Shown in pieces: positions 1-63,224 of a stretch of DNA of 63,224 nt (position 1 is the stretch's first letter; every line of letters begins with the position of its first letter). Source of the stretch: Halodesulfovibrio sp. (GTDB lineage Bacteria > Desulfobacterota > Desulfovibrionia > Desulfovibrionales > Desulfovibrionaceae); contig QKEJ01000011.1 of the NCBI GenBank assembly GCA_003252375.1, forward strand, positions 1-63,224, read 5' to 3'. The notes under the pieces were generated by a model. The model saw only the letters and a list, made by a program, of their open reading frames with translations. It did not search any database and was not told the origin of the DNA. A program made the position numbers and the translations under genes.

Positions 1-561
1 TGCTGTGAAAAGTTGAGGCACATCGAAACAAAGACGCAGGTGTAGCTGCTCCCTGTCTATTATCTTGGAAAGCGCCAGCATATCATTCCGCTTGTTGAGA
101 ATGAATTTGCCGCCACTGTACCGGGTGCCGTGGCGATTCTCTATGACGATCTTGATCTCCGGGAAGTGTTGGCGCATCGCTTCTTCAAATGGGACGTAGG
201 AGTCCACGAATTCGGCGAGGGTGCGGCAGTAATCTGAAAAGGGAGGATGGATTTCAATTACTGACGGGGCCGGGTGACCATGGCAAAGCCGCGTTACGTA
301 TTGGCAGAATTCTGCTGCCCAATGCTCTCCGTTCCAAAGTTGAGGTATGCCACTCCTGTGGCTTGCCTTGATGCTGTCTAGGTCTTTAAGCACCGGTTGT
401 GAGAATGAACGTGCTCCTGCCGCGTATTCCGTATGCAGGCAGTAAGGGCCGCTTGGCCGGATAGGACGCACGTCGAAGTGGCCTGCTTGTTCTTCCAGCT
501 GAGGGCAAATATGCACCGGATATTGCTTAGAGTGGTATTGAACTGGAACAAGTGCTGGCAT
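1..561 (-). CDS. Hypothetical protein, TIM-barrel-like, 3' end outside window
   Basis: An open frame of 187 codons starts at ATG 559-561, with an AAGGAGG ribosome binding site just upstream, and runs off the left edge without a stop. The protein starts MPALVPVQYHSKQYPVHICP. Later it has alternating strand-like stretches (VIEIHPPF, IKIVIENRHG, LRLCFDVPQLF) spaced as in xylose-isomerase/AP-endonuclease-type TIM barrels. That fold assignment is inference from pattern only, and no function is claimed. Base composition looks more AT-rich than the genes to its right. It lies downstream of a tRNA-Leu, a common site for integrated elements, so it could be the edge of an island. The frame itself is well supported by the start signal and the absence of stops. 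Confidence 0.72.
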   Translation of the reverse strand, partial: MPALVPVQYHSKQYPVHICPQLEEQAGHFDVRPIRPSGPYCLHTEYAAGARSFSQPVLKDLDSIKASHRSGIPQLWNGEHWAAEFCQYVTRLCHGHPAPSVIEIHPPFSDYCRTLAEFVDSYVPFEEAMRQHFPEIKIVIENRHGTRYSGGKFILNKRNDMLALSKIIDREQLHLRLCFDVPQLFTA

Positions 562-676
562 TAAGGCCTCCTTGATGTGAACTATCTTGGTCGGCCTCAA
601 TTTGTCAAAATAGCATCATGTATTATGGATATTGTGCCAGTAGCTGCTTTCCTCAACTCTGCACAGGAGGAGAAAC

Positions 677-727
677 AAAACAACGGGCTTCCCTGCGATC
701 ATTCAGATGCGGAGAAGCCCGTTGTTT
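677..727 (-). terminator. Rho-independent terminator after tRNA-Leu
   Basis: The arms AACAACGGGCTTC and GAAGCCCGTTGTT form a long perfect hairpin with a loop of about 22 nt. On the minus strand it is followed by TTTTGTTTC. It lies directly 3' of the minus-strand tRNA-Leu and fits as its terminator. Confidence 0.85.
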
Positions 728-734
728 TGATTCG

Positions 735-821
735 TGGTACCGAGGGAGGGACTCGAACCCTCAAGCCCTTGCGGGCGGCGGATTTTGAGTCCGCTGCGTC
801 TACCAATTCCACCACCCCGGC
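735..821 (-). tRNA. tRNA-Leu (anticodon CAA)
   Basis: Read on the minus strand, this is an 87-nt class II tRNA. The acceptor arm begins GCCGGGG and the 3' end is ACCA with CCA encoded. The D-arm contains TGGTAGACGC. The anticodon loop is CTCAAAA with anticodon CAA between the stem arms GCGGA and TCCGC. The variable arm is CCCGCAAGGGC and the T-arm contains GGTTCGAGTCC. The long variable arm and CAA anticodon identify leucine. The first acceptor pair appears to be G-U. Confidence 0.95.
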
Positions 822-933
822 GTGTGAGGAAAATCTAGATAGGGCAGATGGGGCTGTTATGTCAACTCTCTCTGCCGTATATGCTGTTTCCTGCCGCGCT
901 CTTTGTCGTATCTGCCCTTCGTCTGTCTGGGGA

Positions 934-1365
934 CTAGGCGCGGCGCTGGCTGAAGCAGAGCACGTAGCCGTCCGGATCGGCAATATACCATTCCCGCATG
1001 CCGTACCACGTGTCCCGCGGACCGTGCAGCGGCGTCACGTGGCCTGATACCCGGGCCACGAGCGCATCAAGGTCCGGAACCTCCATGAAGAACGAGACGC
1101 TGGCTCCCGGTTCACTGTGCGCAAAGGCGGGCACATCCTCCCGCAGGCTTTCCTGCGACTGCAGCATCAGGGTGGCGCCGCCGCTGTTGACCATGGCGAA
1201 CAGGAAATCCTTCTCGCTGCTGCGGTCGTCGGCAACGGGGCCGCCTTCCTCGACAACGCCCATGAGAAAGGCGAAGCCGAGGACGTCGCAGTAGAAGGCC
1301 AGCGATCGGGCGACATTGCCGACCATAAGGTTGGGGATCAGGGATGTGGGCGTGGATGCGGTCAT
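934..1365 (-). CDS. VOC-family (glyoxalase/bleomycin-resistance-like) protein
   Basis: A 143-residue protein with one vicinal-oxygen-chelate unit pair. The N-terminal half (SLIPNLMVGNVARSLAFYCD) and the C-terminal half (WYGMREWYIADPDGYVLCFS) show the usual VOC pattern of a paired beta-alpha-beta-beta-beta fold ending in a D-P-x-G-x strand. Members bind a divalent metal and act as lyases, dioxygenases or drug-binding proteins; the substrate cannot be read from sequence. ATG 1363-1365 is preceded by GAGGTACCC as a ribosome binding site. The gene is monocistronic and diverges from the DUF554 gene. Confidence 0.85.
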   Translation of the reverse strand: MTASTPTSLIPNLMVGNVARSLAFYCDVLGFAFLMGVVEEGGPVADDRSSEKDFLFAMVNSGGATLMLQSQESLREDVPAFAHSEPGASVSFFMEVPDLDALVARVSGHVTPLHGPRDTWYGMREWYIADPDGYVLCFSQRRA

Positions 1366-1469
1366 GGGTACCTCGTGTGCATCATGGGGAAAGGGCAGGA
1401 AAAGCGCTTAACTTTTCCCGGCCTCTGGTATACCACTCTGCGGATTGTTTGAACACCGTTTTGCAGTGA

Positions 1470-2165
1470 GTGATCAGTATGGTATTCCCTCTCGGTTCCG
1501 TTTTCAACGTTGGGTGCATCCTTGTGGGCGGCGTGGTCGGGCTCGTGCTCGGCGGTCGTCTGCCCGAACGCATGCGGGCCATCGTGTTCACCGGGCTTGG
1601 CTTGTGTACGCTGATCATCGGCATGCAGATGGGGCTGAAAACCCAGAACCCGCTGGTGCTCGTGTTCAGCATTCTGCTGGGCTCCATCACCGGCGAACTG
1701 CTTGCGCTGGATGACCGGCTCACCGCCCTGGGGGACTGGCTCAAGTCGCACATGCGCAGCGGCAGCGAACGATTCACCGAAGGGTTTGTCTCCGCCTCGG
1801 TGCTGTTCTGCATCGGGTCCATGGCCATCCTCGGCTCCTTTGACGAAGGGCTGCGCGGCGATCATACCATCCTGTTCACCAAATCCATTCTGGACGGCTT
1901 CGCCTCCGTGGCCTTTGCGGCCAGCTTTGGCGTGGGCGTGCTTTTTTCCGCCGTGCCCGTCTTTCTGTATCAGGGCGGACTTACCGAGTTCGCCACCGTG
2001 CTGCAGCCCATCCTCTCCGATGCCATGATGACCGAACTGACCGCCACGGGCGGGGCGCTCATCATCGGTATCAGCATCAACCTCATGGAGATTAGGCGCA
2101 TTCCCCTCACGAACATGCTTCCGGCCCTGCTGTTTGCGCCCATCCTCGCCCATTTCCTCATGTAG
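1470..2165 (+). CDS. DUF554 family membrane protein
   Basis: A 228-231-residue, very hydrophobic protein with about seven membrane segments. It matches the DUF554 (YdfK-like) family, with the early motif GSVFNVGCILVGGVVGLVLG, then LPERMRAIVFTGLGLCTLIIGMQ and the later GSMAILGSFDEGL and FASVAFAASFGVGV. It lies in the inner membrane and its function is unknown. Two starts are possible, GTG at 1470 and ATG at 1479; I favour ATG 1479 because it begins right at the conserved MVFPLGSVFN. No obvious operon partner. Confidence 0.88.
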   Translation: MISMVFPLGSVFNVGCILVGGVVGLVLGGRLPERMRAIVFTGLGLCTLIIGMQMGLKTQNPLVLVFSILLGSITGELLALDDRLTALGDWLKSHMRSGSERFTEGFVSASVLFCIGSMAILGSFDEGLRGDHTILFTKSILDGFASVAFAASFGVGVLFSAVPVFLYQGGLTEFATVLQPILSDAMMTELTATGGALIIGISINLMEIRRIPLTNMLPALLFAPILAHFLM

Positions 2166-2374
2166 GCGGGGCGTACCGGGCGCAACCGGACGACAATGCC
2201 GTTGATGTTTTCAAGGGACATCACCCGGCAGGGGGTTGCACAATCCGTCACACGCCTTATGGTACACATCTGACGACGAGTTCATGACCATAGAGTGGAA
2301 CCGGCGTGCACGCATGGTGCTGCCGGCTCCTGCTTTTGTTTTTCCAACCTCCCCGAGCAGCACAGGCCGCATAC

Positions 2375-5152
2375 ATGACCCAGAAGAATTGCATCCATAT
2401 AGAAGGCGCACGCCAGCACAACCTCAAGAACCTTACCCTGGACATTCCCCGCGACGAGCTGGTCGTGGTCTGCGGCCCCTCCGGGTCCGGCAAGTCCACG
2501 CTGGCCTTTGACCTTGTCTATGCCGAAGGGCAGCGCCGGTACGTGGAATCGCTCTCCGCCTACGCACGCCAGTTCCTGCCTCAGATGGACAAGCCGGAGG
2601 TGGACAAGATCGAGGGGCTTTCCCCGGCCATATCGCTGGAGCAGCAGGCGGCATCGCGCAACCCGCGTTCCACCGTGGGCACGGTGACGGAAATCTACGA
2701 CTTTCTGCGTGTGTTCTATGCCCGTCTGGGCACCATGTATTGCCCTGAATGCGGCAAGCCCATCGCGGCCCGCGCGGCGGACGAGATCATTGCGGACATT
2801 CTGGCGTTGGCCGAGGGTACCCGGTTCATGGTGCTGGCTCCGCTGGTGGAGCACCAGAAGGGCACGCACGCCGAGCGGCTCAAGAAGCTGAAGGCCGAGG
2901 GCTTTGTGCGCGTGCGCGTGAACGGCGATGTGCTGGCGCTTGATGACGTGCCCGCGCTGGAAAAGAACAAGAAGCACTCCATTGAACTGGTCATCGACCG
3001 TCTGGTCATCAAGGAAGGGCTGCGCGGACGTCTGGCGGATTCCGTGGAGCTGGCCCTCAAGTATGGCGAAGGGCGGCTCATTGTTTCCGTGGTGGGCGGT
3101 GAGGATACCATCCATTCCACGGAGTCGGTCTGCCCCACCTGCAAGATCAGTTTGCCCAAGCTTTCGCCCCAGCTCTTTTCCTTCAACAGCCCGCAGGGCG
3201 CCTGCCCCCGCTGTTCCGGGCTGGGAGCCGTGGAGTATTTCGAACCCAATCTGCTGGCTCCCAACAAGGGACTATCCCTGTCCGGAGGCGGGCTGCTGCC
3301 GTGGAAGAATCCCAAGGTCATGGCCCGCTACGAGAACGGGCTCAAGGCGCTCGGAAAGGCGCACGGGTTTACGCTGTCCACGCCGTTCAAGGACTTTTCT
3401 GCGGCGGCATGGAATGCCCTGTTCCACGGCGATGCAGCCTGCGGTTGGGAGGGGGTGACGATCATCCTTGAGCGGGGCATGGAATTCGGCCAGACCTGGC
3501 GGGACGAGCTTTCCCGGTTCCGGCAGAGCCGGCCGTGCCCCAAGTGCCATGGCGCGCGCCTGCGGGATGAATCCCTCTCCGTGCGGGTGGACGATCTTTC
3601 CATCTTTGCCTTCTGCTCCCTGTCCGTGGCCCGTGCGCTGGAGTGGCTGGAGGCCCGCACCTTTGCCGCGTCGCTGGCGATCATCGCCGAGCCGCTCCTC
3701 AAGGAACTGACCCACAGGCTCAGCTTCATGGTGAACGTGGGACTGGACTACATTTCCCTCGGCCGAAACATGTCCACGCTTTCCGGTGGCGAGGCGCAGC
3801 GCATCCGGCTTGCCTCACAGCTGGGCTCCGGTCTGGTGGGGGTGACCTACGTGCTGGATGAGCCCTCCATCGGGTTGCACCCCAAGGACAACGAACGGCT
3901 CATCAATACGCTGCGCAGCCTGCAGCGCCGCGGCAACACCGTGCTGGTGGTGGAGCATGACGAATCCACCATCCGGGAGGCCGACACCGTGATCGAGCTT
4001 GGCCCAGGCTCCGGCATGCTGGGGGGCGAGATCATGTTCAACGGCCGGGTGGCCGACCTGCTGGCGCATTCCGAATCGCTTACGGCCAAGTACCTGCGTG
4101 GTGAGATGTGCATCGAGCTGCCGGAGGCGCGTCGTGAGGGCTCCGGAGCGCTTACCCTCAAGGGGGTGACGACCAACAACCTGCAGAACGTGGATGTGCG
4201 CATCCCGCTGGGGGCGCTGACCTGCGTGACCGGCCCTTCCGGATCCGGCAAGAGTTCGCTGGTGGTGGATTCGCTCTACAAGCACGTGGCGCTGCATCAG
4301 TCCATCAAGGTGGACAGCCCCGGTCAGATTGAAGGCATCGAGGGGCTGGAGCATATCGAGCGTATCGTGGCCATTGACCAGACGCCCATCGGGCGCACGC
4401 CCCGGTCGAACCCGGCAACCTACACCAAGGTGTTCGACGAAATCCGTTCCATCTTCGCCATGTCTCCGGACGCCAAGAAGCGTGGCTACCAGCCCGGACG
4501 GTTCAGCTTCAACGTGCGGGGCGGGCGGTGCGAAGCCTGCGGCGGTGACGGGCAGATTCGTGTGGAGATGCATTTTCTGCCCGATGTCTACGTGACCTGC
4601 GACGTCTGCAAGGGCAAACGGTACAATCACGAAACGCTGGAGGTCCGGTACAAGGGCAAGAACATTGCCGACGTGCTGGGCATGACCGTGCGGCAAGCCA
4701 GGGCGTTCTTTGAAAATTATCCTGTGCTGGAACGCCGACTTGCGGTACTTGAGGACGTAGGGTTGGAGTATCTGCGCCTTGGGCAGCCCGCCACGACCCT
4801 TTCGGGCGGAGAGGCACAGCGCATCAAGATTTCACGGGAGCTGGGCAAGCGCAGTCTGCCCGGCACCCTGTACATTCTGGACGAGCCGACCACCGGCCTG
4901 CACATGCACGAGGTGGGCAAGCTGATCAGAGTCCTGCATCAACTGGTGGACAAGGGCGCGACGGTTGTCGTGATCGAGCATAATACGGATGTCATCATGG
5001 CATCCGACCATGTGATCGACCTTGGTCCCGGCGGTGGGGAGAATGGCGGAAGGATAGTATCTTCCGGCACTCCCGAGGCGATTATCGCCGACCCTGCATC
5101 TGTAACCGGTTCCTTTTTGGAGAAAGAGCGGCGTACCCGCACGGGCAGGTAG
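2375..5152 (+). CDS. uvrA: Excinuclease ABC subunit A
   Basis: The 925-residue damage-recognition ATPase of nucleotide excision repair, which dimerises and loads UvrB at lesions. Both ABC modules are complete: Walker [13 protein letters not shown] and [12 protein letters not shown], and signatures [12 protein letters not shown] and [12 protein letters not shown]. Both zinc modules are present, with CPTC...CPRC and CEAC...CDVC around the DNA-contact loop. An in-frame extension reaches back to 2306, but ATG 2375 ([19 protein letters not shown]) is the natural start by family alignment, so the upstream 23 codons are not counted. It stands alone, with no uvrB or uvrC nearby, which is usual because uvr genes are often scattered. 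Confidence 0.97.
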
Positions 5153-5218
5153 CACATCTTTTTCCATGTGCGGCAATGGACGTAGATATGTATTGTAGTT
5201 TGTATCCCCTTAGGAAGT

Positions 5219-6538
5219 ATGCACATGATGGAAAGACGGCAGTCTCGTAACAGTTCCAATTTTGATGAGGTGTATTCAGCGTTATTCGTAGATTTTGACA
5301 ACATTTTTACCCGGCTCGACGAGCTTGCGCCCGCAACGGCCCGGGCCTTTGCCACCAACCCGCAGCGCTGGCTGCGCTGGCTGGAAACGCATGCCGTCCG
5401 CATGCTCTATGGTGATGGCGTGCGTCGGCGTATTCTCAAGCGGTGCTGCTACCTCAACCCGCATTGCTACCACCAGTACCGCCCCTTCTTTATCCGGGCG
5501 GCGTTCAACGTCATTGATTGTCCGCCGCTCACCAATCAGGGCAAGACCAGTGCGGACATCCATCTGGTCATGGATGCCATGGATACCCTGAACCACAAGA
5601 CCAACTTCGATGAGTTCATCATCCTGTCCGGGGATGCGGATTTCACCCCCCTGCTCATCAGACTGCAGGAACACGCCCGGCGCACGCTGGTCCTGTCCGT
5701 GGGCTATGCGTCTCCGGCGTATGCGGCGGCCAGTTCATGGCGCATCCGCGAAGACTGGTTTGTCCAGCAGGCGCTGGATGAGCGGCCTCTGGAAGAGCAG
5801 CGTTCCATGGATGATTCCCGGGACGACTATCAGCCTTCCGTTCCCAATGCCCGGGTCATCCGTTCACCGCGCACGGATAGGGGGCATCTGGAGCGGGGAG
5901 CCCAGATAGTCAAGCGCATGGTGGGCGATTCCTCCACGCCGGTGCCGCTTGCACAGCTTTCGCACACCCTGCAGCGCGAGCTGGAGGCCGGGCAGGACTG
6001 GTTCGGATACGGCCGCTTCCGGGATTATCTGGAGGCGCTGGATCTGGACCGTCTTGAGGTCTCCAACGTGGTGCCTGGCTATGTGTTTGATCCGGCCCGT
6101 CATGATGAGCCGGAAGAGACCTCGGCCCGCACCGAGTTCAAGGAGAGCTATCCGGAGCTGTATGAATTTGCCGTGCGCGTGCATCGGCTCACGGATGTGC
6201 CGCTGCTCATGCCCGAGCACTACCGGGAACTGCTGGGGCTGATCGTGGAAGAGGTGAACGAGAACGGCTTCTTCCTCACCAATACCTCGCGCAGCGTGCG
6301 CGACAAGTGCGTGGAGAAGGGCATTCCCGTGGGGCGCGCCCACGTGAACTTCGTGCTGGTGGGCATCACCCGCGGGAACCTGCCGTTGGCGGAGCAGAAG
6401 GGCGTAAGCATCAAGGATGTCGCCAAGGCCTTCATGCGCAATGTGAAGGATCTGTGCAACAGGACCCAGTTTGATCTTTCCGAGCCGGAGCTGAAGCTGC
6501 TCATGCAGTGGATCATGCCGAAGGACAGCGGCGAGTAG
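5219..6538 (+). CDS. NYN domain protein with OST-HTH/LOTUS C-terminus
   Basis: A 439-residue protein. Residues about 20-180 form a NYN (LabA/DUF88, PIN-like) domain with conserved acidic residues in ALFVDFDN, TSADIHLVMDAMD and ILSGDADFTPLL, the pattern expected for a metal-dependent RNase. A middle region (about 225-295, VKRMVGDSSTPVPLAQL to GYVFDP) looks like an OST-HTH/LOTUS winged helix, a domain linked to RNA binding. A further helical module follows to the end. A role in RNA processing or decay is inferred from the domains, not shown. The start at 5219 (or 5225, second Met) has GGAAG upstream. A terminator follows the gene. Confidence 0.85.
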   Translation: MHMMERRQSRNSSNFDEVYSALFVDFDNIFTRLDELAPATARAFATNPQRWLRWLETHAVRMLYGDGVRRRILKRCCYLNPHCYHQYRPFFIRAAFNVIDCPPLTNQGKTSADIHLVMDAMDTLNHKTNFDEFIILSGDADFTPLLIRLQEHARRTLVLSVGYASPAYAAASSWRIREDWFVQQALDERPLEEQRSMDDSRDDYQPSVPNARVIRSPRTDRGHLERGAQIVKRMVGDSSTPVPLAQLSHTLQRELEAGQDWFGYGRFRDYLEALDLDRLEVSNVVPGYVFDPARHDEPEETSARTEFKESYPELYEFAVRVHRLTDVPLLMPEHYRELLGLIVEEVNENGFFLTNTSRSVRDKCVEKGIPVGRAHVNFVLVGITRGNLPLAEQKGVSIKDVAKAFMRNVKDLCNRTQFDLSEPELKLLMQWIMPKDSGE

Positions 6539-6576
6539 TCGCAGCAGGCCCGCAAGGGCCGGTGCACATGCCAAAG

Positions 6577-6604
6577 AAAAGGGCGGGGCCATGTCCCGCC
6601 CTTT
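6577..6604. terminator. Bidirectional rho-independent terminator
   Basis: The arms AAAGGGCGGG and CCCGCCCTTT flank a short loop, with an A-run before and a T-run after. It lies between the convergent NYN gene (plus) and yitT gene (minus) and can serve both. Confidence 0.85.
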
Positions 6605-6611
6605 GTGCGTT

Positions 6612-7466
6612 CTAGTAGATCTTGCGCCTTGAGAATCCCTGGCCCAGAACGGAGAAGGTGTTTTCCACAATGAAGAAGGCGTTGGGGTCGCAGGTGAAGG
6701 TGATTTCCTCCAGCTTCTTGAGCTGGATATTGTTGATCACGGTCATGAGCACGTCCTTGTTCTGGCCCGTGTAGGCTCCCTTGCCTTCCAGGAAGGTGCC
6801 GGAACGGTGCAGTTTGCTCATGACTTCTCCGGCAATGTCCTTGGCATGGTCGGAGATGATGAACACCACCTTTCGTTGGTTGAAAAGGGAGATGACCGAA
6901 TCAATGGTGGTGGAGGAGATGAAGACGTTTATGATGGAGGCCACCACGAGATCCGTTTTCAGAACGGAGAGGGACAGCGAAAAAAGAAAGACGTTGAAGG
7001 CAAAAAAGGTTTTGCCCACACCGATATTGTAGCGCTGATTGAGCATCACGGCCACAATGTCCATGCCGCCGCCCGAGCCGAGGGAACGGAGGATGAGGCC
7101 ACCGCCCAGCCCGCCCAGTACGCCGCTGGCCACGGTGGCGTAGAATTCGTTTTCAATGTGGATGGGAATGTTCAGCATCTTGTAGGCCACGGTGGAGAAG
7201 CACATGGCGTACATGCTGTACAGGCAGAACCGCTTGCTCACCTTGAACCAGCCGAGCAGGAACAGCGGGATGTTCATCAGGAAGAACCATGTGGCCGGGT
7301 CAAGCTTGCCCAGCTTGTAGTAGACAAGGGATCCGAGACCGAAGATGCCGCCGGGGATGAACCCGTGAACGTAGGCGATGGACTTGATACTCACGGCATA
7401 GAGGCAGGAGCCCAGCGTGATGAGGAGCAGGTTCCAGGGAATGGAATAGGTAAAGTCGCGATTCAT
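6612..7466 (-). CDS. YitT family membrane protein (DUF2179)
   Basis: An inner-membrane protein of about 284 residues. Five or six hydrophobic segments (WNLLLITLGSCLYAVSI, GGIFGLGSLVYY, WFFLMNIPLFLLGWF and others) precede a C-terminal soluble DUF2179 domain from about residue 200 (RKVVFIISDHAKDIAGEVM to the end), which contains the family hallmark GKGAYTGQ.KDVL. Function is unknown; the soluble domain resembles ligand-sensing ACT-like folds. I chose ATG 7466 (MNRDFTYSIPW) because conserved sequence begins there. An alternative ATG at 7532 has GGAAG in good position and would add 22 unconserved residues. It diverges from the M48 protease gene. Confidence 0.85.
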   Translation of the reverse strand: MNRDFTYSIPWNLLLITLGSCLYAVSIKSIAYVHGFIPGGIFGLGSLVYYKLGKLDPATWFFLMNIPLFLLGWFKVSKRFCLYSMYAMCFSTVAYKMLNIPIHIENEFYATVASGVLGGLGGGLILRSLGSGGGMDIVAVMLNQRYNIGVGKTFFAFNVFLFSLSLSVLKTDLVVASIINVFISSTTIDSVISLFNQRKVVFIISDHAKDIAGEVMSKLHRSGTFLEGKGAYTGQNKDVLMTVINNIQLKKLEEITFTCDPNAFFIVENTFSVLGQGFSRRKIY

Positions 7467-7709
7467 GGTTCTGCAGTTCTTGCTGTATGCAAAATATGTT
7501 GGGGGTGTTAGGGGTGCGGTCTCATGCGCCAATTCTTCCGGTTAGTCAACTGTTGGATGCATATTTTTTTCATGAGGCACCAGCCGAAGCGCAGGGAAGG
7601 GCATTATTGCCTTTGCTGTCGCCGGTCTTATAGTCAGGCGATGGGCCGACATGGCCGTGCCGTATGGCTGCAAGATGCTGCAACCCGCTGCCAGAAACTG
7701 GAAAAACAT

Positions 7710-8672
7710 ATGAAAACAACGAGAACGAATTACCACTTTTTCGCGCATAACGCCAATCGGGGGCACACCCTTCTGATGCTTGCGTCTCTGGCTCTGCTGG
7801 CCGGGGGGGTGGGCTGGGTTCTTGGTGGATGGCCCGGGTTTTTATGGGCTCTTGTCCTGGCGGCCGGCATCGCGCTGTTTGCCCCGCGCATGTCGCCCGC
7901 TACGCTTATGCGGTTCTACCGGGCCCGTCCGCTGCAGGCCCATGAAGTACCCGGCATCCATGAGGTGGTGGCGGACATGGCGCACCGGGCGGGGCTTCCC
8001 AGGCCGCCGATGCTCTACTACGTGCCGTCCGGCGTGATGAACGCGTTTGCCGTGGGCGGGAGGGGCGATGCGGTTGTCGCCGTGACCGCAGGTTTGCTGA
8101 ACAGACTAGATTTTCAGGAGCTTACAGGGGTTCTGGCGCATGAGATAAGCCATGTCATGCATGATGATCTGGAAGTGATGACCCTTGCGGATGTCTTTAC
8201 ACGCATCACGGGGATCTTTTCCACCTTGGGCAAGGTGCTTGTGCTCATCAACCTTCCCCTGCTGCTGGTGGGGGCGGTGGGCATCTCGTGGTGGCTGGTG
8301 CTGGTGTTGCTGGGGGCGCCCGTGGTGAGCACCCTGCTGCAGCTGGCGCTGTCCCGTGTGCGGGAGTTTGAAGCGGATGCCGCGGCGGCTCGTCTGACAG
8401 GCGACCCGGAAGGATTGGCCCGGGCGCTGGCTCGTATCGAGCGGCAGCAGGGCTCCCTTTTTGATCGCCTGTTCTTCCCAGGCAGAGGCGAGCAGGAGCC
8501 CTCGTTGCTCAGATCGCATCCCGTTACCGACGAGCGGGTGCGGCGGCTTGTGGCCATGGCGCGCGAGCCATGGGCGCACCCCCGGTATATCCGGCAGACC
8601 CAGCTGCGGCCGCAGGTTTTCCGTGTGGTACGCCCCCGGTGGCGCTTTGGCGGATACTGGCTGGGGCTATAG
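7710..8672 (+). CDS. M48 family zinc metalloprotease, HtpX-like
   Basis: A 320-residue membrane-bound protease. Two N-terminal membrane segments (residues about 19-57) precede the catalytic domain. The zinc motif HEISH is at 144-148 (HExxH), and the third ligand is the Glu in VREFEADAAA further downstream. Two more hydrophobic segments lie between them. HtpX-type enzymes degrade misfolded membrane proteins. The frame is open back to 7524, but the upstream part is unlike HtpX; ATG 7710 (MKTTRTNYHFFAHN) fits the family. Transcription faces a small minus-strand ORF. Confidence 0.9.
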   Translation: MKTTRTNYHFFAHNANRGHTLLMLASLALLAGGVGWVLGGWPGFLWALVLAAGIALFAPRMSPATLMRFYRARPLQAHEVPGIHEVVADMAHRAGLPRPPMLYYVPSGVMNAFAVGGRGDAVVAVTAGLLNRLDFQELTGVLAHEISHVMHDDLEVMTLADVFTRITGIFSTLGKVLVLINLPLLLVGAVGISWWLVLVLLGAPVVSTLLQLALSRVREFEADAAAARLTGDPEGLARALARIERQQGSLFDRLFFPGRGEQEPSLLRSHPVTDERVRRLVAMAREPWAHPRYIRQTQLRPQVFRVVRPRWRFGGYWLGL

Positions 8673-8682
8673 GCAGGGCTGG

Positions 8683-8865
8683 TTAGCGCTCCGTGGGTTG
8701 GGCTATGGCCCTAGCGGCTTGCGCCGGCTTGCTCCTGCCCAGCTTGCACCAGTGCAGGCCGTGTGCGTAGTGCTCAAGTTTCTTCATGTCCATTCCCAGT
8801 CCGGTCCCCGGGAGCGGGGGCAGGGGAACTGTCTTTTGGGGCCGTGCGTCTTGTTGGGGGGTCAT
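8683..8865 (-). CDS. Small hypothetical protein
   Basis: A 60-residue ORF with a strong AGGAG ribosome binding site 10 nt before ATG 8865. The protein is Pro-rich at the start, then basic (MDMKKLEHYAHGLHWCKLG). No domain was recognised. It is supported only by the start signal and plausible composition, and it converges with the M48 gene, 10 nt away. It could be a spurious frame. Confidence 0.45.
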   Translation of the reverse strand: MTPQQDARPQKTVPLPPLPGTGLGMDMKKLEHYAHGLHWCKLGRSKPAQAARAIAQPTER

Positions 8866-9175
8866 GGCGCAATCTCCTGCAGGTGGTTCATGGTATTATG
8901 TCTGTCATGATATAATGCCCGCATGGCTGCTTCTCTGTCATGCTTTTTCCAGTAAATGTGGTATGCTTTTGTAAACGCAAAGACCCAATGATAGCTTCAT
9001 GGGGTTGCATTTCTTGTTTTTATCGATGGTTGTCGGCTTTTGGTGTCAAACAGTGCTCAAGAGCGGTGTTGTGTCATTGGGTTCGGTTTGGCGCTATGCA
9101 GGGTGAAAGGATGCGCCATCGGGCTTTCCTTTGGAACCGTGCCCCGGACATTGATGATTTCGAGGAGAGAGATGA
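8866..9175 (+). promoter_or_regulatory. Intergenic region upstream of the first formate dehydrogenase cassette
   Basis: A 310-base, AT-richer stretch with no convincing gene. A TATAAT sits at 8911-8916 with a weak TTCATG 18 nt upstream, a possible sigma-70 promoter reading towards the regulator gene at 9176. The long leader (about 250 nt) that this would create shows no structure I can name. The ribosome binding site GAGGAGAGAG at 9162-9171 is clear. Confidence 0.35.
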
Positions 9176-9598
9176 ATGAGTGCTGCCAGCCGCCCCACAA
9201 TGCGTTTGCACCTGTGGCTTGAAACGGAAAAAGGCGTCTTTTTCGGACAGGGCCGTCTGCAGTTGCTGGAGTATATTGAATACTCGGGTTCGCTCAACGC
9301 CGCTGCCAAGGCTCTGGGCATGTCCTACAGGGCGGCTTGGGGCAAGATTAAGACCTCGGAAGAAGTGCTGGGATTCCAGCTTGTGGAACAGCCGGAAGGC
9401 AAGCGTGGCGGTGGTCAGCTGAGCGAAGCTGCCAAACTGCTTATCGCCAGCTATCGCGAGTGGCTTTCGGAGGTGGAGGCCTTTGCCCTGGAATCCGCCA
9501 AGCAGCACATCGGATATACGCCTACACAGTACTGGTCGGTGCGGGAACTCCCCAACCGCAAGCCGCCGGAAAAGGGAGATGTTCCCCCGACCTCGTAG
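9176..9598 (+). CDS. Winged-helix regulator, ModE N-terminal type (copy 1)
   Basis: A 140-residue protein. Residues about 25-100 form a LysR/ModE-type winged helix: LQLLEYIEYSGSLNAAAKALG, then MSYRAAWGKI as recognition helix and the wing around EGKRGGGQLSE. In ModE this domain is followed by TOBE/Di-MOP molybdate-binding modules; here the chain ends after a short helical tail, so there is no oxyanion-sensing domain. It is encoded just upstream of the Sec-type formate dehydrogenase genes and probably controls them, by inference from position. A close paralogue sits at 13928, before the second dehydrogenase. ATG 9176 is chosen for its spacing from GAGGAGAG. Confidence 0.88.
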   Translation: MSAASRPTMRLHLWLETEKGVFFGQGRLQLLEYIEYSGSLNAAAKALGMSYRAAWGKIKTSEEVLGFQLVEQPEGKRGGGQLSEAAKLLIASYREWLSEVEAFALESAKQHIGYTPTQYWSVRELPNRKPPEKGDVPPTS

Positions 9599-9777
9599 AC
9601 GGTCGATGGCCCTTGTGCGTTCCTGTGCCGGGGATTCGTGCGTCCTGTTACATGTTAAGGTTAACATATCAAATTAATTGATTTTTATTGTTGTGTATTG
9701 ATGGCTGTGGCAACGTGGTGGTGTGTGACGCTCCGGTGGTGCGAGCGTCGTTCACCTAAACTCAAGGAGGCCGATGC

Positions 9778-12700
9778 ATGAATTGCTCACGGCGAGGATT
9801 TCTAAAACTGACCGGCGCAGGGGTTGCCTGCCTGTCGCTTGGTCAGCTGGGGTTTGATCTGAGGGAGGCGAAGGCGTACGCCATGGCCCTCAAGATCGAA
9901 GGAGCGAAGGAGATCATTACGATCTGTCCTTTCTGTTCCGTCAGCTGCAACATGATTGCCCATGTGCGTGACGGAGAACTGATCAGCACCGAAGGGGATC
10001 CTGATTTCCCGGTCAACGAAGGCGCTCTGTGCGCCAAGGGTGCGGCGCTGACGTCCATGTCCAAGAACCACCATCGTCTTCTCAAGCCGAAGTATCGCGC
10101 TCCGTATAGCGATACGTGGGAAGAGAAGGATTGGGACTGGATGCTGGACCGTCTTGCCCGCCGCATCAAGAGTACCCGTGACAGAGAGATTATCCTCAAG
10201 AACCAGAAGGGCCAGACGGTCAACCGTCTGGAATCCGTGTTCCATCTCGGCACCTCGCATGCCGACAACGAGGAATGCGCCCTTATCCACCAAGCCATGC
10301 GCAGCCTGGGTGTCGTCCATATGGACCACCAGGCACGAATTTGACACAGCGCTACTGTAGCGGCTCTGGGAGAGTCGTTCGGACGCGGTGCAATGACCAA
10401 CCATTGGATCGACATCAAGAATGCCGATGCCATCCTCATCATCGGCAGTAATGCCGCAGAACATCATCCGATTTCCTTCAAGTGGGTTTTACGGGCCAAG
10501 GACAAGGGCGCCGTGGTCATGCACGTCGACCCGAAGTTCTCGCGTACTTCCGCGCGTTCCGATTTCCATGTGCCGCTTCGTTCCGGCACGGACATCGCCT
10601 TCATGGGCGGGATGATCAATTTCGCTCTTGAGAACCAGCGCTACTTCAAGGAGTACGTGGTCAACTACACCAACGCTTCCCTCATCGTGGACAAGGGCTT
10701 CGGCTTCAAGGACGGCCTATTCACCGGGTATGACCCGAAGACCCGTTCCTACAACAAGAAGACCTGGTCCTTCGAACTGGATGCCAACGGCGTTCCCAAG
10801 CGGGATACCTCGCTCAAGAACCCCCGTTGCGTGTTCAATCTGATGAAGAAGCACTATTCCCGGTACACCCTCGACAAGGTTTCCTCCGTCACCGGCGTGA
10901 CCAAGGACAACCTGATGCGTGTGTACGAGAACTTCACCGCCACCGGCAGGCCGGACAAGGCGGGCACCATCATGTACGCCCTCGGCTGGACCCAGCATAC
11001 CGTGGGCGTTCAGAACATCCGCAGCGCAGGCATCCTGCAGCTCCTGCTCGGCAACATCGGTGTGGCCGGCGGCGGCATCAACGCCCTGCGCGGCGAACCC
11101 AACGTGCAGGGGTCCACGGACCATACCCTGCTCTATCACATCGTGCCCGGCTACATGGCGCAACCCATGGCTGACTGGCAGACCTACGAAGACTACATCA
11201 CGTCCAACACCCCGGTGAGCAAGGACCCGCAGAGCGCCAACTGGTGGCAGCACAAGCCCAAGTACTTCGCAAGCCTGCTCAAGGCCTGGTACGGGGATTA
11301 CGCCACCAAGGAGAACGGCTTCTGCTACGAGCTCCTGCCCAAGATCGAAAAGGGAGCGGATCATTCGTACATGTTCCTCTTTGACCGCATGTACAAGAAC
11401 CAGATCACCGGCGGCTTCATCATCGGCCTGAACCCGATGAACAGCGTGCCGAACTCCAACAAGATCCGCAAGGCGCTGGACAACCTGGACTGGCTGGTCA
11501 CCATGGACCTGCACCATTCCGAAACCTCGGACAACTGGCACCGCCCCGGTGTGGATCCCAAGACCGTGAAGACGGAAGTCTTCCACTTCCCCTCCGCGCA
11601 TCGCGTGGAGAAGGACGGTACGGTCACCAACTCCGGCCGCTGGCTGGTCTGGCACAACAAGGCCATCGACCCGCAGGGCGAGGCCCGCTCCTTCGGCAAC
11701 CTGTACGTGCCCCTGATGAACAGGCTGCAGGGGATGTATCGCAAGGAAGGCGGTACGCTTTCCGATGCCGTTACCCGTCTGAACTGGGTCGAGAACTACG
11801 ACCCGGAAGAATGGACCAGGCGCATCAACGGGTTCTTTACCCGCGATACCAAGGTCGGCGACAAGGTCTTCAAGAAGGGGCAGCTTGTTCCTTCCTTTGT
11901 GGCCCTGAAGGACGACGGTTCCACTTCCTCGCTGAACTGGCTCTATGCAGGCAGCTACACCGAGGATGAAGGCAACAAGTCCAAGCGGCGCGACATGAGC
12001 CAGACCCCCATGCAGGCCAAGATCGGCCTGTATCCCGGCGTGGCCTGGTGCTGGCCGGTGAACCGCCGTATCCTGTACAACCGCGCCTCCGTGGACATGA
12101 ACGGCAAGCCCTACAACCCGGAAAAGGCCGTCATCGAATGGGATGGCAAGAAGTGGCAGGGCGACGTGCCCGATGGCGGATGGCCGCCCATGGCCACCGG
12201 CAAGGGCCGCTATCCCTTCATCATGAGCAAGAACGGCTTTGGTCAGCTGTTCGGGCCGGGCCGTGCTGACGGTCCCTTCTCCGAACACTACGAGCCGGTG
12301 GAAACGCCCATTGCGTCACATCCGTTCTCCAAGCAGCTGCACAGCCCGGTCTACAAGTTCGTTACCAGTGACATGGACGTTCTGGCCAAGCCCGCCGATC
12401 CCAGATTCCCCGTCGTGCTGACCACGTACAGCCTGACGGAGCACTGGTGCGGCGGTGGCGAAACCAGAAACGTGCCCAACCTGCTGGAAGCCGAACCGCA
12501 GCTCTATGTTGAAATGAGCCCGGAACTGGCCAAGGAGAAGGGGATCGAAAACGGCGATGGCGTGATCATCGAGAGCGCCCGAGGCCGCGTGGAAGCCATT
12601 GCCATGGTCACGGTGCGCATTCGTCCCTTCCTGGTGGAAGGCAAGACGGTCCACCTTGTGGGCATGCCCTTCTGCTTCGGCTGGACCACCCCCGGCACTG

Positions 12701-12819
12701 GCGATTCGACCAACCGTCTGACTCCTTCGGTGGGGGACCCCAACACCACCATTCCGGAGTACAAGGCGTGCTGCGTCAATGTGCGCAAGGCCGATACACT
12801 GACTGAAATCGCTCGATAA
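9778..12819 (+). CDS. fdhA: Formate dehydrogenase catalytic subunit, selenocysteine form (UGA read through)
   Basis: The catalytic subunit of a periplasmic Mo/W-bis-molybdopterin formate dehydrogenase, which oxidises formate to CO2 (or the reverse) and passes electrons to the iron-sulfur subunit and then cytochromes c. It has 1013 residues. A Tat signal (SRRGFLKL, residues 4-11) is followed by one [4Fe-4S] ligand set, C50, C53, C57 and C85. Codon 189 is TGA (10342-10344) in the context QARI-U-HSATV. The frame continues unchanged to 12819, and the tandem paralogue has TGT at this codon, so UGA is best read as selenocysteine. Conventional gene callers would split it at 10344 and 10393. Start ATG 9778 follows AAGGAGG. 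fdhB lies 15 nt downstream. Confidence 0.95.
10345..10385 (+). promoter_or_regulatory. Candidate bacterial SECIS element
   Basis: Right after the UGA, bases 10359-10367 (AGCGGCTCT) can pair with 10371-10379 (AGAGTCGTT), allowing two G-U pairs and leaving an apical loop GGG at 24-26 nt from the UGA. This spacing and a G at the loop start fit bacterial SECIS hairpins read by SelB. An alternative small hairpin, CGCTA-CTG-TAGCG, lies at 10350-10362. The Cys-coding paralogue does not keep this pairing although the protein is conserved. Confidence 0.65.
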
Positions 12820-12834
12820 CCAAGGAGCAAGATC

Positions 12835-13572
12835 ATGACCAAGTCGTTTTTCATCGACACGACACGGTGCACGGCCTGCCGCGGTTGTCAGCTGGCCTGC
12901 AAGGAATGGTTCGAGCTGCCGGCCAACAAGACCAAGCAGCTCGGAACGCACCAGAATCCCCCGGATCTGAATGCGTACAACTATAAACTGGTGCGCTTCA
13001 GCGAGCACATGATTGACGGCAAGGTGGAGTGGTACTTCTTCCCCGACCAGTGCCGTCACTGCGTGTTCCCGCCCTGTCAGGGGGCGGCGGATACGGTGAT
13101 CGAGGGCGCCGTCATACAGGACGAGGCAACCGGAGCCGTCATCTTCACCGAGAAGTCCGCCAAGTTCTCGAAGGAGGACTTCCAGTACGTCCGTGAAGCC
13201 TGTCCCTACGATATCCCGCGTCGCGACGAGAAGACCGGACGCATGGTCAAGTGCATCATGTGCCTTGACCGCGTTCAGGCCGGCATGCTGCCGGCATGTG
13301 TGAAGGTGTGTCCCACCGGAACCATGAACTTTGGCGACCGTGAGGACATGTTGGCGTTGGCCGAGAAGCGTCTGGAGCAGGTCAAGAAGACCAATCCCAA
13401 TGCCAGCCTCGCCAACCCGGATGATGTAAACGTCATCTACCTGCTTGGTGATACGCCGGAACGCTATCACACCCATAGCGTTGCGCAGGCCTCCCCCGTG
13501 GATCGCAAGCAGATGTTTGCGTCCGTGCGGAAGTCGATCGCCAAGACGGTGAATGGAGCCGAGCAGAGCTGA
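12835..13572 (+). CDS. fdhB: Formate dehydrogenase iron-sulfur (beta) subunit, copy 1
   Basis: The 245-residue electron-transfer subunit of the FdhAB heterodimer. Twelve cysteines form three [4Fe-4S] sets: C12/15/18/22 (CTACRGCQLAC), C73/76/81 (CRHCVFPPC) with C123, and C140/143/155/159. It has no signal of its own; the usual route is co-export with the Tat-bearing FdhA. It lacks a membrane anchor, as expected for soluble periplasmic FdhAB that donates to cytochrome c3. A ribosome binding site AAGGAG precedes ATG 12835. A GC-rich hairpin lies downstream. Confidence 0.95.
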   Translation: MTKSFFIDTTRCTACRGCQLACKEWFELPANKTKQLGTHQNPPDLNAYNYKLVRFSEHMIDGKVEWYFFPDQCRHCVFPPCQGAADTVIEGAVIQDEATGAVIFTEKSAKFSKEDFQYVREACPYDIPRRDEKTGRMVKCIMCLDRVQAGMLPACVKVCPTGTMNFGDREDMLALAEKRLEQVKKTNPNASLANPDDVNVIYLLGDTPERYHTHSVAQASPVDRKQMFASVRKSIAKTVNGAEQS

Positions 13573-13927
13573 GATCGGCCATAGGAACCTGAACCGACCC
13601 GGAGGAGGCTGCGGATCCCTGCCCGCAGCCTCCTGTCAGGGGAATCCCGATATTGGTCCGGCTTTTTTGTGCCGGTTTGAAAAGAATAGGTTTTATTCTG
13701 TCTTTTCTGATAGGTATATATATGTTTGAAAAGGCACGACTGGGTGATTGCCTTTTTTGCAATCGATAACATACTTATTTTATTGCATGATATGTTTTGT
13801 GCCAAAGTGAGGGTAAGTTCAAGGGTCTGTCACCTGTCATTGTGTAGGTCTATGCAGTGCATAGAGGAATGTGCGGTTTGTTTCCCTTTGATCCACCCCC
13901 CGCACACTGCTCCTCGCTGGAGATCAT
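13573..13927 (+). other. Intergenic region between the two dehydrogenase cassettes
   Basis: A 355-base stretch without a convincing gene. It holds the hairpin at 13604-13633 and then a clearly AT-rich part (about 13665-13815, with TATATATATG near 13717), which probably carries the promoter of the second regulator gene. I could not place -35/-10 boxes with confidence. Confidence 0.5.
13604..13633 (+). terminator. GC-rich hairpin after first fdhB
   Basis: The arms GGAGGCTGCGG and CCGCAGCCTCC are perfectly complementary over 11 bp with an 8-nt loop. No T-run follows directly, so it may be a weak terminator or an mRNA-stabilising 3' structure separating the two cassettes. Confidence 0.55.
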
Positions 13928-14353
13928 ATGCACAAGACACCGGAATGCCCCGTAATGCGGATGCATTTGTGGTTGCAGGCCAATGACGGAGTGCTGATAG
14001 GGCACGGGCGTGTTCAGCTGCTGGAGCACATTCATTTCCTGCGCTCGCTCACGGCTGCCGCCAAGGCGCTCGGTATGTCGTACCGGGCTGCATGGGGCAA
14101 GATTCGGGCAACGGAGGCGTTGCTGGGCATACGATTACTGGAAGAGACTGAGGGAAAACGTACGGGCTGCCGTCTGAGCAGGGACGGACTTCTGTACATA
14201 GAGGCATACAGGAACTGGGAGCATGAAGTTGAACAGTACGCTCTTGAATCTGCCCGGGAGTACTTTGCGTGCCTCGAGCGTTACCGCTCCTCGCGTGACC
14301 TGCCCTTGCGCAGGGCGCCACAGGGCGGTGTCGGGACTGGCCCGGTGCGCTGA
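13928..14353 (+). CDS. Winged-helix regulator, ModE N-terminal type (copy 2)
   Basis: A 141-residue paralogue of the product at 9176. The recognition-helix block ALGMSYRAAWGKI is identical, and LQ/VQLLE, the EGKR wing and the final ALESA helix are shared. It too lacks any TOBE molybdate-binding domain. The N-terminus (MHKTPECPVMRMHLWLQ) lines up with copy 1 from RMHLWL on; an internal ATG at 13955 would also give a full domain. It is placed before the Cys-type dehydrogenase genes. The two regulators may bind different sites, because the segment after the recognition helix differs. Confidence 0.87.
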   Translation: MHKTPECPVMRMHLWLQANDGVLIGHGRVQLLEHIHFLRSLTAAAKALGMSYRAAWGKIRATEALLGIRLLEETEGKRTGCRLSRDGLLYIEAYRNWEHEVEQYALESAREYFACLERYRSSRDLPLRRAPQGGVGTGPVR

Positions 14354-14525
14354 TGCCGGGGGTATCCATGTGACGACAGGAGTGGTGCGTCTGCGGATGT
14401 GCTATCTGTAACATTGTAATATTGTTGTATTTTCTTTCAAAAATGTGCGTTGCATGCCACCGTGCTGGTACGGGCTATCCGATAGGCGGATGCCGTTTAC
14501 CATCAATCTTACAGGAGGCCGAAGC

Positions 14526-17500
14526 ATGCAATGCACACGGCGAGGATTCCTGAAGCTGACCGGTGCCGGGGTGGCATGCCTTTCACTGGGACGTATGGGA
14601 GTCAATCTGGCAGAGGCAAAGGCGTACAGCATGAAGCTGAAGACCGAGGGGGCCAAGGAAATCCTGACCGTCTGTCCGTTCTGCTCCGTGAGCTGTAACA
14701 TCATCGCGTCCGTACGCGATGGCAAGCTCATCAGCACGGAAGGCGATCCTGATTTTCCGGTCAACGAGGGAGCGCTGTGCGCCAAGGGCGCTGCGCTTAC
14801 GTCCATGTCCAACAACCACCATCGCTTGCTCAAGCCCAAGTACCGGGCTCCCTACAGCGATACGTGGGAAGAGAAGGATTGGGGCTGGATGCTGGAAACG
14901 ATCGCCCGGCGTGTCAAGGACACCCGGGACCGCGACATGATCCTCAAGAATGCCAAGGGGCATACCGTGAACCGCGTGGAGAGCCTGTTCCACATGGGTA
15001 CTTCGCATGCTTCCAACGAGGAATGCTCCGTTATCCATCAGGCCATACGCGGCCTCGGTATTGTGCATTTTGACCATCAGGCTCGTGTCTGTCACAGCTC
15101 CACGGTTTCGTCCCTGGCGGAATCCTTCGGGCGCGGCGCCATGACCAACCACTGGATCGACATCCAGAACGCCGACGTCATTCTCATCATGGGCAGCAAC
15201 GCCGCCGAGCACCATCCTATTTCCTTCAAGTGGGTGTTGCGCGCCAAGGACAAGGGCGCCGTTGTCATGCATGTGGATCCCAAATTCTCGCGTACCTCCG
15301 CGCGTTGCGACTTCCATGTGCCGCTGCGGTCCGGCACGGACATCGCCTTCATGGGCGGGCTCATCAACCACGTGCTCGAACATGAAAAGTACTTCAGGGA
15401 GTATGTGGTCAACTACACCAATGCCGCCCTTATCGTCGGCAAGGACTTCGCCTTCAATGATGGGCTGTTCAGCGGGTATGACCCCAAGACCCGCAGCTAC
15501 GACCGTTCCAAGTGGGCGTTCGAGGAAGATTCCAAGGGGCTCATCAAGCGTGACGACACGCTGAAGCACCCCCGGTGCGTTTTCAATCTCCTGCGCAAGC
15601 ACTATGCCCGGTATACCGTGGAAGATGTTTCTTCCGTAACCGGTGTGCCCAGGGAAAAGCTGCTCAAGGTCTACGAGAACTTCGCCTCTTCCGGCACCGC
15701 CACGCGGGCCGGTTCCATCCTCTATGCGCTGGGCTGGACCCAGCATACCGTGGGGGTGCAGAATATCCGCACCGCGGGCATCCTGCAGTTGCTGCTCGGC
15801 AACATTGGCCGTTCCGGCGGCGGCATCAACGCCCTGCGCGGTGAACCCAACGTGCAGGGGTCCACGGATATCGCCCTCCTGTATCACGTGGTGCCCGGCT
15901 ACATGCCCATGCCCATTTCCGACTGGCAAAGCTACGACGAGTACAACAAGGTCAATACGCCGGCTGCCAAGAGCGCGAAGAGCGTCAACTGGTGGCAGCA
16001 TAAGCCCAAGTACTTCACCAGCCTTCTCAAGGCCTGGTACGGTGACTACGCCACCAAGGAAAACGGGTACTGCTATGACCTGCTGCCCAAGCTCGACAAG
16101 GGGGCGGACCATTCCTACCTCTTCATGTTCGACCGCATGTACAAGCAGCAGCTCAAGGGCGGCTTCATCGTTGGGGTAAACCCGGCAAACAGCCTGCCGA
16201 ACACCAAGAAGATCCGCAAGGCGCTGGATACCCTGGACTGGATGGTGGTGATGGACCTGCACCATTCCGAAACCTCGGAAAACTGGCGCAGAAAGGGTAC
16301 GGATCCCAAGAGCGTGAAGACTGAGGTCTTCCTGCTGCCCTCCGCGCATCGCGTGGAAAAGCCCGGCACGGTCACCAACTCCGGCCGTTGGGTGGTATGG
16401 CATAACCAGTGCGTGAAGCCCATGGGTGAAGCGCGCAACTTCGGTGACTTCTTCGTGCCGATGGTCAATGAGGTGCGCAAGCTCTACAAGGCCGAGGGCG
16501 GTACCCTGCCCGAGCCGATTCTCAAGCTCAACTGGCCTGAAGTCTACGACACCGAGGAGTGGACCAAGCGGATCAATGGCTACTTCTGGCGCGACACCGT
16601 GGTGAATGGCAAGAAGTACCGCAAGGGGCAGCTTGTTCCTTCCTTCACCGCGCTGAAGGATGACGGTTCCACCTCTTCTCTCTGCTGGGTTTACACCGGC
16701 AGCTACACTGAAGAGTTCGGCAACCTGAGCAAACGCCGCGATCCTTCGCAGACGCCGCTGCAGGCCAAGATCGGTCTGTATCCCAACTGGTCGTGGTCAT
16801 GGCCTGCCAACCGCCGCATCCTGTACAACAGAGCCTCGGTGGACGTGAACGGCAAGCCTTTCGATCCGGAGCGCATCGTCATCATGTGGGACGGAAAGCA
16901 GTGGGTGGGTGACATTCCTGATGGCGGCGCACCGCCGCTTGCCACGGCCAAGGGAACCCTGCCGTTCATCATGGCGCCCGCAGGCATGGGCCAGCTGTAC
17001 GGTCCCGGCCGTATGGACGGCCCCTTTGCCGAGCACTATGAGCCCGCGGAAACCCCCATTGCCTCGCATCCGTTCTCCGGGCAGCTGAGCAGCCCGGTAT
17101 ACAAGTTCGTCAGCAGCGATATGGACGTGCTTGCCAAGCCTGCCGATCCCAGATTCCCCGTGGTGCTGACGACCTACAGCCTGACGGAACACTGGTGTGG
17201 TGGTGGCGAAACCCGTAACGTTCCCAACCTGCTGGAAGCCGAACCGCAACTCTATGTGGAAATGAGCCATGAGCTGGCCAAGGAAAAGGGCATAGCCAAT
17301 GGTGATGGCGTGATTCTGGAAAGCGCGCGTGGTCAGGTAGAGGCCATAGCCATGGTGACGGTGCGCATGCGTCCGCTTACGGTGCAGGGCAAGACCGTGC
17401 ATCTGGTGGGCATGCCGTTCTGTTTCGGCTGGACCACCCCCGGATGCGGTGATTCCACCAACAGGCTGACGCCTTCGGTGGGCGACCCCAATACCACCAT

Positions 17501-17567
17501 TCCGGAAACCAAGGCCTGCTGCGTGAACATCCGCAAGGCGGGCAAGCTGAACGAACTCGCCCGTTAG
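14526..17567 (+). CDS. fdhA: Formate dehydrogenase catalytic subunit, cysteine form
   Basis: The full-length paralogue of the upstream selenoprotein, also exactly 1013 residues and closely similar by eye along its whole length. A Tat signal (TRRGFLKL) leads, followed by the same CPFCSVSC...C [4Fe-4S] set. Codon 189 (15090-15092) is TGT, giving QARVCHSSTV: cysteine replaces selenocysteine as metal ligand while the neighbouring His is kept. Cys forms of this enzyme work but are generally slower than Sec forms. The frame is open back to 14445, but ATG 14526 has AGGAGG in place and begins at the conserved N-terminus. fdhB copy 2 follows after 20 nt. Confidence 0.96.
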   Translation: MQCTRRGFLKLTGAGVACLSLGRMGVNLAEAKAYSMKLKTEGAKEILTVCPFCSVSCNIIASVRDGKLISTEGDPDFPVNEGALCAKGAALTSMSNNHHRLLKPKYRAPYSDTWEEKDWGWMLETIARRVKDTRDRDMILKNAKGHTVNRVESLFHMGTSHASNEECSVIHQAIRGLGIVHFDHQARVCHSSTVSSLAESFGRGAMTNHWIDIQNADVILIMGSNAAEHHPISFKWVLRAKDKGAVVMHVDPKFSRTSARCDFHVPLRSGTDIAFMGGLINHVLEHEKYFREYVVNYTNAALIVGKDFAFNDGLFSGYDPKTRSYDRSKWAFEEDSKGLIKRDDTLKHPRCVFNLLRKHYARYTVEDVSSVTGVPREKLLKVYENFASSGTATRAGSILYALGWTQHTVGVQNIRTAGILQLLLGNIGRSGGGINALRGEPNVQGSTDIALLYHVVPGYMPMPISDWQSYDEYNKVNTPAAKSAKSVNWWQHKPKYFTSLLKAWYGDYATKENGYCYDLLPKLDKGADHSYLFMFDRMYKQQLKGGFIVGVNPANSLPNTKKIRKALDTLDWMVVMDLHHSETSENWRRKGTDPKSVKTEVFLLPSAHRVEKPGTVTNSGRWVVWHNQCVKPMGEARNFGDFFVPMVNEVRKLYKAEGGTLPEPILKLNWPEVYDTEEWTKRINGYFWRDTVVNGKKYRKGQLVPSFTALKDDGSTSSLCWVYTGSYTEEFGNLSKRRDPSQTPLQAKIGLYPNWSWSWPANRRILYNRASVDVNGKPFDPERIVIMWDGKQWVGDIPDGGAPPLATAKGTLPFIMAPAGMGQLYGPGRMDGPFAEHYEPAETPIASHPFSGQLSSPVYKFVSSDMDVLAKPADPRFPVVLTTYSLTEHWCGGGETRNVPNLLEAEPQLYVEMSHELAKEKGIANGDGVILESARGQVEAIAMVTVRMRPLTVQGKTVHLVGMPFCFGWTTPGCGDSTNRLTPSVGDPNTTIPETKACCVNIRKAGKLNELAR

Positions 17568-17587
17568 CGCTGGCAAGGAGAAAGCAC

Positions 17588-18325
17588 ATGTCAAAATCAT
17601 TTCTCATAGATACGACGCGATGCACGGCCTGCCGGGGTTGCCAGCTGGCCTGCAAGGAGTGGTATGAACTGCCCGCCAACAAGACGTTGCAGATGGGCAC
17701 CCACCAGAACCCCCCGGACCTGAACCCCAACAACTACAAGTTGGTGCGGTTCAGCGAACACCTTATCGGTGACAAGGTCGAATGGTACTTCTTCCCCGAC
17801 CAGTGTCGCCATTGCCTGACCCCCCCCTGCATGGGGGCTGCGGACACGGTGCTGGAAGGGGCCGTGATCCAGGACGAAAAGACAGGCGCGGTCATTTTCA
17901 CGGAAAAGTCCGCAAAGATCGCCAAGGCTGACTTCGAGTATATCAGGGAGGCCTGTCCCTACGATATCCCGCGAAGGGACGAAAAGACCGGTCGCATGTC
18001 CAAGTGCATCATGTGCATTGACCGTGTTCAGGCCGGCAAGCTGCCTGCTTGCGTACAGGCCTGCCCCACGGGCACCATGAACTTCGGTGAACGCGAGGAC
18101 ATGCTTGCCCTGGCGGAAAAGCGGTTGGCCAAGGTCAAGAAGACCCATCCCAACGCCGTACTGGCTGATCCGTACGACGTGAACGTCATATACCTGCTGG
18201 GTGATTCGCCCGAACGCTACCATACGCACAGTGTGGCCGAGGCTCCCGCCATGGGCCGTCGGCAGCTGTTCGCATCGCTCCGTTCCGGCATCGGTTCCGG
18301 CAGGTCCGGTGTGCATAAAGGATGA
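17588..18325 (+). CDS. fdhB: Formate dehydrogenase iron-sulfur (beta) subunit, copy 2
   Basis: A 245-residue protein, the same length as copy 1 and colinear with it. It has the same twelve cluster cysteines: CTACRGCQLAC, CRHCLTPPC, the CPYDIPRR site, then CIMC and the ACVQAC pair. It is the electron acceptor subunit for the Cys-type catalytic subunit. Differences from copy 1 concentrate in the loop after the second cysteine group and in the C-terminal 20 residues, which here are Arg/Ser/Gly-rich. The ribosome binding site is AAGGAG. The maturation genes fdhE and fdhD follow on the same strand. Confidence 0.95.
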   Translation: MSKSFLIDTTRCTACRGCQLACKEWYELPANKTLQMGTHQNPPDLNPNNYKLVRFSEHLIGDKVEWYFFPDQCRHCLTPPCMGAADTVLEGAVIQDEKTGAVIFTEKSAKIAKADFEYIREACPYDIPRRDEKTGRMSKCIMCIDRVQAGKLPACVQACPTGTMNFGEREDMLALAEKRLAKVKKTHPNAVLADPYDVNVIYLLGDSPERYHTHSVAEAPAMGRRQLFASLRSGIGSGRSGVHKG

Positions 18326-18363
18326 TCCCGTCAGGGATCGTATGAGGCTCATGTGAACACGCG

Positions 18364-18393
18364 GGAGACCGTCCGGCCCGTCCGGCGGTCTCC
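18364..18393 (+). other. Hairpin between second fdhB and fdhE
   Basis: The arms GGAGACCG and CGGTCTCC close a GC-rich loop that can itself pair. No T-run follows. The position suggests partial attenuation or an mRNA processing structure that lowers fdhE/fdhD expression relative to the structural genes. Confidence 0.45.
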
Positions 18394-18422
18394 CCACTTC
18401 AACAAACAGGAAAGGTATCCCC

Positions 18423-19346
18423 ATGGACGCTCTCTATCTTGCCAAGCGCAAATCCGCTTCCCAGACTCTCTCCGACATCTGTGACCGCAGGCCGGCACTG
18501 GCCAGTGTGCTGACCGTCTTCATGCCCCTGTATGCCGCGCGGGAGGAACTGCGCTCCTCGTTGCAGGGCTCGGTGTCCGCACTGCCCGAGCTGCAGCATC
18601 CCAATGCCGAATTCCTGTCCCAGGGGGTCCCCCTGCTTGCCAATGCGTCCTTTGACTGGATTGATGCCCCGTTCAAGGAGGCCGCCAAGGCCATCCTTCC
18701 GCAGCTGGCCGGGCTGGAGGCGCTGGCCGCTGATATTGAAGCCTACGCCAAGGGGCTTGAATCAGGAAAACTGGTTCCCTCGACGCTGGTGGCCGCATAC
18801 CTGAGCAGCGACGCCAAGAGTCTTGTGAAGATCACCAAGCCGTTTGTAGCCTCGGCCTCAGTTGGTGCGTTTCTTACCCAGCAGATTCTCGGTCCTGTGC
18901 TGCATGCCGCCCGTAATGCAAGCGGGGAAACGGATACGGCAGCATGGCGTCAGGGGTACTGTCCCGTCTGTGGTTCCTTCCCTTCCATCGGGTGTCTCGG
19001 ACGGCCCGATCCTGATCAGTCCGAGTTCGCCAAGGGCGGAGGCGGCAAGAAATTTCTTCATTGTTCCCTGTGCGGCAATGACTGGCATTTCCGGCGTGGG
19101 GCATGCCCCGGATGCAACAACGAGGAGCCCGGAGCCATCGAGTACCTGCGTGCGCCCGATACGCCGTGGGAGCGCATCGAGATGTGCCGCAAGTGCAATA
19201 CCTATGTGCCTAACATCGATTTGCGCGAGACCACGGAGAACCCGGATCTGGATGCCGAGAGCCTCGGCATGCTCCATCTCGATCTCAAGGCAGCCGAGGA
19301 GGGCTTGAAGCCTCTGGCCCCGGCATTCTGGAATACGTTTGACTAG
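18423..19346 (+). CDS. fdhE: Formate dehydrogenase accessory protein FdhE
   Basis: A 307-residue cytoplasmic maturation protein. The N-terminal helical half is followed by a rubredoxin-like metal-binding half with four CxxC motifs at residues 180/183, 214/217, 228/231 and 255/258 (CPVC, CSLC, CPGC, CRKC). FdhE interacts with the catalytic subunit before export and is needed for active formate dehydrogenase in Escherichia coli; the same role here is inferred from family and position. ATG 18423 follows AGGAAAGGTATCCCC. The stop overlaps a possible TTG start of fdhD; fdhD more likely starts at 19363. Confidence 0.95.
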   Translation: MDALYLAKRKSASQTLSDICDRRPALASVLTVFMPLYAAREELRSSLQGSVSALPELQHPNAEFLSQGVPLLANASFDWIDAPFKEAAKAILPQLAGLEALAADIEAYAKGLESGKLVPSTLVAAYLSSDAKSLVKITKPFVASASVGAFLTQQILGPVLHAARNASGETDTAAWRQGYCPVCGSFPSIGCLGRPDPDQSEFAKGGGGKKFLHCSLCGNDWHFRRGACPGCNNEEPGAIEYLRAPDTPWERIEMCRKCNTYVPNIDLRETTENPDLDAESLGMLHLDLKAAEEGLKPLAPAFWNTFD

Positions 19347-19362
19347 TACAACGGGGGCCTGC

Positions 19363-20223
19363 ATGCAGTCCATACAGCGAACCATACTCCGGTACCGGGA
19401 TGGAAGCACCCATGCGTCGGATGATTCCATCCTTGCCGAAGTGCCGCTTGAGATCGTGGTGAACGGCGTGCCATGGGCGGCACTGATGTGTACGCCAGGA
19501 AGCGATGAGGACCTCGCTCTCGGATACAGCCTTACCGAGGGCCTGTTGCGTGGCGACGAGGTCTACAGCGTGGAGAAGCACGAGCGATCGGAGCAGGGCA
19601 ACCGTATCTTCCTGTCCATGCCGGGCGGTCCGGAGCGGGTGCACGGGGCCCTGAAAGGGCGCGGCGTGCGCATGGGATCTTCCTGCAGCGGCAATCGCAA
19701 TGCCGTGTCCGTGGATGATCTGGTGCGCCCCTTGTGCCGTGTGGAGTCCGGGTTCACGGTGGCTCCCGCCATGCTGCACCGGTTGCAGAAGGAATCCGAG
19801 GCCTGTCAGGCGCTGTTTTCCAGTACCGGAGCAACCCACTTCTGCGCCCTGTTTGACGCAGACAGCGTTCTGCTGGCCTATGCGGAGGACGTGGGACGGC
19901 ACAATGCGCTGGACAAGGCTGCCGGGCAGGTTTTCCGCCTCGGCATGAACGATGCGGTGCGGCTGGTTATGCTTTCCTCCCGTCTCAGTTCCGAGATGGT
20001 GCAGAAGTCCATCGCCATCGGGGCGCAGATGGTGGCCGGATTCTCTGCCGTCACCTCGCGTGCCGTGGCCCTGTCCGATGCGGCCGGACTGACGCTGGTC
20101 GGGTTCATGCGGGCGCCGCGCATGAACATCTATACCCATCCTGAGCGGCTGGGGTTGCGGAGGCCGGAAGGGGTGGCATACTCTGCCGGATTTCCGCATG
20201 AAACATCTGATATTGTTCGCTGA
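19363..20223 (+). CDS. fdhD: Formate dehydrogenase sulfurtransferase FdhD
   Basis: A 286-residue FdhD-family protein that brings sulfur from IscS-type desulfurases to the molybdopterin cofactor and is essential for formate dehydrogenase activity. Family motifs are visible: TPGSDEDLALGYSLTEGLL, YAEDVGRHNALDKAAG, VMLSSRLSSEMVQK and the C-terminal GFMRAPRMNIY. The catalytic loop reads GSSCSGN with Cys108; E. coli FdhD has CxxC here, so the second cysteine is absent. ATG 19363 with GGGGG upstream is preferred over TTG 19339, which would overlap fdhE. Co-transcribed with fdhE by position. Confidence 0.94.
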   Translation: MQSIQRTILRYRDGSTHASDDSILAEVPLEIVVNGVPWAALMCTPGSDEDLALGYSLTEGLLRGDEVYSVEKHERSEQGNRIFLSMPGGPERVHGALKGRGVRMGSSCSGNRNAVSVDDLVRPLCRVESGFTVAPAMLHRLQKESEACQALFSSTGATHFCALFDADSVLLAYAEDVGRHNALDKAAGQVFRLGMNDAVRLVMLSSRLSSEMVQKSIAIGAQMVAGFSAVTSRAVALSDAAGLTLVGFMRAPRMNIYTHPERLGLRRPEGVAYSAGFPHETSDIVR

Positions 20224-20347
20224 ATATCCTTCTGGGCCGCTGGTGTATAATTTCACATGGTTTACCTGTGCCGGAACCGGGTCTATATTCACGCACTGTA
20301 GCATGAACCACCATCAGCACTGAACGCACCTCTTGTGGAGACGAAAT

Positions 20348-22006
20348 ATGACGCAGGTATTCAAGAATATTGGCAATCACACCTTTGATGAGTTCGTGGA
20401 AATGGCCACGCTCTTTCATAATTATCCGGCCCCGGGCCTCATTCTCGGCGGCTACATGGTGGAAGAGGCGCGCAGGCATATTCCCGAAGGGATCCTGTAC
20501 GAGGCCATTGCCGAGACGTCGTGGTGCCTGCCGGACGCCATCCAGATGCTTACCCCCTGCACCATCGGCAACGGCTGGGTGCGGATCATGAATTTCGGGC
20601 TCTACGCCATGAGCCTGTTCGACAAGCATACCGGAAAGGGCGTCCGTGTCTGGCTGGACATGCACAAGCTTGCCCCGGATTCCGAGGTCCTAACCTGGTA
20701 CCTGAAGCTCAAGCCCAAGCATGAGCAGGACTCCGACAAGCTGCTCCGTGAGATTGCCGAGGCGGGGGCCGACCTGTGTTCCGTGCGGCCCATCAATGTG
20801 CGTACTGATCTGCTGGTCAAGCGCAGCAAGGGGGGCATTGTCGAATGCCCGGTCTGCCACGAGGCCTATCCCGCGGTGCATGGTCCCATCTGCCGTTCCT
20901 GCAAGGGCGAGAATCCCTATGTGAATGCAGTCGGCGGTACCGTGGCCGACATTGTCTATCCGCTTCCGGGCAACATCCGGACCATGGCCGCCACCGACGC
21001 CGTGGGCAAGGAAGCCGTGCACGACATGACCAGCATTGATCCCGGCAAGAGCAAGGGGGCTGCCTTCCGCAAGGGGCAGGTCCTTGATGTAGGTGACCTG
21101 TGCCGCCTGCAGCACATGGGGCGGAACAATCTGTACGTGGAAAGCGGCGACGTGGGCGAGGAATGGGTGCACGAGAACGATTGTGCACGTGCTTTTGCGA
21201 GCGCCCTGTCCGGTGCGGGTATTGTGACCGACGGTGAGCCCCATGAGGGCAAGGTGACGCTCAAGGCCCAGCACGACGGCCTGTTCCGCGTGAATACCGA
21301 CGCCCTGTATGCCTTCAACCTGTGCCCCGGTGTCATGGCCGCCAGCCGGTGCGGCTGGTCTCTGGTCAAGGAAGGGGCCGAGGTGGCGGGGACCCGTGCC
21401 ATTCCCCTGTACCTGCAGCGTCCGCAGTTTATCCGGGCCATGCAGACGCTGGAGGCGGCAGAGACGCCCATTTTCACCGTTCTGCCCCTCAGGCAGGCCA
21501 AGGTTGGCGTGCTGATTACGGGCGATGAGGTCTTCAGCGGCAAGATCGAGGACCGCTTCGAGGAGATCATCCGCAAGAAGGTGACGGCGCTGGGCAGCGA
21601 AGTGCGGCAGGCCATCATCGTGCCGGACAACCGTGAGCAGATCCGGGACAATGCCCGTACGCTGCTGGATGCCGGCTGCGACATCATCATCACCACGGCA
21701 GGGCTGTCGGTGGACCCCGACGATGTGACCCGCCACGGCCTTGTGGACGCGGGAGCGCACGACATGCTCTACGGGGCGCCGCTCCTGCCCGGAACCATGA
21801 CGCTCATAGGCAGGATAGGCAACGCACGTCTGCTGGGTGTTCCCGCCTGCGCGCTGTTCTTCAAGCACACCAGCCTCGATCTGCTGCTGCCGCGCCTGCT
21901 GGCGGATGTGGACATCACCCGCGACGACCTTGCCCGTCTGGGCGAGGGGGGCATGTGCATGGGCTGCGCCAACTGCACCTTCCCCAAATGTCCGTTCGGC
22001 AAGTAG
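20348..22006 (+). CDS. FmdE-family / molybdopterin-binding fusion protein
   Basis: A 552-residue protein. Residues 1-190 form an FmdE-like domain (subunit E of formylmethanofuran dehydrogenase family) with the hallmark CTIGNGW (71-77) and a zinc finger CPVC...CRSC (167-185). Residues about 385-520 resemble a MoCF/MoeA-type molybdopterin-binding domain (VGVLITGDEVFSG, TTAGLSVDPDDVT). The chain ends in a cysteine-rich tail, CMGCANCTFPKC (537-548). It lies just after fdhE-fdhD and before a strong terminator, so a role in cofactor handling or insertion for the dehydrogenases is inferred; none is demonstrated. ATG 20348 follows GGAGACG. Confidence 0.85.
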   Translation: MTQVFKNIGNHTFDEFVEMATLFHNYPAPGLILGGYMVEEARRHIPEGILYEAIAETSWCLPDAIQMLTPCTIGNGWVRIMNFGLYAMSLFDKHTGKGVRVWLDMHKLAPDSEVLTWYLKLKPKHEQDSDKLLREIAEAGADLCSVRPINVRTDLLVKRSKGGIVECPVCHEAYPAVHGPICRSCKGENPYVNAVGGTVADIVYPLPGNIRTMAATDAVGKEAVHDMTSIDPGKSKGAAFRKGQVLDVGDLCRLQHMGRNNLYVESGDVGEEWVHENDCARAFASALSGAGIVTDGEPHEGKVTLKAQHDGLFRVNTDALYAFNLCPGVMAASRCGWSLVKEGAEVAGTRAIPLYLQRPQFIRAMQTLEAAETPIFTVLPLRQAKVGVLITGDEVFSGKIEDRFEEIIRKKVTALGSEVRQAIIVPDNREQIRDNARTLLDAGCDIIITTAGLSVDPDDVTRHGLVDAGAHDMLYGAPLLPGTMTLIGRIGNARLLGVPACALFFKHTSLDLLLPRLLADVDITRDDLARLGEGGMCMGCANCTFPKCPFGK

Positions 22007-22028
22007 CCGGCCGGAACTGGATGCAATG

Positions 22029-22063
22029 AAAGCGGCGGTCCCTGCAGGGACCGCCGCTTTTTT
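22029..22063 (+). terminator. Rho-independent terminator ending the formate dehydrogenase region
   Basis: The arms AAAGCGGCGGTCCC and GGGACCGCCGCTTT have loop TGCA and are followed by a T-run. An A-run precedes the stem, so it may also stop lon transcription from the other side. Confidence 0.92.
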
Positions 22064-22083
22064 AACTGGCGTCTGTCGTGCGC

Positions 22084-24540
<2,457 letters not shown>

Positions 24541-24574
24541 ACCGTTCTCCGTTGGTGGAAGGTCGCGGATTGGT

Positions 24575-24859
24575 TCAGGTGCGTATGGCGAATTCGGTAT
24601 CGGTTGATGCGGTTTCGGGAGAGTCCTGCAGGGGAGAGCATGCCACGCGTGTCACCGCACTGTAAGGCGGTCCGGTGTGCAGGGCGTCCTGCAGCGCGTT
24701 CAGCGCATGCTCGTCGCCGCGGGCTTCAAGCTCCACGGTGCCGTTAGGCAGGTTGCGTACCCATCCCGACAATCCGAGGGCCTGTGCGGTACGGAATGTC
24801 CAGTAGCGGAATCCCACTCCCTGCACCCTGCCGTGTACGACGCATCTGCATGCTGCCAT
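24575..24859 (-). CDS. acyP: Acylphosphatase
   Basis: A 94-residue acylphosphatase that hydrolyses the carboxyl-phosphate bond of acylphosphates. The signature VHGRVQGVGFRYWT carries the catalytic Arg, and GWVRNLPNGTVELEARG carries the catalytic Asn. Length is usual for the family. It is located between radC and lon on the same strand, with gaps of about 30 nt. Confidence 0.93.
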   Translation of the reverse strand: MAACRCVVHGRVQGVGFRYWTFRTAQALGLSGWVRNLPNGTVELEARGDEHALNALQDALHTGPPYSAVTRVACSPLQDSPETASTDTEFAIRT

Positions 24860-24886
24860 TGTGGTCCCCGGGTCGGATTATTGTAA

Positions 24887-25564
24887 TTATATGTGCCCTT
24901 CCTCGCGCAGACTGCAGAAGGACGCCTCTGTCACGATGATGTGATCCAGGACCCGTATGCCGAGGGTCCTGCCGGACTGGATGACCTGCCGGGTTATCTC
25001 GATATCCGGCGTGGACGGCGACAGGTTTCCGCCGGGGTGGTTGTGCACGATGACCAGCGAACTTGCCTTGTACCCCAGCGCCATCTCCATGAGTTCGCGG
25101 GGATAGATCATCGTGGTGTTGACCGTGCCGGTGGAGATGCGCTCCCAGGCCAGCAAACGGTTCTGGTTGTCCAGAAACGCGGCCCAGAATTCCTCATGGG
25201 GGAGCGGTCCCAACCGCATGCGCGCCATGGCCGCAATCTCGGCAGGGCCGGAGAGTACCGCCCGTTCCCTGACAGGGGATTCAAGGCAGCGGGTCATCAA
25301 CTCGCGCAGGAGCAGCCAATGCGCTTCAAGGGCCGGGCCGAAGCCCGCCACTGACCGCAGTTCGTTTGGCCGGGCGTGCAGCACGCCGTGCAGGGTGCCG
25401 AAGCGGGTCAGCAGTTCCTTGGCAAGCGGCTTGGTGTCACATCGGGCAAGCACGCTGCCGAGTACCAGCTCGAGGACTTCATAATCCGCGAGCTGCCGCG
25501 CATCCTTGCGCAGGCGTTCACGCAACCGGTCCCTGTGACCGTGATAGTGCGGTTTGGCTACCAT
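24887..25564 (-). CDS. radC: RadC-family JAMM-domain protein
   Basis: A 225-residue protein with an N-terminal helix-hairpin-helix-like region (ELRSVAGFGPALEAHW) and a C-terminal JAB/MPN domain. The metal motif is complete: EEFWAAFLDNQN, then VIVHNHPGGNLSPSTPD (HxHPxGxxxPSxxD). RadC was named for a supposed repair role that has been disputed; the biochemical function is unsettled. The region before ATG 25564 has no strong ribosome binding site. It is downstream of holA by 74 nt. Confidence 0.93.
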   Translation of the reverse strand: MVAKPHYHGHRDRLRERLRKDARQLADYEVLELVLGSVLARCDTKPLAKELLTRFGTLHGVLHARPNELRSVAGFGPALEAHWLLLRELMTRCLESPVRERAVLSGPAEIAAMARMRLGPLPHEEFWAAFLDNQNRLLAWERISTGTVNTTMIYPRELMEMALGYKASSLVIVHNHPGGNLSPSTPDIEITRQVIQSGRTLGIRVLDHIIVTEASFCSLREEGHI

Positions 25565-25638
25565 GATAAGGTATAAATAGCGTGAAGCAAGGCGGAGTAC
25601 GAGAAAAAAAACGATATGGAGAAAGAAAACGGGAAAAA

Positions 25639-26655
25639 TCAGCGCCGGGAGGGCTGAAAGCGGGAAGATTGACGATTTTGAGCGGGGTTTTGTGCGCCAA
25701 ACAGGGCAATCAGACCGGCAACGAGCATCTCCATTGCCTGTTCCGGATTGCGGGCTCCTGATTTTATGCCCTTTTCGGCTTCAAGGGCCAGATCCCATAT
25801 CCGGGCAATGCGTCCCCGGCCCAATGTGGCTGCCAGACGCTCCTTGTTCTGCTTCACGTTGCCGGGCAGAAAGACCGATTCGCCGCAAAGCAGTTGCCAC
25901 AGGATGCGGGCCTCGCGCAGGAGCATGGCCAGAAACTTGAAGATGCCCTCGTCGCCGCTGGAGTGCCCCTGCATGACCCGGCTCCAGACCTTGGCGGGCG
26001 CGTTGCCGCTTTGCAGAGCGTTGATGAAGGCAAAGATGTCCATCTCGGATTCATGGGCGATGCTGGCGGCAAGTTCCGGCGTGATGGTGGCATCGTCTCC
26101 GGTGGCAAGGGCCAGTTTTTCCAGCTCCCGGGTGGCGGCGGTCGCGTCCTGAGGCAGGTGCTGCGCCAGCGACTGCTGCACGGGCGGAGCGATCTGCACA
26201 TCGTTACGGGTGGCCCATCCGGCAATGAATTCCCGCATGTCCCGGGGGGAAAGCCCGGCAGAACTCCACAGCCAGCCCTTGGATTCGGCAAAGCCCCAAC
26301 ACTTGAGGCCCGTAATGGCCTTGGGCACCTTGGGGCCGTTTTTGTCGAAGGGCACCTCAAGGCACAGGAAGGCCCAGGCCAGCGGATTGAAGCTGCCCAG
26401 CGACTGGCTCAGTTTCTTCCATTCGTCCGCGGCAAGATTCTGCGCGTTGCGAACCACCAGGGCTTTCGGGGCGGCAAAGAGCCCCTGCAGGGTCAGATTC
26501 TCCCAGAAGGCTGGTGGCAGCCCCTCGTCACCCCAGTAGACATGGCGCTGCCACGCACCCTCGGACGCAGGATGGGCGGCGAGCTGGGCATCTATGTGGT
26601 TCCGGATGAGCTGTGTGTCCGGGCAGGCGCAGAGGGTGAATCCGGGACGGGACAT
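25639..26655 (-). CDS. holA: DNA polymerase III delta subunit
   Basis: A 338-residue clamp-loader subunit delta, which opens the beta clamp. The N-terminal domain is divergent (MSRPGFTLCACPDTQLIRNH) and lacks a Walker motif, as usual for delta; the C-terminal collar domain includes LQSGNAPAKVWSRVMQ and FKFLAMLLREARILWQL. The frame stays open far upstream (to 27198), crossing lptE in another frame. The start at 26655 is chosen because GGAGA lies 10 nt upstream and the lptE terminator falls between the two genes. The family is poorly conserved, but context (leuS-lptE-holA) is a classical gene order. Confidence 0.88.
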   Translation of the reverse strand: MSRPGFTLCACPDTQLIRNHIDAQLAAHPASEGAWQRHVYWGDEGLPPAFWENLTLQGLFAAPKALVVRNAQNLAADEWKKLSQSLGSFNPLAWAFLCLEVPFDKNGPKVPKAITGLKCWGFAESKGWLWSSAGLSPRDMREFIAGWATRNDVQIAPPVQQSLAQHLPQDATAATRELEKLALATGDDATITPELAASIAHESEMDIFAFINALQSGNAPAKVWSRVMQGHSSGDEGIFKFLAMLLREARILWQLLCGESVFLPGNVKQNKERLAATLGRGRIARIWDLALEAEKGIKSGARNPEQAMEMLVAGLIALFGAQNPAQNRQSSRFQPSRR

Positions 26656-26694
26656 GGGGTGTTGCTGTCTCCTTGGGGCTGGGGATGGGGCAAT

Positions 26695-26729
26695 GAAAAT
26701 GGCCTGAAAGACGTATCTTCCAGGCCATG
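26695..26729 (-). terminator. Terminator after lptE
   Basis: Read on the minus strand, ATGGCCTGGAAGA pairs with TCTTTCAGGCCAT (one G-T) around the loop TACG and is followed by TTTTC. It separates leuS-lptE from holA. Confidence 0.8.
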
Positions 26730-26770
26730 TATATACGATGGGAAAGCGCCGGTCCAGCGTCCGGGGGAGA

Positions 26771-27292
26771 CTAGAACGAGTTGCGCATGCTGTCGCAGAT
26801 GTATTGCACAAGCAGCTTTGCGGCATCTGTGCCTGCCGTCTGGGGATCCTTGGTATCGTACGTGCGGGCGAGGCTTCTGCTTCCGGAACGCCAGACAACG
26901 CTGTTGGTGCTGCCGCTGTACACGGTGGCCTCGAAGTTGAGATTGGCCGTGTACAGCAGGGTGGTATCCGTGGAATCCTTGACGTGGCTGCGCAGCGTGA
27001 ATTCACTGATCTTGATGCGCATGGTGTAGTCGGAGGGCGCAGCGTCCACCCAGGTTGCCAGGTTGCGTCTGTTGACCTCGTCATGCATGGCGGAGCGCAG
27101 GCGCTGTGGCAACCATGCATACATGGACGGGTTCTCGACCTCGGCCAGACGCAGGGTGGCAGTGGGGCTGCCGAAAATCCCCTTTTCCTTGCCCGCAAAC
27201 TGGTACCCGCACCCGCCGAGGAGCAGCATGCTCACGGCGAGAAGCGTGCACAGGCACAGGGCGCGCTTCTGTCTGCTAGTTGGCGACCACAT
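26771..27292 (-). CDS. lptE: LPS assembly lipoprotein LptE
   Basis: A 173-residue outer-membrane lipoprotein that plugs the LptD barrel for lipopolysaccharide export. A type II signal peptide with lipobox LLGGC (acylated Cys28) is followed by GYQFAG, the typical LptE start of the mature chain. The gene overlaps the 3' end of leuS by 17 nt, so the two are likely translated from one message. The leuS-lptE-holA order is widely conserved in Gram-negative bacteria and supports the call despite weak sequence conservation. Confidence 0.9.
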
Positions 27293-29765
27293 TGACGAGT
27301 TTCCCGGGAATGACGATGACCTTGCGAATGGTCATGCCCTCCACATGCTTGGCAACGTTTTCATCTTCCAGTGCCATGGTCTGCACGGCCTGCTGGTCGG
27401 CTTCTGCCGGAACGTCGAGGCGTGCGCGGACCTTGCCGTTTACCTGCACTACCACGGTGACCATGTCCTTGACCAGCGCCTCTTCACTGTGGGCGGGCCA
27501 GGGCGCAAAGGCCAGGCGGCTGGCATGCCCGATGATCTGCCACAGTTCCTCGCACAGGTGCGGGGTGATGGGCGACATGAGCGCCAGCACCGTGGAGATG
27601 GCCGAGGAGAGCACCATGCGGCCGTTCTCGTCAGCACGAAGGGCGTCCTTGGCAAGATAGAGGTCGTTCACCAGCTCCATGACGGCGGAAATGGCAGTAT
27701 TGAACTGGAAGCGCAGGCGGATGTCCTCGCCGGCCTTCTTGGCCGTGGCGTGCTCCTTGTTGCGGATGGCCTTGGCCTCGGCAGTGGTGCAGTGCGCTGC
27801 GGTGGAAGAGCAGGGGGCCGTGGTGACCATGATATCCATCTGTTCTTCCACAAGACGCCATATGCGCTTGACGAAGCGGTTGGCACCCTCGATGCCCGTG
27901 TCGGACCAGTCGAAGTCGCGTTCCGGCGGAGCGGCAAAGAGACAGAAGAGACGCACGGTGTCTGCGCCGAATCGAGCGATCATTTCCGTGGGGTCAACCA
28001 CGTTGCCCTTGGACTTGGACATCTTGGCCCCGTCCATGAGCACCATACCCTGCGTGAGCAGGTTGCGGAACGGCTCGTCGAAATTCAGGAACCCGCAGTC
28101 GCGCAGGGCCTTGGTGAAGAATCGGGAATAGAGCAGGTGCAGGATGGCATGCTCCACGCCGCCGATGTACTGGTCCACGGGAGCCCAGTAGGAAAGTGCG
28201 TCGGGGGTGAAGGGGGCCTTGTCCTGACGCGCATCGGTATACCGTGCGAAATACCAGGAGGATTCCACGAAGGTGTCCATGGTATCCGTTTCGCGTCGGG
28301 CCTTGCCGCCGCACTTGGGGCAGGAGCACTCCACGAATTCAGGCGTGTCGCCCAGAGGCGAACGGCCGTCGGGATGGGTCTGCACTTCCAGCGGCAGCAG
28401 GATGGGCAGGTTCTCTTCCTTTTCGGGAACAATGCCGCAGCTGTCGCAGTAGACCATGGGAATGGGGTTGCCCCAGTACCGCTGGCGGGAGATGTTCCAG
28501 TCGCGCAGGCGGTAGTTGGTGGTGCGCTTGCCGCGGTTGTTGGCCTGCAGCCAGTCCGCAACGCGCGCCTTGCCTTCCTCGTTGGGGGTGCCGTCGAACT
28601 CGCCCGAGTTCACCATCAGGCCCGTGGCGGTGTATGCCTCGGTCATGGTGGCGGTATCAAGTGTCGCTCCTTCGGGCTGGATGACGATTTTGAGAGGCAG
28701 GTCGTACTTGCGGGCAAATTCGAAGTCGCGCTGGTCATGCGCGGGCACAGCCATAACGGCCCCCGTGCCGTAGCCGGCCAGGACGAAGTTGGCAACGTAG
28801 ATGGGAGTTCGTGCACCGTTCAGGGGATTGATGCAGTAGGCTCCGGTGAATACGCCTTCCTTTTCCAGCGTGTCGGAGGTGCGTTCAATGCGGTCCATAT
28901 TGCGGATGCGGGTCACGAAGGCGCGCACGGCGTCCGCTTCGGGCTTGCCCTCGATAAGCGTTTCCACCAGCGGGTGCTCGGGGGCAAGGCTCATGAAGGT
29001 GGCGCCGAAGATGGTATCGGGGCGCGTGGTAAAGACGGTGATGCCCTCACTGCCTTCTTCCAGATCAAAAGTGATCTCGGCGCCCACGGACTTGCCGATC
29101 CAGTTCTCCTGCATGGAGATGACGCGTTCGGGCCAGCCGCCCTTGAGCTTCTCGAGGTCGGCGAGCAGTTCTTCCGCGTAGTCGGTAATCTTCAGGAACC
29201 ACTGGGCGAGGTCCTTCTGCTCCACCACGGAGTCGCAACGCCAGCACAGGCCGTCCTCGACCTGTTCGTTGGCCAGCACCGTGTTGCAGGTGGGACACCA
29301 GTTCTGGGGCTGCTGCTTGCGGTACAGGAGACCCTTCTCGTAGAACTTGAGTATGAACAGCTGTTCCCAGCGGTAGTATTCCGCATCACAGGTGGCCAGC
29401 TCGCGGCGCCAGTCATAGGAATATCCCAGACGCTTGAGCTGGGCGCGCATGTTATCGATGTTGGCGTAGGTCCACTTGGCAGGATGGATGTTGTTCTTGA
29501 TGGCGGCATTTTCGGCGGGCAGGCCGAAGGCGTCCCAGCCCATGGGGTGCATGACGTTGCAGCCCTCCATGCGCTTGAACCGGGCAACCACGTCACCGAT
29601 GGAATAGTTGCGGACGTGCCCCATGTGGATGTTACCCGAAGGATAGGGGAACATCTCCAGCACGTAATACTTTTCCTTGTCCGAGTTGTGGTCGGTGTGG
29701 AAATCGCCGTTTTCAGCCCAAATGCGCTGCCACTTGGTTTCTATGGCCTGCGGATCGTACTTCAT
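27276..29765 (-). CDS. leuS: Leucyl-tRNA synthetase
   Basis: The 829-residue class I aminoacyl-tRNA synthetase that charges tRNA-Leu. The HIGH motif appears as HMGH at 47-50 ([14 protein letters not shown]) and KMSKS is at 581-585. A zinc-like cysteine pair set (CPTC, CWRC) and a CP1 editing domain ([27 protein letters not shown]) are present. ATG 29765 has AAGGAA in front and begins the conserved [13 protein letters not shown]; the open frame upstream to 29864 is leader. The leader of about 260 nt has strong secondary structure. Confidence 0.97.
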
Positions 29766-30029
29766 TGCCAACAGTTCCTTTGTGTTGCCCGTGTTATCAG
29801 CAGGGAGGTACCCTGCGGGTATCAGGAGAAAAACGCATCTCCGGTTCGTTGTCCAGGCGCGCAATGCGCCTGGGCAGGCGTGCCGGAGACATACTGCCTT
29901 ACCTCAGCAAGGCCGGGGTATCAAGCATTTGCCGCTCAGCCATGCGTACTGCGGAAGCAGCTCATGGAAAGCGGCAAATGGCATGCGGCAGAACCGCAAC
30001 CTCCCCGGAGGTCCGGGGGGCGGAGAGAG
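29766..30029 (-). promoter_or_regulatory. Structured leader region of leuS
   Basis: On the minus strand this spacer contains several hairpins. A nusB-proximal CCCCGGA-CC-TCCGGGG stem comes first. Next is a long stem ATTTGCCGCT/AGCGGCAAAT enclosing a CCATG/CATGG stem. Then TCTCCGG/CCGGAGA encloses CAGGCGC/GCGCCTG and is followed by TGCGTTTTT, which looks like an attenuator. Near the start codon is GCAGGG/CCCTGC. A 26-codon ORF, 29980 down to 29900, begins MPFAAFHELLPQYAWL and contains several Leu codons. Attenuation is inferred. The T-box 14-nt motif is not present. Confidence 0.4.
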
Positions 30030-30497
30030 CTAGGCGAATCGTGATGCGAGCGAGCCGTCCTGCAGCGCCTTGGCTGCAGCGTCAAGGATGCCGTTCACGA
30101 AGTTGCGCGACTTCTCGTCGCCGAACTGCTTGGACAATTCGATGGCTTCGTTGATGGCGACCTTGGGCGGGATGTCCTGACGGTACAACATCTCGTACAC
30201 GGCGAGGCGCAGCAGCGTGATTTCAATCTTGCCGATGCGTTCCACGCGCCAGTTCTTGGCGAACGAGCCGATCACTTCGTCAAGGGCGCGATGGTTGCTC
30301 CATACGCCCTCGATGAGTTCCCAGGCAAACCCTTCGGGGTTGGCCGGGTCGATGTGCTTGTCGGCATTGTCCGGCGAACCGGCATAGGTTTCTCCCAGTG
30401 CTTCAAGGGTCTGCACCGGGGAGAAATTCAGGCCGTACAGGATCTGGAAGGCCTGCGCTCGGGCGAGTCGGCGCGGAGGCGTCTTGTCTTTGGTCAT
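30030..30497 (-). CDS. nusB: Transcription antitermination factor NusB
   Basis: A 155-residue all-helical RNA-binding protein of the rRNA antitermination complex, which works with NusE (S10). Family blocks are visible: ARAQAFQILYGLNF near the N-terminus, NWRVERIGKIEITLLRLAVYEML, DIPPKVAINEAIELSKQFG and SRNFVNGILDA. It starts 3 nt after ribH ends, the standard ribH-nusB arrangement. Confidence 0.96.
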   Translation of the reverse strand: MTKDKTPPRRLARAQAFQILYGLNFSPVQTLEALGETYAGSPDNADKHIDPANPEGFAWELIEGVWSNHRALDEVIGSFAKNWRVERIGKIEITLLRLAVYEMLYRQDIPPKVAINEAIELSKQFGDEKSRNFVNGILDAAAKALQDGSLASRFA

Positions 30498-30500
30498 GGG

Positions 30501-30971
30501 TTAGATCTGCTCCAGAACGCGGAAGGTCTCAAGCATGGCGGAAGCGGCTTCCACACCCTTGTTGCCAGCCTTGGAGCCGGCGCGTTCAATGGCCTGATCC
30601 AGACTGTCGCAGGTAAGCAGGCCGAAACCGACCGGCATGCCGGATTCCATGGCAACCTGGGCGAGGCCCTTGGTGGCTTCGTTGCAGACAAAGTCGAAGT
30701 GGGGCGTGGCGCCGCGGATGACCGCGCCAAGGGCGACAATGCCGTCGAACTTGCCGGATGCGGCCAGTTTCTTGGCGGCAATGGGCATTTCGAAGGCGCC
30801 GGGCAGCCGAACGATGGTCAGGTCTTCGCGGGATGCGCCGTGGCGGGACAGGTAATCGACTGCGCCACCCACGAGGCGGTCGACAATGAAGTCGTTGAAA
30901 CGGGTGGCAATGATGGCCACCTTGAGGCCCTTGGCGTCAAGCTGGCCTTCAATGGTCTTCACATGCAGCAT
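30501..30971 (-). CDS. ribH: 6,7-dimethyl-8-ribityllumazine synthase
   Basis: A 156-residue lumazine synthase, the penultimate riboflavin enzyme, which condenses the pyrimidinedione with 3,4-dihydroxy-2-butanone 4-phosphate. Motifs visible are [33 protein letters not shown] and [19 protein letters not shown] with the catalytic His. It assembles as icosahedral capsids or pentamers in other bacteria. ribBA lies 127 nt upstream and nusB follows directly. Confidence 0.96.
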
Positions 30972-31098
30972 GCTGTATTCTCCTTGTTCGAAGCAGTGTG
31001 CTCCGATGAACGTCGATCAACCAGTATAGAACAGGCTCCCCGCCCCTGAAAAGCATAAAATAGGGGTCGGGGAGCAGAAAAACGGAAATGGTGTCGGG

Positions 31099-32319
31099 CT
31101 ATTGGGCGTTGTCGTCGAGGTGCTCGAGCATGTGGCCCATCTTGTCCTTCTTGGTGCGCAGGTAGTCCGCATTGAATTCGCAGGCGCTCATTTCAATGGG
31201 AATGCGCTCCACGACTTCGATGCCGTAGCCTTCAATCCCCACGATCTTCTTGGGATTGTTGGTCATCATGCGCATCTTGCGGATGCCGAGGTCCACCAGC
31301 ATCTGGGCGCCGATGCCGTAGTCGCGCAGGTCGGCCTTGAAGCCGAGCTTCTTGTTCGCTTCCACGGTGTCATAGCCCTGATCCTGCAGCGCATAGGCCT
31401 TGATCTTGTTGGCGAGGCCGATGCCGCGTCCTTCCTGGCGCATGTACAGGATAACGCCCTTGCCTTCCTTGGCGATGGAGCACATGGCGTTGGCAAGCTG
31501 GTCGCCGCAGTCGCAGCGCACGGAGCCGAGCACGTCGCCGGTGAGGCACTCGCTGTGCACGCGCACCAGAACGGGATCGTCCCCCTTGATGTCGCCCTTG
31601 ACCAGGGCAATGTGGGTGGCGGGTTCCAGTTCGTTTTCATAGGCGATGACCTTGAAGTCGCCATACTTGGTGGGCATCTTGGCTTCGGCCACGCGCTTCA
31701 CGGAGAGCTGGTCGGGCTGCATGCGGTAGCGGATGAGATCGCGGATGGTGGCGATCTTCATGTTGTGCTTTTCGGCAAATTCGATCAGATCGGGCATGCG
31801 CGCCATTTCGCCGTCGTCCTTCATGATCTCGCAGATGACAGCGGCGGGCTTGAGGCCGGCAAGGCGGGAAAGGTCCACCGAGCCTTCGGTCTGTCCGGCG
31901 CGTACGAGTACGCCGCCCTTCTGGGCGCGCAGCGGGAAGATGTGGCCGGGAGTGACCACGTCGTCGGACGTTACGTCATCGCGCACGGCGGTCAGGATGG
32001 TGGTGGCGCGGTCCGCGGCGGAAATGCCGGTGGTGACACCATTGCGGGCCTCGATGGACACCGTGAAGTTGGTGCCGAACTTGGAACCGTTGCGCTGCGC
32101 CATGAGGGGCAGCTGCAGCTTGTCCACCCATTCGGGGGCAAGGGCGAGGCAGATGAGGCCGCGACCGTGCACCGCCATGAAATTGATGATTTCGGGGGTC
32201 ACGTGTTCTGCGGCAATGGTCAGATCGCCTTCGTTCTCCCGGTCCTCGTCATCGACCAGAATGAGCATCCGACCTTGGCGAATCTCTTCAATGGCCTCTT
32301 CGGCCGAGCAAATGGGCAT
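31099..32319 (-). CDS. ribBA: Bifunctional DHBP synthase / GTP cyclohydrolase II
   Basis: A 406-residue fusion catalysing both entry reactions of riboflavin synthesis. The N-terminal RibB domain has [11 protein letters not shown] and [16 protein letters not shown]. The C-terminal RibA domain has zinc ligands in [17 protein letters not shown] and the active site RQEGRGIGL. Both active sites look intact. ATG 32319 ([16 protein letters not shown]) has GAGAGG upstream; the longer frame to 32478 is not used. It follows ribE by 80 nt within the ribD-ribE-ribBA-ribH-nusB run. Confidence 0.97.
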
Positions 32320-32399
32320 ATTCGTACCTCTCGAAGTATTCTCAACCGTTGCCCGCCGTGTCGGCACCACGGGCAGGGTTAGGTGAAACGGGTGGCGGA

Positions 32400-33062
32400 T
32401 CAGAATCCGTTTTCGCGCAGAAAGGCCTCGGTGATCGTCGTGGAACCGGTGCTGCCGGTGGCGGGCTTGCCCTGCCATGCGCCCAGCATGCGCTGCACGT
32501 ACTTGCCGATCACATCAGTTTCCATGTTCACGCGATAGCCTGTTTTCCATTCGGCAATGGTCGTGACCTTCTGCGTTTCGGGAATGATATTCACTTCCAG
32601 AAAATCGGGGCCGCAATCATTGACCGTAAGACTGATGCCGTCAAGCGCTACGGAGCCCTTGGCGATAATTTGTGTACCGAACTCGGCAGGGAAGTGCAGC
32701 CGGTAAATCTTGGACAGACCTGCCGGGCGGACCGAGGCAACCTGCGCCACGCAGTCCACATGGCCGCTGACGATGTGCCCTCCGAGGCGGTCGCCCATGG
32801 CGAGGGCCCGCTCCAGATTGACGCGGGCACCGGTGCGCAGCTCTCCGAGGTTGGTCAGGCGCATGCTTTCCGCGGATGCGTACACCGTGAACCAGTCTCC
32901 CCCGAAGGTCTCCACGGTCAGGCAGGCACCGTTGACGGCAATGGATTCGCCGAGAACAAAATCGGTCAGCGGACAAAGCGGCCTGATGGTCAGCCGGGTT
33001 TCGTTGCCCATGGCCTGCACGCCGCGAATCTCTCCCTGTCCGAGAACAAGTCCTGTGAACAT
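32400..33062 (-). CDS. ribE: Riboflavin synthase, alpha chain
   Basis: A 220-residue enzyme that dismutates two lumazines into riboflavin. Two similar lumazine-binding barrels are visible: [15 protein letters not shown]...[10 protein letters not shown] in the N-terminal half, and [14 protein letters not shown]...[13 protein letters not shown] in the C-terminal half. The final 25 residues extend past the usual helix. It is separated from ribD by 2 nt, so the two are probably translationally coupled. Confidence 0.95.
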
Positions 33063-33064
33063 AA

Positions 33065-34201
33065 TCAGTCTTCCCGGCGGCGCAAGGTGATGATCACATC
33101 CTCGCCGCTGATTTCGGTTGCAGTCATGCGCAGGCCGAGCACGTCTTCCATGGTGGCGGGGCTGCGTCCGTCAAAGAGCCCCGGCGCCTTGGAGTCGGCC
33201 ATGATCTTGGGGGCCATGTGCAGCTGGAATTCCTGGACAAGGCCCAGTTCCAGCATGGCCAGGGCCAGTTTTCCGCCCCCTTCGCAGAGGGTGTACAGGC
33301 AGTTGTGCTCGCTGCGAAGCCAGCGCAGTCCGTAGGCAAGGTCGCGTCCGCCAAGGGCCCCGGTTCCGCTCATGGGCAGCGGAAGGACCGTGCAGCCGTG
33401 CTCGCGCAGGCCCCGTGCCGCATCGCTGGCGGCGGAATCCTCGGACGTCCAGAAAATGGTCTGTTGCGGGCGCTCCGTAAGCAGCTTGTACGCCTCGGGC
33501 ACATTGGGCAGCTGCGAGGTGATGATGACGGCCAGCGGCTGCTTCCCCGCATCCTCCATTCCTTCCAGCCGACAGGTCAGCTGCGGGTTGTCCTTGCGGA
33601 AGGTAGTGCCGCCTACAATGACTGCTCCCACATTGTGCCGCAGTTCATGGACGCGGGCCCGGGATTCCGGACCGCTGATCCAGCGGGAGTTGCCGCTGCG
33701 CGTGGCGATCTTGCCGTCCAGGGTGGCTGCCAGCTTCAGGATGGTATAGGGCAGGGGCGTTTCCACCCAGGTAAGAAAATCTGAGACAAGATCGCGGCAC
33801 TGCTGTTCCAGAATGCCCATTTCCACCTGTACGCCGTGCTCCTGAAGGAACTGGGCGCCGCCCTTGGCCTTGGGGTTGGGGTCCGCCATGCCCACGACCA
33901 CGTGGGGGATGCCGGCATCCAGGATGGCCTGGCTGCAGGGAGGCGTCTTGCCATAATGGTTGCAGGGCTCAAGGGTAACCACAAGCGTGCACAGGGCCGG
34001 CTTCACGCCACGCTCTGCGGCATCCCGCAGGCATTCGATCTCGGCGTGGGGCTGGCCACATGCGGTATGGTACCCGCGTGCGACAATGGCACCGTCCTGT
34101 ACGAGCACGGCCCCCACGGTGGGGTTGGGCGCGGCTTTCCAGCGCCCCAGTTCCGCCAGCGCGATGGCTTCGCGCATGAACGGTTCGTACGGATGACCCA
34201 T
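33065..34201 (-). CDS. ribD: Bifunctional pyrimidine deaminase/reductase
   Basis: A 378-residue fusion for the second and third riboflavin steps. The N-terminal deaminase has zinc ligands in PHAEIECL and LEPCNHYGKTPPC. The C-terminal NADPH reductase includes LKLAATLDGKIATRSGNSRWISG and CEGGGKLALAMLE. The ATG at 34201 shares its A with the TGA stop of the preceding deaminase gene (TGATG), showing translational coupling. A TTG one codon earlier is an unlikely start. Confidence 0.96.
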   Translation of the reverse strand: MGHPYEPFMREAIALAELGRWKAAPNPTVGAVLVQDGAIVARGYHTACGQPHAEIECLRDAAERGVKPALCTLVVTLEPCNHYGKTPPCSQAILDAGIPHVVVGMADPNPKAKGGAQFLQEHGVQVEMGILEQQCRDLVSDFLTWVETPLPYTILKLAATLDGKIATRSGNSRWISGPESRARVHELRHNVGAVIVGGTTFRKDNPQLTCRLEGMEDAGKQPLAVIITSQLPNVPEAYKLLTERPQQTIFWTSEDSAASDAARGLREHGCTVLPLPMSGTGALGGRDLAYGLRWLRSEHNCLYTLCEGGGKLALAMLELGLVQEFQLHMAPKIMADSKAPGLFDGRSPATMEDVLGLRMTATEISGEDVIITLRRRED

Positions 34202-34665
34202 CAACAGCCTCGTTTCGTGTAATCCAGCTTGGTAAAGGCGACGCCCGATTCGGCCACCATGGCCGTGGCCAGGGGATCGTCGTAGCCTTCAACATAATAG
34301 ACAGCCTTTACGCCGCAGTTAAGCAGCATCTTGGTGCATATCAGGCAGGGCATGGTGGTGCAGTAGATCTCCGCTCCGGCAAGCGAAACCCCGTGCACGG
34401 CTGCCTGGATGATCACGTTCTGTTCGGCATGCAATCCGCGGCAGATTTCGTGGCGCTGTCCGGAGGGGATGCCCATCTCTTCGCGCAGACAGCCGATATC
34501 GAGGCAGTGCGAGACATTGGCCGGAGCACCGTTGTACCCGGTGGCGAGGATGCGTTTGTCCTTCACGGCGATGGCACCTACCTTGCGACGGGTACAGGTG
34601 GACCGTTCCGCCACCATGTAGGTGATGTCCAAGAAGTATTGCGGCCAGGGCAGTCTGTCGTGCAT
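34201..34665 (-). CDS. comEB: dCMP deaminase family protein
   Basis: A 154-residue cytidine/deoxycytidylate deaminase. The zinc motif is GLHAEQNVI (HAE) with PCLICTKML (PCxxC). Additional blocks typical of dCMP deaminase are [11 protein letters not shown] and GQRHEICRG. It makes dUMP from dCMP, which fits with flavin-dependent ThyX at 56268 as the dTMP source. It overlaps ribD by one base and is downstream of glyA by about 115 nt. Confidence 0.93.
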
Positions 34666-34781
34666 GGGTGTCCTTCCGGTCGAGGGTTCGTGTCAGCGTT
34701 GAGCGTTCCCTATAATACGGACGCGCTGCGAAGGCTAGTCCGCCTGCGCAGCGCGTCCCGAAGAGGCGATGTGTGCGGCGG

Positions 34782-36020
34782 CTACCAGGCGAAGATCGGG
34801 AACTGGCGCGCGAAGGCTTCCACTTCCTTGCGGATGGCCTTGAGACGCGTTTCGTTTTCGATGTTGCCGAGCGCGTCGATGATCCAGGCGGCGACCTTTT
34901 CCATGTCCTTGTTCTGCATGCCACGGGTGGTCAGGGCCGGCGTGCCGATGCGGATGCCGGAGGTGACGAAGGGGCTGCGGGTTTCAAAGGGCACGGTGTT
35001 CTTGTTCACGGTAATGCCGGCCTCGTCCAGCGCAAGCTGGGCAGCCTTGCCGGTGATGTCCTTGTTGGTCAGGTCCACCAGCATGAGGTGGTTGTCCGTG
35101 CCGCCGGAGACAAGTTCGAATCCGTCATCGGTAAGGCACTTGGCAAGGGTCTGGGCGTTGCTGACGACCTGCTTCTGGTAGGTGACGAATTCCGGGCGGA
35201 GGGCTTCGCCGAAGGCAACGGCCTTGGCGGCGATGACATGCATGAGCGGGCCGCCCTGAATGCCGGGGAAAATCTGGCTGTTCAGCGTCTTGCCGAGGTC
35301 TTCGGTGCTGAGGATCATGCCGCCACGGGGACCGCGCAGGGTCTTGTGCGTGGTGGTCGTGGTGATGTGGGCATGACCGATGGGGGAGCCATGGATACCC
35401 GCAGCCACGAGACCGGCGATGTGCGCCATGTCCACCATGAGCTTGGCACCCACTTCATCGGCAATGGCGCGGAAGCGCGCGAAATCAATTTCACGGGGGT
35501 AGGCGCTGGCGCCGGCCACGATAACCGCAGGCTTGTGCTCCTTGGCGAGCTTTTCCATCTGTTCGTAGTCGATGCAGCCGGTTTCCCGTGCCACGCCGTA
35601 GAATACGACATTGAAGAAGCGGCCGGAGAAGTTCACCGGGCTGCCGTGGGTCAGGTGACCGCCGTGCGAGAGGTCCATGCCCAGAATGGTGTCACCGGGC
35701 TTGGCGATGGCAAAGTAGGCCGCCATGTTCGCCTGGCTGCCGGAGTGGGGCTGCACGTTGGCGTATTCCGCACCGAAGATCTCGCAGGCGCGGTTGATGG
35801 CGAGGTCCTCGGCCAGATCCACAAATTCGCAGCCGCCGTAGTACCGCTTGCCCGGGTACCCTTCGGCGTACTTGTGCGTCATCACGCTGCCCTGCGTCTG
35901 GCGCACTGCGGAAGAGACGAAGTTCTCGGAGGCGATAAGTTCGAGCCCGCCGGTCTGGCGCTCGATTTCCAGATACATTGCCCGGGCTACTTCCGGGTCT
36001 TGCAAGAACAATTCGTCCAT
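34782..36020 (-). CDS. glyA: Serine hydroxymethyltransferase
   Basis: A 412-residue PLP enzyme that interconverts serine and glycine with transfer of C1 units to tetrahydrofolate. The lysine Schiff base lies in [47 protein letters not shown] and [12 protein letters not shown] are family blocks. ATG 36020 ([13 protein letters not shown]) has a GGTGG ribosome binding site; the upstream open frame is ignored. It follows fabF by 79 nt. Confidence 0.97.
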
Positions 36021-36099
36021 GTTCCACCTACCGGTATACATATTGTTAAAGCCGTGCGCCGGAGTGGTTCCGGCGCACGGCTGTCGGGACAATCTTCAG

Positions 36100-37347
36100 C
36101 TATGCTTCGAAGCGCTTGAACAGCACGCTGGCATTGGTGCCGCCAAAGCCGAAGTTGCTGCTCAGGACATAGGATGCCTGGTATTCTTCAGGGCCGTTGC
36201 CCATGTAGTTCAGGTCGCAGTCGGGGTCGGGCGTGGTGTAGTTGGCCGTACCGGGGACAATGCCCTTGTACAGGGTCATGCACGAGAACACGCCTTCCAT
36301 GCCGCCTGCTGCGCCGAGCAGGTGGCCGGTCTGGGACTTGTTGGCCGAGATGCGCAGCTTGTAGGCATGGTCGCCGAACACGCGCTTCATGGCCAGGGTC
36401 TCGGCCTTGTCGTTGAGGCTGGTGGAGGTGGCGTGGGCATTGATGGCGTCCACGTCCTCGGGGCGGATGCCCGCCTCGGTGATGGCTGCCATCATGCAGT
36501 TGGCCATGCCTTCCGCGTCCTCACGGGGGGCGGTCATGTGGTAGGCGTCACCGGTTGAGCCGGTGCCCACGACTTCCGCGTAAATGCGGGCGCCGCGCGC
36601 CAGTGCGCTGTCCAGCGATTCCAGCATGAGGAAGCCTGAGCCTTCGCCGATGACAAAGCCGGACCGCTCGCCGTCAAAGGGACGGGATGCGTGTTCGGGA
36701 TCATCGTTGCGGTTGCTGCACAGGGCCTTCAGCGCCGTGAATCCGGAAACACCCATGGGGGTGATGGTGGATTCCACGCCGCCGGTGATGGCGGCATCGC
36801 AGCGACCCATGGCAATTTCGGTAAAGGCATGGCCAATGGCGTGGGTGCCCGATGCGCAGGCGCTGGTGAAGACCACGTTGGGGCCCTTGGCACCGGTAAA
36901 GATGGAGACCTGGCCGGGAGCCATGTTGGAAATCAGCATGGGGATCATGAAGGGGCTTACCTTGGCGGGGCCGGCCTCCACGAGCTTGCTGTGAAATACT
37001 TCAATGGTATGGAGTCCGCCAAGACCCACGCCGAGCAGAACACCCACGCGTGCCGCATTCTCGTCCGTAATGGCGAGGCCGCTGTCCTCCACGACCTTCT
37101 TGCCCGTGGCCACGGCCAGCTGGACAAAGCGGTCCATGCGCCGTGCTTCTTTGACGGGCATGTGTTCGGTGGGGTCAAAGCCTTTGACTTCGCCGGCAAT
37201 CTGCGAAGCGAAATCGGATGCGTCGAAATGGGTGATGGGGCCGATACCGGATTTGCCAGCGATCAGGTTCTCCCAGCTGGACTCCAGGTCGTTGCCCAGC
37301 GGGTTGATGGTGGCGAGGCCGGTAACTACAACACGTTTTTTTGTCAT
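36100..37347 (-). CDS. fabF: 3-oxoacyl-ACP synthase II
   Basis: A 415-residue condensing enzyme for fatty acid elongation (malonyl-ACP + acyl-ACP). The catalytic triad is Cys in TSACASGTHAIG, His in INAHATSTSLND and His in NKSQTGHLLGAAGG. An AAGGAA ribosome binding site precedes ATG 37347. It lies downstream of acpP with a strong hairpin in the 179-nt spacer. It belongs to the plsX-fabH-fabG-acpP-fabF cluster. Confidence 0.97.
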   Translation of the reverse strand: MTKKRVVVTGLATINPLGNDLESSWENLIAGKSGIGPITHFDASDFASQIAGEVKGFDPTEHMPVKEARRMDRFVQLAVATGKKVVEDSGLAITDENAARVGVLLGVGLGGLHTIEVFHSKLVEAGPAKVSPFMIPMLISNMAPGQVSIFTGAKGPNVVFTSACASGTHAIGHAFTEIAMGRCDAAITGGVESTITPMGVSGFTALKALCSNRNDDPEHASRPFDGERSGFVIGEGSGFLMLESLDSALARGARIYAEVVGTGSTGDAYHMTAPREDAEGMANCMMAAITEAGIRPEDVDAINAHATSTSLNDKAETLAMKRVFGDHAYKLRISANKSQTGHLLGAAGGMEGVFSCMTLYKGIVPGTANYTTPDPDCDLNYMGNGPEEYQASYVLSSNFGFGGTNASVLFKRFEA

Positions 37348-37470
37348 TATGCGTTCCTTGAGGCTTGCGGCGCAGTCGGGAGCACCGGGCAGGTGCCGAG
37401 CTCACGCGGCGGAAAGCTCGTTAATCGTCCCGGCGCGGGTGGCCGGGGACACGGCCGGAAGAAACGGGTC

Positions 37471-37500
37471 AGGCGTCTTATGATCGTTCATAAGACGCCT
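37471..37500. terminator. Perfect hairpin between acpP and fabF
   Basis: The arms AGGCGTCTTATGA and TCATAAGACGCCT give a 13-bp stem with loop TCGT. On the minus strand there is no T-run after it, so full termination is unlikely; 3' end protection of the abundant acpP message or partial attenuation fits better. Confidence 0.6.
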
Positions 37501-37526
37501 TTGATATATACTTGGCAGTATTGAGA

Positions 37527-37757
37527 TTACTGCTTGCTTGCGATGTAGCTGATGGCGTCCTGAACCTTGAGCATCTTCTGGGCGTCATCATCGTCGATTT
37601 CGGTGCCGAACTCTTCTTCCATGGCCATGATCAGTTCGGTAAGGTCCAGGGAGTCAGCGCCGAGGTCTTCAACGAAAGAGGCTTCGGGCTTAACTTCTTC
37701 GGCGGAAACGCCGAGCTGGTCAATGATGATCTGCTTTACTTTTTCTTCAACGGACAT
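37527..37757 (-). CDS. acpP: Acyl carrier protein
   Basis: A 76-residue acidic carrier. The phosphopantetheine serine is in [10 protein letters not shown] (DSL motif). ATG 37757 ([16 protein letters not shown]) has GGAGGAA directly upstream, so the longer frame to 37796 is not used. It lies between fabG and fabF on the same strand, as in many bacteria. Confidence 0.97.
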
Positions 37758-37849
37758 GGATTCCTCCAGAGGATTTTTTTTCTTCGTTTGTACCACGCAT
37801 TGGTTACGTGGTGGTGTCTAAAAAAATGCGTAACGGTACTGCTGTGTTA

Positions 37850-38593
37850 TCAGCAGTACATTCCACCATTGACGGCGAGTACCTGGCCGGTGATGTAGCC
37901 GGCCTTTTCCGAGGCAAGAAAGGCCACGGCCTCGGCCACGTCTTCCACTGAACCGAATCGCTTCAGGGGGATGGCGTTCTGGTATTCGGCGCGGACCGCA
38001 TCCGGAAGGGCGCGGGTCATGTCGGTTTCGATGAATCCGGGCGCCACGGCGTTGACCGTGATGTTGCGTCCTGCCAGCTCCTTGCCGAGCGCCTTGGTCA
38101 GCCCGATAAGGCCTGCCTTGGCGGCGGAGTAGTTGGCCTGTCCGGCATTGCCCATCTGTCCCACCACGGAGGTGATGTTGACGATGCGGCCCTGCCGCTG
38201 CTTCGACATGATCTTGGCGGCTTCGCGGGCAGCCACGAAGGAGCCGCGCAGGTTGATGCCGATGACGCTGTCGAAATCATCGTCCTTCATGCGCAGAACC
38301 AGCCCGTCCTTGGTGATGCCGGCGTTGTTGACCAGCACGTCGAGACGGACCTTGTCCTTGATCTCGTTTTTGAAGAAGTCGCTGACTTCCTCGGCGTCGC
38401 CTACGTTCAGCCTGAATGCCGCGGCCTTGCCGCCTGCATCAATGATGGACTGGGCAACAGCCTGTGCTTCCTCGGGCTTGGAAACATAGGTGAGGTACAC
38501 CTGAAAACCGGCTTTGCCCAGAGTCTGGGCAATGGCTTTTCCTATCCCTCGGGAGCCGCCGGTTACCAGTGCTGTTGAAAGTAGTTCAGTCAT
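37850..38593 (-). CDS. fabG: 3-oxoacyl-ACP reductase
   Basis: A 247-residue short-chain dehydrogenase that reduces 3-oxoacyl-ACP with NADPH. The cofactor loop is TGGSRGIGKAIAQ and the catalytic Ser/Tyr/Lys lie in ITSVVGQMGNAGQANYSAAKAG. The C-terminus AVNGGMYC ends just after the typical VNGGMxM. It is within the fab cluster, 92 nt before acpP. Confidence 0.96.
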   Translation of the reverse strand: MTELLSTALVTGGSRGIGKAIAQTLGKAGFQVYLTYVSKPEEAQAVAQSIIDAGGKAAAFRLNVGDAEEVSDFFKNEIKDKVRLDVLVNNAGITKDGLVLRMKDDDFDSVIGINLRGSFVAAREAAKIMSKQRQGRIVNITSVVGQMGNAGQANYSAAKAGLIGLTKALGKELAGRNITVNAVAPGFIETDMTRALPDAVRAEYQNAIPLKRFGSVEDVAEAVAFLASEKAGYITGQVLAVNGGMYC

Positions 38594-38727
38594 AGTCGCT
38601 TCACGGGTTTGGGGTTGGGTGCGAAAAGCACTGCCTTATACCTTAAAGAAAGTATAACTTCAATTCCCAAAAATGCAGGTCGCACCGGGCCCGGAACATG
38701 CCGGAAAACCAAGGTGATGCGTCCCTC

Positions 38728-39720
38728 TTACAAGAATTTGAGCAGAGCCGAACCCCAGGTGAATCCGCCTCCGAACGTGGTGAGCAGAACGGTCATGCCG
38801 GGCTTGATCGCCCCCTGCGCCCTGGCATCGGCCAGCGCAAGCGGGATGGAGGCGGCAGAGGTGTTGCCGTACTTCTGCAGGTTCACGAAGACCTTGCCTT
38901 CAGGCATGTCCAGCTTCTTGCCCACGGCGTCGATGATGCGCATGTTGGCCTGGTGGGGAATGAGCAGGTCGATGTCCGCGTTTGTCAGGCCGTTGCGCTC
39001 CAGAAGCGTTTCGCACACGCTGGTCATGCTGCGCACGGCGTGCTTGAAGACTTCGCGCCCCTGCATCATGACAAAATGTTCGGCAGGAACGGGCTGGTCC
39101 AGCGTGTACGGCATGGAGGAACCGCCCCCCGTAACCGTGAGCAGGTCGCGCAGTGCACCGTCGGAGGAAACCTCAACATCGATGAGTTCGGCGCAGTTCG
39201 GGCCGGGAGTGGGGGAGATGACAACGGCGCCGGCAGCATCGCCGAACAGGACGCAGGTGTTGCGGTCCTTCCAGTTGGTGCGGCTGGACATGGTTTCGGC
39301 ACCGGAGAGCAGAATGGTGGCGTTGTCGGAAATGCTGACAAGCCCTCTGGCCACCTGCAGTCCGTACACGAAGCCCGAACAGGCGGCGGACATGTCCATG
39401 GCCATCAGGCCCTTGGTGCCGAGCTTGTCTTCCACCACGCATGCGGTGTTGGGGCAGTATGCGTCCGGCGTGAACGTGGCGACGAGGATGTGGGTGAGGT
39501 CCGCCACCGCAAGGGAGGCATCATTCAGTGCGGCCTTGGCCGCTTCGGTCACCAGGTCGGAGGTGCACTGCCCGGGGTCGACAATGTGGCGCTGTTCTAT
39601 GCCTGTGCGGGTCTTGATCCACTCGTCGCTGGTCTCGACAAAAGTTGCCAGATCGTCGTTGGTCAGCACCTTTGGCGGCGCAAAGGAGCCGAAGCCCCGG
39701 AGGTAGCATTGCTTGGTCAT
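38728..39720 (-). CDS. fabH: 3-oxoacyl-ACP synthase III
   Basis: A 330-residue enzyme initiating fatty acid synthesis from acetyl-CoA and malonyl-ACP. The active Cys is in DMSAACSGFVYG, the His in LIPHQANMRIID and the Asn in QKYGNTSAAS. An ETSDEWIKTRTGIEQR block is near the N-terminus. It follows plsX by 62 nt in the cluster. Confidence 0.97.
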   Translation of the reverse strand: MTKQCYLRGFGSFAPPKVLTNDDLATFVETSDEWIKTRTGIEQRHIVDPGQCTSDLVTEAAKAALNDASLAVADLTHILVATFTPDAYCPNTACVVEDKLGTKGLMAMDMSAACSGFVYGLQVARGLVSISDNATILLSGAETMSSRTNWKDRNTCVLFGDAAGAVVISPTPGPNCAELIDVEVSSDGALRDLLTVTGGGSSMPYTLDQPVPAEHFVMMQGREVFKHAVRSMTSVCETLLERNGLTNADIDLLIPHQANMRIIDAVGKKLDMPEGKVFVNLQKYGNTSAASIPLALADARAQGAIKPGMTVLLTTFGGGFTWGSALLKFL

Positions 39721-39782
39721 GGCAGTTGTCCGAAACGAGTAACTGGCGGCGCAGCCCGAGGGCCGTGCCGCCAGTCGTTCGA

Positions 39783-40835
39783 TTAATTCTTGACGGCCTT
39801 GCCGAAGCTGGTCAGCTCTTCATTGGCGCTGATCGCTTCAACCAGGCGTTCGTTGGTTTTCTTTTCCACGAAAGTGGCTGCCATCCTGATCGCATTGGTG
39901 ATGGCCTTGGTGTTGGACGCCCCATGGCAGACAATGGCGATACCCTTGAGGCCGAGCACCGGCGCACCGCCGTACTCGGCGTAGTCCACCATCCGTGCAA
40001 CCCGTTTGAAGGCGCTTTTTGCGAGCAGCGTTCCCAGCTTGGCAATGAAGCTGGAGAGCAGCTCGCGCTTGAGGATGCGGCTCATGGATGAGCTCAGGCC
40101 TTCGCTGAGCTTGAGTGCCACGTTGCCGACAAAGCCGTCGCACACGATGATGTCCACATCGCCGGTGAACAGGTCGCGTCCTTCGACATTGCCGACGAAC
40201 CGCAGATTCTTGCCCATCTTGAACAGATCATACGCTTCCTTGACCTGCGAATTGCCCTTGCCTTCCTCCTCTCCGATGGAGAGCAGGCCGATGCGGGGCG
40301 ATTCATACTCAAGCAGGTCCTTGACGTAGGCGTTGGCCATGAGGCCGAACTGAAACAGATGGTGCGGCTTGCAGTCCACATTGGCGCCCACGTCCAGAAG
40401 GACGATGGGCTTCTTTTCCGTGGGCATGACGCTGGCGAGCGCCGGGCGGTCAACGCCCGGAATCCGCCCCATGATGAACATGCCGCAGGCAACGGTGGCT
40501 CCGGAGTTTCCGGCGCTCACCACCCCGTCGGCCTTGCCTTCCTTGACAAGGCGGCATGCCACCTGGATGGACGCGTTCTTCTTGCGGCGCAGGATATCGG
40601 ACGGCTTTTCGTCCATGCCGGCTACTTCATCCGTATGGACAATATCATAGACCACCTTGCCGGAGAGATGTCCGGAAGGCAGCTTGGCAAGCTCGGCCTT
40701 GATTTTTTCTGCGTCGCCGACCAGTGCGAGCCTGACTCCGAATTGACGGGCAGCCTCTATGGCACCGGGAATGTTGACGGCGGGGCCGTGGTCCCCGCCC
40801 ATGACGTCCACGGCGATGACAGGACTTTTATGCAT
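39783..40835 (-). CDS. plsX: Phosphate acyltransferase PlsX
   Basis: A 350-residue enzyme making acyl-phosphate from acyl-ACP for phospholipid synthesis. Family blocks are VIAVDVMGGDHGP at the N-terminus, DGVVSAGNSGATVACG, VLLDVGANVDCKPHHL and VCDGFVGNVALKLSEG. Its start (ATG 40835) overlaps the end of rpmF by 8 nt, so the two genes are coupled; the rpmF-plsX-fabH order is conserved in many bacteria. Confidence 0.97.
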   Translation of the reverse strand: MHKSPVIAVDVMGGDHGPAVNIPGAIEAARQFGVRLALVGDAEKIKAELAKLPSGHLSGKVVYDIVHTDEVAGMDEKPSDILRRKKNASIQVACRLVKEGKADGVVSAGNSGATVACGMFIMGRIPGVDRPALASVMPTEKKPIVLLDVGANVDCKPHHLFQFGLMANAYVKDLLEYESPRIGLLSIGEEEGKGNSQVKEAYDLFKMGKNLRFVGNVEGRDLFTGDVDIIVCDGFVGNVALKLSEGLSSSMSRILKRELLSSFIAKLGTLLAKSAFKRVARMVDYAEYGGAPVLGLKGIAIVCHGASNTKAITNAIRMAATFVEKKTNERLVEAISANEELTSFGKAVKN

Positions 40836-41004
40836 TTTCCTTAGTCATCTGGCGGCCGTTGTAGGTACCGCAGGCGGCACAAACACGGTGGGGCAGAGCG
40901 GCTTCACCGCACTGGCAGAAGACTACGGTGGGAACGGCTACGCGATGATGGGCGCGACGCATGCCCTTCTTGGACTTGGATTTCTTGTTCTGTGCTACGG
41001 CCAT
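40828..41004 (-). CDS. rpmF: Ribosomal protein L32
   Basis: A 58-residue protein of the large ribosomal subunit, beginning MAVAQNKKSKSKKGMRRAHH. Four cysteines in CQC...CAAC form a zinc ribbon, so this is the zinc-binding (C+) form. The start at 41004 has AGAGGAATAGTC upstream. It is easily missed because of its size. It sits between yceD and plsX, the standard order. Confidence 0.97.
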   Translation of the reverse strand: MAVAQNKKSKSKKGMRRAHHRVAVPTVVFCQCGEAALPHRVCAACGTYNGRQMTKENA

Positions 41005-41061
41005 GACTATTCCTCTCTTTGTTTCCCTTCGTCCGTCGCCGGACGAATAGGGCTATGATGC

Positions 41062-41592
41062 TTATTTCTTGAGCTTGAGATTCTGCAGCACTGCAAGACG
41101 GGGGTCAAGTTCCTCGTGCGTGCAGTCGCAGGTTCCCGTATTCAGATCAGTGCCACACATGGGACAAAGTCCCTTGCAGGTGTCACTGCACAGCGGCTTC
41201 AGTGGCAGGGCCACGGAAAACTCTTCCCAGAGCAGGGCGGAAACCTCGATCTCCAGTCCCTGTCCGTCCAGCGCGGGACGGATGGCAGGGTCCTGACCGG
41301 GCTCCTGCAGGTCTTCCTGCATGGAAAACAGTTCGGTGAACCGTTGGTCGATCCGGACGGTGGCATCTTCCGCGCAGCGGTCGCACGGCATGGCAACCGT
41401 TCCGGCCAGACGGCCGTGAACGAGGCAGCCCCCATCCTGCGGAGTGAGGTGGAGCGTTGCCTGGAGCGCATCCACAATGCGGTAGGGCAGGGAGAATTCC
41501 GCAATCGGTTCCAGCCAGATGGACTGGGTGTCAATGCGGACTTCCTGACCCTCTGCGGGGATGTCGCGTGTTGGTATCCAAATTTGTGTCAT
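41062..41592 (-). CDS. YceD family protein (DUF177)
   Basis: A 176-residue protein of the DUF177/YceD family, normally encoded directly before rpmF. A metal-binding cysteine cluster is near the C-terminus: CSDTCKGLCPMCG followed by TGTCDC. YceD homologues are linked to 23S rRNA accumulation in plants and bacteria. It is the first gene of the yceD-rpmF-plsX-fab run and divergent from rpmB, sharing the 189-nt spacer. Confidence 0.92.
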   Translation of the reverse strand: MTQIWIPTRDIPAEGQEVRIDTQSIWLEPIAEFSLPYRIVDALQATLHLTPQDGGCLVHGRLAGTVAMPCDRCAEDATVRIDQRFTELFSMQEDLQEPGQDPAIRPALDGQGLEIEVSALLWEEFSVALPLKPLCSDTCKGLCPMCGTDLNTGTCDCTHEELDPRLAVLQNLKLKK

Positions 41593-41655
41593 AGTGTTCT
41601 ATCCTTGCGGAAGGCGATTTCTACATGCGACCTGCTCGACTTGTCAAGAAAAGGG

Positions 41656-41682
41656 TTGCCTTTTTTGAAATGAGGGTATAAT
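41656..41682 (+). promoter_or_regulatory. Candidate sigma-70 promoter of rpmB
   Basis: TTGCCT (41656-41661) and a perfect TATAAT (41677-41682) are separated by 15 nt, slightly short of the ideal. They read towards rpmB with a leader of about 95 nt. Confidence 0.55.
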
Positions 41683-41781
41683 ACACCCATCTCTTTGCAG
41701 GTACAGAGGGAACAACCCCGGTGGGGGCCCGACCTGCGGATGAACAAGACCAATTTTTTTCATCATATATGGAGGATCGCC

Positions 41782-41991
41782 ATGTCTAAAGAATGCGCAA
41801 TCTGCGGCAAGAAGCCCCAGACCGGTAACCTGGTTTCCCACTCCAACATTAAGACCAAGCGTCGTTTTCTGCCTAACCTGCAGTCCGTTCGCCATCAGCT
41901 TCCCAACGGTGAAGTGAAGAGCCTTACCGTGTGCACCCGCTGCATCCGTTCCGGTGCCGTGGTGAAGCCTGTTACCAAGAAGAAAGCCTAG
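41782..41991 (+). CDS. rpmB: Ribosomal protein L28
   Basis: The 69-residue large-subunit protein, [20 protein letters not shown]. Cysteines CAIC and CTRC form a zinc-binding set (C+ form). ATG 41782 has GGAGGATCGCC upstream; the longer frame to 41695 is leader. It is monocistronic, with a strong terminator 32 nt after the stop. Confidence 0.97.
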
Positions 41992-42022
41992 TTCCTGCAG
42001 GCGATCCTGACTGGATGAAAAG

Positions 42023-42050
42023 AGCCCCGATTTCCATCGGGGCTTTTTTT
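42023..42050 (+). terminator. Rho-independent terminator of rpmB
   Basis: The arms AGCCCCGAT and ATCGGGGCT have loop TTCC and are followed by seven T residues. Confidence 0.95.
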
Positions 42051-42120
42051 GTGCCTGCGTGACATATTCGCCATGACGGAATGCGCCAAGGCAGGATACG
42101 CGTGGTGCATTGGAGGTGGC

Positions 42121-42990
42121 ATGCTCTGGTTTGTTCCTGCGCTGGGTACCGCATTCTTTTCCGCCCTTGAGGCCGCCGTTACCAAACGGTGGCTGGGGCA
42201 TCTGACCCGCTGCGACATGCTGGCCTGTCTTCTCGGATGGAGTTGGCCCTTCTTTGCCGCCTATATATTAATGATGGGACCTGCCTCTCTGGCTCCTGCC
42301 TTCTGGGCCGGGCTGACCGTGTTGCTGCCCCTGAATATTGTCGGGACCTTTGTGCAGTACGAGGCCGTCCGCAGTGCGCCGCTTTCCCTGACCATGCCCC
42401 TCATGGCCTTCACTCCCGCGTTCATGATGCCGGTCGGTGTGCTTGTGCTTGGAGAAATCCCTTCCCTTTTCGGCCTGGGCGGCATTCTGTTGGTGGTGGC
42501 CGGCAGTTGGGTGCTCAATGCCGATTCCGCTGCAGGGGGTGACATGCTTGCTCCGTTCAGGGCCATCCTGCGCGAGCACGGGTCCCGTATGGCCCTGCTT
42601 GCCTCGTTCATATGGGCCTTCGGTGCCGTGCTTTCCAAGACACTGGCCCTGTCCGGCGATCCGCTCTACGCCGGAGCCATGTTTTTCTGCATTCACAATG
42701 CCGTTCTTGTCCTCGGTCTTTTCCTGTCCGGCCGCTCCTCCCCGCGCGTGCTTCTGCGCCATCCTGTGTCCGGACTGGTGTCCGGGCTGATGCTGGTGGC
42801 GCACATCGCCTGTCACTACACAGCCATAACCATGGTCGCGGCTGCCTACATGATTGCCATCAAACGGTTGAACGGGATTATCTCCGTGGGAATCGGTGGC
42901 ATGTTCTTTGGTGATGCCGGACTGCGCATGCGCCTTGCCGGTGCCGGAATCATGGCTGCCGGAGCGGCCGTCATCGTCCTGTGGGGGTAG
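42121..42990 (+). CDS. EamA/DMT-family transporter
   Basis: A 289-residue inner-membrane protein with about ten hydrophobic segments in two halves, the EamA repeat pattern: LGTAFFSALEAAVTKRW in the first half, and LLASFIWAFGAVLSKTLALSG in the second. The substrate cannot be predicted. ATG 42121 is chosen because GGAGGTGGC lies just upstream and the protein begins at the first membrane helix; the longer frame to 42049 crosses the rpmB terminator. Confidence 0.87.
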   Translation: MLWFVPALGTAFFSALEAAVTKRWLGHLTRCDMLACLLGWSWPFFAAYILMMGPASLAPAFWAGLTVLLPLNIVGTFVQYEAVRSAPLSLTMPLMAFTPAFMMPVGVLVLGEIPSLFGLGGILLVVAGSWVLNADSAAGGDMLAPFRAILREHGSRMALLASFIWAFGAVLSKTLALSGDPLYAGAMFFCIHNAVLVLGLFLSGRSSPRVLLRHPVSGLVSGLMLVAHIACHYTAITMVAAAYMIAIKRLNGIISVGIGGMFFGDAGLRMRLAGAGIMAAGAAVIVLWG

Positions 42991-43156
42991 GATAGGAGCG
43001 TCCGCAAAAAGCCGACGGGGCTTTAGGGCTTGCCTTCGGTGCCAGAATGGTTACCAATGACGGAACACGCCGCTGCATCCCGATATCGGAGTCTGCCGGT
43101 GCGGTACCGGATTCGGACAGCGGGACGCGGCGCAACACCCCAACACGGGATACTGC

Positions 43157-43732
43157 ATGTTTTCGAGACTGTTTCTGCTGTTTACGCTCATCCCCGTCCT
43201 GGAACTGTACACCCTTGTCCAGGTCGGCTCTGTCATAGGGGCACCCTCCACCATCCTTATCGTTATCCTTACCGGTGTTGCCGGCGCATGGCTGGCCCGC
43301 ATGGAAGGGTTCAATACCATGATGAAGGTGCGCGAAAGCCTGAATCAGGGCCGCATGCCCGCGGACGAACTGGTTGAGGGCCTGCTCATTCTGGTTGCGG
43401 GCATCCTTTTGCTTACCCCCGGGTTCATCACCGACTGCATGGGCTTGATCATGCTGTTGCCCTTTACCCGCAAGCCTCTTGCCCGTGTGCTGCGCAAGCA
43501 GATGAGTGCGTCCGTGCAGATGCAGGGCACCGGGGCCCGTGGCGGAAATGCCGCCGGGTTTACCTATTACACGTGGCATTCCTCGGGGCAGACGAATGGC
43601 CCCGCGCAGCCCGATCCCTTCGCCAACCTTGGCCGCAACGGTCTTCATGGCGATGCTGACGGAGCCAAGGAACCGCCGCGAAAAGCCATGGTCATCGACT
43701 GTGAGCCCATAGAGCCCGATGACAAAAAATAG
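43157..43732 (+). CDS. fxsA: FxsA family membrane protein
   Basis: A 191-residue protein with an N-terminal FxsA domain ([56 protein letters not shown]) of three or four membrane helices and a Gly/Pro-rich soluble tail of about 75 residues. In E. coli, excess FxsA relieves phage T7 exclusion by F; its normal role is unknown. The stop overlaps the frame of creA upstream, but creA probably starts 34 nt later. Confidence 0.9.
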
Positions 43733-43766
43733 TGATTCCACAGTAGACCTCCGAGCAGGTGGTTGC

Positions 43767-44249
43767 ATGCTGAACAGCCGTATTGCGCTTCTGTGTCTTG
43801 TGGTTGCCCTGCTGCTGCCCGTGATTGCCCGTGCCGAAACCATCGGATCGGTGAACACGGTCTTCAAGATGCTTGGCGCCAATGACAAGATTGTGGTGGA
43901 GGCCTTTGATGATCCCGATATTGATGGCGTCACCTGCTATCTGAGCCGGGCCAAGAAGGGCGGAGTGTCCGGTTCTCTTGGGCTGGCGGAAGACACTTCG
44001 GATGCTTCCATAGCCTGCCGGCAGACCGGTCCCATTACCCTGCCCGACGCTGTGCGCCGCAAGAAGCTTGATGGCGAGGAAGTGTTCAGGAAGCGGACAT
44101 CGCTGCTTTTCAAGACCATGCAGGTGGTTCGCTTTTATGACGAAAAGCGCAACGTGATCATCTATCTGACCTACAGTGACAGGCTTATCGAAGGGTCTCC
44201 CAAGAATTCCATCAGCTGCGTTCCTGTCATGCCGTGGGGCGAGCCCTAG
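43767..44249 (+). CDS. creA: CreA family protein
   Basis: A 160-residue exported protein. A cleavable signal peptide ends near VIARA-ETIG, then come the CreA family blocks [48 protein letters not shown] and [15 protein letters not shown]. Function is unknown. Two conserved cysteines might pair in the periplasm. ATG 43767 has AGGTGG upstream; the frame back to 43719 overlaps fxsA and is less likely. Confidence 0.9.
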
Positions 44250-44296
44250 GGGGCCTTGCTGCATCGTGCGGAATGCCTGAACGACAGCGCGGTCCA

Positions 44297-45901
44297 TCAG
44301 TCCTGAGTATCGTCCGTTTCGGGGGGCCTGCGATACTGGATAACGGCGTCCACAAGCTCCTGCCGGTGGTAGGGTTTGCTCATGACGGTCTGGAATAATC
44401 CCGGTGTCTGCAGCAGCTGCCGGTTTTCCGAAAAGGCAGTAAGGGCCACGACAGGAATATCCTTTGTGGCTTCGCCGCATTCGCCCGCTCGGATGCGTTG
44501 CGTGATGATGATGCCGTTGGGGCCCGGCAGCTGGATGTCCATGAGCACCAGGTCAAATGGGCTCTCTGCCAGCAGGGCAAGTGCTTCCGGGCCATCCTGC
44601 GCCACGCTGACCACATGCCCTGCCATTTCCAGCAGCCCCTTGCCAGCCGCCTGGCTTATGGGGTCATCCTCCACCAGCAGTACCCGGGTGCTCTGAACCA
44701 CTGCCTGTTCACGTTGTGCGCCGTGCTCATCGGCCGCCACGATCTCAAACGGCAGCATCACGTGAAAGGTGCTTCCCTTGTGCTCCTCGCTCTCTCCCCA
44801 TATCCGTCCTCCCAGCTTGCGGGCGAGACTGCGGCTGATGGACAGACCGAGTCCTGCTCCGCTGAACTCCTTGGTGAGAAAGTCCTCTGCAATGGTAAAG
44901 CTCTTGAAAATATGTTTCATGGCCTGCGGCGAAATGCCTATGCCCGTGTCACGCACCGTGAAGAGCAGGTTGATGAAGCGGGAGCCGGGTGTGGTGTCGC
45001 CTTGTCGGCTGATCGTCATCTCCACGGAGCCACGCAAGGTGTAGCGCACGGCATTGGAGAGCACGTTGGTCAGTATCTGCTTCACACAGCCGGGATCACC
45101 CATGACCTCATCGGGTACATCCTTGTCAATTTGTACGGAAAACGTCACGCCTTTGGCCTGTGCCTGAGAGGTAAAGATATCCAACAGAGGGGTGAGCATG
45201 TTCTGCAGGGATATCCGTTTCCGTTCCGTTGCCAGCTTGCCGCTTTCTATGTGCGAGAGTTCAAGCAGCGATGAGACGAGGGAGCCAAGGCGCAGGGCGG
45301 AGTGGTTGAGCATGGAGACCAGTTCCTTTTGCGAAGCGGTCAGATGGCTATCCTCCAGCAGCTGCACCATGCCCTGAATGCCGTTCAGGGGGGTGCGCAG
45401 TTCGTGGCTGATGTTGGCCAGAAAGACGCTCTTGGCCTGACTTGCCGCCTCGGCAGCTTCCTTGGCGGTGGTCAGTTCCGCCGTGCGCTTGGTAACCTGC
45501 TCCTCCAGTATCCGGTTCTGGTTGTACAGGGAGAGATGGGTCCGCAGCCGGGCGACAACCGTGGGGGGGCTGAACGGCTTGGTGATGAAGTCCACCGCAC
45601 CGAGCTTGAACCCTTTTTCCTCGTCCACGGGACTGCTGAGCGCAGTGACGAAGATGACGGGGATGCCGCTGGTTTCCGGGCGTTCCTTCAGGCGGCGGCA
45701 AACCTCGTACCCGTCCATGTTGGGCATGATGATGTCCAGCAGGATGATGTCCGGCGGCATGGAACGGGCAATTTCCAGCGCATCTGTCCCGTTCGTGGCG
45801 ACGCTCAGGGCAAATTCCGCCTGCAGGATGGCGTAGAGCATCTCGATGTTGGCCGGGGTGTCGTCCACAACGAGGACGCGGTACTGCTTGCCCGTCATCA
45901 T
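44297..45901 (-). CDS. REC-histidine kinase-REC hybrid protein
   Basis: A 534-residue soluble signalling protein. The N-terminal receiver has phospho-acceptor Asp56 ([12 protein letters not shown]). A short linker leads to HisKA ([11 protein letters not shown]), HATPase_c ([21 protein letters not shown]) and a C-terminal receiver ([23 protein letters not shown]). It has no sensor or membrane segment, so its input probably comes through the first receiver. The ATG overlaps the stop of the HD-GYP gene (ATGATG), so it is translationally coupled. It is the last gene of the three-gene signalling operon. Confidence 0.94.
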
Positions 45902-47025
45902 GGTGCCACCTTCCTCTGGTCGAAGCCGCACATGGTCTCGTCAAGCAGGCACTGGCGCTCTTCCTCAAAGTCGGCATGCGTGATGGCGATGGTCCGTATC
46001 TCCTCTTCAAGATCCATGAACGCCGCAGTGATTTCCGGGTCGAACTGCTTGCCTGCCCCTTCCCGCACGATGCCGAGCGCATCGCTGTGGGAAATGGGAT
46101 CCTTGTATACCCGTTTGCTGATGAGGGCGTCATACACGTCCGCCAGGGCCATCAATCGGCCCGCAACGGGGATGGCGCTGCCGGAAATGCCCTGCGGATA
46201 GCCCTTGCCATTCCACCACTCGTGATGGCTGTGGGCTATCTCGCGTGCGAGCCGCAGGAACGAGTTGTGGGAATTGAGCATGGATTCGGCGCGTTGCAAG
46301 GTTTCCTTGCCATAGACCGTATGCAGCTTCATGATGGCGAATTCCTCGTCCGTCAGCCGACCGGGTTTGAGAAGAATGTGGTCGGGAATGCCTATCTTTC
46401 CGATGTCATGCAGGGGGGCAGAGGCATGGAGGATATCGACGGGAATATCAGACAGGTAGGGCTTGTACAGGGGGTGATCGCGCAGCTGCTCTGCAAGTAG
46501 TTTGACATACAGCTGAGTGCGTCTGATATGGCCGCCGAGTTCGTTGTCCCGCATTTCGGCAAGGCAGGCCATGCTGAAGATGGTCACGGACTGGGTAAGG
46601 GATATCTCCTGAGTCCGCTCGTCTACAAGCTGTTCAAGATTGTCCTGATAATGCTTGAGCTTCAAATGGTTGCTGATGCGGGCCTTGATGATGGGGGGGC
46701 TGAATGGCTTTGTGATGTAATCCACGGCCCCCAGTTTCAGGCCCTTGGTCTCAGCCTGGATATCCGAGAGCGTGGTCACGAAGAGAATGGGGATGTTTGT
46801 GGTTTCCGGGTCGGCCTTCAACTGGCGGCAGACCTCGTATCCGTTGATGTCTCCCATGATGATGTCGAGCAGGATGAGATCCGGCTTCGGGGCCTTGGCG
46901 GCAAGCCGCAGTGCATCCGTGCCGTTGGTTGCGGCGCTGATGGCGTAATCGTCCTCGAGTATATCCTTGAGAATGAGGATGTTGGCCGGTGTGTCGTCCA
47001 CGATGAGCAGTCGCTGGCGTGTCAT
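45898..47025 (-). CDS. Response regulator with HD-GYP domain (c-di-GMP phosphodiesterase)
   Basis: A 375-residue output protein. The receiver has Asp54 ([13 protein letters not shown]). A short coiled linker ([17 protein letters not shown]) precedes an HD-GYP domain with the complete motifs [10 protein letters not shown] and [13 protein letters not shown], the pattern of active c-di-GMP hydrolases. It overlaps the upstream kinase gene by 4 nt (ATGA) and the downstream hybrid by 4 nt. The upstream kinase, or its own hybrid partner, is the likely phosphate donor. Confidence 0.95.
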
Positions 47026-50000
47026 TGCACCTCTCCGGAGTGGGCCTCGGGAATTTTGGAGGCTATTGACTGGAGACGGACCAGAGCCTTCTTGAAGGCA
47101 AACGAGGCGTAGTCGTTCCGCAGGCTTTCTGCCTCAACAGGAGCCAGTCTCGTCAGGGTCGCGTACAGGCTGTCAAACAGCGAAAGAGCGGCCATGTCAT
47201 GGATGGCCGTAACCCGTTGCAGTTCGGCAAAGGCGCTGGCCAGGGTGGCCCCTTCGAGCAGGGAGGGGGCGGAGGCGGGATCCTCGGCTGCGGCATGGCC
47301 AGCCTGCCGGAGCTCGATGCCCTGGGAAAATTCCTCGAGAACACGGGGAATCTCCGCCATGACCCGTGCAAGCTGTTCTTCCACATCCAGAAGAGGCGCC
47401 ATCAGGTCCTCCTCTCCCTCTCTGAGACTGTCGCAGGCTCGGGCGGCTGCGGCGTGCACGTCCATGGCCCCGATATTGCCCGCCACCCCCTTGAGAGTGT
47501 GCAGAAGCCGGAATGCCAGATCATTGCTGCCGCTTTGCAGGCAGTTTCGTACCCGTTCCACGATATGGGTGTTGTCGTTGGCGAACCCGGAAAGCAGGCT
47601 GACGTACAGCTGTGCGTTCTGGCGCACCCGGCGCAGGCCCGCCGTTATATCCAGGTGCTCGGTGGCGGGGATGACGGCGGTTTCCACAGCCTGCTCGGCC
47701 GGCATAACAGGAGCGCCCGGTGCATCCTCAGGTGTCCACCCGCCCTGTGGTATCCACTTGCCGAGGGTGCTGTAGAGCTGGTCCGGATCCACAGGTTTGT
47801 TGACATGATCATTCATGCCGGTGTTGAGGCTGACTTCCCGGTCGGTGCTCAAGGCGTGGGCGGTCATGGCGATGATGGGCAGGCCCTGCAGTTCCGGAAT
47901 GTTCCGGATGTGTCTTGTGGCCTCCAGTCCATCCATGACCGGCATCTGAATATCCATGAGCACAGCCTGGAACTCCTGCTCCCGGACCCGTTCCAGCGCC
48001 TCCTGGCCGTTTTCTGCAACAGTGATCTTCAGGCCGGCTCCTTCCAGCAGCTCCCGCGCCACCTGTCTGTTGAGCTCGTTGTCCTCTGCCAGCAGAATGC
48101 GGGCTCCGCGGATGTGCGGGGGAATTTCCTCCCGCGTTTCGGAAAGCGCGGGCATGACGCTGAGTGCGCCCGGTTCGTTGAAGGCATCCAGAAGCACGTT
48201 GAACAGGAGAGACCGGTTGATGGGTTTGAGAATGAGGCCGTCCACCTTTTCGCTCTGGATGCGCTGCCTGATTTCCTCCCGGCCATACGCGGTCACGATG
48301 ATGAACTTCGGCAGGTGCTTGATGTCGGGGTGGGTGCGCAGGGCGCGGATGCAGCCCAGACCATCCACTTCGGGCATCTTCCAGTCCATGAACACCACGT
48401 CGAAGGGGGGATCGGCCTTCAGCGTTTTTTCTATGGCTTCCTGACATCCGCACGCCTCTTCGGGATCCAGTCCGAACGAGGAGAGCGTTTCCCGCAATAC
48501 CTGACGCGCCGTGAGATTGTCGTCCACCACGAGTACCCGGCAGTGGGTGAGGGAGGGAGGCATGGAGGGCGCGTCGTGCGCCACGTGAATAACCGGCATG
48601 GTCAGCTCGAAATTGAACGTGGTGCCAAGACCTTCCGCACTGGTGCACGTGAGGTCACCGCCCAGCAGGGAGACCAGACGCTGGGATATGCTCAGGCCGA
48701 GCCCTGTTCCTCCGTACTGGCGGGTGGTGGAGCCGTCCGCCTGCATGAAGGGGGTGTACAGGTTTGCCAGACTTTCCTCGTTGAGGCCGATGCCGGTGTC
48801 CCGTACGTTGAACTGGAGGGTGGCGTTTTCCTTGTCCTGCTGCATCACCTGCACGCTGATGACGACTTCACCTTCATCCGTGAATTTGATGGCATTGTTG
48901 ACGAGGTTGATGAGCACCTGCCCCAGCCGCAGTGAATCTCCATAGAGTCCGTCGGGAATGTCGGAGGGAATGGAAACGAGGAGTTCAAGCCCCTTTTCCT
49001 CCGCCGGCAGGCAGACGATGTCGACAATGCTGTCGATAACCGTGGTCAGTGAGAACGGGTGCGGGTCAATGACCAGTTTTTCGGCCTCTATCTTGGAGAA
49101 GTCGAGGATATCGTTGATGATGCGCAGCAGGGTGTCCGCAGCGACCTTTATCTTGGTGACATAATCCTGCTGACGGAGCGTGAGCTTCGTGCGCAGGGCC
49201 AGATGGCTCATGCCGATAATGGCGTTCATGGGGGTCCGGATCTCATGGCTCATGCGGGCAAGGAATTCGCTCTTGGCCCTGTTGGCCTTTTCCGCCTGCA
49301 TGCGGGCTGTTTCCAATTCCTTCTCGTTATGCACCCGGTCGGTTATGTCTCGCGTGATGCCGCGCAAGGCGGAAACCATGCCGTTTTCGTCGTATACCAG
49401 ATTCCCGGATGAATACAGCCACACGGTGCTGCCGTTGCGGTGCGTTTCGGCTTCTTCCCAATGGATATGCCGCCGACGGCGCGCCGGGCCGCGTCTGTCC
49501 GTGCCCACCGCCTCAAGCAGGGGAGCCATGCTGAACGGCGTGGTCCCCAGCACGTCTTCCTGCATGTGCCCCAGCACGTCGTATATGCGCGGGTTCACGT
49601 AGGTGAGATGCCCTTCAGGGTCGGCTTCCCATACGATATCCCATGAACTGTCCATGATCTGCTTGAAGCGCAGCTGGTTGTGCTCAATCACCTTTTGGCT
49701 GGCCGCACGTTCCGCATGATGTCGTGCGCGGATGATCAGGGAGACGCCCAGGAGCAGTTCGATGACCAGAAAGATGAAGATGAACTTGTTGCGAATACCG
49801 GATGCCTGCATGGCCAGGGTCTGCGCGGGGACGATGCTGACCACCTTCCAGAGGATGGCCGAGGGGGAGTTGCTGACGGTGTTGGCTTCCGGGGCATAGT
49901 AGACGGTGCTGAACGTGGTGATGCCGTGATTGTCGGTGATCTGGCCCCGGTTGGAGCCGGCAAGCTCCTTCCAGGCGTCAGGATAGTCTCGGGAAAAGGT

Positions 50001-50762
50001 TTCCTGCGCCCTGTCGGGGTACATGAAGCCCCAGAGCCGTTCAGCCTGCTTGCTGTAGAGCCAGTAGCCGTCGGCGTTGAGGAGCATGAGGTTGGCCCCT
50101 TCGTGCCCATCGGCCTGATGGATGATTTCGAGCAGTTCCTTGGCCAGATAGTTGAGGACGATCACCCCCTTGCGGACGCCGTTGTTGTCGAAGCAGGGGG
50201 TCGCCAGCCTGATCATGGGCTTGAAGGGCTGTTCTATGACGCCCTTCTCTATGTTCAGGTCCAGAGGGGAAAGATAGAATGTGCCCTCGGCAAGGTCGCG
50301 GGCCTCGGAAAAGTAATAGCGGTTCGCCTTGTTCTGCAGGTGATCGCGGGCGACGATTTCTGCGCTGCGCGGCCGTTTGTTGATGCGGATATCTTCCATG
50401 CCGTCCATGAGCAGCAGGCGTGCCTGGTCGTAGCGGCGGTTGTTCTTGATGAAGGCAAAGAATTCCGCTTCCAGGGCGTGCTTGTCCTCTCTGGAAAAGG
50501 TGGTCAGGTAGCGGCGGAGTTCAATGTGCAGGGAGACGTTGGTGAGATCCTGAACGATGGAGTGCAGTTCAAGCTCCAGGGAGCGGGCCACAAAGTCCAC
50601 GTGCACGGCCTGTCGACGGGCCAGAAGTGACTCACGGAGTGAGATCTCCTGATATGCCATGTAGGTCAGGATGATGATGACGATGCAGGAGAGAGGGACA
50701 AAGAACTTGAGTGCTTCCTTGCCGACTCCTGACACCGTGCTCGGCACAGTGGAAATGGGCAT
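47022..50762 (-). CDS. Membrane sensor hybrid histidine kinase with two receivers and HPt
   Basis: A 1246-residue phosphorelay protein. TM1 (20-37) and TM2 (327-345) enclose a periplasmic dCache-like sensor of about 285 residues. A PAS domain follows (370-480, DIVWEADPEGHLTYVNPRIY), then HisKA with His506 (MSHEIRTPMNAI) and HATPase_c (NNAIKFTDEG, GTGLGLSISQRL). Two receivers come next (VLVVDDNLTARQ with FMDWKMPEVDG; ILLAEDNELNRQ with LMDIQMPVMDG), and a C-terminal HPt with His1088 (HTLKGVAGNIG). The complete His-Asp-His chain resembles BarA/ArcB-type relays. It is the first gene of the operon. The signal is unknown. Confidence 0.95.
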   Translation of the reverse strand: MPISTVPSTVSGVGKEALKFFVPLSCIVIIILTYMAYQEISLRESLLARRQAVHVDFVARSLELELHSIVQDLTNVSLHIELRRYLTTFSREDKHALEAEFFAFIKNNRRYDQARLLLMDGMEDIRINKRPRSAEIVARDHLQNKANRYYFSEARDLAEGTFYLSPLDLNIEKGVIEQPFKPMIRLATPCFDNNGVRKGVIVLNYLAKELLEIIHQADGHEGANLMLLNADGYWLYSKQAERLWGFMYPDRAQETFSRDYPDAWKELAGSNRGQITDNHGITTFSTVYYAPEANTVSNSPSAILWKVVSIVPAQTLAMQASGIRNKFIFIFLVIELLLGVSLIIRARHHAERAASQKVIEHNQLRFKQIMDSSWDIVWEADPEGHLTYVNPRIYDVLGHMQEDVLGTTPFSMAPLLEAVGTDRRGPARRRRHIHWEEAETHRNGSTVWLYSSGNLVYDENGMVSALRGITRDITDRVHNEKELETARMQAEKANRAKSEFLARMSHEIRTPMNAIIGMSHLALRTKLTLRQQDYVTKIKVAADTLLRIINDILDFSKIEAEKLVIDPHPFSLTTVIDSIVDIVCLPAEEKGLELLVSIPSDIPDGLYGDSLRLGQVLINLVNNAIKFTDEGEVVISVQVMQQDKENATLQFNVRDTGIGLNEESLANLYTPFMQADGSTTRQYGGTGLGLSISQRLVSLLGGDLTCTSAEGLGTTFNFELTMPVIHVAHDAPSMPPSLTHCRVLVVDDNLTARQVLRETLSSFGLDPEEACGCQEAIEKTLKADPPFDVVFMDWKMPEVDGLGCIRALRTHPDIKHLPKFIIVTAYGREEIRQRIQSEKVDGLILKPINRSLLFNVLLDAFNEPGALSVMPALSETREEIPPHIRGARILLAEDNELNRQVARELLEGAGLKITVAENGQEALERVREQEFQAVLMDIQMPVMDGLEATRHIRNIPELQGLPIIAMTAHALSTDREVSLNTGMNDHVNKPVDPDQLYSTLGKWIPQGGWTPEDAPGAPVMPAEQAVETAVIPATEHLDITAGLRRVRQNAQLYVSLLSGFANDNTHIVERVRNCLQSGSNDLAFRLLHTLKGVAGNIGAMDVHAAAARACDSLREGEEDLMAPLLDVEEQLARVMAEIPRVLEEFSQGIELRQAGHAAAEDPASAPSLLEGATLASAFAELQRVTAIHDMAALSLFDSLYATLTRLAPVEAESLRNDYASFAFKKALVRLQSIASKIPEAHSGEVQ

Positions 50763-50896
50763 GCGGACGACCTGTTGTCTGGTTGGTTCTTGTGTAAGTG
50801 GTATTCTATGCTAGGGTACCCTCCCTTTTGTGGCAATGAAATTTGCCCGGAATGCACTGTGTCGGCCAAGAATATAACGAGGCCAAGAGGGGCGTG

Positions 50897-52435
50897 TCAG
50901 AGCGCGGCGGCTTCCAGGACGGTGCGGACGCGATGGCGGTAGGTGTGGTGTTCCAGAATGTGGGTGCGCCATGCGGTGCGCAGCTGGTTCGCCATGTGGC
51001 GGTTGCCGAGCACATGGTTGATGCGCGAAGGCAGTTCGCCTGCGCGTCGGAAGGTGACTGCTTCCGCGAGGTGCCGGGGAAAGATGTGCATGCCCGGGGT
51101 GGCGTCCGTGAGCAGGATGCCGCCGGCGGCCCAGACGTCGAAATGGCGCTGGGTCAGTCCTCCGGGCAGCAGGAGGCCGGTAATGTTCAGCGAAACGGAT
51201 GCATGGTGAAATATGTCCGGCAGTTCGGCGTAGTAGTCCACGGGAGGGCGAAGGTCGTCGAGCCCTTCAATCCGGCCTGACCATCCGGCGTCACCGAACA
51301 CGGTCAGGTGGTAGGGAACGGCGTGGCGCAGGCATTCCGTACGCCAGTAGCGGGTCAGCTGTTGGGCTGCAGCCCCCACTGCCCGCGGGGTGTCGGGCCA
51401 GAAACTGTGCGCGTTCAACTGTTCCGCCCACCAGTGATAATCGGCCCGCTCGCCCCGCACCATCAGGGCCTGGGCCTCCTGCATGCGATCGGCATCAGGG
51501 ATGATGCCGGAAAAATATTTCTTGTGGGCAGGGAATTCGGAGCGCCCCACGAAGACCACCCGATCCGCAAGCGCCGCATGGCGGCCGTCCGCCTGCGGGG
51601 TGAAGATGGCCGGATCGGTCGCCAGGGGCAGGTGGACCACCTGCCGGGCGCCCGCAGCCTGCAGGGCGGGCATGAAGGTGTGATCCGTGACCAGCAGGAG
51701 CGCGTCCTTCCAGGCGGGCGTCTTGAAGCCGGACAGGATGTGCCATGGCGTATCCACGCACCAGACGGCAACGCGCACTCCGGCGGCTTCCAGCAGGTTC
51801 TGGCGTTCGCCGAACATGTCCAGCCCCTGTCCGTTCACGCTGAAGAACAGGGCGGGGCGTTCGGTGCGCAACAGCCGGGGCAGTTCCGTCGCCATGGCTT
51901 CCGGTTCGATGCGGTGGACGTGGTAGCCCTCGGCGCTGAAGGCGTTGTACAGTTCACGGATGAGCAGACCGCTGTCCGTTCCCGGCAGGATGACCGACGG
52001 AGTGCGCTGGGAAGGCGCCTTGGGGGGCAGGCCCTGTTGCATGTGCTGCCATTGGGCTGCGGCCACAAGACGCCCCCAGAAGGAGGGGAAGAGCCGCAGG
52101 TTCGGCCGGTAGCACAGGGTGGTGGCGTTGCGGAAAAACTCCGGCGTACATTCCGGTGCCGCCAGCCGTTCCCAGTCAGCGGGCAGGGCTGCGTGCCATG
52201 CGGGAGGCATCTGGCGTGCAAAGTCGTCGCATTCCACATAGCAGATGCGGGGAGCCTTCCGTGTGCCGCACCGTTCGGCCACGGCCTGTGCCGCCAGTGC
52301 CGGGTCGGGCCCCATGCCGAGCACCAGCAGGGTCTCGCCGTTTCCCAGAACGTCGAACTGGTCGGTCCCGGCAGCCAGCGATTGCTGCTTGCCAAGTTCA
52401 TGCAGGATGCGTATCCGTTCCGGGCGATGTGACAT
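50897..52435 (-). CDS. CgeB-like glycosyltransferase family protein
   Basis: A 512-residue protein resembling the DUF3880/CgeB glycosyltransferases. Features are the N-terminal segment LRTERPALFFSVNGQGLD, VAVWCVDTPWHILSG, then LPLATDPAIFTP and a C-terminal GT-B-like half with VVFVGRSEF, ASVSLNITGLLLPGGLTQRHFDVWAAGG and LLTDATPGM. Such proteins often glycosylate surface structures such as flagellin in this group, but neither acceptor nor sugar is visible here. It lies 134 nt upstream of the sensor kinase on the same strand and is divergent from rlmE (55 nt). Confidence 0.82.
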   Translation of the reverse strand: MSHRPERIRILHELGKQQSLAAGTDQFDVLGNGETLLVLGMGPDPALAAQAVAERCGTRKAPRICYVECDDFARQMPPAWHAALPADWERLAAPECTPEFFRNATTLCYRPNLRLFPSFWGRLVAAAQWQHMQQGLPPKAPSQRTPSVILPGTDSGLLIRELYNAFSAEGYHVHRIEPEAMATELPRLLRTERPALFFSVNGQGLDMFGERQNLLEAAGVRVAVWCVDTPWHILSGFKTPAWKDALLLVTDHTFMPALQAAGARQVVHLPLATDPAIFTPQADGRHAALADRVVFVGRSEFPAHKKYFSGIIPDADRMQEAQALMVRGERADYHWWAEQLNAHSFWPDTPRAVGAAAQQLTRYWRTECLRHAVPYHLTVFGDAGWSGRIEGLDDLRPPVDYYAELPDIFHHASVSLNITGLLLPGGLTQRHFDVWAAGGILLTDATPGMHIFPRHLAEAVTFRRAGELPSRINHVLGNRHMANQLRTAWRTHILEHHTYRHRVRTVLEAAAL

Positions 52436-52489
52436 AATGTGGCCTTGGCGTCAGGGGCACTTTACGATACAAGTGCCGCAGGTGAAATC

Positions 52490-53128
52490 ATGAAAGTATA
52501 CAGAGACCATTATTTCAAGAAGGCCAAGCAGGAAAACTATCCGGCCAGGTCCATCTATAAGCTCAAGGAAATAGAGAAGCGGTTCAGGATATTCCGGCCC
52601 GGCATGCACGTGCTTGACCTTGGCGCCGCCCCCGGCTCCTGGTCCCTCGGCGCGGCCGAGATGGTCGGCCCGCAGGGCAGGGTGCTCGGTGCGGATATCC
52701 AGACAACGCCTACATCCTTTCCACAAAATGTCACGTTCATGCAAGAGGATGTGTTCAATCGCTCGCAGGCCTTCGAGGATGCGCTGGCAGCCCTGTCCCC
52801 GATCCATGTGGTCATGAGTGACATGGCTCCCAGCACAACGGGCCACCGGTTCACGGATCAGGCCCGTTCCGCGAATCTGTGCCGCGAGGCACTTGCCGTG
52901 GCTACCCAATGCCTGATACATGGCGGCAGTTTTATCGTGAAAATTTTCATGGGGCCGGACTTCCACGAGTTTGCCGCAGAAATGCGCCAGTACTTTGCCT
53001 CCGTCAAGACCTTCAAGCCCAAGAGTTCCCGTTCTGAAAGCATAGAAATTTTCTATGTGGGCATAGGGTTCAAGGGCTGCGACGGCGGGGCAGACAACAG
53101 GGTGGACGACGCGGAACTCCGCTCCTGA
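52490..53128 (+). CDS. rlmE: 23S rRNA 2'-O-ribose methyltransferase (RrmJ/FtsJ family)
   Basis: A 212-residue SAM-dependent enzyme that methylates U2552 of 23S rRNA in E. coli. The SAM-binding motif is VLDLGAAPGSWS. The catalytic residues lie in RSIYKLKEI (Lys), MSDMAPSTTGH (Asp), FIVKIFMG (Lys) and SRSESIEIFYVG (Glu). ATG 52490 follows AGGTGAAATC; the longer frame to 52439 overlaps the divergent promoter. yebC is 66 nt downstream. Confidence 0.94.
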   Translation: MKVYRDHYFKKAKQENYPARSIYKLKEIEKRFRIFRPGMHVLDLGAAPGSWSLGAAEMVGPQGRVLGADIQTTPTSFPQNVTFMQEDVFNRSQAFEDALAALSPIHVVMSDMAPSTTGHRFTDQARSANLCREALAVATQCLIHGGSFIVKIFMGPDFHEFAAEMRQYFASVKTFKPKSSRSESIEIFYVGIGFKGCDGGADNRVDDAELRS

Positions 53129-53194
53129 CCACACAACCATTACATTCAGTACGATTTACAGCGCGCCCGCGGCGTGCACGAGTAAGGAGGAAAC

Positions 53195-53938
53195 ATGGCC
53201 GGACATAGTAAATGGGCAAATATCCAGCACCGCAAGGGTCGTCAGGACGCCAAGCGTTCCAAGGCTTTCACCAAGGCTGCCAAGGAAATCATCATTGCAG
53301 CCAAGGGTGGCGGTGATCCCACGGGGAATGCCCGTCTGCGTGCGGCCATTGCCGCTGCCAAGGCCGTGAACCTTCCCAAGGACCGCATCGACAACGCCAT
53401 CAAGAAGGGCACCGGCGAACTGGCCGGCGGCGATATCGCCGAAGTGATGTACGAGGGCTACGGTCCCGGCGGCATCGCTCTGCTTATCGAAGCGGCCACC
53501 GACAACCGGAACCGTACCGTGGCCGAAGTGCGCCACCTGCTCAACAAGGGCGGCGGCTCCATGGGTGAAGCCGGCTGCGTGGGCTGGATGTTTGACCGCA
53601 AGGGCGTGGTGACCGTGAACAAGGAGAAGATCTCCGAGGAGCAGGTCATGGAACTGGGCCTTGAGGCCGGTGCCGAGGACGTGATCGACCAGGGCGAAAC
53701 CTGGGAAGTGCGTGCCGAGCTGTCGGACTTTGAAGCCGTGCGCGGTGCCTTCGAGGCGGCCGGCATCGAGGTGGAGTCCGCCGAGATGGCCATGATTCCC
53801 CAGAACGTCATCGAAGTTGACGCGCAGGCGGGCCAGAAGGTGCTCAACCTCATCGACATGCTCGAGGACAACGACGACGTGCAGAACGTCTGGTCCAACT
53901 TCGACTTGTCGGACGAGGCGATGGCGGAACTGGCATAA
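53195..53938 (+). CDS. yebC: YebC/TACO1 family protein
   Basis: A 247-residue protein with the universal N-terminus [21 protein letters not shown]. Family blocks [38 protein letters not shown] and [20 protein letters not shown] are present. The family has been described as a DNA-binding regulator and as a translation factor helping with difficult peptide bonds. It is encoded immediately before ruvCAB, as in many bacteria. AAGGAGG precedes ATG 53195. Confidence 0.97.
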
Positions 53939-53950
53939 CAACGCTTTGAA

Positions 53951-53980
53951 CGCCCGTCCCCGAGACGGGCGTTTTCATTT
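53951..53980 (+). terminator. Rho-independent terminator of yebC
   Basis: The arms CGCCCGTC and GACGGGCG have loop CCCGA and are followed by TTTTCATTT. Confidence 0.88.
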
Positions 53981-54068
53981 GCACCTGCCTTTGCATTCAC
54001 CCGGCTGGGGTGTATCGTCGGGCAACAATTACTGGATCTACGGGATCTAGGGAATCTACGGGAGCAGC

Positions 54069-54569
54069 ATGACACAGGGGATCACCGTTCTGGGCATCGA
54101 CCCCGGCTCCCGCATCACGGGCTGGGGGGTGGTGCGAGAGGTCTCCGGCGTTGCCGCGCTGGTGGACTGCGGCACCGTGCGCACGTCCGAGGCCGACATG
54201 GCCCGGCGTCTCGGGATCATTTTTTCCGGGGTGCGTGACGTTATCGCCCGGTGCCAGCCCGATGTGGTGGCCGTGGAAAACGTCTTTACCGCCAAGAACG
54301 CCTCCTCGGCCCTGAAGCTGGGGCAGGCCAGAGGGGCGGCCATCGCCGCCTGCGCCCTGCATGACCTTGCCGTGCACAGCTATGAACCCACCAAGGTCAA
54401 GCAGGCCATCGTGGGCACGGGCCGGGCGGACAAGCAGCAGGTCGCCTTCATGGTCGCCACCATACTGGGCGTGAAAAAGCCCTCCTGGGCCGTGGATGCA
54501 AGTGATGCGCTGGCCGTGGCCCTGTGCCATCTGACCATGCGTCGCTATGAACGGATCGCCCGCGGCTAG
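54069..54569 (+). CDS. ruvC: Holliday junction resolvase RuvC
   Basis: A 166-residue endonuclease that cuts four-way junctions. The acidic active site lies in GIDPGSRITGWG (Asp), VAVENVFTAKN (Glu) and WAVDASDALAVALCH (two Asp). Length is usual for the family. First of ruvC-ruvA-ruvB; ruvA follows after 85 nt. Confidence 0.97.
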   Translation: MTQGITVLGIDPGSRITGWGVVREVSGVAALVDCGTVRTSEADMARRLGIIFSGVRDVIARCQPDVVAVENVFTAKNASSALKLGQARGAAIAACALHDLAVHSYEPTKVKQAIVGTGRADKQQVAFMVATILGVKKPSWAVDASDALAVALCHLTMRRYERIARG

Positions 54570-54654
54570 TCCGGTGACCGTCCGGCGGGACCACACCGGC
54601 TATGCTTAACAATGCCTTGTGAATGGGGTACAACGCGCCATCGAGGTCACATGA

Positions 54655-55260
54655 ATGATTGCGTATCTTGAAGGACGTCTTGCAGAGGTCGCGGAACAGG
54701 CCGTTGTGCTGGTCACCCCCGGCGGGGTGGGGTACGAGGTGTTTCTGCCCGTGCACACGCTGTCACGCCTGCCGGAAAAGGGCGGCGAACTCGCCGTGTT
54801 CACCTTCACCGTGGTGCGGGAGGATGCGCTGGAGCTCTATGGCTTCCAGACATGGGACGAGCGGCAGACCTTTTCCGTGCTCATTTCCATCTCCAAGGTC
54901 GGCGCCAAAACGGCGCTGGGCATTCTCTCCCAGTTCCGGCCCGATGAACTGCGGCAGGTCGTGGCGCAGGAGGATGTGCTTGCCCTGACCCGCGTTTCCG
55001 GTATCGGCAAGAAGAGCGCGCAGCATATTTTTCTGGAATTGAAGTACAAACTCAAGGTCGAGAGCGTGCCGGGCGGCGCCGTGCTGAACGGCGGAGCTCC
55101 GGGTGCGCTGTATCGTGACGCACTGGCCGGGCTCACCAATCTGGGCTACTCCGAGGATGAAGCAGGCCCGGTTCTGAAGACGGTCCTGCGGGACGAACCC
55201 GATCTTGATGTGGGCAGCGCCCTGCGCGCCGCCCTCAAGGCGCTTGCCAAGGGACGCTGA
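54655..55260 (+). CDS. ruvA: Holliday junction DNA helicase subunit RuvA
   Basis: A 201-residue junction-binding protein. The N-terminal OB fold is [32 protein letters not shown]. The helix-hairpin-helix motifs are [13 protein letters not shown] and [12 protein letters not shown]. The C-terminal domain that contacts RuvB ends [12 protein letters not shown]. Its TGA overlaps the ATG of ruvB by one base. Confidence 0.97.
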
Positions 55261-56243
55261 TGCAGTTCAACGATTCTGAATGCCCCATGAGTACCTGCAT
55301 GGACGAAACCGTCCGGCCTCCGTCGCTCGATGAATTCATCGGGCAGGAAGAGCTGCGCGACAATCTGCGGGTTTACCTGCAGGCTGCCCGCGAACGCGGG
55401 CAGGCCATGGACCATACCCTTTTTTACGGCAACCCCGGCCTCGGCAAGACAACGCTTTCCCAGATCATGGCCAGCGAGCTGGGGGTGAACCTCGTTTCCA
55501 CCTCGGGGCCCGTGCTGGAGCGCAGTGGCGATCTGGCCGCCATCCTCACCAATCTCGGACGCAACGACATCCTTTTCGTGGACGAGATACACCGCATGCC
55601 TGCCGCCGTGGAGGAAGTGCTCTATCCGGCCATGGAGGACTTCAAGCTCGATCTGGTCATCGGTCAGGGGCCGGGAGCCCGGACCGTGAAGATTGACCTT
55701 GAGCCCTTCACGCTGGTGGGGGCCACGACGCGTATCGGGCTGCTCTCGTCGCCGCTCCGGGATCGTTTTGGCGTGATCCTGCGGCTGGAATTTTATACGC
55801 CCGAGGAGCTGTCGCGCATTGTTGCGCGGACGGCCCGTATTCTCAGGGTGGATCTGACTCCCGACGGCGCTCTGGAAATCGGCCGGCGTTCGCGCGGGAC
55901 ACCGCGTATTGCCAATCGCCTGCTGCGGCGGGTGCGCGACTTTGCCACCGTGAAGGGCGGCGGTTCCGTGGACGCCGAACAGGCCGCCGAGGCGCTGGGG
56001 CGCATGGACGTGGACGAGAGCGGTCTTGACCAGATGGACCGCAAGCTGCTTACGGTTCTTATTGAGCATTTCGGTGGTGGGCCGGTGGGCGTGAAGACGC
56101 TGGCCGTTGCCTGTTCCGAAGAGGTGCGGACCATCGAGGATATTTATGAGCCGTATCTCATCCAGTGCGGCTTTCTCAAACGTACTTCGCGTGGCCGCAT
56201 GGCCACCGCACGTGCCTATCGGCATCTGAACCTTCTGGCCTAA
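55260..56243 (+). CDS. ruvB: Holliday junction DNA helicase subunit RuvB
   Basis: A 327-residue AAA+ branch-migration motor. Walker A is GNPGLGKTT, Walker [10 protein letters not shown] and sensor I GATTRIG; the C-terminal winged helix contains [19 protein letters not shown] 55260 is directly coupled to ruvA (TGATG); an internal ATG at 55287 is a possible alternative. thyX follows after 24 nt. Confidence 0.97.
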
Positions 56244-56267
56244 CCTGTTACCGAGAGGTGGTGCACC

Positions 56268-56990
56268 ATGCCGCAGAAAGCCTGCACGGTGAGTCTTCTT
56301 GCGTCCACACCCGACGCCATGTCCCTGATCTATGCTGCTTTCCGCCAGTGTTACCATGCCGGTTTCGTGGGGGACATGTGGCCCCGTCTGGTGGCGGGCG
56401 AGATTTCCCGCGAGAAGCAGGGGGAGTTTATCGCCAAGATCATGGAATCAGGCCATACGAGCCCCATTGAGCATGTCTCCTTTACCTTTGCCGTGGAAGG
56501 TGTTTCCCGGGCGCTGACCCACCAACTGGTGCGCCACAGGATAGCCTCCTATTCCCAGCAGAGTCAGCGGTACGTGGACGGAAGCGATTTCGACTACATT
56601 CTGCCGCCGGCCATTGCCCGCATTCCCGAGGCGCGTGAGCGGTTCGAGGCCTTCATGCGCGAAGTGGGCAGCGCCTATAAGGATCTTAAGGAACTGCTGG
56701 AGACAAAGGGGCGCGGCGCCAAGGCCAAGGAAGACGCCCGGTTTGTTCTGCCTCAGGCCGCGGAGTCGAAGATCGTGTTCACCATGAACTGCCGCAGTCT
56801 CATCAACTTCTTCGAGCATCGTTGCTGTGCGCGGGCCCAGTGGGAAATCCGCGGCATGGCCAACGACATGCTTGCGATGTGCCGTGAGGTGCTTCCTGTC
56901 ATTTTTGAAACAGCAGGGGCCCGTTGCGAACGTCTCGGATTCTGCCCCGAGGGCGAAAAATTCACCTGCGGGCGCTATCCTCTTCCCTGA
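56268..56990 (+). CDS. thyX: Flavin-dependent thymidylate synthase
   Basis: A 240-residue FAD enzyme that methylates dUMP using methylenetetrahydrofolate and NADPH. The ThyX signature is intact: RHRIASYSQQSQRY. Further conserved blocks are ESGHTSPIEHVSFTF and SLINFFEHRCCARAQWEIR. It substitutes for ThyA and fits with the dCMP deaminase gene at 34201. It is 24 nt after ruvB, possibly co-transcribed. Confidence 0.96.
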   Translation: MPQKACTVSLLASTPDAMSLIYAAFRQCYHAGFVGDMWPRLVAGEISREKQGEFIAKIMESGHTSPIEHVSFTFAVEGVSRALTHQLVRHRIASYSQQSQRYVDGSDFDYILPPAIARIPEARERFEAFMREVGSAYKDLKELLETKGRGAKAKEDARFVLPQAAESKIVFTMNCRSLINFFEHRCCARAQWEIRGMANDMLAMCREVLPVIFETAGARCERLGFCPEGEKFTCGRYPLP

Positions 56991-57348
56991 AGCCCGCGTC
57001 TCTCCATCGTTTGACACTGTTTCTGAATCGTAACAGTAGGAAAAATTATTCCTGTTACGCATTGCGATTCTAAAAAGAGGATGATTTTTTCAAAAAACGT
57101 CGCTTTTTAGTTTTGTGGCTGTGGAAAACTTTTTCCACAGCGTGTGTCATGATTGTGGATAAGGTGGGGAAACGCTCGGTTCTGTAGGCTTGACGGCAGG
57201 GCTTGAATATAGCACCTTTCGTAAAAAAATTAATAATTTTAGACAAATGTGATTGTAGCGGCGGTGGGGAAATCAGCCCTGTTACGGTTTCGCATCGGCC
57301 ATTATTTCACCGTTGCACCACCGACTGTAAAAACGTAGATACTCCTCC
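56991..57348 (+). other. AT-rich DnaA-box region upstream of dnaA (candidate origin or autoregulatory site)
   Basis: A 358-base gene-free region. It contains one consensus DnaA box, TGTGGATAA (57154-57162, reverse orientation), and two one-mismatch boxes facing each other, TGTGGAAAA (57120-57128) and TTTTCCACA (57131-57139). AT-rich blocks lie at about 57066-57115 and 57220-57250 (AAAAAAATTAATAATTTTAG), suited to unwinding. This could be oriC or only the regulated dnaA promoter; the boxes are few for a full origin. Confidence 0.55.
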
Positions 57349-58761
57349 ATGATTGAAATTTGGGCTCATATTCAGCAGATTCTGCAGAAACGACTCGCGC
57401 CAGGCCTGTTCAAGGTCTGGATTACGCCTCTTGTCGCCGATGTTACTGACCAGGGCGTGTGCCTTACGGCACCCAACGAGTTCGTGGCCGCGTGGGTACG
57501 CGACAGACTGCTTGATGATATTGTGGCTGCCGCAGCCGAGGCTGCCGGGCGCCCGCTTCAGGTCACCGTGACCGCCAGCAAGACTCCCCAGAAGGCACCG
57601 GCCCGTCGCCGGAGCCCTTCCGTCGATATGGCTGATGCCCGTGAGCAGGCATCCGGCCCGTTGTTCAATTCCGGTTCCGTCGCCCAGCAGATGGCGCTGC
57701 CCATCCAGCAGCCGCTGGTGAGCAAGGCCATCGACTGGCGTTTCGATTTTGACAGCTTCGTGGTTGGTCCCTGCAACGATCTGGCCTTTGCCGCGTCGCA
57801 GGGGATTACCCGTTCCTCCCTGTCCGCAGACACCCTGTTCCTCAGCTCCGGCCCCGGCCTGGGCAAGACGCACCTCATGCAGGCCGTGGGCAGCGAACTG
57901 TGCCGGCAGAGCAACCGCAGCAATGTGCGGGTGGAATACCTGACGGCCGAGGAGTTCGCCTCCCGGCTCATCGGTGCCCTCAAGAGCCGTGATGTAGAGC
58001 GGTTCAAGGCCCGGTATCGTGATGTGGACCTGCTGCTGCTGGAAGACGTGCATTTCCTCCAGGGCAAGGAGCGCATGCAGGACGAGGTGCTGGCCACCAT
58101 CAAGGCCCTGCAGTCGCGCGGTTCCCGCGTGGTGCTCTCCAGCTCCTTCGCGCCCCGCGATCTCAAGGAACTGGACAGCCAGCTCGTATCCCGTTTCTGC
58201 TCCGGTTTTCTGGCCGTGATCGACAAGCCCGACTTCGCCACCCGGCGCGATATCCTGCGTCGCAAGGCAAAGCAGTATCAGGTGGATCTGCCGGATAACG
58301 TCACCGATCTGCTGGCCGAGAACATCCGTTCGGACGTTCGCCAGATAGAGAGCTGTCTGCACAACCTTATTCTCAAGGCGCGCATTCTCAACCAGCGCAT
58401 CTCCATGAACATTGCGTGGGAGGTCATCAGCCATTACGCCACGCAGGAAACGGTCATGGATATGGACAGCATCATCCGCTGCGTGTGCAACGGATTTGAT
58501 CTTGCCCCCTCGCAGTTGAACTCGCGCAGCCGTCGTCGTGAGCTGGTCATTGCCCGCAATACGGTATTCTATCTGGCCCGCAAGCATACGGACCTTTCCC
58601 TTCAGGACATCGGGAACCATTTCAACCGCAAGCACTCCACCGTGCTTAAGGGGATCACCAATCTTGAGCGGGAAATGAGCAGGGAGACGCCCGTGGGACG
58701 ACAGGTCACCAGTACAGTCAACATGATCGAACGCAATGGACGAATTCTTCCCGCCCGATAA
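57349..58761 (+). CDS. dnaA: Chromosomal replication initiator DnaA
   Basis: A 470-residue AAA+ initiator. N-terminal domain I is present ([25 protein letters not shown]), then a Gln/Ala/Pro-rich linker (80-125), Walker [10 protein letters not shown] (167-175), Walker [13 protein letters not shown] and the C-terminal domain IV with [18 protein letters not shown], the DNA-binding signature. Two positions differ from the common form: Walker B has ED for DD, and domain IV has KHST where E. coli has DHTT. No dnaN follows; the next genes are unrelated to replication. ATG 57349 has a weak ribosome binding site (ACTCCTCC lies upstream instead). Confidence 0.94.
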
Positions 58762-58795
58762 TCGGGGCGGACAGTACCTTTCTGCAGAATGCTGC

Positions 58796-58833
58796 AAAAA
58801 AGGCGCGAACCGGACCCGGTTCGCGCCTTTTTT
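58796..58833 (+). terminator. Rho-independent terminator of dnaA
   Basis: The arms AAAGGCGCGAACCGG and CCGGTTCGCGCCTTT have a 2-nt loop and are flanked by A- and T-runs. Very stable. Confidence 0.93.
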
Positions 58834-58968
58834 GCGCGGTAACACTTTTCAACGGCTGAGGAAATGAGTACAGGGGTGTTTCGCATCGTGGACAAGGGTG
58901 GCTGGTCCTGGGAAGCGAGTGTCGTGTTCGTTTGTGGTGGTATTGCTCTTGCCGCCTAAGGAGTGTGT

Positions 58969-59526
58969 ATGGAGAAGGGACAGGCATTTGTCGAAATTGC
59001 TCCGAGATTGCGCGGTCTGCGCGAATCCGTGGGGCTGAGTGTGGAAGAGCTGGCCGAGAAGATCAAGGTCCGGCCCGATACCGTGCAGGTGTATGAGGAA
59101 GGGGAAACCGAGATTCCGGTGAGCTTCCTCAAGGACGTGGCGCAGGCGTGCGGGGTTGATCTGACCTCGCTCATCGCCGGGCACGAGGCCCATCTGCATG
59201 ATTATACCCTGGTCCGTAAGGGGCAGGGGCACAGCGTGGAGCGCAGGGCGGATTATGACTATCTGCACCTTGCCTCCCGGTTTACCAACAAGAAGATGGA
59301 GCCCTTTCTGGTGACGGTTCCCCCCAAGGACGAGAATGAGCTGGTCTGGAACGAGCACAGCGGCCAGGAGTTCATCTACCTGCTCAGGGGGCGGCTTGAG
59401 ATCTGGCTGGACCAGCGCCGTCATGAGCTGGAAGTGGGGGATTCCATCTACTTCGATTCCACCATCCCGCATGCTCTGCGAGGGCTGGACGAGGAAGAGG
59501 CCATGTTTCTGGACGTGATTAGCTAG
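58969..59526 (+). CDS. XRE-family regulator with cupin domain
   Basis: A 185-residue protein. An N-terminal helix-turn-helix (LRGLRESVGLSVEELAEKIKV...VQVYEEGE) is joined to a C-terminal cupin (EHSGQEFIYLLRGRLEIWL...LEVGDSIYFDSTIPHALRG). Such proteins repress or activate neighbouring metabolic genes with a small ligand bound in the barrel. ATG 58969 follows AAGGAG at 5 nt; a GTG at 58963 is less likely. It lies 195 nt upstream of an acyl-CoA ligase gene on the same strand, its probable target or partner. Confidence 0.93.
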   Translation: MEKGQAFVEIAPRLRGLRESVGLSVEELAEKIKVRPDTVQVYEEGETEIPVSFLKDVAQACGVDLTSLIAGHEAHLHDYTLVRKGQGHSVERRADYDYLHLASRFTNKKMEPFLVTVPPKDENELVWNEHSGQEFIYLLRGRLEIWLDQRRHELEVGDSIYFDSTIPHALRGLDEEEAMFLDVIS

Positions 59527-59721
59527 TTTCCATCCGAGCACGATTTCGACATTGTCGTGTGGGCTGCCAGCGGGCGGCCGGCATCGTCTGATGCCTTTGG
59601 ATGGAAACAGGCCTCTGGCCCGGCCCGCCGCCGAAACGGATTGTCCGCAGGCGACGGAATCTGCGTATGCCCGTGCGCCGGTGCGCACGCCGTAATGACC
59701 CGTACGAAAGGACTAACAGCT

Positions 59722-61389
59722 ATGCAGAAGCTTGCCTGTACCAGTTATGAAGAGCTGGTTTCACGGTTCTCGCTCGATATTCCCGCCGGTTACAACTTTG
59801 CCTTTGATGATCTGGACCGTATTGCGGACGCCACGGCCGATGGCTCCGGCAACCCCCTTGCCATTGTGCATGTGGACGATGCAGGCACCCGTCGTGACTA
59901 CACCTTTACGTGGCTCAAGGAGTCTTCCGCGCGCCTTGCCAATGCCTTCAGGGAGCAGGGGCTGCGCAAGGGTGACCGCGTCATGCTGGTGCTCTACCGG
60001 CGCATTGAGTTTTGGGTGACCATGCTTGCCTGTCACAAGCTTGGCCTTGTGCCCGTGCCGTCTCCGGCGCAGCTGACCCCGAAGGATATCATTTTCCGCG
60101 TGAACCGCGCCAATATCCGGGGCATGATCGTGGACAGCTCCATCACCGCCCGCGTCGAGGAGTCCCGTCCGGAATGTCCTTCCCTTGCCTGTCTCGTGCA
60201 GGTGGATGGAGCAACCGTCCCTGACGGCTGGCATGACTACGACGCACTGGTCTCCAAGGCTTCCCCGGTGTTTCAGAGGCCCACGGGGCCCGATGCGGTC
60301 GGCGGCGATGATCCTCTGCTCATTTTCTTTTCCTCGGGCACCACGGGCATGCCCAAGATGGTGGAGCACACCCACACCTACCCCTTCGGTCATATTATGA
60401 CCGGGGTGTACTGGCATGACCTGCGGGAGGGCGACCTGCATCTGACCCTTGCTGATACCGGTTGGGGCAAGGCCGTGTGGGGCAAGTTCTATGGGCAGTG
60501 GATGGGCGGCGCCAGCGTGTTCGTCTGGGATTTTCGCGGCAAGTTCGAACCGGAACGGCTGCTCGAGCAGATGAGCCTGCACAGGGTGACGACCTTCTGT
60601 GCGCCTCCCACCGTGTTCCGGTTCCTTGTGCGCACGGATCTTACCGCATACGATCTTTCCGCCCTGCGTCACTGCACCACTGCCGGGGAACTGCTCAATG
60701 ACAGCGTGTTCCGGGACTGGAAACGGCAGACAGGCCTGCTCATCTATGAAGGCTACGGGCAGACCGAAACCACCCTGCAAATCTGCACGCTGCCGTTCAT
60801 GACTCCCAAGCCAGGTTCCATCGGGCGTGCAGCCCCGGGTTGGGATGTGACGCTGCTTGATGCAAAAGGCGCCCCATGTCCCGTGGGCGAGGAAGGGGAG
60901 ATCTGCATCCGCATTGCCGAGGGCAAGCCCGTAGGACTGTTCTCCGGTTATCTGGAGGACCCGGAAAAGACCGAGTCCGTCATGCCGGACGGCTACTATC
61001 ACACCGGTGACAAGGCATGGATGGATGAGGACGGCTATTTCTGGTTCCTCGGCCGAGTGGATGACCTGATCAAGTCCTCCGGGTACCGGATCGGACCCTT
61101 CGAGGTGGAATCCGCATTGGTGTCGCATGCTGCCGTGGTGGAAGCCGCCGTGACCGGCGTGCCCGATGACCTGCGCGGCCAGATCGTCAAGGCCACGGTG
61201 GTGCTTGCCCCCGGATTTGAGCCTTCGGAATCGCTGACCCGTGACCTGCAGGACCATGTGAAGAAGGTGACGGCTCCCTACAAGTACCCACGCGTGGTCG
61301 ACTATGTTGCGGAACTGCCCAAGACCATTTCCGGCAAGATCCGCCGTGTGGAGATTCGTCAGCGTGACGAGGAAGCCGCACGGAAATAG
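59722..61389 (+). CDS. AMP-dependent acyl-CoA synthetase/ligase
   Basis: A 555-residue ANL-superfamily enzyme, close to medium-chain acyl-CoA/acetyl-CoA ligases. It activates a carboxylic acid to its adenylate and then to the thioester. Motifs are FFSSGTTGMPKMVEHTH (A3), YEGYGQTETT (A5), YHTGDKAWMDEDGYFWFLGR (A7), DDLIKSSGYRIGPFEVE (A8) and the catalytic Lys in PKTISGKIRR (A10). The substrate acid is not predictable. ATG 59722 follows AAGGACT; the upstream open frame to 59557 lacks family sequence. A terminator follows. Confidence 0.93.
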   Translation: MQKLACTSYEELVSRFSLDIPAGYNFAFDDLDRIADATADGSGNPLAIVHVDDAGTRRDYTFTWLKESSARLANAFREQGLRKGDRVMLVLYRRIEFWVTMLACHKLGLVPVPSPAQLTPKDIIFRVNRANIRGMIVDSSITARVEESRPECPSLACLVQVDGATVPDGWHDYDALVSKASPVFQRPTGPDAVGGDDPLLIFFSSGTTGMPKMVEHTHTYPFGHIMTGVYWHDLREGDLHLTLADTGWGKAVWGKFYGQWMGGASVFVWDFRGKFEPERLLEQMSLHRVTTFCAPPTVFRFLVRTDLTAYDLSALRHCTTAGELLNDSVFRDWKRQTGLLIYEGYGQTETTLQICTLPFMTPKPGSIGRAAPGWDVTLLDAKGAPCPVGEEGEICIRIAEGKPVGLFSGYLEDPEKTESVMPDGYYHTGDKAWMDEDGYFWFLGRVDDLIKSSGYRIGPFEVESALVSHAAVVEAAVTGVPDDLRGQIVKATVVLAPGFEPSESLTRDLQDHVKKVTAPYKYPRVVDYVAELPKTISGKIRRVEIRQRDEEAARK

Positions 61390-61411
61390 GCTGCGGCCCC
61401 ATGATGCAATG

Positions 61412-61444
61412 AAAGCCGGGAGCATGACGCTCCCGGCTTTTTTG
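61412..61444. terminator. Rho-independent terminator between ligase gene and tex
   Basis: The arms AAAGCCGGGAG and CTCCCGGCTTT have loop CATGACG and are followed by T-run TTTTTT. It lies between convergent genes; the A-run on the other side may let it act for tex too. Confidence 0.92.
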
Positions 61445-61462
61445 TTGGGGGAAGAGGGCTGT

Positions 61463-63224
61463 TTACGAGGGTTGCGGAACGCCCTTCATGGTTAGGGAGA
61501 TGCGCTTGCGGGCCGCATCCACTTCCAGCACGCGGACGGCAACACGCTGCTGAACCCTGACCACTTCGGCGGGATCGCGTACGAACCGGTCGGCAAGCTG
61601 GGAGACGTGCACAAGACCGTCCTGATGGACGCCGACGTCCACAAAAGCGCCGAACTTGGTCACGTTGGTCACGATGCCGGGCAACTCCATGCCCTGAACC
61701 AGATCTGAAAGGGTGTGCACGCCGTCGGCAAAGGCGAACACCGTGAAGTCCGGGCGCGGGTCACGGCCCGGCCTGGCAAGCTCCTGCAGCATGTCCGTTA
61801 GCGTGGGCAGGCCAACGGAGTCGGAGACGTATCTGGCCGGATCAATGCGCTCCCGCAGGGATGGGGTCTGCATGAGGTCGGTAATGGTGCAGCCAAGGTC
61901 TGCGGCCATGCGTTCCGCCACGGCATAGGATTCCGGGTGCACGGCCGAGGCATCGAGGGGATGGCTGCCGTTATGGATGCGCAGGAACCCGGCGCACTGC
62001 TCGAAGGCTTTGGCGCCGAGGCGTTTGACCTTCAGGAGTTCCCGGCGGGAGGAGAAGGGGCCGTTTTCCGTACGATGGGCCACGATGTTCGCGGCCAGCG
62101 TGGGGCCGAGACCGGAAACGTGGGTGAGCAGTTCCGGGCTGGCCGTGTTCAGTTCCACGCCCACGCTGTTCACGCAGGACATGACCACGTCGTCCAGCGA
62201 CTTTTTCAGGGCAGCCTGATCCACGTCATGCTGGTACTGTCCCACGCCAATGGCCTTGGGGTCCAGCTTGACCAGCTCGGCAAGAGGGTCCATGAGGCGG
62301 CGGCCTATGGAAACAGCGCCCCGGACGGTGACATCATGGTCGGGAAACTCCCGGCGGGCCACTTCCGATGCGGAATACACCGAGGCGCCGCTTTCGTTGA
62401 CCATGACAATATGAACGGATTCGGGCAGCCCAAGTTCGCGGACGAATGTTTCTGTTTCACGGGAGGCCGTCCCGTTGCCTATGGCGATGGCCTCGATGGC
62501 GAAGCGTTCAACCAGGGCGCGTACCCTGCGGCCGGCTTCCTCGGCCTTGGCTCCCCCTGTGACAGGGAAGATGGTCTCATTGTGCAGCAGGGCTCCCTGT
62601 GCGTCCAGACAGACCAGTTTGGCGCCGGTCCGGAATCCCGGGTCAAGGGCGAGCACGCGTTTCTGGCCCATGGGAGCGGCCAGCAGCAATTCGCGCAGGT
62701 TGGAGGCAAAGACCGCGATGGCCTCGTCGTCTGCCCGCTCCTTCAGCAGTCCGCGGGCCTCGTTTTCCATGGAAGGCGCCAGCAGCCGTTTATAGCCGTC
62801 TTCAACAGCCTGCTCCACCTCGCGGGCGCAGGCCCCGGAGCCGGTAACGAAATGGCGCTTCAGGGAGGCAAGGGCGAGCGCGTCATCCGGTCGCAGGGAA
62901 AGGGAGAGCATCTCTTCTCGCTCCCCGCGCAGCATGGCGAGGATGCGATGGCCGGGAGCCGTTCGGGCGGGCTCGTTCCATTCGAAATAATCACGATACG
63001 TGGCGGCTTTTTCGGCGTGCTTTGCGGCAGCCTTGGAGGCCCCGGATACAAGCTGGCCCCGCTGGGAGAACATGGCCCGCATGACCTTGCGGGTTGCAGC
63101 GTCCTCGCTGATGCGTTCGGCGACAATGTCCCGGGCTCCGGTCAGTGCGGTCTCCGTATCGGGCACGTCCCTGTTCTTGTCCACGAAGGCCCGGGCTTCC
63201 CCTACGGGGTCTCGGCGGGGATCC
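61463..63224 (-). CDS. tex: Tex family S1 RNA-binding protein, 5' end outside window
   Basis: The frame is open from 63224, without a stop, to 61463, giving about 587 residues; the N-terminal part (roughly 130-150 residues by family length) lies beyond the right edge. The first readable residues are DPRRDPVGEARAFVDKN. The YqgF-like core contains VLALDPGFRTGAKLVCLD. A helix-hairpin-helix pair follows (THVSGLGPTLAANIVAHR, LLKVKRLGAKAFEQCAGFLRI), then a C-terminal S1 domain (GIVTNVTKFGAFVDVGVHQDGLVHVS...ISLTMK). Tex is a nucleic-acid-binding transcription factor related to eukaryotic Spt6. A GTG at 63184 is not the true start, since homology continues upstream. Confidence 0.94.
   Translation of the reverse strand, partial: DPRRDPVGEARAFVDKNRDVPDTETALTGARDIVAERISEDAATRKVMRAMFSQRGQLVSGASKAAAKHAEKAATYRDYFEWNEPARTAPGHRILAMLRGEREEMLSLSLRPDDALALASLKRHFVTGSGACAREVEQAVEDGYKRLLAPSMENEARGLLKERADDEAIAVFASNLRELLLAAPMGQKRVLALDPGFRTGAKLVCLDAQGALLHNETIFPVTGGAKAEEAGRRVRALVERFAIEAIAIGNGTASRETETFVRELGLPESVHIVMVNESGASVYSASEVARREFPDHDVTVRGAVSIGRRLMDPLAELVKLDPKAIGVGQYQHDVDQAALKKSLDDVVMSCVNSVGVELNTASPELLTHVSGLGPTLAANIVAHRTENGPFSSRRELLKVKRLGAKAFEQCAGFLRIHNGSHPLDASAVHPESYAVAERMAADLGCTITDLMQTPSLRERIDPARYVSDSVGLPTLTDMLQELARPGRDPRPDFTVFAFADGVHTLSDLVQGMELPGIVTNVTKFGAFVDVGVHQDGLVHVSQLADRFVRDPAEVVRVQQRVAVRVLEVDAARKRISLTMKGVPQPS

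Follow-up and report, generated by a model that had tools for sequence, protein, structure and literature searches.

It has long been asked why certain enzymes depend on selenium, and cells that carry a selenocysteine (Sec) enzyme and its cysteine (Cys) counterpart in tandem offer matched experiments made by nature. A 63,224-nucleotide stretch of DNA from Halodesulfovibrio sp. (assembly GCA_003252375.1, contig QKEJ01000011.1; the whole stretch is called the window) contains two regulator-fdhA-fdhB cassettes, head to tail, the first encoding a Sec-type and the second a Cys-type formate dehydrogenase (FDH). The locus raises the question of how such a pair arose, what accompanied the exchange of selenium for sulfur, and what each copy is for. 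The FdhA family repeats the Sec/Cys experiment many times, and this tandem pair, in which each copy has its own regulator, offers a simple setting for asking how a sulfate reducer decides which of the two enzymes, selenium or sulfur, to use.

Tandem cassettes and their origin

The gene calls (Table 1) bear out what a preliminary description of this DNA had reported: the same three-gene order in both cassettes, equal lengths of the two FdhA and of the two FdhB proteins, regulators of 140 and 141 residues, and Sec in one copy with Cys in the other, seen as an in-frame TGA at residue 189 of fdhA1 versus TGT in fdhA2. For fdhA2 we chose the ATG start preceded by AGGAGG; the alternative in the list of open reading frames, a longer GTG start (1040 aa), is less likely. 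Copies 1 and 2 share 77% identity in FdhA, 79% in FdhB, and 51% in the regulators. The FdhA proteins scored 1369 and 1331 bits against TIGR01553 (cut-off 814), and both possess the Tat signal RRGFLK near the N-terminus and the active-site residues U/C189, then His190, with Arg438 also kept. Among the cassette genes, ordered reg-A-B-reg-A-B-fdhE-fdhD, there is no membrane subunit gene, as expected of a two-subunit enzyme. In family, length, Tat signal, and Mo/W catalytic subunit the proteins resemble D. vulgaris FdhAB (PDB 6SDR and PDB 9QM0); the 9QM0 sequence has Cys at the ligand position, and this entry is taken to be the U192C variant. The D. vulgaris enzyme has a Pro-type active site (Sec/Cys-H-S-P-T in the alignment), whereas the window encodes an Ala-type Sec copy (UHSAT) and a natural Cys copy (CHSST).

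Table 1. Features of the tandem FDH locus (window coordinates).
Feature	Position	Strand	Description
reg1	9176..9598	+	ModE-type winged-helix DNA-binding protein (predicted), 140 aa, no TOBE domain
Putative operator of fdhA1	9651..9668	.	CATGTTAAGGTTAACATA; 10/10 core positions of TGTTAN4TAACA; -125 from start
fdhA1	9778..12819	+	Sec-type periplasmic FDH catalytic subunit, Tat signal, 1013 residues, TIGR01553 1369 bits
Sec189 codon TGA	10342..10344	+	In-frame in fdhA1, read as selenocysteine
Ala192 codon	10351..10353	+	fdhA1, +3 from Sec
SECIS hairpin of fdhA1	10361..10377	+	nt 20-36 counted from T of TGA
fdhB1	12835..13572	+	Iron-sulfur beta subunit, 245 aa
reg2	13928..14353	+	Second ModE-type DNA-binding protein (predicted), 141 aa, 51% identity to reg1
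Putative operator of fdhA2	14398..14415	.	TGTGCTATCTGTAACATT; 9/10 core positions; -126 from start
fdhA2	14526..17567	+	Cys-type paralogue of fdhA1, 1013 aa, ATG start
Cys189 codon TGT	15090..15092	+	fdhA2, replaces Sec; hairpin broken
Ser192 codon	15099..15101	+	fdhA2, +3 from Cys; recurrent companion substitution
Thr416 codon	15771..15773	+	fdhA2; second recurrent companion position; Ser in sister Sec trio
fdhB2	17588..18325	+	Iron-sulfur beta subunit, 245 aa
fdhE	18423..19346	+	FDH accessory protein; best match, under Pfam and NCBIfam cut-offs; downstream of both cassettes
fdhD	19339..20223	+	Accessory sulfurtransferase
FmdE / molybdopterin-binding (MoCF) fusion	20333..22006	+	Conserved neighbour

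In the combined FdhA and FdhB phylogeny, the Cys pair (from the window and from G006, a second genome of the genus) stood beside a Sec trio from the window's genome (G000), G005, and G006 (bootstrap/SH-aLRT 93/96, not starred), and the AU test rejected two other placements of the Cys pair (p = 0.023 and 0.013). These results support the proposal, already made in the preliminary description, of a tandem duplication that gave a Sec/Cys isoenzyme pair: the two FdhA proteins do not fall in distant clades, and both copies probably arose inside Halodesulfovibrio. The trees give no support to independent acquisition of the Cys cassette. The duplication is common to the window's genome and one of nine other members of the genus, G006, and the presence there of the same six-gene layout on a 1.6 Mb contig counts against an assembly artefact. 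Seven members have a single copy of FdhA in the layout reg-fdhA(U)-fdhB-fdhE-fdhD-FmdE, and G005 has the Sec copy alone. In the regulator tree, reg2 grouped with the regulators of the other species instead of with the trio's reg1 (96/77, not starred), and this tree and that of FdhAB disagree on the timing of the duplication.

Selenocysteine site and regulators

FdhA1 has the in-frame TGA and SECIS hairpin of a selenoprotein, and of the Sec machinery, tRNA-Sec (80.2 bits, G000:C18) and SelB (363 bits, G000:C196) were the two components sought in the window's genome, and both were recovered. Against a SECIS covariance model trained on 24 other Sec genes, the site in fdhA1 scored 72.5 bits and the same codons of fdhA2, the former SECIS site, 24.2 bits; the other matches in the window were two weak ones elsewhere (10.6 and 7.5 bits). 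Among 124 Sec rows, each of the seven base pairs of the hairpin can form in a fraction of 0.99-1.0; for the same pairs in 38 Cys rows the fractions are 0.13, 0.58, 0.58, 0.39, 0.08, 0.97, and 0.37. The covariance-model search of the window (E up to 10) found no SECIS-like leader ahead of the Cys cassette, and a SelB-linked switch acting through such a control element, unsupported by that search, was dropped.

Reg1 matched HTH_1, both regulators matched TIGR00637 below its cut-off of 98.5 bits (65.5 bits for reg1 and 55.5 bits for reg2), and no TOBE oxyanion-binding domain was found in either (Pfam, E 0.001). By these matches they are ModE-type DNA-binding domains without an oxyanion-binding domain. 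A regulator of its own does precede each copy, as had been described, but with the TOBE domain absent this is no ground for taking either one as a dedicated metal sensor. A regulator directly before each copy is unusual, being seen at two of the ten head-to-tail Sec/Cys loci that were read. A palindrome, which may be the binding site of the regulators, is kept ahead of both copies, leaving opposite regulation of the two without visible basis. When scored with a matrix from eight genus sequences, built without it, the putative fdhA1 operator was the top site of the window (23.3 bits); that of fdhA2 scored 8.6 bits, whereas the top sites in five shuffled windows scored 10.5-14.8. Despite this low matrix score, the idea of a decayed operator before the Cys copy was given up in view of the 9/10 core positions at the same distance.

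Residues that accompany the cysteine

Sec/Cys switches are numerous in the FdhA family, 18 being forced on a 189-row tree, and this recurrence with its residue-level signature goes beyond the preliminary description. The residue at +3 was Ala or Pro in all 134 Sec rows. Serine occupied +3 or +4 after the ligand in 50 of 55 Cys enzymes and in 0 of 134 Sec enzymes, only 5 of the 55 having Ser at neither position. Of the 16 Cys clades whose nearest Sec relative carries Ala at +3, 15 had Ser; among Pro-type clades, Ser192 was present in one of five. Residue 192 changed to Ser in 8/10 Cys clades and residue 416 to Thr in 7/10 (next best column, 4/10), and averages over independent pairs, out of 10, were 8.3 to 0 for residue 192 and 6.5 to 0 for residue 416. 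A further sample gave S192 in 8 of 11 new Cys clades. The trend to Thr at 416 is weaker than that to Ser at +3/+4.

According to the excerpted text of PMC11323313, U192 of the D. vulgaris enzyme lies in a helix, I191-P198. We give even chances to a rule by which Mo/W FDHs of this family, on giving up selenium, combine the Cys ligand with a Ser that follows it after one turn of the helix (CxxS), or at +4 in the Pro-type, and often with Thr416; the Ser would stabilize the thiolate of the Cys where the helix begins. In FdhA2, Ser192 would act in this CxxS-like way at the start of its helix, and since Ser would support the thiolate, sites 192 and 416 would mark what a sulfur FDH of this type needs to replace selenium. 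This is a testable mechanism, in which the Cys copy would be a re-tuned enzyme and not a mere stand-in.

Selenium supply and competing explanations

Taken together, tandem duplication, SECIS loss, and companion changes yielding a selenium-contingent isoenzyme pair make an account that we consider moderately probable. A 4-5 kb unit (regulator with promoter, fdhA, and fdhB) would have been duplicated in tandem within Halodesulfovibrio, with the upstream copy retaining Sec and SECIS. In the downstream copy a Cys codon would have taken the place of TGA, the hairpin would have been lost, and residues 192 and 416 would have changed from Ala to Ser and from Ser to Thr, two steps toward a functional Cys-type Mo/W enzyme. 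Both enzymes would be periplasmic FdhAB dimers with fdhE, fdhD, and cofactor genes in common; the Sec form would serve when selenium permits UGA decoding, and the Cys form would sustain formate oxidation or CO2 reduction when selenium is too scarce for it. The duplication, the Sec/Cys state, the loss of the SECIS, the conserved palindrome, and the companion changes are established by the sequences and trees, whereas we infer that both enzymes are active and that selenium supply sets their use.

Ser192 might instead reflect only release from RNA constraint, with the +3 codon drifting once the SECIS is gone, or local gene conversion. Counted from the T of the TGA codon, codon 192 covers nt 10-12, near the SECIS, and T at nt 10 occurs in 0/124 Sec rows and 32/38 Cys rows; the codon nevertheless lies outside the conserved hairpin (nt 20-36). 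Free drift, moreover, would favor the Pro-type, where a single transition turns CCN into TCN, yet it is the Ala-type clades that so consistently have Ser. A 114-nt comparison divided the ten clades equally: in five, the window/G006 clade included, another clade's Cys gene was closer than the sister Sec gene, whereas in the other five, which include the three youngest pairs of the set, no Cys gene from another clade was as close as the sister Sec gene. Release from SECIS would give the same 114-nt pattern as gene conversion. Residue 416, besides, lies about 680 nt away. We regard this reading of Ser192 as rather unlikely.

It is unlikely, and somewhat more so, that the main difference between the two enzymes is one of metal (Mo or W), direction, or redox partner, the Sec/Cys exchange being secondary and ModE-type regulators splitting expression by oxyanion supply. 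The regulator type, its adjoining FmdE-MoCF genes in many loci, and a publication that by its title concerns how tungsten and molybdenum regulate the expression of D. vulgaris FDHs all agree with such a division; against it are the missing TOBE domain, the like palindromes at both copies, beta subunits of equal length and 79% identity, and the eight of ten loci that do without a regulator before each copy. Least probable of all is a gene-dosage duplication followed by relaxed decay, with the Cys copy a declining spare and its Sec-to-Cys change a neutral loss. The lack of a Cys copy in G005, the stem length of 0.19 for the Cys pair versus 0.036 for the Sec trio, and the fast evolution of reg2 (72% identity between G000 and G006, versus 89% for reg1) are what decay might produce, but FdhA2 is 90% identical between these genomes, and its dN of 0.061 and dS of 0.622 (dN/dS about 0.1) indicate purifying selection on the Cys copy. 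The active-site residues are retained, and recurrence of specific companion changes is unexpected under decay.

For the selenium-contingent pair there is precedent. The excerpted text of PMC6288185 reports selenium control of fdhFSec/fdhFCys in T. primitia and assumes it for FdhF1 (Cys)/FdhF2 (Sec) of Acetobacterium woodii, both organisms having, like the window's genome, a Sec paralogue and a Cys paralogue side by side in their gene content. Those enzymes are hydrogen-dependent CO2 reductases and so another type of FDH; in T. primitia the two genes stand 14 genes apart, and that text mentions no regulator before each copy. The T. primitia case makes selenium-dependent use of the two copies plausible here, as metal-dependent use also is. 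Zhang et al. 2006 (PMC1794560), in the portion available, count more Sec-to-Cys conversions in FdhA (7) than in any other family and describe SECIS remnants in some Cys fdhA genes; tandem Sec/Cys pairs and companion residues are not mentioned in that portion. Repeated Sec-to-Cys exchange with convergent substitutions is described for mammalian GPX6 in the abstract of PMC10958145, although this is a different enzyme, the lineages described there exchanged Sec, with no mention of a Sec/Cys pair retained within one genome, and classic activity was lost.

The companion residues narrow the selenium question to a few point mutants in D. vulgaris FdhAB, and they matter for efforts to make CO2-reducing FDHs that need no selenium. 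Many structures of D. vulgaris FdhAB have been solved. The companion residues are absent from PDB 9QM0, the Cys form of that enzyme.

The two cassettes and their duplication

Re-reading of the sequence confirmed the coordinates and lengths that the preliminary description had assigned to the six genes of the two cassettes. The single in-frame TGA of fdhA1 encodes residue 189, where fdhA2 has TGT, and a search of the genome (G000) located both tRNA-Sec and SelB. Both FdhA proteins are members of TIGR01553 (1369 and 1331 bits), and their top PDB matches were 1H0H, from D. gigas, and several structures of D. vulgaris FdhAB, 6SDR among them. At residue 873 both proteins read KPADPRFP; D. vulgaris FdhA has a Cys there (C872), a member of an oxygen-protecting disulfide, and the matching position is Cys in the 9QM0 sequence and Ala in 8CM4.

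Locations of the features in the window and elsewhere in G000
Feature	Location	Remark
reg1-fdhA1-fdhB1	9176-13572	Sec cassette
reg2-fdhA2-fdhB2	13928-18325	Cys cassette
TGA of fdhA1	10342-10344	residue 189
TGT of fdhA2	15090-15092	residue 189
Residue 873 codons	12394-12396, 17142-17144	fdhA1, fdhA2
fdhE, fdhD, FmdE/MoCF protein		downstream of second cassette
Palindrome, Sec copy	-125	0 mismatches
Palindrome, Cys copy	-126	1 mismatch
Second Sec/Cys FdhA pair (L065)	G000:C107:10001-28201	other clade; copies ~6 kb apart
Sec gene of L065	6136-9153	
Cys gene of L065	15586-18198	5' end cut off by contig end
Third ModE-type protein (L242, L243)	G000:C21:10129-10368	away from window FDH genes

Nine further members of the genus, Halodesulfovibrio, were searched. 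The layout reg-A(Sec)-B-reg-A(Cys)-B was shared by one of the nine (G006), seven carried one Sec copy of the window type, always in the order reg-fdhA(Sec)-fdhB-fdhE-fdhD-FmdE (7/7), and the best matches in G003 belonged to another FdhA clade. In a tree of FdhA plus FdhB from 21 cassettes, the Cys pair (window and G006) was sister to the Sec trio of G000, G005, and G006 (bootstrap/SH-aLRT 93/96, not starred). AU tests, for which the groups were defined after the first tree had been seen, rejected both the placement of all Sec copies in one clade (p = 0.023) and the joining of the Cys pair to other species (p = 0.013). In the regulator tree (67 rows), reg2 fell within the genus (100/99) and joined the regulators of other species (96/77, not starred). 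A duplication within the genus is thus well supported but its exact branch is not, because the FdhAB and regulator trees both keep the copies in the genus but place them differently; if the FdhAB tree is correct, G005 lost its Cys copy. The proposed origin of the pair by tandem duplication was upheld, as the trees and AU tests place the Cys copy inside the genus, and the window pair is clearly such a duplication with one regulator per copy. Sec/Cys FDH pairs occur in T. primitia and A. woodii, so this kind of pair was already known.

Recurrent exchange of Sec for Cys and loss of the SECIS hairpin

The order-wide search covered 297 genomes, with the best two matches scored per genome. Among the matches listed, at least 23 genomes had a Cys-type match of the nearer clade (≥60% identity to the window Cys copy), all confirmed as Cys on reading, and for at least 18 of these 23 a Sec-type match of the same clade was also seen, 16 in this search and two, G083 and G207, in further ones. 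Head-to-tail Sec/Cys pairs were read at ten loci, namely the window, L039 (G006), L173 (G148), L174 (G167), L184 with L245 (G207), L155, L156, L070 (G042), L067 (G003), and L071 (G022); a regulator match stood directly upstream of each copy in two of them, the window and G006. In L155 fdhE sits between the two copies, and the Sec gene of the G207 pair (L245), of which the Sec codon alone was read, is apparently frame-broken, with two frames meeting near codon 240. The Cys gene of L156, from a contig titled Spirochaetes bacterium MAG, groups with the Desulfobacterales gene of L155, as would be expected if the gene had crossed from one phylum to another or the contig had been binned wrongly. Quick trees required 10 Sec/Cys changes for 162 rows (10 forced by well-supported branches) and 20 for 189 rows (18 forced). 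The Cys clades nest among Sec ones, so the direction was from Sec to Cys, in agreement with Zhang et al. 2006 (PMC1794560), where seven such conversions and none in reverse were counted for FdhA.

The Sec/Cys assignments are backed by an RNA element as well as the codon, since a hairpin at nucleotides 20-36 from the T of TGA was kept in Sec and not in Cys rows. Each of its seven pairs forms in 0.99-1.0 of the 124 Sec-type rows; the corresponding values for the 38 Cys-type rows were 0.13, 0.58, 0.58, 0.39, 0.08, 0.97, and 0.37. The evidence for the hairpin is its conservation, because the folding energy in the window is barely under that of shuffled sequences (z = -1.64). For all seven Sec/Cys pairs examined, the eight SECIS codons had a greater share of synonymous change than the remainder of the gene, with p singly under 0.05 for two, G042 (6/7 versus 150/947, p = 0.0001) and G148 (5/7 versus 193/827, p = 0.01), and not for the other five, including the window pair (3/5 versus 282/775, p = 0.36). 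These results hint that the Cys genes shed the hairpin more quickly than by drift, as if by active removal.

Companion residues of the Cys enzymes

In the FdhA family, the recurrent switches come with a residue signature. In a column scan of 162 rows (124 Sec and 38 Cys, the latter in 10 clades), residue 192, three past the ligand, had become Ser in eight of the ten Cys clades and was Ser in none of the 124 Sec rows; residue 416 had become Thr in seven clades and was Thr in 14.5% of Sec rows, and every other column had changed in at most four. When ten independent pairs were drawn on a tree built without columns 189, 192, and 416, changes ran in the same direction by an average of 8.3 to 0 for residue 192 (median p = 0.0078) and 6.5 to 0 for residue 416 (median p = 0.0156, range to 0.125), these p-values being for columns picked by the scan and uncorrected for that choice. 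A further sample comprised unread full-length matches lacking an in-frame TGA, some Sec partners, and 7 of 144 plasmid records. Its 17 new Cys rows had Ser (12) or Pro (5) at residue 192; Ser192 was found in 8 of 11 new Cys clades, the other three being Pro-type (Pro at 192 in the Sec enzyme), and one row with Pro (L213) grouped into a previously found Cys clade. Thr416 occurred in four of the six new Cys clades whose nearest Sec relative is without Thr.

Over all 189 rows, Ser192 was present in 44/55 Cys and 0/134 Sec enzymes, Ser193 in 8/55 and 0/134, Ser at either position in 50/55 and 0/134 (our own sum), and Thr416 in 35/55 and 21/134. On typing 21 Cys clades by the nearest Sec relative of one row per clade, mostly-Ser192 clades made up 15/16 of the Ala-type versus 1/5 of the Pro-type, which tends toward Thr193 to Ser instead; one Pro-type clade of eight rows had Ser193 in five and Ser192 in two others. 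Ser193 is also found in another Pro-type case, the Cys enzyme L214, at a distance of 0.02 from its Sec partner in the same genome (L215). Cys enzymes with Ser at neither position were L203, L204, L224, and the plasmid genes L234 and L235. The young pair of G042 differs at 57 columns, including both 192 and 416, and that of G040 at 89, including 192 and not 416.

In the D. vulgaris enzyme, helix I191-P198 has the Sec ligand close to its beginning and shifts once Sec leaves the metal (PMC11323313). By alignment, residues 192 and 416 correspond to P195 and A419. Thiol redox proteins have a comparable motif, CxxS, in which a Cys that opens a helix is followed one turn later by Ser, and Ser192 may support the Cys thiolate, offsetting the higher pKa of Cys. 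The PDB 9QM0 sequence has Cys as ligand and retains Pro195, Thr196, and Ala419, so the natural further changes are absent from it. Among the open-licence papers listed in literature searches, no title or displayed abstract described a residue signature after a Sec/Cys switch in FDH; the nearest published idea found concerns mammalian GPX6, where loss of Sec was accompanied by convergent substitutions (PMC10958145).

Regulators and the upstream palindrome

Both reg1 and reg2 match the ModE N-terminal DNA-binding domain alone, under the family cut-off; no TOBE domain was found in either, and their presumed recognition helix, SYRAAWGKI, is the same. A palindrome, TGTTAN4TAACA, often lies ∼105-150 bases upstream of fdhA in the nearer clade. 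Leaving out one Sec and two Cys rows with <200 upstream bases, we counted zero and one mismatches in 27 and 24 of 111 Sec genes, 5 and 8 of 29 Cys genes, and, after shuffling of the upstream sequences, 3 and 29 of 3180. The palindrome is not universal, as at least three mismatches were counted in 44 of the 111 Sec genes, and none of the 12 Sec and 7 Cys genes in the farther clade had fewer than two. From its neighbourhood and symmetry, it is a putative binding site of the ModE-type regulators. With a like palindrome at both window copies and no SECIS-like leader found upstream of the Cys cassette, differing use of the copies is without visible basis. At L057, L060, and L061, the FmdE/MoCF gene adjoins a ModE-type regulator even where apart from, or opposed to, fdhA.
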